32,540 nt of DNA from Lacrimispora amygdalina (GTDB taxonomy: Bacteria; Bacillota; Clostridia; Lachnospirales; Lachnospiraceae), in contig NZ_QOHO01000048.1 in assembly GCF_003432035.1 (NCBI RefSeq), positions 1 to 32,540 on the forward strand. The letters are read 5' to 3'. This document shows positions 1 to 32,540 of this stretch, one piece after another. A program made the position numbers and the translations under genes. Positions within the stretch are counted from its first letter, which is position 1; each line of letters opens with the position of its first letter. The notes below the pieces were generated by a model. It was not told the origin of the DNA. It did no database searches and was given only the letters and a program-made list of their open reading frames with translations.

Positions 1-831
1 TCTTCCATCCATCTCTTTATGGATATCTTCAATCATTTCACTTTTTCCCCCGCCGGAAGCTCCCTCATGCATAATTACAATTTCATTATCGTAAGGAGTA
101 ATTACTTTGACTGTAGATGCATGTGCAGTGATCCACCCTTCTTCCTCTCCAATATTTAGCAGAACCCCGTAAATTCCTTTTTTTGCACTGGGACCTGGAT
201 AAAGGTTATAGGAATACACCTCATGAATTCCATCTAAACGATTATGGAGTACAATCTGCTTTCCTTCAAAATGTGTATGTCTAAAAGGTGGTGCCAGAAA
301 TATGACTGCACGTGGGTGGAACGTATCTGCAACATCATCAATATTTAAAAATCCCTGTAAATCTGCAAGTCCTGCAGCAAAAAAACCTGCATTTAACGGA
401 GCAATCAATATTGAATCATATCCGTATTCAATTCCTCCTGATTTAAAAGGCAAGAAAATAAGTTCCTGCTGTTTCAACCATTCAAAGGTTTCCAATCTCA
501 CAGATTTAAAATCCTTTTTATAAACGTCTTTATATTTCGGTTTATCTGTGTCTTTATTATCTGCTACCAAAAGGCAATCCGGGTCACGCCGTCTCATGTA
601 GTCATCAACATAATTTACAACAGCACCATTTTTACATTTAGTAACCGTAGCCTCTAACACAGTTCCAATGCCTTTAACCTCATACTCTACATTAAAAATT
701 GCATTTGTTTTGTCACCCATTGCAAGTTCAAATAATTCAGTTCTTGTTTTGGGAATAGTAACACCTTTTGAAGCTTTTAATATCTCAATTACGTATTCCG
801 GTAAGTTCAGTCTATATAAACAATCCTGCAT
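1..831 (-). CDS. P-loop protein, DUF4914-like (partial, C-terminus outside window)
   Basis: An uninterrupted frame of 277 codons runs off the left edge, so only the N-terminal part is present. The start ATG at 831 follows a GAGAGG ribosome binding site. Near the visible end the protein carries EGASGGGKSEM, a Walker A loop resembling those of HPr kinase and PEP carboxykinase. An upstream stretch (PGPSAKKGIYG, then GWITAHAS) precedes it. From memory the layout matches the DUF4914 family of Clostridia, proteins of roughly 600 residues with no firm function; this assignment is not verified. A nucleotide-dependent kinase-like role is inferred from the P-loop only. It lies 75 bp downstream of purE on the same strand with no clear terminator between them. 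No signal peptide or membrane segment is seen, so it is probably cytoplasmic. Confidence 0.7.
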   Translation of the reverse strand, partial: MQDCLYRLNLPEYVIEILKASKGVTIPKTRTELFELAMGDKTNAIFNVEYEVKGIGTVLEATVTKCKNGAVVNYVDDYMRRRDPDCLLVADNKDTDKPKYKDVYKKDFKSVRLETFEWLKQQELIFLPFKSGGIEYGYDSILIAPLNAGFFAAGLADLQGFLNIDDVADTFHPRAVIFLAPPFRHTHFEGKQIVLHNRLDGIHEVYSYNLYPGPSAKKGIYGVLLNIGEEEGWITAHASTVKVITPYDNEIVIMHEGASGGGKSEMIEDIHKEMDGR

Positions 832-906
832 ACATATACCTCTCAATCCTATTTTATTATTTGTATTATCCGCTGCTGTTATTCCCGGCATGACTCATTC
901 TTATCA

Positions 907-1410
907 TTACATTTTCCACCAGATTTCAACTTGAAGCTTCTCATCTTTTTCTTTGACTTCATTCGCCATCTTTTCTTTTATCATGGATAGTTTATTGGAA
1001 ATAGTTTCGTCATATACGCCTAATATCTGTGCTGCCAATATACCGGCATTCTCCGCTCCATTAACAGCTACCGTTGCAACCGGGATTCCTTTTGGCATTT
1101 GAACGGTTGAAAGCAGCGCATCAAGACCATCAAACGATGCAGCTTTACAAGGAATTCCTATAACAGGAAGTGTTGTATGTGCTGCAAGTATACCCGCAAG
1201 ATGTGCTGCCATTCCTGCTGCTGCAATAATAACCCCAAAACCATTATCCCGTGCCTTTTTAGCAAACTCACAGGCTATTTCCGGAGTCCGATGTGCACTC
1301 ATCACATGTACTTCAACAGGTATCTCATACAGCTTTAAGCTATTAATGGCACCCTTTACTACTGGCAAATCACTGTCACTGCCCATAATTACTGCTACTT
1401 TTTTGTTCAT
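907..1410 (-). CDS. purE: N5-carboxyaminoimidazole ribonucleotide mutase
   Basis: PurE converts N5-CAIR to CAIR in de novo purine synthesis in the cytoplasm. The 167-residue length fits the family. Hallmarks are GSDSD near residues 10-14, SAHRTP at 38-43, the A-x-AAHLAG loop, the IGIP segment and a later QMPKGIPVATV segment. The His in SAHR corresponds to the usual active-site residue. A strong AAAGGAGG site precedes the ATG. No other pur gene is visible in the window, so it stands alone here. A hairpin terminator ending the upstream gene separates it from 1518-1877; its own promoter was not identified. The basic C-terminal tail is slightly longer than in many homologues. Identification is secure. 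Confidence 0.95.
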   Translation of the reverse strand: MNKKVAVIMGSDSDLPVVKGAINSLKLYEIPVEVHVMSAHRTPEIACEFAKKARDNGFGVIIAAAGMAAHLAGILAAHTTLPVIGIPCKAASFDGLDALLSTVQMPKGIPVATVAVNGAENAGILAAQILGVYDETISNKLSMIKEKMANEVKEKDEKLQVEIWWKM

Positions 1411-1420
1411 ATAATCCTCC

Positions 1421-1467
1421 TTTAAAATAAGAAAAGCCGATACCCATTAAAATATGGATATCGGCTT
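1421..1467 (-). terminator. Intrinsic terminator after the DUF2294 gene
   Basis: Positions 1434-1447 and 1454-1467 form a 14-bp inverted repeat with one mismatch around a 6-nt loop. On the minus strand the stem is followed by a T-rich run (CTTTTCTTATTTT). It ends transcription of 1518-1877 before purE. Confidence 0.75.
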
Positions 1468-1517
1468 ACTAACAACTTGGAAAAGCTTCCACTTTGCATT
1501 GTCTTCCGTTATTTACT

Positions 1518-1877
1518 TTATTTTGTAATTTCTTCTAAATTTTTATCTACGGTAATAACAATTATTTTTTCACCTGTCTTTGTACTAATATCAGAGTGAG
1601 TGCTGACTATGGCTACATCAATAAAATCCATTATTAATGTCTCCAAATATCCTCTTCCACCCTCAAATAAAGAAGTGCGAACTTTTTTGAACAGTTCAAT
1701 TCCCTGGGGATTATCAGTTAGTTTTTGTTCGGAAGGGCTTAGGAATCCAGTCAGTCGGACAATGATCATATCATTAATAATATATGTCTTAATTGTTTTT
1801 GGTCCTCTTCCCATATATTCAATCTCAAACTTACTAACTATTTCACTGATTTTAGCCTCCATTTGACCTTTGGTCAT
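1518..1877 (-). CDS. DUF2294 family protein
   Basis: A small cytoplasmic protein of 119 residues beginning MTKGQMEAKISEIV. The central segment (YMGRGPKTIKTYIINDMIIV) followed by RLTGFLSPSEQ is typical of DUF2294, a Firmicutes family without an established biochemical role. The frame is open upstream to a TTG at 1928, but I prefer the ATG at 1877. It has a GGCGGTGAT ribosome binding site, and the TTG codon forms the start of a TTGACA -35 box. The gene is monocistronic, with its own promoter and a hairpin terminator. No membrane segment or catalytic motif is seen. Confidence 0.75.
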   Translation of the reverse strand: MTKGQMEAKISEIVSKFEIEYMGRGPKTIKTYIINDMIIVRLTGFLSPSEQKLTDNPQGIELFKKVRTSLFEGGRGYLETLIMDFIDVAIVSTHSDISTKTGEKIIVITVDKNLEEITK

Positions 1878-1899
1878 CTTATCACCGCCTGTACAATAT

Positions 1900-1928
1900 A
1901 AAATATCATAACTTTTCACCAATGTCAA
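1900..1928 (-). promoter_or_regulatory. Promoter of the DUF2294 gene
   Basis: A perfect TTGACA (1923-1928) is separated by 17 bp from TATTTT (1900-1905). This explains why the upstream extension of the reading frame is not coding. Confidence 0.5.
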
Positions 1929-1959
1929 AGCAAATTTACTTCATTTAATTTCCCCCTGC

Positions 1960-2163
1960 TTATAAAATATTGAAGATAACAGTCTTTTCTTTCATAGATA
2001 TCTTCCCTACCTGATACCCATATTCAGCTAATTCTTTCTTGTATGTCAAAAAAGAGTGATCCAGCGGGATTCCTGCAATTTCACCAATTTCATCAAACGT
2101 CAGTTTGAATGACGGACTGCCCTTCTTCTGGACGTATTCCCATAAGGCATTGTATTTGCTCAT
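1960..2163 (-). CDS. Small uncharacterised protein (67 aa)
   Basis: The ATG is preceded by a GAGGGGAGAAAT ribosome binding site. The 67-residue product starts MSKYNALWEYVQKKGSP and contains LTFDEIGEIAGIPLDHSFL and then YGYQVGKISMKEKTV. The W-x-Y-V start and the 'F-x-EI..I-G-xP-L-x-H-S' pattern are characteristic of a widespread small bacterial family that I recall as DUF7662, often helix-turn-helix-like. No function is established. It is probably cytoplasmic. The gene sits between the DUF364 operon and the DUF2294 promoter, with its stop about 30 bp from the latter. The family assignment is from memory and is only moderately secure. Confidence 0.6.
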   Translation of the reverse strand: MSKYNALWEYVQKKGSPSFKLTFDEIGEIAGIPLDHSFLTYKKELAEYGYQVGKISMKEKTVIFNIL

Positions 2164-2213
2164 TTTATTTCTCCCCTCTCATGTCAGAATAGAATATACA
2201 TCTTATTAACTTA

Positions 2214-2430
2214 TCATCTATTGTGCCGCAAAGCAACCCTCCTGTAAGTAATAAAAGTGATAACAAAATAAAAAATGTATATCATCATAAATACAGCCAC
2301 TGCCACCCCTGTATACCTTAAAATAATATTAACAGCATATGCCTGGTCTTTTAGAATACTATTTAAGATACCTGCAAGGGAAAATGTAACAAACATATCA
2401 GGTATCTGCAATGAGTGCTTGTACGGCATT
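2214..2430 (-). pseudogene. Possible C-terminal remnant of an FtsX-type ABC permease
   Basis: Just beyond the DUF364 stop codon a minus-strand frame encodes about 70 residues. It contains LQIPDMFVTFSLAG and then ILRYTGVAVAVFMMIYIFYF, ending in a basic TYRRVALRHNR tail. One strong membrane helix followed by a Tyr/Arg-rich end resembles the last helix of FtsX-family permeases. There is no ribosome binding site, and the frame's first Met lies inside the DUF364 gene in another frame. I read it as debris of a lost permease gene fused to the end of this operon, but a spurious frame cannot be excluded. Confidence 0.3.
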
Positions 2431-3172
2431 AAGCGGAACACGGGCATAACCGGTTCAGCCCCAGCAGCTTCGCTGCTCCCGCAACCGTTATACCAAAAAA
2501 TATAACTTTTTTTCCAATATCAAAATACTGAACAATCGTTCCGTTACACAACGTGCTGCCTGTGCATAAAACAACATCTGCCCAGTCAAGCACCACTTCT
2601 TTATAATCGTCAATTCCGTGTTCCACTTCTATCCCATACCGGATCTGGCCTACATTTTTCGGGTTTAAATCGAGGACACGGACTGTAAAATTATTGGATA
2701 ACGCTTCCAGAATAGAAGGCTGATATCCGATAAGGGCGATTTTTTTATCTTTATAGTCTCTTTTAACAGTCTCAAGAATCTCCCGGGCACAATTCTCCGG
2801 TTCCTCCGTACGACAGTGAACCGTATGTTCCACAAGTCCCAGTTTTGCCATCACTGCATTCATTGCTGCAATAAAAAGGCCGCGGCTATGGAGATCATTG
2901 TCTAAATCCAGTGAAAGAATATCCCTGAGTGTGCCTTTAAACTCCGATGGCGCATCAGTAAATGCCTGTCCTCTGGCCCCCTGATATTCTGCCTGCAGCA
3001 TCACTTCCTGGCCGGTCAGAATTGGAAAATCCTTTCTCCGGGTATTCCCGATTGCTTCTTCCGGCGTCAGACTTTTTGACACAATATGTACCTCATCCAT
3101 GGCAAGGCTGTTATCCTCAACCAGTTCCTTAAACTTATCCTTTAGCAAATCCATTAACTCGTTCTGGTTCAT
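2429..3172 (-). CDS. DUF364 (putative heavy-metal chelation) protein of a Mo/W transport operon
   Basis: A cytoplasmic protein of 247 residues with an N-terminal DUF4213-like part and a C-terminal Rossmann-like DUF364 domain. The latter shows KIALIGYQPSILEAL, VLDLNP, DWADVVLCTGSTLCNGT and a final GAAKLLGLNRLCPCSA. The family is annotated as putative heavy-metal chelation; no reaction is established. The start ATG at 3172 overlaps the stop of the ATPase gene as ATGA, so translation is probably coupled. A GGAG site lies 8 bp upstream. Being last in a molybdate/tungstate-type transporter operon suggests a role in handling the imported oxyanion or metal. That role is inference from context, not from catalytic residues. 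Confidence 0.8.
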   Translation of the reverse strand: MNQNELMDLLKDKFKELVEDNSLAMDEVHIVSKSLTPEEAIGNTRRKDFPILTGQEVMLQAEYQGARGQAFTDAPSEFKGTLRDILSLDLDNDLHSRGLFIAAMNAVMAKLGLVEHTVHCRTEEPENCAREILETVKRDYKDKKIALIGYQPSILEALSNNFTVRVLDLNPKNVGQIRYGIEVEHGIDDYKEVVLDWADVVLCTGSTLCNGTIVQYFDIGKKVIFFGITVAGAAKLLGLNRLCPCSA

Positions 3173-3900
3173 ACGCAATCTCCTTTCATGATACCAAAAA
3201 ACTGATTTAATTCATCATTTTGATAATAATCAAACAGCTCAACACTGTTACGTACTGCTTTTAAACATCCTTTGTCCATGATTCCGATCCTGCGGGCGAG
3301 CTTCTGCGCCTCAGTAAAATCGTGAGTCACAAACAAAATTGCGCAGTCAAATTGTTCATTGATTTTTAAAAGTTCTTTGTACATGGCTGCCTTGGTTACG
3401 GGATCCAAAGCGGAAAACGGCTCATCAAGGAGAAGTACGCCTGGATTTAATACCAGGGACCTTGCTAAAGCAGTACGCTGCTTTTCTCCTCCGCTTAATG
3501 TGTCCGGATACTGTTCCAGTATGTGGGATATGGACATAATCTCAGCCATGTGTCCCACCTTCTCTGCAATTTCCTTTTTGGACTTCTTCTGCATTTTTAA
3601 GCCATAGGATATATTCTTTCTGACTGTCATATGGGGAAAGAGACCGTAATCCTGATAGACAAATCCTATTTTACGTTCTGTCAGCGGAATATCAAGAACA
3701 TTCTTCCCTTCCAGAAAGATACCTCCTTCCATGCTCCGGTAAAAACCGGCTATTGATTCCAGAAGCAGAGTCTTTCCTGCTCCGGTTTTTCCAAGTATGG
3801 CAAATATTTCTTTTGGATGAATATCAAAGGATATATTTTTCAATTGAAAATCACCCATTTTCAGGAAAAGTCTTTTTACTTCAATCGCTGATCCCATCAT
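3169..3900 (-). CDS. Molybdate/tungstate-type ABC transporter ATP-binding protein
   Basis: This is the energising subunit of the oxyanion importer, on the inner face of the membrane. Visible motifs are Walker A GKTGAGKT (about 37-44), Q-loop VYQDYG, signature LSGGEKQR (135-142), Walker B VLLLDEPFSALD and switch VTHD (His 193). The ATG at 3900 forms an ATGA overlap with the permease stop. The open frame extends further upstream, but that part lies inside the permease gene. At 243 residues it lacks the C-terminal TOBE/MOP domain of classical ModC (about 350 residues) and so resembles short WtpC- or TupC-like ATPases. The substrate is inferred from the neighbouring binding protein; sulfate or another anion is less likely. 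Confidence 0.85.
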   Translation of the reverse strand: MMGSAIEVKRLFLKMGDFQLKNISFDIHPKEIFAILGKTGAGKTLLLESIAGFYRSMEGGIFLEGKNVLDIPLTERKIGFVYQDYGLFPHMTVRKNISYGLKMQKKSKKEIAEKVGHMAEIMSISHILEQYPDTLSGGEKQRTALARSLVLNPGVLLLDEPFSALDPVTKAAMYKELLKINEQFDCAILFVTHDFTEAQKLARRIGIMDKGCLKAVRNSVELFDYYQNDELNQFFGIMKGDCV

Positions 3901-4715
3901 TGATTCACATCCTTTATACGAGTGTGCTGTTTGGAAATACCTCCAAGCAATGTAGTAACAGCCAGTGACATTGCTGAAATCATCAGTAAAATGATGGCAC
4001 AGGCCATTGCCATGCCATTCTCTCCGGTAGATATATTTAAATAAATGCTTGCCGGCAATGTCTCTGTTTTCATTCGTGTCACGCCCACCAGCATCAGCGT
4101 TGCTCCGAATTCTCCAAGCGCACGGGACCAGACAAGCACGATCATCGTAACAATTGATGGCATGCACAGGGGAAGAAGTATGGTATAGAACCGTTCCCAG
4201 CGGGAAGCCCCCAGTGTACCGGCAATAAATTCAAGCCTGTTATCGATCTGTGACATGGCATTTTTCATAAGTCTTACTGCAAAAGGCAGATTTACGGTCA
4301 GCTGGGCCATAATGATCCCTTTTCTGTCAAACACAACCTTAAATCCCAAATTCTTTAAAACCTTTCCAGCATCTGAGGAGAATACTACCAAAAGGCACAG
4401 TCCCAGTACCAGATAGGGAAGGGCTAACGGCATCTCGATAATAATCTGAGACGCTTTTTTAAACGGCATGGCTGTTCTGGTAAGCCCATATGCGCATGGA
4501 ATGGCGAAAAGCACACAAATACTGGTGGAAATGCTTGCAGTATAAATGCTCAAACCAACAGAAAACCGAACCTCCCTTGACCGGAGAGCTTCCTTCAAAT
4601 AAGGGAACCCTCCGATTATAATGGAAAGGAGCGCAAATAAAATAAACAGCACAATGCCTGCGGTTATCATAATCGATAGAATGTCAAAGATATTGTAGGA
4701 ATGTCTGTCTTTCAA
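3897..4715 (-). CDS. Molybdate/tungstate-type ABC transporter permease
   Basis: A 272-residue integral membrane subunit with about six hydrophobic segments. The conserved inner-membrane-permease loop reads ETLGASRWERF-like: AGTLGASRWERFYTILLPLCMPSI, shown here in two parts as AGTLGASRWERF and LPLCMPSI. The following ALGEFGATLMLVG is the typical ModB/CysT motif. It lies between the binding lipoprotein (18 bp upstream) and the ATPase (ATGA overlap), giving the standard A-B-C order. The length agrees with ModB/WtpB/TupB proteins. The oxyanion class is well supported by the EFGAT motif, but molybdate versus tungstate cannot be decided from this subunit. Confidence 0.87.
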   Translation of the reverse strand: MKDRHSYNIFDILSIMITAGIVLFILFALLSIIIGGFPYLKEALRSREVRFSVGLSIYTASISTSICVLFAIPCAYGLTRTAMPFKKASQIIIEMPLALPYLVLGLCLLVVFSSDAGKVLKNLGFKVVFDRKGIIMAQLTVNLPFAVRLMKNAMSQIDNRLEFIAGTLGASRWERFYTILLPLCMPSIVTMIVLVWSRALGEFGATLMLVGVTRMKTETLPASIYLNISTGENGMAMACAIILLMISAMSLAVTTLLGGISKQHTRIKDVNQ

Positions 4716-4733
4716 TGTTTCTCCTTATGGTAT

Positions 4734-5624
4734 TTACTTTTTTATCACTTCATAGCCAAATTTTTCCCAGATTGTATGAGAGGTATCAGAATCCAGAAAA
4801 TCAAGAAAAGCAGTAAGTGCTTCTGTGTCATCGCAATACGAAAGGGAAGCGGCTGGAACGGTCTTAATGTATTTAAGCATTTCTTCTGTATCCACGATTT
4901 CAACAGATGAATCCGTTACATTTTCTTTCCAGACAATTATGGCATCACATTCGTCTACGGTAAGAGCATTAAAGATTTCCGGTGCTGTAGTTGTCCTCGC
5001 TATTACATTCACTTTATCAAGCACTCCGGCATCTGTAAGGGCTTCATCTGAGATTTTACCAATGGGGGTTGATTTTGCATCACCTAAAACAAGACGCACA
5101 TCTTTATTTGCCAGATCCGCAAGCCTTGTAATCTTTAAGGGATTTCCGCTCTTTACTGCAAGAACTGGTATATGTTTCACTAATTCTCTGCTGGCTGAGA
5201 CCACATCACTCACCGGTTTCAGTTCATCTGCGGTACCTGCAATAAATAAATCGCCCTCTTTTGCAGTATTGATCTGCGTCTGTATCTGACCTGCATTCGC
5301 AAAGGTGATCTCCATTTCACATCCGGTCTGCTCTTTAAATGTATCGGCAATCTTCTGAAATGGTTTTGTCATACCTGCACCGCAGTACACCGAGAGCGTA
5401 TGGCCGTTTAAATCCGTTTTCCCCGCCTCTGATGCAGCCTGTGCTGTCGTCTGTGCCGCCGTCTTTGTTGTTTCCGGTTCTGATTTTTCTTCTGTCTTCG
5501 TTTCCCGGACCGTCTCTGTTTGCTTTTCTGATTCAGGTACCGAACTGCTGACGCTCTTACCGCACCCGCCTAAACCGAGAGAAATTAACATTACCAACAC
5601 TGCAACCGTACATGTTTTTTTCAT
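4734..5624 (-). CDS. ModA-like substrate-binding lipoprotein
   Basis: The 296-residue protein begins with a lipoprotein signal; the lipobox LGGC puts the lipidated Cys at residue 21. A Ser/Thr/Glu-rich linker of about 50 residues follows. The mature domain has SVYCGAGMTKPF, FANAGQIQTQI, DLFIAGTADEL and DECDAIIVWKENV, the pattern of ModA-type type II binding proteins. It should capture molybdate, tungstate or a related oxyanion at the outer face of the membrane and deliver it to the permease. It is first in the operon, with a good promoter about 50 bp upstream and a GGAGAAG site. No molybdenum-cofactor riboswitch is visible in the short leader. Ligand identity is inferred. Confidence 0.85.
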   Translation of the reverse strand: MKKTCTVAVLVMLISLGLGGCGKSVSSSVPESEKQTETVRETKTEEKSEPETTKTAAQTTAQAASEAGKTDLNGHTLSVYCGAGMTKPFQKIADTFKEQTGCEMEITFANAGQIQTQINTAKEGDLFIAGTADELKPVSDVVSASRELVKHIPVLAVKSGNPLKITRLADLANKDVRLVLGDAKSTPIGKISDEALTDAGVLDKVNVIARTTTAPEIFNALTVDECDAIIVWKENVTDSSVEIVDTEEMLKYIKTVPAASLSYCDDTEALTAFLDFLDSDTSHTIWEKFGYEVIKK

Positions 5625-5674
5625 ATCATCTTCTCCTTTGGTAAAATTTGTAAAACTCCGTTAGTTATTCTCTC

Positions 5675-5703
5675 AGTTTATTCCCTTATTTAATGGCTGT
5701 CAA
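5675..5703 (-). promoter_or_regulatory. Promoter of the oxyanion transporter operon
   Basis: TTGACA (5698-5703), a 17-bp spacer and TAAACT (5675-5680) lie upstream of the binding-protein gene. A large imperfect inverted repeat abuts the -35 box. Confidence 0.65.
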
Positions 5704-5768
5704 CAGAAGAGACCCTTTTGGAGAAAAAAGCGGCGGTATTCGTCCGTTTTTTACCAAAAGGGCCTGTT
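5702..5768. repeat. Long imperfect inverted repeat between toxin gene and transporter promoter
   Basis: CCCTTTTGG near 5713-5721 pairs with CCAAAAGGG at 5754-5762. The stem continues inward (AAAAAAGCGG against CCGTTTTTTA) and outward (AACAG against CTGTT). The arms touch the TTGACA box of the transporter promoter. It could be the 3' hairpin of the toxin-antitoxin transcript, though no T-run follows on the minus strand, or an operator for the transporter. Confidence 0.6.
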
Positions 5769-5775
5769 AGTAATT

Positions 5776-6081
5776 TTAATAAAACAATTTTGTATATTCT
5801 GTTTTTGTGTCTGCAATATGATAAATATAGGCTGATGTTTCAATTATCTTATAAATTACTACATGCTTTTCACAAATTACCATTCGGAATTCTTTCTCAT
5901 TAAGCCATGAATCCGGTGTCAAAGATCCAGAATCAGGGAAATCCTGTAAACGCTCAATAGCATCTAAAATATGATCACTTACTTTCAATGCCGTTTCCAT
6001 ATTAAACTGCACTGTATAATAATCTTCAATTTTCTTTAAATCTTCCCAGGCAGTGGGAAGAATTTCCACCCTATACTTCAT
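5776..6081 (-). CDS. RelE/ParE-type toxin
   Basis: A 101-residue protein starting MKYRVEILPTAWEDLKKIEDYY, the classical beginning of the RelE/ParE superfamily. Later features are LQDFPDSGS, the FRMVICEKHVVIYKI strand pair and a C-terminal IYHIADTKTEY. RelE members cleave mRNA at the ribosome and ParE members poison gyrase; the sequence alone does not say which. The gene overlaps the antitoxin gene by 11 bp, the usual antitoxin-first order. The toxin appears full length with no stop or frameshift, so the pair is likely functional. Control is expected through the antitoxin-bound operator upstream. Confidence 0.85.
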   Translation of the reverse strand: MKYRVEILPTAWEDLKKIEDYYTVQFNMETALKVSDHILDAIERLQDFPDSGSLTPDSWLNEKEFRMVICEKHVVIYKIIETSAYIYHIADTKTEYTKLFY

Positions 6082-6346
6082 TTAAACGCTCTCTTAATGC
6101 TTTCCTGGCATCGGAAATACTCATTGTTCTGGCTCCACTAAGACGTTCCTCTTCTGCTTGCAGCACTTTGGACCGAAGTTCCAAAATCTGCTCCCGTTTT
6201 TCAAATGCTTCTATACTCATCAGCACCATATCGCCCTCGCCATTTTTAGTAATATAAATAGGTTCTTTTGTATCTTTTGCCAAATTGGAAATCGATGTAT
6301 AATCATTCCTCAACGCCGCTGATGGCTTAATAATCATATCCTGCAC
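6071..6346 (-). CDS. Phd/YefM-family antitoxin
   Basis: A 91-residue protein. The N-terminal half (IIKPSAALRNDYTSISNLAK, then EPIYITKNGEGDMVLMS and IEAFEK) is the DNA-binding Phd/YefM fold. The C-terminal half is charged and helical, as expected of the toxin-binding tail. It would neutralise the adjacent RelE/ParE protein and repress the operon. An internal ATG at codon 4 is an alternative start; the GGAAG site fits either. The two genes overlap by 11 bp, indicating co-translation. The C-terminal ISDARKALRERLNEV segment lies in the overlap region. Confidence 0.85.
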   Translation of the reverse strand: MQDMIIKPSAALRNDYTSISNLAKDTKEPIYITKNGEGDMVLMSIEAFEKREQILELRSKVLQAEEERLSGARTMSISDARKALRERLNEV

Positions 6347-6354
6347 TTCCTTTC

Positions 6355-6402
6355 ATATCATTATTATGATATTATTATACATCTTTTTTTATATGAAGTA
6401 AA
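6355..6402 (-). promoter_or_regulatory. Toxin-antitoxin promoter with palindromic operator
   Basis: TTTACT (6397-6402), 17 bp and a perfect TATAAT (6374-6379) form a minus-strand promoter. A perfect palindrome ATATCAT-TATT-ATGATAT (6355-6372) sits just downstream of the -10 box, over the expected transcription start. This placement fits autorepression by the antitoxin. Confidence 0.65.
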
Positions 6403-6403
6403 C

Positions 6404-6441
6404 AAAAAAAAGGAATCTGCCATTTCAGACATTCCCTTTTT
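6404..6441. terminator. Orphan terminator-like hairpin
   Basis: GGAAT-CTG pairs with CAGA-CATTCC, flanked by A-runs on one side and T-runs on the other. It could work in either direction, yet no gene runs into it from either side. It may be left over from a lost gene at this boundary. Confidence 0.4.
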
Positions 6442-6713
6442 AGAAACAAAGGTTCCATATTGTAATACAGAACAGATTCGTCAACAAGTGATTGCATTTC
6501 CTTTACGCAATGCATTTTTGAGTTTTTTTTAAATATATATAAGTATGTACATAATAGTCAGCCTTAAATGCATATAAAATTTCCCGTAGGAGGTTTCAAA
6601 TGAGCTCTGGTTAATCAAAATAGCAAAAAAATAATTCACTACTAACGCATTCGCCAAACTCCTATAAACATATATTTGTTATAGGCAGTTCAACCAAAAG
6701 AAGGGAGATCCAT
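6442..6713 (+). promoter_or_regulatory. Leader region of the lectin cassette with 4-codon mini-ORF
   Basis: This 270-bp A+T-rich stretch has no full-size gene. It contains TGCATT/AATGCA arms near 6493-6516, a TTGAGT followed by a T/A-rich tract (6518-6540) and a CATAAT at 6550-6555. A perfect AGGAGG (6588-6593) lies 6 bp before ATG AGC TCT GGT TAA (6600-6614). Next comes a CCTATAA/TTATAGG hairpin (about 6660-6685) and the AAGGGAG site of the lectin gene. A clear promoter could not be fixed. The mini-ORF and hairpin suggest leader control, which is inference. Confidence 0.4.
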
Positions 6714-7100
6714 ATGGCAAAAACGTCAACATTTAATCTTGAAGAAATGAAACCAGGTTACTTTCTGGCCTGGACAGTTACCACGCAATGCATGTATACA
6801 TACAACATTACGTTAAAAGCTGGAAATACTGTGATTTTTAGCGCAAACAAATCAAATTACAGTCCTACTTTCCAGTTAATCTCTCAGTCTACCTGGGATT
6901 ACTGTGACGGAAATCTTGTATTAACTATTACCTGCTATGATGCAGCTCAGGAGCTGAGATCAAGTACATCAAGCGGTTCAATCACTGATACAAGTGCTAA
7001 GACTGTGGGTTATGTATATTCCATCTGCATTGAGGATGCCGGAGACGCCGATTACAATGATGTATATATTAACATTGTAGGCTGGAAGAAAAAGGGGTAA
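6714..7100 (+). CDS. LecB (PA-IIL)-like calcium-dependent lectin
   Basis: A 128-residue beta-rich protein without signal peptide. Near the C-terminus it reads IEDAGDADYNDVYINIVGW and ends KKKG. In Pseudomonas LecB the corresponding end is a GSEDGTDNDYNDAVVV stretch closing with a C-terminal Gly. The calcium ligands align one for one (E107, D111, D113, N115, D116) and the last residue is again Gly, which in LecB completes the partner subunit's site. I therefore predict a calcium-mediated fucose/mannose-type lectin, probably oligomeric. The rest of the fold is too diverged to assign sugar specificity. LecB also lacks a classical signal peptide. The gene precedes a DUF6765 gene by 20 bp in an apparent two-gene operon. 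An alternative is another domain using the DxDYND calcium loop. Confidence 0.6.
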   Translation: MAKTSTFNLEEMKPGYFLAWTVTTQCMYTYNITLKAGNTVIFSANKSNYSPTFQLISQSTWDYCDGNLVLTITCYDAAQELRSSTSSGSITDTSAKTVGYVYSICIEDAGDADYNDVYINIVGWKKKG

Positions 7101-7120
7101 TCTGGAAGGAGGTTCATGAA

Positions 7121-8389
7121 ATGAATATAAGTTTCCATTATTTTGCTGTAAAAACACTGGCTCGTAAAGCAGGGTTTGATGAGAGTTCCGCTCAGCAAAT
7201 CGCTGTATTCTCACAGTTTATCGATGATTACAATGCTTACCTGTACAGACGATATTCAAACGTGCCCGACTGGGCAAAGCAGGCGCCCTATGATATGTAT
7301 ATTTCATCCTGGACAACGCCATTTAACTTCAATCCAGTAACGACCGGCTTTTGGGACTGGATGGATCTTGCTACACTTGTTACCCCACGTTCACAAAAAT
7401 TTACCGTTTCCCCATTTCATTTTATTCCTTCCACGCACCAATCCATGGCAGAAAAAGACAATCGAACCTTTCCAGCCACATTAAACGATGGAACAATTAT
7501 TTCAGATCATCTTAATTTTGCAAAAAATGAATTCATAAATGCAGCTACTGAAACAGACCGAATGAATGCTTTAATGCTGATTGGTTCACGGTTACATACA
7601 TTTGCTGACACTTATGCGCATCAGTTATTCTCCGGATACAATGAAACCTGTAACAATGTGACACTTGTACAGGTAATCAATAATATGACAGGCAAAGATG
7701 AGACTCAAAAATATAATACTCTGGCATATGGTTTTCTGCAGAAAATGAAAGATATATTACAGGGGCACCAGCCTGCAATCGGTCATATGATGATTGAACA
7801 TATTCCCGATTATCCCTGGATCTCATTTACCATGAACTATCCTTTGCCAGATGGCGGGACAGGAACTCATACTCGCAGTAATACAGCCGAATTCGTCCGG
7901 GCAGGCAAAGAAATTATGGATTATTTAAGATCCTGTTTAAACAAGCCCCCTATTTCAGGAAATGATTGGGAGCAGTTTACAGACAAGCTGGTTTTAGGCT
8001 TCTTCTTTGATGAAACTCTATACTCTGATGAAGGAGAACTGATTCGTGAATTAGTAAAACATTGGAGCAGCATTTTCGGTCAGGACGGCTATCTTTATTC
8101 TTATGACCGCCACGCATTATTTGATGGTATTATAGGCGGGTATTCTTCAAGGAGTTCCTCGAACGCAGCATTGGAAATGAATAATAATATAAATTCCATA
8201 TTCCCCTCTATGAGTGATGCCTTCTATTTTTATAATGCTTATGCTGATCATTTACTGATAGATCTTTATGGTTCACAGCCACGGTCAGCATGGTTTAATG
8301 TCGTAGCAGAGGATTCTGCTGCTCATATGTCTCCGATTGAAAATACAGACGATACGTTTGGTGTATCAATGGGCAAACCGTTATTATAA
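7121..8389 (+). CDS. DUF6765 protein, putative metal-dependent hydrolase
   Basis: A 422-residue protein beginning MNISFHYFAVKTLARKAGF, with AQQIAVFSQFIDDYNAY after it; this start is the signature of DUF6765. Candidate metal ligands are H6, D35/D36, H100, H106 and the cluster H159-xxx-D163-xxx-H167 in SRLHTFADTYAHQLFSG. The H-D-H spacing recalls zinc phospholipase C/P1 nuclease folds, so a metal-dependent hydrolase is plausible but unproven. A strong GGAAGGAGG site precedes the ATG, 20 bp after the lectin stop. No signal peptide or membrane helix is seen. Pairing with a lectin suggests that the lectin targets the enzyme to glycans or that both are released together; this is inference. A strong hairpin terminator follows. 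Confidence 0.7.
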   Translation: MNISFHYFAVKTLARKAGFDESSAQQIAVFSQFIDDYNAYLYRRYSNVPDWAKQAPYDMYISSWTTPFNFNPVTTGFWDWMDLATLVTPRSQKFTVSPFHFIPSTHQSMAEKDNRTFPATLNDGTIISDHLNFAKNEFINAATETDRMNALMLIGSRLHTFADTYAHQLFSGYNETCNNVTLVQVINNMTGKDETQKYNTLAYGFLQKMKDILQGHQPAIGHMMIEHIPDYPWISFTMNYPLPDGGTGTHTRSNTAEFVRAGKEIMDYLRSCLNKPPISGNDWEQFTDKLVLGFFFDETLYSDEGELIRELVKHWSSIFGQDGYLYSYDRHALFDGIIGGYSSRSSSNAALEMNNNINSIFPSMSDAFYFYNAYADHLLIDLYGSQPRSAWFNVVAEDSAAHMSPIENTDDTFGVSMGKPLL

Positions 8390-8407
8390 TGATGTATCAC
8401 ATTTAAC

Positions 8408-8445
8408 TATGCAAACACCTCCGATGTCATCGGGGTGTTTGCATA
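8408..8445. terminator. Bidirectional terminator between convergent genes
   Basis: A 16-17 bp stem with a single bulge (left arm TGCAAACACC-T-CCGAT, right arm ATCGG-GGTGTTTGCA) closes around a 3-nt loop. It separates the DUF6765 gene from the converging ABC-2 permease gene. No long T-run follows, but the stem is very stable. Confidence 0.75.
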
Positions 8446-8447
8446 TT

Positions 8448-9284
8448 CTATCCCCAAAGCGCATTCGCATCGGTAGCACTTCGATTCATGCGGGAAAAAT
8501 CTGTTTTAACAAAAGATAGGGTGGACAGCAGCAGAAATACCAGACCAATGACCAGAATAACTGCAAATGTCATAAACGGAGTAATTGCAAAACCATTAAT
8601 TTCAACTACCAAACCTTCTTTTATCAGATCAGGTACAGAAAGATCTGTTTTTTCCAGAACTATCATTCTAAAAAATGCGGTGGCATAGGTCATTGGATTC
8701 AAGTAGGCAGCAAATCTCAGCGAAACCGGCAGCATGGACAATGGGATATATGCGCCCGAAAGAAACGTCAGGGGCATTGTCACTGCAGTTTTCACGATCT
8801 GGAACGTTTGACCGTTGCGTACCTTTGTTGCTAAAAACAGCCCGACACCGGAAAATACAATGCCGATAAAAATCATTGATACCAGCACTAAGAAAGGAGT
8901 ACTCCAGTTCGTAAACTTAATCCCTATAAAAGAACCTATTATCAGTATCAAAATACCCTGCAACGTAGCTACCGTAGCCGCAGACAATAATTGTCCCAAT
9001 GCAACATAAACTCTTTTCGCTGGCGAAACCAGTACCTCTTTCATAAACCCACTGACCATATCATCGACTGTGGTAGAGGCAAGATTGAGTGCACTTTCAA
9101 ATACTGTCGTAATGATAACTCCCGAAAGCATGTAAGCGATGGGATTATCAATAAAATCATTTTTAAATATAGCACCGAACACATAAACAAAGAAAAAAGG
9201 AAATATCAATGAAAATATGAGCCCGGTTTTATTTCGTACAAAAGCCTTTAGACCTCTTTTCCATAAGGCGGACACTGTATTCAT
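8448..9284 (-). CDS. ABC-2 type transporter permease (DrrB-like)
   Basis: A 278-residue membrane protein with about six hydrophobic segments. It opens with a cytoplasmic WKRGLKAFVRNKTGLIFSLIF-type start, seen here as LKAFVRNKTGLIF. Conserved ABC-2 landmarks include GFMKEVLVSPAKR, LATKVRNGQTFQ and FLSGAYIPLSMLP, followed by YLNPMTYATAFFR. The start lies 1 bp beyond the stop of the ATPase gene, which supplies GGAGGAGGGG as ribosome binding site. Together they form a two-component exporter of the daunorubicin-resistance type, probably exporting a drug, lipid or polyketide-like compound. The substrate is unknown. No peptide or bacteriocin gene adjoins it. Confidence 0.88.
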   Translation of the reverse strand: MNTVSALWKRGLKAFVRNKTGLIFSLIFPFFFVYVFGAIFKNDFIDNPIAYMLSGVIITTVFESALNLASTTVDDMVSGFMKEVLVSPAKRVYVALGQLLSAATVATLQGILILIIGSFIGIKFTNWSTPFLVLVSMIFIGIVFSGVGLFLATKVRNGQTFQIVKTAVTMPLTFLSGAYIPLSMLPVSLRFAAYLNPMTYATAFFRMIVLEKTDLSVPDLIKEGLVVEINGFAITPFMTFAVILVIGLVFLLLSTLSFVKTDFSRMNRSATDANALWG

Positions 9285-9285
9285 A

Positions 9286-10206
9286 TTACCCCTCCTCCCT
9301 GATTTTTTTTCCTGTTATCTCTAAAAACACATCATTAAACGTCCCTTTTTTTATTTCAATATTGGTAATGTGATCCTTATGAATGCTTAATACCTCCAGC
9401 AGACGGTCCAGATATTCTGCCTCCACCTTGTAATAACCATTCTTTTTTGAATAATTTAATTGATAGTCTGCAAGCAGTTTCTCAAACGCTTCTTCGTCCT
9501 TTGTATTGATATAAGCTTTATCCTTCGTATACTTTTTCTTCAACGCGTAAGGCGTATCATGTGCTACTATGACTCCGCCATCCATGATTGCTATTTTATT
9601 GCAGATCTCGGCTTCTTCCATGTAGTGGGTGGTTAGAAAGATCGTAATGTTTCTCTCTTTTTGAAGTTTCATAATATATTCCCATATATGTGCCCTGGTC
9701 TGGGGATCCAGACCTGTTGTGGGTTCATCAAGAAATAAAACCTTGGGATAATGCATCAGACCTCTGGCAATTTCAACACGCCGTTTCATTCCTCCAGATA
9801 AAGCAGAAACCATTTTCTTTCTTTCATCTGTCAAATCCACCAGGTTCAGAACAAACCTGATACGTTCTTCCACTTCTTTGTTTGGAATATTATAAAATAC
9901 GCTATGCATTTTTAAATTTTCTTCGATGGTCATTTTTGCATCAAGTGTCGAATCCTGAAACACAACTCCGATTGCAGACCGTACTTCACTTTTTTGCCGG
10001 CTGACATCTTTTCCATCGATCAATAACGTACCGGAAGTTTTTTCAAAAATGGTACACAACGTATTAATGGTTGTGCTTTTTCCGGCACCATTGGGTCCCA
10101 GAAATGCAAATACACTGCCCTCTTCCACATCAAAAGATATATCGTTAACTGCCACAAAGTCACCGTATCTTTTTGTAAAGTTTTTAACCTGAATGATTGG
10201 ATTCAT
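9286..10206 (-). CDS. ABC-2 exporter ATP-binding protein (DrrA-like)
   Basis: A 306-residue ATPase. Motifs are Walker A GPNGAGKS (37-44), Q-loop VVFQDSTLD, signature ALSGGMKRR (135-143), Walker B VLFLDEPTTGLDPQT and switch LTTHYMEEAE (His 194). The C-terminal extension of about 90 residues, with TGKKI at the end, matches DrrA/CcmA-type exporters. It powers the permease encoded 1 bp downstream. A promoter with a structured leader of about 130 nt lies upstream. Regulation may act through the tandem leader repeats, since no regulator gene is adjacent. The transported compound cannot be deduced. Confidence 0.9.
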   Translation of the reverse strand: MNPIIQVKNFTKRYGDFVAVNDISFDVEEGSVFAFLGPNGAGKSTTINTLCTIFEKTSGTLLIDGKDVSRQKSEVRSAIGVVFQDSTLDAKMTIEENLKMHSVFYNIPNKEVEERIRFVLNLVDLTDERKKMVSALSGGMKRRVEIARGLMHYPKVLFLDEPTTGLDPQTRAHIWEYIMKLQKERNITIFLTTHYMEEAEICNKIAIMDGGVIVAHDTPYALKKKYTKDKAYINTKDEEAFEKLLADYQLNYSKKNGYYKVEAEYLDRLLEVLSIHKDHITNIEIKKGTFNDVFLEITGKKIREEG

Positions 10207-10286
10207 AGTTTTATCTCCCCTATCGCCGCTTGTTGGATTATTGTTACCTTATAATCCACGAAAAGCCTTTGTTTTATGCGGTACCG

Positions 10287-10344
10287 AGTGCTTCTGAAAC
10301 ATTTTTAAGCAGTGCTTCTTATGAAACGCAGTAAGAATACTGCT
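10287..10344 (-). promoter_or_regulatory. Leader of the DrrAB-like operon with tandem repeats and hairpin
   Basis: Within the 5' leader the motif GTTTCA..GAAGCACT occurs twice 24 bp apart (10311-10327 with a 3-bp insertion, 10287-10300). AGCAGT-TTCTTA arms (10308-10321 and 10332-10344) form a hairpin. Together these suggest an operator array or an RNA switch; nothing known was recognised. Confidence 0.4.
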
Positions 10345-10373
10345 ATATTATCATAATAAAATATCCTTTACAA
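10345..10373 (-). promoter_or_regulatory. Promoter of the DrrAB-like operon
   Basis: TTGTAA (10368-10373), a 17-bp spacer and TAATAT (10345-10350) on the minus strand give a leader of about 130 nt before the ATG at 10206. Confidence 0.5.
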
Positions 10374-10426
10374 CATATAAAATGTACCACCGCTTCGCTT
10401 TTACATAATTAATGAATACAATTGCT

Positions 10427-10476
10427 AAAAGCGGTCTCTGCCATAGAATTTCCTGTAAATGGCAAAAAACCGCTTT
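10427..10476 (-). terminator. Terminator of the maltodextrin operon
   Basis: AAAGCGGT pairs with ACCGCTTT, and an inner TGCCAT pairs with ATGGCA, forming a two-part stem just after the last gene of the operon. The minus-strand stem runs into TTTTAGC, a short T-run. Confidence 0.6.
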
Positions 10477-10484
10477 CTGATAAA

Positions 10485-12236
10485 TTATAAATATATCTTG
10501 TATCCCATAGCTTCAAGAAACTCTTCATCACTTGAAGCAAGAATTATTTTCCGCTCTTCTCTATTCCATTTCTGACCGGTCTCTGCAATATTCAGACTAA
10601 CAAATAATCTTCCCTTTCTTCCTTCCCTCACAAAAGTAAATACCTGTTGCGTTGTATCTTTCCATAATACTTCATAGGTTGCACTTTCCTCTATATATTT
10701 CTTCCTTATTTCTATCATATTTTGCACAAATTCACATAGTTGTGGATTTTCGCCCCAAACCATGGGATTTCTATATTCATTTTCCTTAATTCCGCATATT
10801 GCCTGCTCATCCCCGTAAAATAAGCTGGGGACTCCCGGAAACAGCATGAGCAAAATACAAGCCAGTTTCCATTTCCTTTGATCCCCCCTGCAAAGTGATA
10901 AAAACCTGGGCACATCATGACTGTCCAAAAGATTCATCTGTCCGTTTACAAGATTGGTCGGATATCTAAGCCTCATTTGTTCCAGCTGTTTCGCAGCTGT
11001 TAAAGCATTCTTATGATCACCGATTATATGATCACGGCAAATTCTTCTGAATTCATAATTCATGGTTGAATCAAAAATATCTCCACGAAGCCAGCTTTCT
11101 GCATTCTCCCACACTTCACCGATGAGTATTGCTTCCTTATTTTGTCTTTTTACCGCCCCTCTGAATCTCCTCCAAAAATTCCGGTCGATTTCATTCGCTA
11201 CGTCCAGCCGCCACCCATCTGCTTTGTACTCGCGGATCCAATAAGCACCTACATTGGCAAAATATTCCTGTACCTCCTCATTTGAAGTATTTAGTTTTGG
11301 CATCTTACGTTCATAAGCAAAGCAGGCATAATCTGGTTTTTCGTTTTCTGACTGCGGCCTGCGGACAGGTAATTTTAATTCATAAAACCAGTTTTTATAC
11401 TTTGAGTCTTTTCCCTTTTCCATTACATCTACAAACGCAAAAAACTCCCAGCTGCAATGATTAAACACTCCATCTATAATGATCTTCATCTCCCGTTTGT
11501 GAATTTCTTCCACTAAGTGTTTAAAATCCTCATTCGTTCCAAAGCAAGGATCAATATGATAGTAATCAATCGTGTCATACTTATGATATTCTCCTCCTGC
11601 AAATATGGGATTCAGGTAAATACAGTTAAAACCAAGCCCCTGGATATAATCCAGATTTTCAAAGATTCCTTTCAGCGTTCCTCCTAATCTTGATTTGCAA
11701 ACCTTTCCATTATCTAAAACAACATCCTTTGGGTGTTGTGGTGAAATATATTTCCCGCAGGCAAAACTATCAGGAAATATATTATACACAACTGCTTTTT
11801 TAAACCACGCTGGAACATCTGGTATCTCATTTTTTAATATGTAGGGGTATTGGTAATACTCACTTCTTCCATCCATAATCTCCCCTTCAAAATATATTAC
11901 AGCAAGTTCCTTTGTAAAGCGTTCTGAATAATAATATGTCCACTCCCCTTCATTTTGCAGTTTAAAATAATAACAGACACGGGAAAACGGCGTTTCAAAT
12001 GCTGCTTCAAAATAGTCGAAAAATTCATCCCTTGCTTTTATTTCCATCATAATTTCTTTAAAAACAACAGGAGTGGCAGTACAAGCCCGGTCACCATAGT
12101 ATAGGGTACAAGCAGTAACGTTGTCCTTTTGTGTTCGTATTCTTATTGTCAATCTAGTTTCAGATTCAGCAAATGCATAATTTGATAACGGAATATGCAG
12201 GACTGCCTCTCGATTTATTTCCATATTGTTTTTCAT
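10485..12236 (-). CDS. Cyclomaltodextrinase/neopullulanase (GH13_20-like)
   Basis: A 583-residue cytoplasmic GH13 enzyme expected to hydrolyse imported cyclodextrins, maltodextrins or pullulan fragments. An N-terminal CBM34-like domain (about 1-135) precedes the barrel. Catalytic regions are DGVFNH (255-260), GWRLDVANE (nucleophile D345), GEVWE (acid/base E374) and LLDSHD (D441). A later FPGVPSLFYGDE is also typical. There is no signal peptide, which fits an intracellular role after uptake by the adjacent transporter. It is the last gene of the operon; its ATG overlaps the permease stop by one base (TAATG). The start at 12236 has no good ribosome binding site of its own, so translational coupling is likely. 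The distinction from maltogenic amylase cannot be made by eye. Confidence 0.88.
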   Translation of the reverse strand: MKNNMEINREAVLHIPLSNYAFAESETRLTIRIRTQKDNVTACTLYYGDRACTATPVVFKEIMMEIKARDEFFDYFEAAFETPFSRVCYYFKLQNEGEWTYYYSERFTKELAVIYFEGEIMDGRSEYYQYPYILKNEIPDVPAWFKKAVVYNIFPDSFACGKYISPQHPKDVVLDNGKVCKSRLGGTLKGIFENLDYIQGLGFNCIYLNPIFAGGEYHKYDTIDYYHIDPCFGTNEDFKHLVEEIHKREMKIIIDGVFNHCSWEFFAFVDVMEKGKDSKYKNWFYELKLPVRRPQSENEKPDYACFAYERKMPKLNTSNEEVQEYFANVGAYWIREYKADGWRLDVANEIDRNFWRRFRGAVKRQNKEAILIGEVWENAESWLRGDIFDSTMNYEFRRICRDHIIGDHKNALTAAKQLEQMRLRYPTNLVNGQMNLLDSHDVPRFLSLCRGDQRKWKLACILLMLFPGVPSLFYGDEQAICGIKENEYRNPMVWGENPQLCEFVQNMIEIRKKYIEESATYEVLWKDTTQQVFTFVREGRKGRLFVSLNIAETGQKWNREERKIILASSDEEFLEAMGYKIYL

Positions 12237-13078
12237 TATCCTTTTACTCCTCCTGTTACCAGTCCTGAAACCATATATTTTTGTATGGCAAAGAACAGGA
12301 TCAAAATAGGTACCGATACTAAAATTGCGGCTGCGGAAAACAAGGACCAGCTTCTGCTGTAATCATTGGACTGAAGCTGATAAAGCCCGCCTGCAAGATT
12401 ATAATTTTCTTCTTTCATTAAAAATGTAGTGGCAAAAAGATACTCATTCCATACAAAGATCAATACCATGACCGCAGTGACGATAATAGAAGGTCTGGCA
12501 AGGGGTAATATAATTTTCCATATAATCTGTCCCGAACTTCCGCCATCGATTCTTGCAGATTCTTCAATTTCAATTGGAATGGTATCAAAATAACCTTTCA
12601 TATTCCAGATGCTGAATATACACATGCTTCCTGCATAAATCAGGATTAATCCGATGTAATTATTTAGCAGGTTCATATTTTTAAATAATCGAAAGATAGC
12701 AAACATGGATAAAATCTGGGGAAAGGCATTTAGAATTAACAATAGCTTCAGCATTTCATTTCTTCCCCGAAACCGGAAACGGGAAAATGCATATGACGCT
12801 GTAACGGAAGTCCCCATCGCAAGCACCATTGTTCCCAGACTAAGAACTACGGAATTCTTAAACCATATCAAAAATGGCTCCTCCAGAATAATGGCTGCGT
12901 AATTTTTTAAAGTGGGATTCTCTGGAAACAAAAATCCGCTTCCAAATGCAGAGCTTTCACTGCTTATGGAAAGCAGAAATGCGTACAAAACAGGAATCAG
13001 TGTTATAAAGCACAGCAGTATAAAAAATATATTTAAGATACTTAAACGGGCAATGCGTTTTGCTGTTTTTTTCTTCAT
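12236..13078 (-). CDS. Maltodextrin ABC transporter permease, MalG/MdxG-like
   Basis: A 280-residue inner-membrane permease with six predicted helices. The coupling-helix motif occurs as EIEESARIDGGSSGQIIWKI, followed by LPLARPSI; the EAA..G core is well conserved. The last residues VSGLVTGGVKG match the MalG/MsmG-type C-terminus. Its ATG overlaps the MalF-like stop by four bases (ATGA), and its own stop overlaps the GH13 gene by one. With the MalF-like partner and the binding lipoprotein it forms a carbohydrate uptake (CUT1) transporter. No ATPase is encoded nearby, so a shared MsmX-type ATPase is probably used. Confidence 0.9.
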   Translation of the reverse strand: MKKKTAKRIARLSILNIFFILLCFITLIPVLYAFLLSISSESSAFGSGFLFPENPTLKNYAAIILEEPFLIWFKNSVVLSLGTMVLAMGTSVTASYAFSRFRFRGRNEMLKLLLILNAFPQILSMFAIFRLFKNMNLLNNYIGLILIYAGSMCIFSIWNMKGYFDTIPIEIEESARIDGGSSGQIIWKIILPLARPSIIVTAVMVLIFVWNEYLFATTFLMKEENYNLAGGLYQLQSNDYSRSWSLFSAAAILVSVPILILFFAIQKYMVSGLVTGGVKG

Positions 13079-13965
13079 GCTCCTTCCTCCCCGATACCTC
13101 GATTGACAAATAAAGAAAATAAAACAATGAATCCAAATATTACAATGGAAACAGCAGATGAAAGCCCATAATTATTCGATACAAACGCATTTTGGTGAGC
13201 ATATGTAATAACGGTTTGAAGAGTAGCCCCTGTAAGAGAACCTTTTTGCATCGTCAATAAATAGATAATATCAAACTGCTTAAAGGTGGTAAATGTTGTC
13301 ATAATGATGGAAGGTGCTAAAACAGGCTTAATCGATGGAATTGTGATATATAAATTTTGTGCCCACCATCCGCCTCCATCTAATTTTGCACTTTCATAAC
13401 AGCTGATATCTACACTCTGCAATGCTCCATCCATCATCATGATAAGAAATGGCAGCGCCATCCACAAATTTAATACCATACAGGAAATAAAAGCTGGAAT
13501 ATTCTCAGATAAAAAATCCATGCTGGATAACCCGAATGCTGAACGTATTTTATTTAGCAAGCCGTACTGGGGATTATAAATGCCTACTCTCCATAATAAA
13601 ATTGATATATAAGCGGGCATAGCCCAGGGAAACATCAGTAATGTCTTGTATAGCCTTGCCGGTTTTAGTCCGTCTGCATTTAGTCCCAACGCAATAAAAT
13701 ACGCAAGCAAAATCTGAATTACCATATTTAAAACGGTCCAGATGATTGTAGTCAGCAATGCAGACAGAAAACCTGAATCCAGTTTCGTTAATGCACGTCT
13801 GTAATTATCAAATGCTATAAATTCATAGTCCGTCCAGTGATACAGATTCATATTCGTAAATGAAATATATATGGTATAAATAATGGGAAAAACCACAATT
13901 AACCCGATTAATAAAATTGAGGGAAAACTATATTCCCATGGAATAATCTTGTTTTTCTTGTTCAT
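13075..13965 (-). CDS. Maltodextrin ABC transporter permease, MalF/MdxF-like
   Basis: A 296-residue permease with six hydrophobic segments, beginning MNKKNKIIPWEYSFPS. The permease motif is CYESAKLDGGGWWAQNLYIT, followed by IPSIKPVLAPS. I place the start at the ATG at 13965. The open frame reaches 14133, but its upstream part overlaps the binding-protein gene and an intercistronic hairpin. A GGGAG lies about 12 bp upstream. The C-terminus overlaps the MalG-like start by ATGA. It pairs with the MalG-like protein as the membrane channel of a CUT1 importer. Length and motif agree with MalF proteins lacking the large periplasmic loop of E. coli MalF. Confidence 0.88.
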   Translation of the reverse strand: MNKKNKIIPWEYSFPSILLIGLIVVFPIIYTIYISFTNMNLYHWTDYEFIAFDNYRRALTKLDSGFLSALLTTIIWTVLNMVIQILLAYFIALGLNADGLKPARLYKTLLMFPWAMPAYISILLWRVGIYNPQYGLLNKIRSAFGLSSMDFLSENIPAFISCMVLNLWMALPFLIMMMDGALQSVDISCYESAKLDGGGWWAQNLYITIPSIKPVLAPSIIMTTFTTFKQFDIIYLLTMQKGSLTGATLQTVITYAHQNAFVSNNYGLSSAVSIVIFGFIVLFSLFVNRGIGEEGA

Positions 13966-14010
13966 ATCAATTGCCTGCTCCCTATCTGTGTAAAACATCC
14001 TATGCCTTTT

Positions 14011-14055
14011 TTGTATGACCAGCCAGCTGCTTAAAACAGTCAGCCGGTCATACAA
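14011..14055 (-). promoter_or_regulatory. Intercistronic hairpin between malE-like and malF-like genes
   Basis: A 10-bp perfect stem (TTGTATGACC at 14011-14020 with GGTCATACAA at 14046-14055) extends inward with further pairing. On the minus strand it is followed by A residues, not T, so it is not a simple terminator. Such hairpins often stabilise the upstream binding-protein message. Confidence 0.55.
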
Positions 14056-14077
14056 GGAAATGTTAAGGCACACAGCC

Positions 14078-15316
14078 TTATTGCATATCTGCGATTGCAG
14101 TCTCTGCCTTTTTCTGATATTCATAAACGGCAATGTTTAAATCTTTTCCTGATTTATTGACCGCTGCAAGAAGTGATTCAGTTGGTCCCCACATTACGCT
14201 CATTTGGGGAATATTTGGCATTGGCTGAGCAATATCAGCAGTCCGCCTCATGGCAGCTATCATTTCATCTTTTGCAACAGATGCATCATTATAAGATTTT
14301 TGATTCGCCGGTGCGCATCCTGAATTTTCTGCCAGTTCAATTCCAAGCTGGGGATCTGCTATTTCTTTCAAAACCTTTTCCACTGCCTCTTTTTTGGACT
14401 CAGCTGCATGTTTCATAACACCAATACCCTGAACGCCTGAATATGGCACCAGTGTATTACCGTTTGGAAGGGTGAAATCACATAGAGATTTTATTCCATA
14501 ATTGATCTTAGCTTCTTTCACTCCTGATATCAGCCATGGTCCTCCAATAATTGCTGCTGCTTTTCTGTCTTTAAAAAGGGCATTTACCGTATTATAATCC
14601 CCGTCTGCTTCCAGCTGCGCAAATTTTTTATTATATTCAATTGCCTCTTTTGTCTTTTCGTCACTCAATCCTGACCTGGCCTGCTCATCTATAATATATC
14701 CTCCAAATCCATTAATAAAAGGAGCTACATTATAAGCAGTTGAATGCTGGTTCACTAAAGCATAAGTTCCTGCAGCGGTGTCTGTATGGCTTTTCATATA
14801 GGAATAAAGTTCTTCTGTGGCAGAAGGCACTTCTCCCTCCCACAAATCCTTATTATAAATAAAAAGCAGTGTTTCAAAGTAGACAGGCATAAGGTATTGG
14901 GAATCCTTATAATTTCCTGCTTTCAGTGTCATGGGAAGCATATCGGCGTAAACGGTTTTGTCAACTACATCTGTGATTGGTGCCAAAACTCCCATTTCAA
15001 CAAACATTCCAAGAGAGTCATGGGCATACATATACAGATCGGGACCATTTACCTCATCACTTCCATATAGTTTTATCTGATCTGTCAAGCCGGTCTTTTG
15101 CTCAAACTTAACGGTGATCCCATCATCACTTAAAGCATCATTCAAACGATTTTCCATCAATTGTATGATTCCCTTATCTCCATCATGCCAAATACGGATT
15201 GTGTTCAATGATTCCTTATTTCCCTGCTTTGCTGCACCGCTGTCCGTGTTCTTACTGCATCCTGTAAAAACTAAGGCAGCCACTGCAATAAACAAAACCA
15301 TTGCCATCTTCTTCAC
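14078..15316 (-). CDS. Maltodextrin-binding lipoprotein, MalE/MdxE-like
   Basis: The 412-residue extracellular solute-binding protein has a lipobox VFTGC with Cys at position 20. The mature domain starts TIRIWHDGDKGI and contains GPDLYMYAHDSLGMFVEMG and later PYSGVQGIGVMK, the family 1 pattern of MalE/MdxE. It should bind linear or cyclic maltodextrins produced by the secreted amylase encoded 46 bp upstream. A GGAGG site precedes the ATG. There is hardly room for an independent promoter upstream, so it is probably transcribed from the amylase promoter. The sugar is inferred from the two flanking GH13 enzymes. Confidence 0.88.
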   Translation of the reverse strand: MKKMAMVLFIAVAALVFTGCSKNTDSGAAKQGNKESLNTIRIWHDGDKGIIQLMENRLNDALSDDGITVKFEQKTGLTDQIKLYGSDEVNGPDLYMYAHDSLGMFVEMGVLAPITDVVDKTVYADMLPMTLKAGNYKDSQYLMPVYFETLLFIYNKDLWEGEVPSATEELYSYMKSHTDTAAGTYALVNQHSTAYNVAPFINGFGGYIIDEQARSGLSDEKTKEAIEYNKKFAQLEADGDYNTVNALFKDRKAAAIIGGPWLISGVKEAKINYGIKSLCDFTLPNGNTLVPYSGVQGIGVMKHAAESKKEAVEKVLKEIADPQLGIELAENSGCAPANQKSYNDASVAKDEMIAAMRRTADIAQPMPNIPQMSVMWGPTESLLAAVNKSGKDLNIAVYEYQKKAETAIADMQ

Positions 15317-15362
15317 TTCTCATGTCCTCCATTCAAAATTATGAAACTATTTCACGAATCCT

Positions 15363-17348
15363 TTACCAGTCAATGCTTACTTTCCCGGAACCTGTTAATG
15401 GTACCGTATAGCTGCGGTTATCCCCGCTTTGCCATATGACATTACCAGCCGCATTCTTCTTAACCGCCTTAAATTCAATTTTCTGACCTGCCGGAAGATA
15501 AACGGTTAAATCCCACTCCGGATAGTTTGGGCAGACTGCAGGACCTGCCGCTTTGCCTGGATCCCAGTTTCCAAGTTCCGCGCAGTTTCCTGAAATATAA
15601 ACGTTCTGCCCCCAGTCCGTAGACGCATTGCGGATATGAAAGGCCACTGGAATTGTCTCACCTGCGTTTTCATCTGCCACGTATATTTTAGAAGTGTCTC
15701 CGGTAAGTGTTATTGTAACTTTCCTGTCTGACGATACTGTTATTTTATCATTGGGATTCATTACATTGACTAACGTAGTTCCTGGCTTAATGGTGCTTTC
15801 GGCACGTATGGACATTGTTTCGGTATCTGTTCCTTTGGAATTATGAAATGCACATATTAATTCCTGCCCTGCATTGTTTCCGCTGTCCATTCTTCTTGAA
15901 AAAGCATAGGTATGCATTGACGTCCACATTTCACGCTGTGTACCATAGCTCAAAGCTTCATATTTTCCACGAAGATCGTTTAAAGTCCGGATAAGCTTAT
16001 ATGTATTCGTTGATGTATTAAAATAGTCTTTTAAAATATTGCCGTTACTATCCTTAGTTACCATAGACCAGCGATTCCAGGTATCTGCAATCCCGTTGAT
16101 TCCCTGACCGTTGGCATTTCCTCTGTTCTGCTCTGTCCCCTGAAAGACTACCGGAGTCCCTCTTGCTGTAAAAATAAAAGTTAATGCATTATGGAGTTTA
16201 TCAACATCTCCACCTGCTTCGGTTAGAAAGCGATTACGATCGTGATTGTCAATAAAAGTGACCATATCATTCAGATGACTTCCATAAAGATGATCCTGAG
16301 CTAAAATAGACTGAAGTGACAGTTCCGATGTGTTGTTAAAATTCTTTCCATATGCAAAATCATTTACAATTGCCTGGAACAGCGGAAAATCAAGCATACC
16401 CGTCTCAGCGTTATCTCCAACCCAGTCCTTTATAAAAACCACATGCATATCAAAGTTTTCGCCAAAGGTTGCAACACCTAAATATTCCTGTAATTCATGA
16501 ATATCATAAGGTTTCATACATTTTGCCGCATCCACCCTGGCAGCGTCTGCCCCCGTATAGGTAAACCAGTTTTTTATTGAGTCAAATATTGCACGTTTTG
16601 CATCCTGATTATCAAAGTCTATATCATCCAAACCACCCAGGTCATGATCTTCCAGCATCTGCGTGCTTGTTGATGTATGGGGATGCTCTATGTCAAAATT
16701 AATATCTCCTTTATTATGATACCATGAGACATTATTAAACGGCGCCGCCGGCTGCAACTGTGTACCCTCTTTTAATCCTGTACCATTGGTATAATGAGCA
16801 TTGCTTCCGATTCCCTGAAGGTAATCTCCTACGTGATTGGGAACAATATCAAAAATAACCTTAATTCCATTATCATGGCAAACCTCTACCAGTTCCTTCA
16901 GCTTATCCTTACTTGCCTGCGGATCTTTTGAACCAAAATAGCGGTTGGCGCGATTGGGATCAAATACATTATATCCATGATAGGCAGATGGCCACTGCTT
17001 GCCATTGGCATCCGGTATTCCCCATAGCTGTGGATCGGAAACCGGTGAAATCCAGATAGCGGTATATCCCATATCCTTAATGTAAGAAATTTTATCTATG
17101 ATTCCCTGCCAGTCACCGCCATGCATGTAACGAAAATCTTCTTCTGAGTTTTCTGCATAGCGAAAGGCTTCACCTGCTGCATTATTCGTCTTATCCCCGT
17201 CATAAAAACGATCAACCATAATCTGATAAACAGACTCTCCCCGAAGACTTTCGGCTGCATTTACCTTTGTTGGAGGTAATAGCGGCATTATCATTATGAA
17301 ACAAAGTGCAAAGCATACAATACGTTTTAATATCTTTTTCACTACCAT
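15363..17348 (-). CDS. Secreted alpha-amylase/CGTase-like GH13 enzyme with CBM20
   Basis: A 661-residue extracellular starch-degrading enzyme. A signal peptide (about 1-32, ending KVNAAES) precedes the GH13 barrel. Catalytic regions are DIVPNH (167-172), ARVDAAK (nucleophile D273), GENF (acid/base E297) and FIDNHD (D370). A C-terminal CBM20 starch-binding domain occupies roughly 567-661 (GNCAELGNWDPGKA). The barrel resembles GH13_2 CGTase or maltogenic amylase, but there is little room for the IPT-like domain usual in CGTases. I choose the ATG at 17348, which has AAGGAAGGGG upstream; an ATG 14 codons earlier has a poor site. First gene of the operon; its products would feed the transporter. 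Whether it cyclises or only hydrolyses is undecided. Confidence 0.88.
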   Translation of the reverse strand: MVVKKILKRIVCFALCFIMIMPLLPPTKVNAAESLRGESVYQIMVDRFYDGDKTNNAAGEAFRYAENSEEDFRYMHGGDWQGIIDKISYIKDMGYTAIWISPVSDPQLWGIPDANGKQWPSAYHGYNVFDPNRANRYFGSKDPQASKDKLKELVEVCHDNGIKVIFDIVPNHVGDYLQGIGSNAHYTNGTGLKEGTQLQPAAPFNNVSWYHNKGDINFDIEHPHTSTSTQMLEDHDLGGLDDIDFDNQDAKRAIFDSIKNWFTYTGADAARVDAAKCMKPYDIHELQEYLGVATFGENFDMHVVFIKDWVGDNAETGMLDFPLFQAIVNDFAYGKNFNNTSELSLQSILAQDHLYGSHLNDMVTFIDNHDRNRFLTEAGGDVDKLHNALTFIFTARGTPVVFQGTEQNRGNANGQGINGIADTWNRWSMVTKDSNGNILKDYFNTSTNTYKLIRTLNDLRGKYEALSYGTQREMWTSMHTYAFSRRMDSGNNAGQELICAFHNSKGTDTETMSIRAESTIKPGTTLVNVMNPNDKITVSSDRKVTITLTGDTSKIYVADENAGETIPVAFHIRNASTDWGQNVYISGNCAELGNWDPGKAAGPAVCPNYPEWDLTVYLPAGQKIEFKAVKKNAAGNVIWQSGDNRSYTVPLTGSGKVSIDW

Positions 17349-17413
17349 TTCCCCTTCCTTCTTCACTGTTACGTTGTTAACTATTTTCATAAAACACCGG
17401 TATTTATAAGTAA

Positions 17414-17441
17414 ATTATAACAATTCTGTTCCGAATAACAA
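17414..17441 (-). promoter_or_regulatory. Promoter of the amylase-maltodextrin operon
   Basis: TTGTTA (17436-17441), a 16-bp spacer and TATAAT (17414-17419) drive the minus-strand operon. The LacI-type palindrome lies about 30 bp upstream of the -35 box. Confidence 0.6.
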
Positions 17442-17472
17442 AGTTTTTTCGTACATATTGCTTGATTTTTCT

Positions 17473-17488
17473 AGGTAAACGTTATACT
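17473..17488. promoter_or_regulatory. LacI-family operator between divergent genes
   Basis: GTAAACGTTATAC (17475-17487) is a near-palindrome centred on AACGTT, the type bound by LacI/GalR regulators; it also resembles a catabolite (cre) site. It overlaps the likely -10 box (TATACT, 17483-17488) of the regulator gene, which suggests autoregulation. Confidence 0.6.
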
Positions 17489-17520
17489 ATTCTAATACGA
17501 GTTAAAGAAAGGGGAGTCCT

Positions 17521-18540
17521 ATGGCTGTAACGATAAAAGATGTTGCCAGAGAAGCCGGAGTTTCCACGGCTACTGTTTCTAAAATATTAAACAACAAGCC
17601 TTATATTTCGGAAAGTACTTCCAGGCGGGTTATGGAAGTAATGAAACGTCTCAATTATCATCCGAATGCCCAGGCCAGTAATTTTAAATGTAAACGTACT
17701 GGTAACATTATCTATCTTGCCGTTACGGAATTAAACACTGCATTTCATAATCCTCATATGTTTGAAATACTGTGCGGAGCACAAAATGTAATTCGGAATA
17801 AAAACTATAATTTGTCTTTCATGGGAGTTTCTGATAAACAGGATGCTTATGATTTGGCAATTAAAACGGTTGGCTGTAACACCGCTGATGGCTTGTTGGT
17901 TCATGGCTCTGCAACCTCAAGACTATTGGTTGATTTTTTAGTAAAAAATGATTTTCCACACATTATAATCGGCAGACCCCCTTTTGCCAGTCCATCTTCC
18001 TGGATTGATACCAACAATCGTGTATCCGGACAAATGGCAATGGAGTATCTGGAGAAGTGCGGCTATTGTCAAATCGCATTTATAGGAGGTCCAAGAAGTG
18101 ATGAGATTTCAAGACACCGTCTTCAGGGTTTTGTATCGTATATGAATATTAACGGTCTGGCCATACAAGATGATTTTATAAAATACGGTACGTATACAAA
18201 AGAAAGCGGATATTTAATGATGGAAGAGCTGCTATGCCAGCCCACTCTTCCCGATGCAGTTATCTGTGAAAATAATCAGATTGCAATGGGAGCCGTCCGT
18301 GCAATTGAAAAACATCTGTTATCAATACCAGAAGATATTGGACTCATTACTTTTGACGATTATCCCTTATCTCAGCTCATTGATCCTCCCCTTACAGTTG
18401 TTGACATTGATGTACATGAAATGGGAAGACAGGCGGCTTCTATATTATTGCAAAAGATTAAGAATCCGTCTCTTCAAGTCCAGTCATTTGTGACTCTTCC
18501 TAATCTGATTATCCGCTCATCAACGAAAAATCAAAACTAA
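17521..18540 (+). CDS. LacI-family transcriptional regulator of the maltodextrin locus
   Basis: A 339-residue repressor. The N-terminal helix-turn-helix (VTIKDVAREAGVSTATVSKI) and hinge region (YHPNAQA) are canonical LacI/GalR. The periplasmic-binding-like core follows, with GLLVHGSATS, CGYCQIAFIGG and a later ITFDDYPLSQLIDPPLTV. An AAAGGGGAG site precedes the ATG. It is divergent from the amylase operon, and an AACGTT-centred palindrome lies between the two. It probably represses the operon and its own gene until maltose or a maltodextrin binds. The inducer is inferred from context only. Confidence 0.88.
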   Translation: MAVTIKDVAREAGVSTATVSKILNNKPYISESTSRRVMEVMKRLNYHPNAQASNFKCKRTGNIIYLAVTELNTAFHNPHMFEILCGAQNVIRNKNYNLSFMGVSDKQDAYDLAIKTVGCNTADGLLVHGSATSRLLVDFLVKNDFPHIIIGRPPFASPSSWIDTNNRVSGQMAMEYLEKCGYCQIAFIGGPRSDEISRHRLQGFVSYMNINGLAIQDDFIKYGTYTKESGYLMMEELLCQPTLPDAVICENNQIAMGAVRAIEKHLLSIPEDIGLITFDDYPLSQLIDPPLTVVDIDVHEMGRQAASILLQKIKNPSLQVQSFVTLPNLIIRSSTKNQN

Positions 18541-18550
18541 ATGGGATAAT

Positions 18551-19723
18551 TTAATTTAAAAACGGCTTAATTACTTTTATCCAATTAATAATTGTATCAA
18601 GAACTAGTTTGGTATTCCCTGCATTACAATGATTTTCAGCGTTTTCTTTTTCAGTAAAAAGCCTATAAGTAAGAGAATTCACATTTTTCAACTCCTCAAT
18701 GATGGGTTTGTAAAAATCAACAGGAATAAAATGATCTTTTTCAGCGCCTATAAGCAGAAAATCCTGTGTTATTTGTGAGGCAACATCCATGTATTGGAAT
18801 TGATTTATCTTTTTCAAATACTCATATGGAGTGTGCACACCCATGTTATGCATTCCATGGTTTATTGCCCATTCAATCATCGGATCTTTCTTCATTAAAC
18901 TCTTCATTATTAAATTAATAACTTCTTCATTTTCCATTTCCATCAGTAAACGGGTCACTTGCTGAAAGTTCTTAGGCATATCATATAGAAACAGTTCAAA
19001 CAGATTGGGCAGTAAACTCCAGGCAACAACCCGTTTAATCCGCCCTTCAAATGCAGCCGCTCTCGGCGCTAACATTCCGCCAAGAGATAGCCCAATAATC
19101 GTTACATCATTTAGATTGTAATAATCCAATATCGTTTTTACCGGAATTTCCCATTGTGGAATAAATGTCAAGCCTTCTTTTCTTAGCGCTCCCCCCTGAC
19201 CAGGTCCTTCAAAAAGGTAAACTGCAAAGCCGTTTTCGCGGAGATAGAGCATCATTGGTACAAACTCTTCCATATAAGAATCATATCCGCCATGGAGCAA
19301 AATGGTATCCGTAAATTTACCGTCTTCGGGAATCGTATATAACACAGGAAGGTGCGCCGCACCAAATGGTACTAAATCTCTTTTAATCATTTGGGATTTG
19401 AATAAATCGGCATGATAATCATAGAAAAGATTAACGGCTTTGTCATATGTCGTGATTTTAGCAGGATGTCCGTCGTACATAAAGAATTCCGCCATGCGAT
19501 AGTAAGCGATAGCATTTTCCATACGTTTTTCCTGCAAGGCTTTTTCCGCTAATTCCAGTAGTTCCTTTTCCCATGTCGCAGCATCCGTAATTTTGGCAGC
19601 CACGGCTTTAAGTTCTTCCAAATCCCCATTACTCCAAGCGTAAGTACGATTTAATTGATAATTGAAGTTTGGATTGGTATGAAACTTATAAGTTCCTTTT
19701 TTAAATTTAATTTGACTAGTCAT
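18551..19723 (-). CDS. Alpha/beta hydrolase (FrsA/DPHN-hydrolase-like)
   Basis: A 390-residue cytoplasmic hydrolase. An N-terminal helical region (about 1-110) precedes the alpha/beta fold. Visible elements are the oxyanion-hole region LLHGGYDSY (143-150), GPGQGG, the nucleophile elbow GLSLGG (Ser 213), an acid in LLIGAEKDHFIP (Asp 330) and the catalytic His in ENAENHCNAGN (His 365). The layout resembles 2,6-dihydropseudooxynicotine hydrolase and FrsA-type proteins, so C-C or ester bond cleavage is possible. The substrate is unknown. A broken flavoprotein gene and a divergent TetR-family regulator lie upstream, suggesting a small detoxification-type cluster. An AAAGGAGG site precedes the ATG. 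Confidence 0.8.
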   Translation of the reverse strand: MTSQIKFKKGTYKFHTNPNFNYQLNRTYAWSNGDLEELKAVAAKITDAATWEKELLELAEKALQEKRMENAIAYYRMAEFFMYDGHPAKITTYDKAVNLFYDYHADLFKSQMIKRDLVPFGAAHLPVLYTIPEDGKFTDTILLHGGYDSYMEEFVPMMLYLRENGFAVYLFEGPGQGGALRKEGLTFIPQWEIPVKTILDYYNLNDVTIIGLSLGGMLAPRAAAFEGRIKRVVAWSLLPNLFELFLYDMPKNFQQVTRLLMEMENEEVINLIMKSLMKKDPMIEWAINHGMHNMGVHTPYEYLKKINQFQYMDVASQITQDFLLIGAEKDHFIPVDFYKPIIEELKNVNSLTYRLFTEKENAENHCNAGNTKLVLDTIINWIKVIKPFLN

Positions 19724-19762
19724 TATAAATCCTCCTTTAATGATGGTTAATATGTATAAATT

Positions 19763-20119
19763 TTATTTAAATGTTGAGACAACTGCTCTGTCTGCAAAAT
19801 GTCTTAAAACTTAGGCAGATAGTGCTTTTAATGTGGATGGTGCAGAAAGGTAATAGCAGGGAGATGCCAATGCGATGGCATCAGCCATCTCGATCTTTTC
19901 CTTAACCATATTTATATCGTCTTCTAAAACACAATTATGAGAATTACTGCAAGCAAAACAACCTCTGCAAGGTAAAATTTTTAACGCCCCCAAATATAAA
20001 ACTTCAATTTCATGCCCTGCTTCTTTGGCTGGTTGCAGTAATTTGTTTAAAATAATTGAACTGTTACCATTTTTTCGATTACTAACGCAGATTCCTAATA
20101 TCTTTTTGGAATTAATCAT
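19763..20119 (-). pseudogene. Truncated NADPH-dependent FMN reductase-like flavoprotein
   Basis: From the ATG at 20119 (AAAGGAG site) the frame gives KILGICVSNRKNGNSSIIL, the flavodoxin phosphate loop, then a cysteine-rich PCRGCFACSNSHNC and SPCYYLSAPSTLKAL. A TAA stop at 19811-19813 cuts it at about 102 residues. Intact homologues run to 180-250 residues. Downstream in the same frame the codons ADRAVVSTFK continue the expected 'LKAL-x-DR' family sequence before a second stop at 19763. A small insertion or rearrangement thus broke the gene and the rest was lost. It would have used FMN for reduction, possibly with the adjoining hydrolase. An N-terminal extension from another ATG at 20149 is less likely. 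Confidence 0.7.
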
Positions 20120-20217
20120 AATTTTACTCCTTTCATTCATTCGTTTCATAGTACTTCATATACAAGTTAGTATTATTTCGGCTTATTATCAATCACCAAA
20201 AAACCCTCATGTATTTG

Positions 20218-20251
20218 ATAAGCAACAACTATTGTATTAATTGTTGCTTAT
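20218..20251. promoter_or_regulatory. Inverted repeat in the TetR/flavoprotein divergent region
   Basis: ATAAGCAACAA (20218-20228) and TTGTTGCTTAT (20241-20251) form a perfect 11-bp inverted repeat with a 12-bp spacer. It lies between the divergent genes and is a good candidate operator for the TetR-family protein. A hairpin terminator is the alternative. Confidence 0.5.
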
Positions 20252-20331
20252 TTATATAAATCAAGAAACCCTGATGGTTTTCAATTCATTTAATAACAGG
20301 AGATACAGGAAATTGCAAATGCTGGATTCTG

Positions 20332-20360
20332 TTGCTTTTCTCTTCTAAATTTAGTAAAAT
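20332..20360 (+). promoter_or_regulatory. Promoter of the TetR-family gene
   Basis: TTGCTT (20332-20337), 17 bp and TAAAAT (20355-20360) lie just before the gene's ribosome binding site. A TTG that could extend the frame is in fact this -35 box. Confidence 0.5.
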
Positions 20361-20382
20361 ACAATTAAAAGAAGGTGTGCCT

Positions 20383-20967
20383 ATGGATTACAAATTAGAT
20401 CTACGCGTAATTAAAACACAAAATAATATAAAAAATACATTTATTCAATTACTTAATGAAAAGGATTTTGATCAGATAACAATCCAAAACATATTAGAAA
20501 AAGCACTAATAAATCGTTCAACTTTTTATAAATATTATGCAGACAAATTTGATCTTGCTAAAACTATTTCTGAAGAAATTCTTACTGACTATTCCCTATT
20601 CCTGGATGAAAGATTTGCAGACAAAAATAGCGATGATTTATCACAATATATAAAAGCCGTCTATGATAAACTTCTGAAACAAAAAGATATGATATGCGCT
20701 CTATGGAAAATTAATACATATTCTATACATGTTTACGATGATATGCAGATGCTGTTGAAAAACAAATACAAAGCTTATATAACTGAGCACAATGTATCCA
20801 ATACAGAACTTGCCGATTACCATGCATGTATCTATGCATCTTTAGTCACAACCACAATAAAATATATTTTTGACAATAATGGACAAAGTATGACTCATAA
20901 GATTGTTGAAAGTTTAAAACCTATTTTAGATTCAGTTGTCTTTCATCAAGATATAAGCTTGAAGTGA
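20383..20967 (+). CDS. TetR/AcrR-family transcriptional regulator
   Basis: A 194-residue repressor starting MDYKLDLRVIKTQNNIKNTF. The DNA-binding domain ends in ITIQNILEKALINRSTFYKY, the typical TetR helix-turn-helix with its RSTFYxYY signature. The C-terminal ligand domain resembles the regulators seen beside dihydroxyacetone-kinase or reductase genes. I choose the ATG at 20383 with its GAAGG site, because the longer frame runs through the promoter. It is divergent from the broken flavoprotein and the hydrolase, which it probably controls through the nearby inverted repeat. A strong terminator follows. The ligand is unknown. Confidence 0.85.
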   Translation: MDYKLDLRVIKTQNNIKNTFIQLLNEKDFDQITIQNILEKALINRSTFYKYYADKFDLAKTISEEILTDYSLFLDERFADKNSDDLSQYIKAVYDKLLKQKDMICALWKINTYSIHVYDDMQMLLKNKYKAYITEHNVSNTELADYHACIYASLVTTTIKYIFDNNGQSMTHKIVESLKPILDSVVFHQDISLK

Positions 20968-21017
20968 TACTAATATTACATTAAATTCGGCATTAATATC
21001 TATGATGACACATAGCA

Positions 21018-21073
21018 TAAGCCACCAAGATCAAAGAATGATTTTTGGTGGCTTAGCTTATGCCATGTTTTTT
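21018..21073 (+). terminator. Terminator between convergent TetR and gpmA genes
   Basis: TAAGCCACCAA (21018-21028) and TTGGTGGCTTA (21045-21055) form a perfect 11-bp stem. A T6 run follows at 21068-21073. It probably serves both converging transcripts. Confidence 0.8.
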
Positions 21074-21083
21074 ACCTATGTAT

Positions 21084-21851
21084 CTATACAGCGCTTTTTA
21101 TTGATTTTGTTTTTCCCTGATTTGCTACCATTTTCATTTTAGCAGCTATTACATCAGGATTTCCTAAAAACTGCTTTTTAATGACCGAGAGTGAATCATC
21201 CAGTCTATATACTAACGGGATGCCCGTTGCCAGATTAAGCTCTATGATTTCCTGCTGGGAAAGATGCTCCAGATACATAATCAGGGCCCTCAGGGAGTTT
21301 CCATGTGCTGTAATCAGTACCCTTTTTCCTTCCATAAGCTGTGGTCTGATCTGCTTTTCAAAGTATGGAATAACCCTCGCGATGGTGTCTTTCAGACTTT
21401 CCGCTAACGGCAATTGGTTTTCCTCCACATTATGATATGCTTTCTGATGCGACGGATTTCTTTCATCCTGCGGCTCCAGAGACGGTGGCTGTACATCAAA
21501 AGAACGCCGCCAGATTCTCACCTGTTCCTCTCCATATTTTTCAGCCGTCTGTGACTTATTTAATCCCTGTAATGTCCCATAATGGCGCTCATTAAGCTGC
21601 CAGGCCTTTATTACAGGCAGCCATTCTGCATCCATTTCCTCCAGAGCTAAATTCAGCGTATGGATTGCACGTTTCAGATAAGAGGTATAGCAGATGTCAA
21701 ATTCATATCCCTGCTCCTTAAACAGCCGGCCAGCTTCTCTTGCTTCTTCTTTTCCGGCTTCTGATAAGTCAACATCTGTCCAGCCGGTAAACAGATTTTC
21801 TAAATTCCAGATACTTTCTCCATGACGGAGCAATACTAATTGATGACTCAT
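21084..21851 (-). CDS. gpmA: 2,3-bisphosphoglycerate-dependent phosphoglycerate mutase
   Basis: A cytoplasmic 255-residue glycolytic enzyme interconverting 3- and 2-phosphoglycerate. The phosphohistidine motif is LLRHGES (His 10), followed by [15 protein letters not shown], the substrate-binding [13 protein letters not shown] and the second catalytic His in [12 protein letters not shown] (His 183). I start at the ATG at 21851 with GGAGGGACTGAAT upstream; the frame's earlier ATG lies inside the aldolase gene. It lies 13 bp downstream of the class I aldolase gene in a two-gene glycolytic operon. Length is normal for the cofactor-dependent family. Confidence 0.93.
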
Positions 21852-21864
21852 ATTCAGTCCCTCC

Positions 21865-22749
21865 CTATAAGGATGCTTCGTAAATTTCAATAATTGTTTT
21901 CAATAATACCGCATCAAATTCCTGCTGTGTCTGCTTTACGGAAAGTTCAGAAAGAAGTGCTCTGGAAAAGCTGGCTATCAGTTTCGGGTTCTGCCTCAAC
22001 AGTTCATTTGCCTCTTTACGGCTGTATCCACCGGAAAGTGCCACAATTCGCACAACTCTCGGATCATTCATTAGTCCATTGTAAGTTCCAGCTACAGAAG
22101 GGATCGACACCTTCAGCATAATATTCATTGAATCATCCAGTTTTTTCAGATGGTTTTCAATTTCCCCAATCAACATCTCCTCTGCTTCTTGTTTGCTGCT
22201 GCTATGAATGTCTACCTCCGGTTCCAAAATCGGAACAAATCCGGCATCTGCAATTTTCTGGCCTAATTCAAACTGCTGTTCTACAATCGCATGAATACCA
22301 TCACCATTTGCTTCATGGATAACGGAACGCATTTTTGTTCCAAAAATATTTTTAGCGGTTGCTCTGTTTAAAAGTTCTTCCAGCTTAGGAATCGGTTTCA
22401 TCATCTGAACTCCGTCTTTTTCTTCCTCCAGTCCATTGTCTATTTTCAAAAAAGGAACAATCCCTTTTTTCTCCCATAGATAATCCGCAGTATACAGATT
22501 GTCAATTTTACGTTCCATTGTTTTTTCAAACAGGATTGCCCCTAATATATGATTGGACGAAAATGCCTTACTTGCGATAATCCGGCTTCTCATCTGCTGA
22601 ATCAGATCATACATTTCATCCTCTGTATGGTATTCTGACATCTCAATTCCATAGTCTCTCAACGCCTTTGGTGTGCTTCCTCCGCTCTGATCCAATGCTG
22701 CAATGAATCCTTTACCATGCTTCATTCGTTCTAATTGTTCTGTTTTCAT
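21865..22749 (-). CDS. fda: Class I fructose-bisphosphate aldolase
   Basis: A 294-residue Schiff-base aldolase of the Gram-positive (staphylococcal Fda) type, cleaving fructose 1,6-bisphosphate in glycolysis. Landmarks are [42 protein letters not shown] and MLKVSIPS, where Lys 213 is the probable Schiff-base lysine. ALSGGYSR near the C-terminus binds phosphate. Two ATGs three codons apart are possible; the one at 22749 is about 10 bp from AAAGGAGG, the other only 2 bp. A TTGACA promoter lies about 170 bp upstream. It is followed directly by gpmA. The enzyme needs no metal, unlike the class II aldolase common in Clostridia. Confidence 0.92.
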
Positions 22750-22918
22750 GTTATACATAGCCTCCTTTCTCTTTTACACCACTTTTCAGATATGTAATAA
22801 CTTCATCATTAAAGCTGTTAATCTTGTTATTGTTGAAGTCTTTACTAATACTTCTTTTAACTAACACACTATTTCACTACTTTAGAACGGTTAGTTATTG
22901 CTAACTCCTTTTGTAATT

Positions 22919-22947
22919 AGTATGCACCCTTTTTAGTTGTATGTCAA
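22919..22947 (-). promoter_or_regulatory. Promoter of the aldolase-gpmA operon
   Basis: TTGACA (22942-22947), 17 bp and CATACT (22919-22924). A GTTAG-N6-CTAAC inverted repeat just downstream (about 22890-22905) could be an operator. The leader before the aldolase start is about 160 nt with nothing else recognised. Confidence 0.5.
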
Positions 22948-22986
22948 GCTTACTATTAAATAAATAATTGAAAGCCTTCTTTGATA

Positions 22987-23030
22987 AAACGGGACATGGT
23001 ATATTAATCTGACTGCCCTGTCCCATTTTA
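22987..23030 (-). terminator. Terminator of the GNAT acetyltransferase gene
   Basis: GGGACA (22991-22996) pairs with TGTCCC (23019-23024), with additional GG/CC pairing inside. On the minus strand the stem is followed by GTTTTATC. Confidence 0.6.
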
Positions 23031-23050
23031 GCAAAGCGTAATTCATAACT

Positions 23051-23701
23051 TCATATGATTTTTGAATGGCTATGTATATAAAATTCTTCCTGGCTTGGTT
23101 GGAATTTCTTTTCCATTTTTTCAAAATTTAAATCAAACTGCTCCATCGCTTTTTCATCTGTCTGATAGACTTCGCTTTCGATATAGCGCCACTTTCTTTT
23201 TTCCAGACACCCCTGTGTTAACTCTTTCACCAGCATGGCCGCCGGATAGAAGTCCTCTTTTATACAAATATCAAATTTTTTACAGCTTTTAAACCCGCGG
23301 GAAACATAATTATCAGGATTTCCAAAAATCACAATGACATCGTACGACATTTGTTTTGCCTTTGCAAATGAATACTCAAGCAGGGCTTTTCCATATCCTT
23401 TTCTTTGAAACTCAGGAAGAACACTCAAGGGTCCAAAGGTCAGTATCTGCTTTTCACGGTTTTCCTCATCTACAAGTTTTGCTTTCGTGTACATGATATT
23501 TCCGATAATGCAATTGTCTTTTTCAAGGATAAAGTCCAGCTCAGGTATGAAATCCGGATGATTTCTCATAACATGTACCAAATAATGTTCACTGCAGCCC
23601 GGAACATTTAAATTCCAAAAGGCCTTTCTAGTTAAATTCTCTACTTCCCACTGATCCTCTGCCTTCTCATTTCTAATGGTATAGATCTCTTTACTGTTCA
23701 A
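23051..23701 (-). CDS. GNAT-family N-acetyltransferase (YhbS-like)
   Basis: A 216-residue cytoplasmic acetyltransferase. The GNAT core includes IIGNIMYTKAKL, LTFGPLSVLPEFQRKGYGKA, the last part (QRKGYGKA) being the acetyl-CoA pyrophosphate-binding motif, and VIVIFGNPDNYVSRGFK. The C-terminal half (KKFDICIKEDFYPAAMLVKE) matches YhbS-like members. The acetylated substrate is unknown. A GAGGGAG site precedes the ATG and a terminator follows. It appears monocistronic. Family membership is secure from the Q-R-K-G-Y-G motif; function beyond that is not. Confidence 0.85.
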   Translation of the reverse strand: MNSKEIYTIRNEKAEDQWEVENLTRKAFWNLNVPGCSEHYLVHVMRNHPDFIPELDFILEKDNCIIGNIMYTKAKLVDEENREKQILTFGPLSVLPEFQRKGYGKALLEYSFAKAKQMSYDVIVIFGNPDNYVSRGFKSCKKFDICIKEDFYPAAMLVKELTQGCLEKRKWRYIESEVYQTDEKAMEQFDLNFEKMEKKFQPSQEEFYIHSHSKII

Positions 23702-23774
23702 TTTATCTCCCTCCGAATTCTATCATGATCTCTGAATTAAACAGAAATTGATGTTTAACCATATAGGTGATTCT

Positions 23775-23816
23775 CGAAGTCCCAGCATTCAAGATACAGT
23801 TGCTGGCATTACTTCG
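23775..23816 (-). terminator. Hairpin overlapping the stop of the 140-aa hypothetical gene
   Basis: CGAAGT (23775-23780) pairs with ACTTCG (23811-23816), and CCAGC pairs with GCTGG inside it. There is no T-run, so terminator function is uncertain. Confidence 0.35.
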
Positions 23817-24231
23817 GAAAAATGCCTTTCACAATAAAAATGGCAACTTCGAAAAAAGACTTAATATCATCTCCGCCCTCTTTGCCGTTTATAATCTGCT
23901 TATAAGCCTTAGTAATCGGATTGATATGGTTACTTTCATTTTTGATAAGTGTAATACCAGCCTCTGTTTCCTGCCAGACATAATCCTTTGCATGACTACG
24001 AATCAAAACTTCTCCCACATAAATTCCGAAAATGTGAGCATAGGTATTGACATGACCCTTTATAAATCCTTCATCCTTTTCTGGGTGGAGATATCGCTCA
24101 TGATAACCATCCAATATTTTATCGACATGCTCAACACTCTCATCGCTAAAGTCAAGTATCATATCGTATGTTTCTTCACCAATTTTTACAGCTGAATCAA
24201 TACAATAGTCTATGGTTTCCCTTGTATCCAT
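23809..24231 (-). CDS. Hypothetical protein (140 aa)
   Basis: An acidic 140-residue protein starting MDTRETIDYCIDSAVKIGEE, with HVNTYAHIFGIYVGEVLIR in the middle, then YVWQE and NPITKAYKQIINGKEGGDDI. The 'GxYxGEV..R...W....N...P..K..K.I..G..D.I..F' pattern is common in small proteins of Firmicutes that often sit among immunity-type genes. I recall DUF3806-like proteins with a similar layout, but cannot confirm this. It is probably cytoplasmic and mostly helical. A GGTGG site precedes the ATG. Function unknown. Confidence 0.6.
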   Translation of the reverse strand: MDTRETIDYCIDSAVKIGEETYDMILDFSDESVEHVDKILDGYHERYLHPEKDEGFIKGHVNTYAHIFGIYVGEVLIRSHAKDYVWQETEAGITLIKNESNHINPITKAYKQIINGKEGGDDIKSFFEVAIFIVKGIFPK

Positions 24232-24443
24232 AAATCCACCTCCGTACCACTTGCTTTGTCGTTTTCAATCTTTAACCAATTTTAATATAAACTATTGTAT
24301 CATATTCCACTTTAAAAATATACTTTTGAATGATTTCCTTCGTCCGGATATATTCCGTAGTTTCTTGTTATTTCGTCCGTACTTGCATCAGAATTTAATT
24401 TTTTAGATAACTCTTATAAATCGCTTTATAAATCGTAAGTGCT

Positions 24444-25748
24444 TTATTGGTTCACTTCAGACAATAGTTTTTTTATTTTACAGTTTGAATTAATAATAAG
24501 CCAAAGCTGTGGATAATAACTCATAATATTCCACAATCCCGTACCACTTAACCCATTTTCTAAAACTAAATTGACGATTGCATAAATAGTTCTGGCATCA
24601 ACAAACCATACTATATGTTGAATTATTCTTCCACTTGTTTCAATTGCATATTCATAATATGGTGTTTTTGAAACTTCATCAAAAAGAATGGTTGATTTCA
24701 TTGATCTTGCCAAATCAATTACAGCATCTAATGTGATCGCATTTGCTTCAGAAAAGCCTTCAATATATGGAAGTGTCCAATCATATCCCAATAGCGGAAA
24801 TCCAACATTAATTTTTTTAGGATCCATCATTTGTTTTGTATAATTTACATATAATGAAATATTTTCTATTGAACTGATCGGCATAGGAGGTCCATATTGA
24901 GTCCCCCAGTAAAATCTCATTAAATATGTTTCATCAATTAATTCATTGTATTTTGAATAATTTACTTTCTCAAATAGTAACTGATTTTCTTCTATCAAAA
25001 AATTGGGATCTATCGTAATAAAAACAGGATATCCTTCTTTGTTAAGACGAGAAGTTATTCGTTCCAGGTAATTTAAATAAAGTTCTTGGTTAGTCTCATT
25101 TAAAAATGTAAACGTAATATTTACCCCGTAATACCCTTTTTCCTTCAAAATTTTAAGCATACTTTCCGCATGATTATCCTGATAATCCGGGTTTAAAAGT
25201 ATTTCATAAATCATTTCAGGATTCCGTTCACCTCGAAATGTTACACTTGTAACAAGCATTAAGGGCATCACACCAAATTGCTTAGCAGTTTCAATCAAAT
25301 CAGAATCATCATAGAATGATTCAATCTCTCCTTTCCTTAATGTTTTATAATTTAATATTGAAAGGTAGGTTAAGTAAGGTAATGACTTTTTTAAAATATT
25401 CTTATCAATAAAAGGAAATGCATAGGCATTTGTTGTAATAGTTCCTTTTGTATCATAACTAATTATAAGTTCTTCACCAGGAAAAATATATTCTCTTTCC
25501 CAAAGGTATGGATTATTTCGATATAATTGCATCATCGATATTCCATGATCCAATGCAATTTCAGATAAGTTATCTCCCTCTTTTACAATATATGTCTCTT
25601 GAGGATAGGTGATTACGATGGTTTGACCTATTACCAAGTCAGTAGGATTTGATATACCGTTTTCGAGTATTAACCTTGTTTCTGAAACTCCAAATTTATT
25701 TGCAATTGATGTAATTGTATCACCAACTTGCACTACATAAATGATCAT
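24444..25748 (-). CDS. LysM-LysM-GH18-fold protein, spore-envelope type, probably inactive
   Basis: A 434-residue protein with two LysM peptidoglycan-binding modules (about 3-48 and 51-97; YVVQVGDTITSIANKFGVS and YIVKEGDNLSEIALDHGIS). A GH18-like barrel of about 330 residues follows. This order matches YaaH/SleL-type spore cortex or coat glycosidases. The catalytic strand, normally ending DxDxE-like (NIDFE), reads GYYGVNITFTFLN at 205-217. Both acidic positions are Thr, so hydrolysis of N-acetylglucosamine bonds seems unlikely and a binding role is possible. No signal peptide is present, as in spore proteins made in the mother cell. The ATG at 25748 has a weak GGGT site; a TTG four codons upstream is worse. 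Confidence 0.8.
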   Translation of the reverse strand: MIIYVVQVGDTITSIANKFGVSETRLILENGISNPTDLVIGQTIVITYPQETYIVKEGDNLSEIALDHGISMMQLYRNNPYLWEREYIFPGEELIISYDTKGTITTNAYAFPFIDKNILKKSLPYLTYLSILNYKTLRKGEIESFYDDSDLIETAKQFGVMPLMLVTSVTFRGERNPEMIYEILLNPDYQDNHAESMLKILKEKGYYGVNITFTFLNETNQELYLNYLERITSRLNKEGYPVFITIDPNFLIEENQLLFEKVNYSKYNELIDETYLMRFYWGTQYGPPMPISSIENISLYVNYTKQMMDPKKINVGFPLLGYDWTLPYIEGFSEANAITLDAVIDLARSMKSTILFDEVSKTPYYEYAIETSGRIIQHIVWFVDARTIYAIVNLVLENGLSGTGLWNIMSYYPQLWLIINSNCKIKKLLSEVNQ

Positions 25749-25794
25749 AAATATACCCAATAACTATAGTTTTTATTATTATATGTATAAAGCT

Positions 25795-25980
25795 TTAAAA
25801 CATTACTGTATAGTACAGTAGTTGATAATCTGGGATTATTGTTATCAATACTTTGTCAAAAGCTTTATCATGTAGTGCATTTAAAGAGAGTCCATTCATC
25901 GGAATTGTTTTCTCGGCCTTTAGTTCAGAATCCTTCCACGGCTTTAGTACTAACCAATTCTTGCTTTGATTAGTTGATTT
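25795..25980 (-). pseudogene. HNH endonuclease C-terminal remnant
   Basis: A 61-codon open stretch without a start codon reads KPWKDSELKAEKTIPMNGLS followed by LNALHDKAFDK and a TAA at 25795. The 'KPW.S......NGL.LNALHDKAFD' pattern is the core of HNH restriction-type endonucleases (COG3440-like). The N-terminal part is missing and the usual Gly after DKAFDK is Val. It is clearly debris of a mobile defence or restriction gene. Confidence 0.6.
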
Positions 25981-26025
25981 TTCACATCGCCGTCTGGAAG
26001 TACTTGAATCTATGGTTCAATTATC

Positions 26026-26145
26026 TTATCTATAGATTCGCTCTTTAATTCTGCCAAAAGCATTTGCCACAGTGTTCCGATTTCCCCACATCACATTTTG
26101 GCATCCCTCACATGGTTTGGCGTGTTCTGCATAATCCCATGTCAT
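26026..26145 (-). CDS. 39-codon CxxC mini-ORF
   Basis: ATG at 26145 follows a good TGGAGGAACATAAA ribosome binding site. The product begins MTWDYAEHAKPCEGCQNVMW and continues NRNTVANAFGRIKE, ending at TAA. A Cys-x-x-Cys pair is at residues 12 and 15. It may be a genuine small protein or the start of a larger gene truncated near the HNH remnant. The gene is 46 bp downstream of the DUF3788 gene on the same strand. I do not recognise the family. Confidence 0.4.
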   Translation of the reverse strand: MTWDYAEHAKPCEGCQNVMWGNRNTVANAFGRIKERIYR

Positions 26146-26191
26146 TTTATGTTCCTCCACAAATTCTTATTTTGCTAATTCTACATAAAAC

Positions 26192-26644
26192 TTATTTTAT
26201 TGTTTTCCTAAAATCAATAAGCGTATAAATATCATCAAATACCTTATCTGAATGTACATCAAAAACTAATGGAAAAAACTTCAATTTCCCCATTTGCTTT
26301 GAATTTCCTATCACTTCTTTCACTTCATCGTCAAGTGAAAGTTTCAGCGCATCTGCACGGGCTTTCTCCGGGATATAGATACTTACTTTGAAAAATCCGT
26401 CCCAGATAGAAAGCCAAAATGCAGTCATCTCTTTTTGCGTTCCTCGAATGGTTGTCCACTTATGCAATGCTTTTCCAAGCCAAGCCTTACCATCCTTGTA
26501 ATAACGCCAATCCACCTCTATATCATGGCTTTTAAGTTTCTCAATAAACTTTATATAGGTACTGTTTGTTGTACCAAGCGCCTCTGCAATAGCCTCACTT
26601 GTCGGTTCTATATTTGGTTCCCGTAATAATTGCTGCTCGTTCAT
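26192..26644 (-). CDS. DUF3788 family protein
   Basis: A 150-residue cytoplasmic protein. The sequence WRYYKDGKAWLGKALHKWTT, then FFKVSIYIPEKARADALK and LVFDVHSDKVFDDIYTLIDF are the standard landmarks of DUF3788. Function is not established; members are common single genes in Firmicutes and Bacteroidetes. The protein is full length. A GAGGGTGATAAAT site precedes the ATG at 26644. It is one of the few intact genes in the decayed stretch starting near 25.8 kb. Confidence 0.8.
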   Translation of the reverse strand: MNEQQLLREPNIEPTSEAIAEALGTTNSTYIKFIEKLKSHDIEVDWRYYKDGKAWLGKALHKWTTIRGTQKEMTAFWLSIWDGFFKVSIYIPEKARADALKLSLDDEVKEVIGNSKQMGKLKFFPLVFDVHSDKVFDDIYTLIDFRKTIK

Positions 26645-26838
26645 AATTTATCACCCTCAAATTCTGTATTACTAAACATTTATTTTCAGGAATATCGTAA
26701 ATATCTTACCAGGTCTAAAATAGTTTTTTATCATTTAAAATGTTGATTCCCAATTCTTTTGCAAGGCTACCCTGTTTAAATGTAAGCGCTACATAAAGAA
26801 GCGTATTGATTATTACGAATTTTTCACCTCTGAAAAAT
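26645..26838. other. Intergenic debris; possible IS66 right end
   Basis: No gene is seen. A minus-strand stretch (26715 onward) is open for about 40 codons (TLLYVALTFKQGSLAKELGI) but has no start and is not recognised. GTAAGCG at 26782 matches the first bases typical of IS66-family termini and lies 50-60 bp beyond the IS66 transposase tail. Confidence 0.3.
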
Positions 26839-27260
26839 TTAAATAGTACCATTATTCAAGCCACAGGATTTTTGCATTGCTTCTGACCAAGGCATCAGTT
26901 CTTCCAGGATACTATCGGGCTCATTTTTGTAGTCCAGCATCTTAGTCATAACTGTTTCCAGATAGAGACGTATGTTTAATCCATTCGCTTTGGCTGTTTC
27001 TGCAAGCGTGTAAACAATTGCACTTGCTTTGGCACCTTTTACAGTGTCGTGAAAGAGGAAGTTTACCATAACATATGATTTTACGGCCCTTTCAGCTGCG
27101 TTATTACTAATGGAGCATCTTCCGTCAAGAAGGTAATTCTCCATATATGATCTTTGATTTTGGGCATAGTTAATTGCCCTGGCAAGCATTGATCCGCCAA
27201 GGGCATTTATCCCATTCGTCCACTTCCAGAATGCATCAAGTACCGGTCGCTCCAGTTCAT
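26839..27260 (-). mobile_element. IS66-family transposase, C-terminal fragment
   Basis: The open frame encodes the end of an IS66 DDE transposase: PVLDAFWKWTNGINALGGS, then AINYAQNQRSYMENYLLDG and SISNNAAERAVKSYV, followed by the C-terminal IS66 tail (YTLAETAKANGLNIRLYLET). The frame can be read from about 27260, upstream of the first Met at 27189. The full transposase is about 500 residues; here only the last 140 or so remain, so it cannot transpose on its own. The upstream catalytic part and the accessory orfs are gone. It overlaps the end of the 27257-27535 gene by a few bases at the junction. Confidence 0.8.
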
Positions 27261-27535
27261 GACGACATCAATGTATCTTGTCCACAATGCTTTCCACCGA
27301 CCTTAGAATCATGTCCATTTCCTTTTCTTACTGTTCCACCACTTTTTCTTATAAAATCAGCAACTTTATCAAAAACAGAAAATTCCAGTTTCTGTTTTGG
27401 CAATGCTGAGTCAGAATAAATATATTTATCATCCTGACTCATATGAAAATCGTGCTTATTACCAAGTAATGTAGTTACTGTAAAAATGCCACCATGTTCC
27501 TTCATCATTCTATATACTGCATCTGATGCTTTCAT
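27257..27535 (-). CDS. Hypothetical protein (92 aa), possibly clipped by the IS66 fragment
   Basis: The product starts MKASDAVYRMMKEHGGIFTV and continues with FSVFDKVADFIRKSGGTVRK and KVGGKHCGQDTLMSS. The repeated 'mkeHGG' and 'irkSGGtvrKG' pieces suggest a small winged-helix or wrapped alpha/beta fold. The last few codons run into the IS66 remnant, so the natural C-terminus may be lost. The ATG follows a weak AGGGGGTATATACG site. Not recognised; it might be a DNA-binding regulator, which is speculation. Confidence 0.5.
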   Translation of the reverse strand: MKASDAVYRMMKEHGGIFTVTTLLGNKHDFHMSQDDKYIYSDSALPKQKLEFSVFDKVADFIRKSGGTVRKGNGHDSKVGGKHCGQDTLMSS

Positions 27536-27735
27536 CGTATATACCCCCTAAACTCTTTTTCTTAATTATATCAAATTAACAGGATACATACAATTATCAG
27601 CGACCTTAAAATGAATCAAAATCCGACTGTGTAGCCAATGTCCGATACCCTTTAAAATCATCATTCCTACTCTCCGCGTGCATGTTATTCAAACCAATTT
27701 CTCGTGGACATGTACATTATTAAATTCTATATATA
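27536..27735. other. Gene-free stretch
   Basis: About 200 bp of A+T-rich DNA upstream of the 92-aa gene. No gene, clear promoter or repeat was recognised. Confidence 0.4.
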
Positions 27736-27774
27736 AAAAAGTTGCCTACTCTATTTTAGAGCAAACAACTTTTT
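27736..27774. terminator. Terminator-like hairpin
   Basis: AAAAAGTTG (27736-27744) pairs with CAACTTTTT (27766-27774), with an inner CTCTA-TTT-TAGAG hairpin. T-runs occur on both strands, so it could act in either direction. No intact gene runs into it. Confidence 0.55.
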
Positions 27775-27816
27775 ATTTTTTCTACTTAACAGCAATCCTA
27801 TTTATTTAACCTTTTA

Positions 27817-27951
27817 CTCAAAAATATAGGACTTTTATTATTAGTATCAATTTTCGCGGATTTGTTCACACAATCCGGCGAAACGCAATACTTTTTGGCA
27901 AAAGCACTTCGCATAAAATCAAGCTTTTCTGGAAAAAAGACAAACCGTAAA
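27817..27951. repeat. Dispersed repeat, copy A (internally deleted)
   Basis: This stretch aligns with the start of copy C (CAATCCGGCGAAACGCAATA, then TTTTGGCAAAAGC). It then jumps to the later GCATAAAATCAAGCTTTTCT block, lacking about 100 bp of the middle. A 70-codon minus-strand frame across it is not considered a gene. Confidence 0.65.
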
Positions 27952-28014
27952 AAAAAAATTATAATGCATATTTTCCTTTTTTTATAGAACAATAATAAAA
28001 AAGGAGGCATTACT

Positions 28015-28050
28015 ATGGCAGTAACTGATAAAATTGCTCTGTGGACTTAA
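28015..28050 (+). CDS. 11-codon mini-ORF with strong ribosome binding site
   Basis: AAAAAAGGAGG lies 7 bp before ATG; the peptide is MAVTDKIALWT, then TAA. It is either a leader peptide or the intact start of a gene whose remainder was lost at the adjoining IS66-like end. No gene follows on this strand. Confidence 0.3.
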   Translation: MAVTDKIALWT

Positions 28051-28072
28051 GAGGTGGCCCCAATCCGCTTAC
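28040..28072 (-). mobile_element. Possible IS66-family terminal sequence
   Basis: On the minus strand GTAAGCGGATTGGGGCCACC starts at 28072. IS66-family ends commonly begin GTAAGCG. It lies 8 bp after the stop of the stub at 28080, and the opposite GTAAGCG is at 26782 on the plus strand. The flanking 8-mers do not match as target duplications. Confidence 0.4.
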
Positions 28073-28079
28073 CTGCTTA

Positions 28080-28136
28080 TTAATATATTTGTTCATCCAA
28101 TACTTCTTTTGCTAAATCTAAAAAACTGTATCCCAT
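28080..28136 (-). pseudogene. HARE-HTH-like N-terminal stub
   Basis: Eighteen codons, MGYSFLDLAKEVLDEQIY, follow a GGTGG site 8 bp after the stop of the 28145-28702 gene. The sequence resembles the first helix of HARE-HTH (HB1/ASXL) domains found at the N-terminus of restriction-related proteins. It ends abruptly beside the IS66-like terminus, so it is probably a gene cut by insertion. Confidence 0.4.
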
Positions 28137-28144
28137 TTTTCCAC

Positions 28145-28702
28145 CTATCGCATCAAAATCAGATTTCCATTTAAGTCAATCTCATAGTAATTTCCATTCC
28201 AATCATTAAGCTTTATTTTATCATCTTCCAGTTCAAAAGGACACCTTTCATTTTGGCTTACAAAAATATCTCCTCCCGAAAAAGCCCATACCTTTTCAAA
28301 CTGTTCATTTAACCGGGTAATCTCTATCTCCCCATAAATGATATAGTAATTGGATTTCCGGTAGATTCCAAAATTACATCCAAAGGTGTCCAGAACCTTA
28401 TGCAGAACTAAGCGATTGGAGGAGAAATCAATTTGAGTTATCATATTATTTTGAAGAACCGTCAAGATATCCCCTTCCAGTATAGCACAGTCACTGTCAT
28501 AACAGTAAAGTCCACCTATCAGAGCCATAATTTTCGTTTGTTCTTGCATTACCACTTCAATACAGAATGTTTTTGAATAATCATTATGCTTCATATTATC
28601 AGGATTAAATACTAAATCATATGGTTTATTATCCGCCGAGTCAACCGTATATGTTGTGTCTACTGCTATATTTACGATATATTTATCATTTTCTAAATGC
28701 AT
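28145..28702 (-). CDS. Hypothetical protein (185 aa)
   Basis: A beta-rich, probably cytoplasmic protein of 185 residues. Its C-terminal half has KVWAFSGGDIFVSQNER, then KIKLNDWNGNYYEIDLNGNL, a blade-like repeat style seen in small beta-propeller or immunity-type proteins. The N-terminal part has ENDKYIVNIAVDTTY. A GGGTGGGATATGC site precedes the ATG. It appears to be first in an operon whose second gene is now only the 18-codon stub at 28080. I do not recognise a named family. A role beside a mobile toxin or restriction system is conceivable from location only. Confidence 0.6.
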   Translation of the reverse strand: MHLENDKYIVNIAVDTTYTVDSADNKPYDLVFNPDNMKHNDYSKTFCIEVVMQEQTKIMALIGGLYCYDSDCAILEGDILTVLQNNMITQIDFSSNRLVLHKVLDTFGCNFGIYRKSNYYIIYGEIEITRLNEQFEKVWAFSGGDIFVSQNERCPFELEDDKIKLNDWNGNYYEIDLNGNLILMR

Positions 28703-28730
28703 ATCCCACCCTCACAATATTAAGTACCTT

Positions 28731-28985
28731 ACGGCGAAACTTCAACTTTCAACTTTTTAGCGTTACCCCATCCCCATTTAAAAATCAATCTCGCTAAACA
28801 GATTTATCAAAAAACACAGTATCATTTATCCGGCAAAGCTTTGCAAATCCGCATAAAATCAAGGTTTTCTAGATAGCAAACAAACGGTTTCCACGTTCCT
28901 GTGAACAGAACTTTTATACTACATGGCAGAAGTAATCCGATGGATTCTTTGGCAGAGTAAGATTCTTACCCACCTATCAATTAAT
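28731..28985. repeat. Dispersed repeat, copy B (5' truncated)
   Basis: Aligns with the later three quarters of copy C: CGGCGAAACTTCAA, GTTACCCCATCCCCA, TCCGCATAAAATCAAGGTTT, CACGTTCCTGTGAACAGAA, TATACTACATGGC and the closing GAGTAAGATTCTTACCCACC hairpin. The identity is imperfect throughout, so the copies are old. The part from about 28986 to 29112 has no recognised gene. Confidence 0.65.
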
Positions 28986-29112
28986 GGCAAAACCAGCTGC
29001 TCGATCTTACAAACTGAGAGTTGTCCTGACTTTTTTTCGATAGGCTGAGCAAGGGATAGATTCATTGAACCTCTTCTTTGCTATCACAGCAGTCATATAG
29101 TTCTTTCCATTG

Positions 29113-29135
29113 AAAAAGGACTGGGTAGCCAGTCC
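29113..29135 (-). terminator. Terminator of the secreted-protein gene
   Basis: GGACTGG-GTAG-CCAGTCC (29118-29135) is a perfect 7-bp stem, followed on the minus strand by TTTTTC. It lies 45 bp beyond the stop codon. Confidence 0.8.
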
Positions 29136-29180
29136 CCTTTCAGTTAAAATACAACCGTTTACCAATAATATTGTTGAATG

Positions 29181-29743
29181 TTAACTCTTGTTTCCTTTAT
29201 AATTGCATGATACACTTACGCTGTATGTCGCCCAACCGCCAAGATTTCTATTTACTCGACAACTATATTTAGCTGTCGCTTTTGAAGTTCCATCACCAGA
29301 AGTGGTTGTTCCGTAGTCTTCTACATCACTTACCCCACCACCTTGATTATATGATCCTGATTCATCAAATACATACACTGTCCTTTCTGCGCTATCATAT
29401 TCAAATCTGGCACTTACTTCTACTGACCCTGTAGCCCCATAGCTTTTAGTTTTAGTATATTTTTTTGATTTAGACGCTCTTAATAAAGCAGCATTATGCT
29501 CTATATAAGTTCTTTCCACATAAGGTGTACCATCTTCTTCAGTACCCCAAACTTCAGAAATAAGACTTCCTTTTGAGAAATCTGGTCCTTTATCCTCCAT
29601 TCGGAGCTGTGCCATGGCTGCATTACTTGCCATTGGCACATTAGTTATGGCGAGTGAATTATCAGCCATTGCCTGTGGAGCAGTTACCGTACTGACAGTT
29701 AATGTCATTAAAAATAATGTAGTCCATTTTTAATTTTTCTCAT
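29181..29743 (-). pseudogene. Secreted protein gene with a frameshift in the signal peptide
   Basis: The main frame from 29708 to 29181 gives 175 residues. It begins inside a signal peptide (FLMTLTVSTVTAPQAMADNS) and ends CRVNRNLGGWATYSVSVSCN. It has no ribosome binding site at its first Met. An ATG at 29743 has an ideal AAAGGGGATTAAGT site and starts MRKIK. It would join the main frame to give MRKIKKWTTLFLMTLTVSTV only if the A-run at 29727-29731 had one more base. The mature part is polar, Gly/Ser-rich, with two Cys near the C-terminus, and resembles no family I can name; small secreted antimicrobial or envelope proteins look similar. A sigma-A promoter and terminator frame it. The shift may be real decay, slippage or a sequencing indel. 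Confidence 0.6.
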
Positions 29744-29792
29744 ACTTAATCCCCTTTATCTATAGTCTTGTAAATTAATAGGTTACAATTAT

Positions 29793-29820
29793 ATTATAAA
29801 CTATTAATCTAAATACTCAA
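29793..29820 (-). promoter_or_regulatory. Promoter of the secreted-protein gene
   Basis: TTGAGT (29815-29820), 16 bp and TATAAT (29793-29798). Immediately downstream is TTGTAAC (29782-29788), a sequence also present before the sigma-factor gene (31260-31266). Confidence 0.5.
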
Positions 29821-29940
29821 TTGAATTTCGTCGACATAATCCGACATACATAATTTAAAACTATGTATACTTAAATCAGAACTGGAGCAGGTTTCAAATT
29901 AGCTCTGCATTATAACTTCTTGGTTAAATTTAGAAGCCAA

Positions 29941-30720
29941 TTAATTAACTCCTTTCCATACTAACGTGCCCTTTTCTTTCTGCATGTCAAATTCCTCATC
30001 AGAAAGCTTTTCAAGTCTATCCAAATTTCTGACCGGTAAATAATAAATCTCTATCATCTGCGGCTTGTAGTCCACAGTTTCGTATCCATCACCATATATG
30101 TCTGATCCTGTACTACTACCGCTTTCACTATAAGCTGCAAGGTCAGAGTCAAAGAACAGGCTGGTCCACAACGTTTTAGCGTAGCAGTAGTAAATAACCC
30201 TTACATTCTCTCCATTTCGATTGACCTCCCTGCCTGTTGAACTTTCAGAAATATGAGAAATCCCCCTATAAACTCTTTCAACCACATTAATTATATCACC
30301 AGAATCCTTTTGCTTGACATCCACAGCCTTTGAAGTATCCAATTTCTCCCATATAACTCTACCTTTTTCATTGGTTATAACCACAGAAGGACATAATTCC
30401 ACAGACATGCGGTTGATGTCAAAGGGGAGTGGTATTTGATAATTCTTTGCAAAGACAATTAAACCGCACAATACGATGATACAAGTCAAAAGGGCAACCA
30501 TAATATTCTTATGTATCATTTTTGCTTTTAACCGTTTAAGAAAATTGATATTTTTATCTTCATTCGGTATTTCTCCGGGGATAACTATTGACATTTCTTC
30601 ATAAACCGTCCTGCAATTGTCGCAATTATCAAGATGTTTTTTTATTTCTGTATTTGTTTCTTCACTTGTTAAACCGTCAATGTAATTAGATAACAGATCT
30701 TTTACAATGGAACATTTCAT
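29941..30720 (-). CDS. Zinc-finger anti-sigma factor, membrane anchored
   Basis: A 259-residue protein. The N-terminal zinc-finger anti-sigma domain has Cys 3 and the H29-xxx-C33-xx-C36 motif (KKHLDNCDNCRTVY). One transmembrane helix lies at about 73-91 (IMVALLTCIIVLCGLIVF). The extracytoplasmic domain of about 165 residues (from NYQIPLPFD) has no recognised fold and presumably senses the signal. It would hold the adjacent ECF sigma factor at the membrane. Its ATG overlaps the sigma stop by four bases (ATGA), so synthesis is coupled. The target regulon may include the secreted protein at 29181, an inference from position. It appears intact. Confidence 0.88.
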   Translation of the reverse strand: MKCSIVKDLLSNYIDGLTSEETNTEIKKHLDNCDNCRTVYEEMSIVIPGEIPNEDKNINFLKRLKAKMIHKNIMVALLTCIIVLCGLIVFAKNYQIPLPFDINRMSVELCPSVVITNEKGRVIWEKLDTSKAVDVKQKDSGDIINVVERVYRGISHISESSTGREVNRNGENVRVIYYCYAKTLWTSLFFDSDLAAYSESGSSTGSDIYGDGYETVDYKPQMIEIYYLPVRNLDRLEKLSDEEFDMQKEKGTLVWKGVN

Positions 30721-31202
30721 TTAAGTCTCTCCATTTCCTTAATTATTTTTTGTTTAGATCGATAGTACGTGGTACGTGCCCAATTTTCGTTCTTACCTAA
30801 AATCTCGCCGATCTCTGCGAATGAAAACTCACCCGTCAAACGCATATGTACCAACTCGCGCATTGGCTCCGGCAATGCGTGAATCGCCTTATATAAGGTT
30901 GTTTTTTCCATTCGAAGCACTGTGGATATTTCCGGTGATTCATAGCTCGGCACTTCGTCCGTAAACTCAATCTGCTTCCATCGAGAGCGCTTAGCCAGCC
31001 ATTGATACCAAATGTGCTTAGCTATTTGACAAAGCCATACTACCAACTTACAACTCCCGTCATAATTGCCTATGGTTCTCATAGCACGAAAGAAAGTCTC
31101 TTGTGTTAGGTCTTCTGCCAAATCTTCGTTATGAGTTAGACTAAGCAAGTATTTATACACCGCCTTTGCATGCTGATTGTATGCCCTCTCAATTTCATCC
31201 AA
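30717..31202 (-). CDS. ECF-family RNA polymerase sigma factor
   Basis: A 161-residue sigma-70 family protein. Region 2 spans about 9-70 (YKYLLSLTHNEDLAEDLTQE, then TFFRAMRTIGNYDG). Region 4 spans about 105-155 (ALPEPMRELVHMRLTGEFSF, then AEIGEILGKNENWARTTYYR). The start codon is TTG at 31202, chosen because GGAGG lies 8 bp upstream and no in-frame ATG fits. The last codons overlap the anti-sigma start (ATGA). It should direct RNA polymerase to envelope-response promoters when released. A TTGTAAC sequence 58 bp upstream of the start could be its own -35 element, but this is weakly supported. Confidence 0.9.
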   Translation of the reverse strand: MDEIERAYNQHAKAVYKYLLSLTHNEDLAEDLTQETFFRAMRTIGNYDGSCKLVVWLCQIAKHIWYQWLAKRSRWKQIEFTDEVPSYESPEISTVLRMEKTTLYKAIHALPEPMRELVHMRLTGEFSFAEIGEILGKNENWARTTYYRSKQKIIKEMERLK

Positions 31203-31387
31203 GGTAGCTTCCTCCAGTCTTTCTTATTTTCATCCATATATCCGATAAAGTGAAACTTCGTTACAAAAAAATTTATAATATTATAAAAATAACCAATTTT
31301 TCAAATGTACGTTCATCTACAGCAAACAATTTTTTTTAATTTTATAACTTAATTCTATATGTGTAACATCCCCACGACCAATTGAAA

Positions 31388-31702
31388 TCATAAGCTTAAA
31401 AGCATTAATGACCATACTATATATCGTCTAAAATTTATTGGTGATTCTCTAAACTGTATAATTTCTCTTAGTTTATATCCATAATATTTTTTGTCCAATA
31501 CACCTGAAATTATTGCAATAAAAGAAAAACTCAAAATAGAAATAGTTATTATAGCTGAATAAATGTAATCCATGTATGACTCAGTAACAAGGACATAGTA
31601 TCGTCCCGTAATATTAACGCCAGTGTCCATTATCAATCCAATAATAATTAGCAAAACTGTAATAATATTTCGTTTATTAAATTCTAATATTCTTTTTTCC
31701 AT
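31388..31702 (-). CDS. Small membrane protein (104 aa), possibly truncated
   Basis: The ATG at 31702 follows a GGAGAATTTAAAGAG site. The product starts MEKRILEFNKRNIITVLLII, with helices at about 13-28 and 48-66. A basic loop (KKYYGYKLREIIQFRESPIN) is followed by the beginning of a third hydrophobic segment (YIVWSLMLLSL) where the frame stops. The abrupt end inside a helix suggests loss of the C-terminal part. The family is not recognised. The 185 bp between it and the sigma factor hold only A+T-rich promoter-like sequence. Confidence 0.45.
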   Translation of the reverse strand: MEKRILEFNKRNIITVLLIIIGLIMDTGVNITGRYYVLVTESYMDYIYSAIITISILSFSFIAIISGVLDKKYYGYKLREIIQFRESPINFRRYIVWSLMLLSL

Positions 31703-31779
31703 CTCTTTAAATTCTCCAATATTTTCTTAGATAATTATATTTTATCACATTCCATCATCCTTTACTATTAAAAGAGAAG

Positions 31780-31875
31780 TCAACCAAATTTCTGAAAATG
31801 GCTAGCTTCTTCCTCACATACCTCCATAAAATCCATGAATTGTTTCCAGTCACTTGCAATGGTATCTGCCTTCAT
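31780..31875 (-). CDS. 31-codon mini-ORF, possible gene remnant
   Basis: The frame MKADTIASDWKQFMDFMEVC continues for 11 more residues and stops at 31780. It starts 2 bp after the stop of the 34-codon frame at 31878-31982. The two could be pieces of one decayed gene or a tiny two-gene unit. No family recognised. Confidence 0.3.
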   Translation of the reverse strand: MKADTIASDWKQFMDFMEVCEEEASHFQKFG

Positions 31876-31877
31876 GG

Positions 31878-31982
31878 TTACGCATTCCACTTACCAGCCC
31901 GAATCTCCGACTTTAACTGGAGAAACTTTTTCCGATTCGGATTTATACCGGACTTTACTTCAAAAAATAGGACCTTTACCAT
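31878..31982 (-). CDS. 34-codon mini-ORF at the edge of repeat copy C
   Basis: Starts MVKVLFFEVKSG inside the repeat and ends KSEIRAGKWNA at TAA 31878. It has a highly basic, helix-rich composition. It lacks a clear ribosome binding site and is probably a remnant. Confidence 0.25.
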   Translation of the reverse strand: MVKVLFFEVKSGINPNRKKFLQLKSEIRAGKWNA

Positions 31983-32285
31983 TTGTATCAATATTCGGCG
32001 ATTTGTCACAATATCCGGCGAAACTCAATACATTTTGGCAAAAGCCCTATTTTAACATTTTGGCATTACCCCAGCCCCACCTGAGATTCGGTCACACCAA
32101 ACAATTTTTTACAAAAACACAACTCCATTTTTCTCAAACAATCCCGCAAGTCCGCATAAAATCAAGCTTTTCTCTCCAGCAGACAAACTGTCTCAACGTT
32201 CCTGTCGACGGAAGTTTGATACTACATGGCGAAACTACAATGCTGTTTTTACTAGGTGAGGTAAAGATTTACCCCACCTAGTTAC
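31960..32285. repeat. Dispersed repeat, copy C (longest copy)
   Basis: This about 325-bp stretch is the most complete copy. It contains the block shared with copy A (31961-32045), the block shared with copy B (32016-32285) and a closing hairpin, ACTAGGTG-A-GGTAAA / TTTACC-C-CACCTAGT (32251-32282). No intact reading frame spans it. It may be a MITE-like element or a structured RNA; it is not one I recognise. Confidence 0.65.
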
Positions 32286-32291
32286 CAGACT

Positions 32292-32504
32292 TTGTTCCAT
32301 TTCGATTCTTGTCTAATTTCTGTTTCAAAAATTGAGCGAAAAATTGAAGGCTTGAATGAAAACCGAGAATCCCAATTAGTAAAAGGTGAAAGATTTGAAG
32401 CAATAACTACTTTTCTTAATGAAATAAGTGTTTTAAATAAAGCAAAAAAAGTTGTACTTAAAAATACATTTAACGGAAAAATTGAAGGTGATTTCAAAAT
32501 GTGA
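32292..32504 (+). pseudogene. Recombinase-like coiled-coil remnant
   Basis: The plus-strand frame has no ATG start or ribosome binding site. It encodes KIERKIEGLNENRESQLVKG and then ERFEAITTFLNEISVLNKAK before a TGA at 32504. The charged coiled-coil pattern with 'G-E-R-F-E-A-I..F-L-N-E-I' resembles the C-terminal region of large serine site-specific recombinases. The catalytic domain is absent. It starts right after the closing hairpin of repeat copy C. The assignment is tentative. Confidence 0.4.
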
Positions 32505-32540
32505 AACTCGATTACAAAACGGGAAGCTCGGAATGCAATT

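Follow-up and report, generated by a model that had tools for sequence, protein, structure and literature searches.

In the genome of Lacrimispora amygdalina, a gene for a lectin of predicted LecB fold is followed directly by a gene of the DUF6765 family, and this arrangement recurs in two other genomes. We read the pair, with somewhat less than even confidence, as a small accessory operon in which the lectin directs a DUF6765 hydrolase, probably of the PLC/S1-P1 fold, onto a glycosylated surface. The observed parts of this explanation are the predicted lectin fold, the conservation of the calcium loop, the conservation of His and Asp residues in DUF6765, and the recurrent gene order. The features of the locus are listed below, numbered within the window, i.e., the whole stretch of 32,540 nucleotides that was analysed.

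6702..6707, + strand: probable ribosome binding site of the lectin gene, AGGGAG, read from the sequence
6714..7100, + strand: LecB-like lectin coding sequence, 128 aa, an intact ORF with no signal peptide by eye
7032..7061, + strand: putative acidic calcium-loop codons E107-D116 (EDAGDADYND), from alignments including 4ut5 and column counts
7095..7097, + strand: C-terminal Gly128 codon of the lectin, from the alignment and column counts
7106..7112, + strand: ribosome binding site of the DUF6765 gene, AAGGAGG, read from the sequence, 8 bases before the ATG
7121..8389, + strand: DUF6765 (PF20551) coding sequence, 422 aa, a probable metal-dependent hydrolase (E 1.9e-52)
7136..7138, + strand: His6 codon of the DUF6765 gene, invariant in 13/13 aligned DUF6765 proteins
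7595..7621, + strand: H159-xxx-D163-xxx-H167 codons of the DUF6765 gene, invariant in 13/13
7784..7810, + strand: H222 to D230 codons (GH....HxPD) of the DUF6765 gene, with H222 and D230 in 13/13 and H227 in 11/13
8409..8444, no strand assigned: 11-bp inverted repeat between the pair and a convergent ABC permease gene, read from the sequence

Both reading frames are intact, lie on the same strand 20 bp apart, and include the second ribosome binding site that the earlier, sequence-only reading had noted; that neither product shows a signal peptide also agrees with that reading, as judged by eye only. The two genes probably belong to one operon. On the opposite strand, divergent from the pair and directly 5' of it (window 5776-6346, -), are a ParE toxin and a Phd/YefM antitoxin (PF05016, PF02604), and downstream are convergent genes for an ABC permease and an ATPase (by eye), which together set the pair apart as a separate two-gene unit. 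The inverted repeat, detected as an opposite-strand self-match of 92% over 8408-8445, is a possible terminator common to the pair and the ABC permease gene; it was absent from the T-tailed terminators called by the terminator scan. The promoter scan returned 15 sites against 9.0 expected from shuffling, none of them compelling ahead of the lectin gene.

Regarding the lectin, comparison of the predicted model with LecB returned the LecB beta-sandwich and not an unlike fold, as had been proposed from the letters, and LecB-like proteins filled 11 of the 14 rows of a PDB search. The spacing of E107-D111-D113-N115-D116 equals that of E95-D99-D101-N103-D104 in LecB 4ut5, and these columns hold E, D, D, N, and D in 21, 22, 21, 21, and 22 of 22 aligned lectins, respectively. 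All 22 end within one residue of the Gly128 point, with Gly in 17; in LecB-type lectins the carboxylate of the C-terminal Gly is a calcium ligand of the partner monomer. The earlier claim of a one-for-one match to LecB therefore stands for the loop residues and their spacing, but not for the distance from loop to end, which is 12 residues (D116 to G128) against 10 in the 114-residue chain of 4ut5 (D104 to 114), nor for Thr21, which aligns with Asn21 of thrombocorticin. LecB, too, has Asn at position 21, and none of the 22 lectins does; since the LecB calcium ligand at this residue is a main-chain atom, the side chain may not matter. Positions 22-24, which have a role in sugar choice in the LecB family, read VTT. 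The DUF4114 family (PF13448) matched the lectin below the cut-off only (E 0.011, and 0.005 and 0.004 for relatives L027 and L035), and for this reason was not adopted, and NCBIfam gave no match up to E 1 for either protein of the pair.

The second protein reaches 179.3 bits against a Pfam cut-off of 26.6 for PF20551 over residues 1-377, which bears out its DUF6765 identity. In an alignment of 13 proteins, taken from 21 DUF6765 loci, H6, H100, H159, D163, H167, H222, and D230 are invariant, so that the H159/D163/H167 cluster singled out earlier is retained throughout, consistent with a metal-enzyme-like pattern. The His/Asp set, including the N-terminal His and HxxxD, is kept in 12-13 of the 13 and may correspond, by residue numbering, to the known ligands of zinc-dependent PLC and S1-P1 nuclease. 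In addition, the best 14 VIA rows belong to one superfamily, the structural evidence being weak. DUF6765 probably has the three-metal PLC/S1-P1 nuclease fold and would cleave a phosphodiester or phospholipid. PDB sequence searches, with the single sequence and with a profile, returned nothing or five unrelated rows. A literature search for the name found no paper on DUF6765; the pairing with a lectin is a first functional handle on this family. The same genome encodes a second DUF6765 protein (G000:C97:145-1227; L001, L053), followed by a family-10 xylanase-like gene (by eye).

Relatives of the lectin were counted in 23 distinct genomes besides its own (18, together with G147 and G290, G567, G365, and G513), the wider scan of lectin loci being driven by the lectin alignment; G054, G188, G283, and G386 repeat L022, L032, L018, and L028, respectively, and about 1.5 kb on each side was viewed for L016 and L040-L043. 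By record titles the loci come from Bacillota, Bacteroidota, Chloroflexota, and Aeromonas, so that this lectin family is not largely a Gram-negative one, as the earlier reading had it for LecB lectins, nor is it peculiar to Firmicutes. In the phylum sampling the lectin occurred in one of 398 genomes, its own, and the scan of genome contigs with the single DUF6765 protein gave no relatives.

The recurrence of the pair, whose absence would have counted against the sequence-only reading, was found in two of the 23 genomes, where DUF6765 lies directly downstream of the lectin: in L018 (Defluviitaleaceae) after 22 bp, with a second lectin behind it, and in L028 (a Clostridia MAG) after 19 bp. Order and strand are the same in all three loci, with gaps of 19-22 bp. 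The proposed coupling is nevertheless not specific to DUF6765: a TenA-like protein adjoins the lectin in eight of the 23 (L016, L019, L021, L023, L025, L027, L035, L040; the L027 copy is downstream and split over two frames), and the DUF6765 genes of G221 and G082 have no adjoining lectin. DUF6765 as the constant partner of the lectin was dropped on this count. Other genomes have a nitrilase-like partner (three: L026, L033, L034), a dockerin fused to the lectin (three: L024, L030, L032), a signal-peptide-like start by eye (two: L041, L042), or no evident partner (five: L020, L022, L029, L031, L043). Among close-type DUF6765 genes, three of five (window, L018, L028) have a lectin as neighbour and two do not (G221, of the same genus, and G082), a proportion that is biased because L018 and L028 were found via the lectin; by DUF-led searches only, it is one of three.

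The TenA-like label has firm evidence in the PDB profile of seven of these eight neighbours, which matched BT3146 (2a2m) at E 1.8e-85 and TenA at E 8e-9; PF03070 narrowly passed the cut-off in L016, fell short of it in L021 and L035, and had no match in L019. The family of the solved BT3146 adjoins the lectin in several phyla (L016, L019, L021, L023, L025, L035, L040). For the nitrilase-like proteins, PF00795 was below the cut-off in L033 (E 0.037) with no match for L026 and L034, an E-K-C pattern was seen by eye, and PDB searches did not confirm the label for these three. The same proteins carry a weak lectin-profile match, N-terminal by eye and without the calcium loop, and a full lectin gene comes after them. 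The dockerin repeats of L024, L030, and L032 lie on the N-terminal side of the lectin, with no obvious signal peptide (Dockerin_1 E 7.9e-22 in L030; by eye in L024 and L032). The dockerin-lectin ORF of L032, titled Bacteroidales bacterium, is that of G188, from the window's family, and the title may be wrong.

On a lectin tree of 25 rows, with L043 left out, partner labels cluster, as they change nine times against 15.7 in shuffles (as low in 0/200). The best tree has two changes for DUF6765 and five for TenA; since well-supported branches force only one and two, this points to exchange or loss of partners without proving it. Within the genus, the lectin occurs in one of 25 genomes. Of the 24 others, 14 contain a long match to the flank with the ABC transporter; in the four relatives examined, similarity ends at window 8442-8449, and in G202 a single contig carries the two flanks (window 4173-5859 and 8444-10287), separated by genes other than the pair. 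The pair therefore occupies a variable stretch, one with no sign of foreign DNA in base composition (GC 0.35-0.42 over the pair, 0.30-0.45 around). Elsewhere on the minus strand, the window holds a maltodextrin-type cluster (10485-17390) with a CBM20 amylase and, by eye, a second amylase-like enzyme and an ABC transporter; a LysM and GH18 protein (24444-25760), presumably of the spore-cortex hydrolase type; the C-terminal piece of an IS66 transposase (26839-27189), a sign of past mobile-element activity; and a 175-aa protein (29181-29708) without a Pfam match up to E 0.01.

It is improbable that the two genes are mere neighbours in this stretch, with no functional link. The stretch is not common to the four genus relatives, 21 of the 23 other lectin genomes lack DUF6765 next to the lectin, and the ten other family genomes with DUF6765 include only one with a lectin match, G147, on another contig, all of which would suit such a view; yet three genomes keep the arrangement, and of 200 family genomes, counting that of the window, no more than 11 have DUF6765 (10 of them over the cut-off), so that chance adjacency is very unlikely. 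We hold it equally improbable that DUF6765 proteins are metal proteins with a different fold, or not enzymes, the lectin remaining as described. The weakness of the structural evidence for PLC/S1-P1 speaks for this, as does PF00882: the window protein had no match up to E 1, none of seven scanned DUF6765 proteins reached the cut-off (four below it, three unlisted), and the matches of relatives were no stronger than chance ones. The single superfamily of the best VIA rows and the fit of the residue pattern to the known ligand set point the other way.

Because neither protein shows an export signal by eye, the pair may be released by lysis or may act inside the cell. The second option, in which the lectin would sense a cytosolic sugar or nucleotide-sugar and DUF6765 would be an intracellular phosphodiesterase or nuclease serving stress responses, metabolism, or defence against phages, is rather unlikely, although less so than the two alternatives above. 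Besides the missing signal peptides, it draws on the resemblance of the TenA-like and nitrilase-like partners to cytosolic enzymes (weak for the latter) and on the adjoining toxin-antitoxin genes, the stretch being one that varies among relatives in the genus. Against it, we know of no free glycan target inside Clostridia, the relatives with dockerins or signal-peptide-like starts suit work outside the cell, and searches of viral contigs, plasmids, and phages yielded no relative of the lectin.

Under the preferred explanation, that of a lectin-directed hydrolase, both genes would be on one transcript, and the lectin, made in the cytosol, would bind sugar in a calcium-dependent manner. The DUF6765 enzyme would bind zinc and act as a hydrolase, and the lectin would carry or dock it onto a glycosylated surface, be it a competitor, a predator, host mucus, or the cell's own envelope, after exit by lysis or an unknown route. 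That the pair might be a glycan-targeted hydrolase or toxin, as first suggested, is plausible. The lectin is probably an all-purpose module for docking or multimerisation, paired with one enzyme or another in the course of evolution. More tentatively, we suggest a hitherto unrecognised, cross-phylum family of lectin-guided enzyme modules, in which a cytosolic LecB-fold lectin with a free C-terminus provides the targeting and a neighbour the activity, the partners being interchangeable in the operon (DUF6765 phospholipase/nuclease-like, TenA-like, nitrilase-like) or the lectin being hung on a dockerin. The findings suggest a testable rule, i.e., one lectin and different enzyme partners, that could show what several unannotated enzymes do, BT3146 among them. 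They also put lectins of the LecB fold in Clostridia, Bacteroidota, and Chloroflexota, where lectin databases may already predict such members.

Compared with known systems, the lectin shares, by prediction, the fold of the two-calcium fucose/mannose lectins of the LecB/PA-IIL type (Pseudomonas LecB, CV-IIL, RS-IIL, BC2L) at 8-16% identity by structural alignment, and differs from them in the longer loop-to-end distance, Thr21, and VTT; identity to thrombocorticin (PDB 7f91/7f9f) is 14-19%, again with Thr21 in place of Asn21. The TenA-like BT3146, named hypothetical in the PDB, is a different partner from DUF6765. With the zinc-dependent PLC/S1-P1 nuclease superfamily (PF00882 and relatives), DUF6765 apparently has in common the His/Asp set with HxxxD, and residue 1 of its model aligns with chain residue 1, 21, 26, or 27 of known enzymes, which are taken to be mature N-termini. 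Unlike in those enzymes, conservation in DUF6765 begins right at Met1, with no signal peptide, and its C-terminal third lies outside the match.
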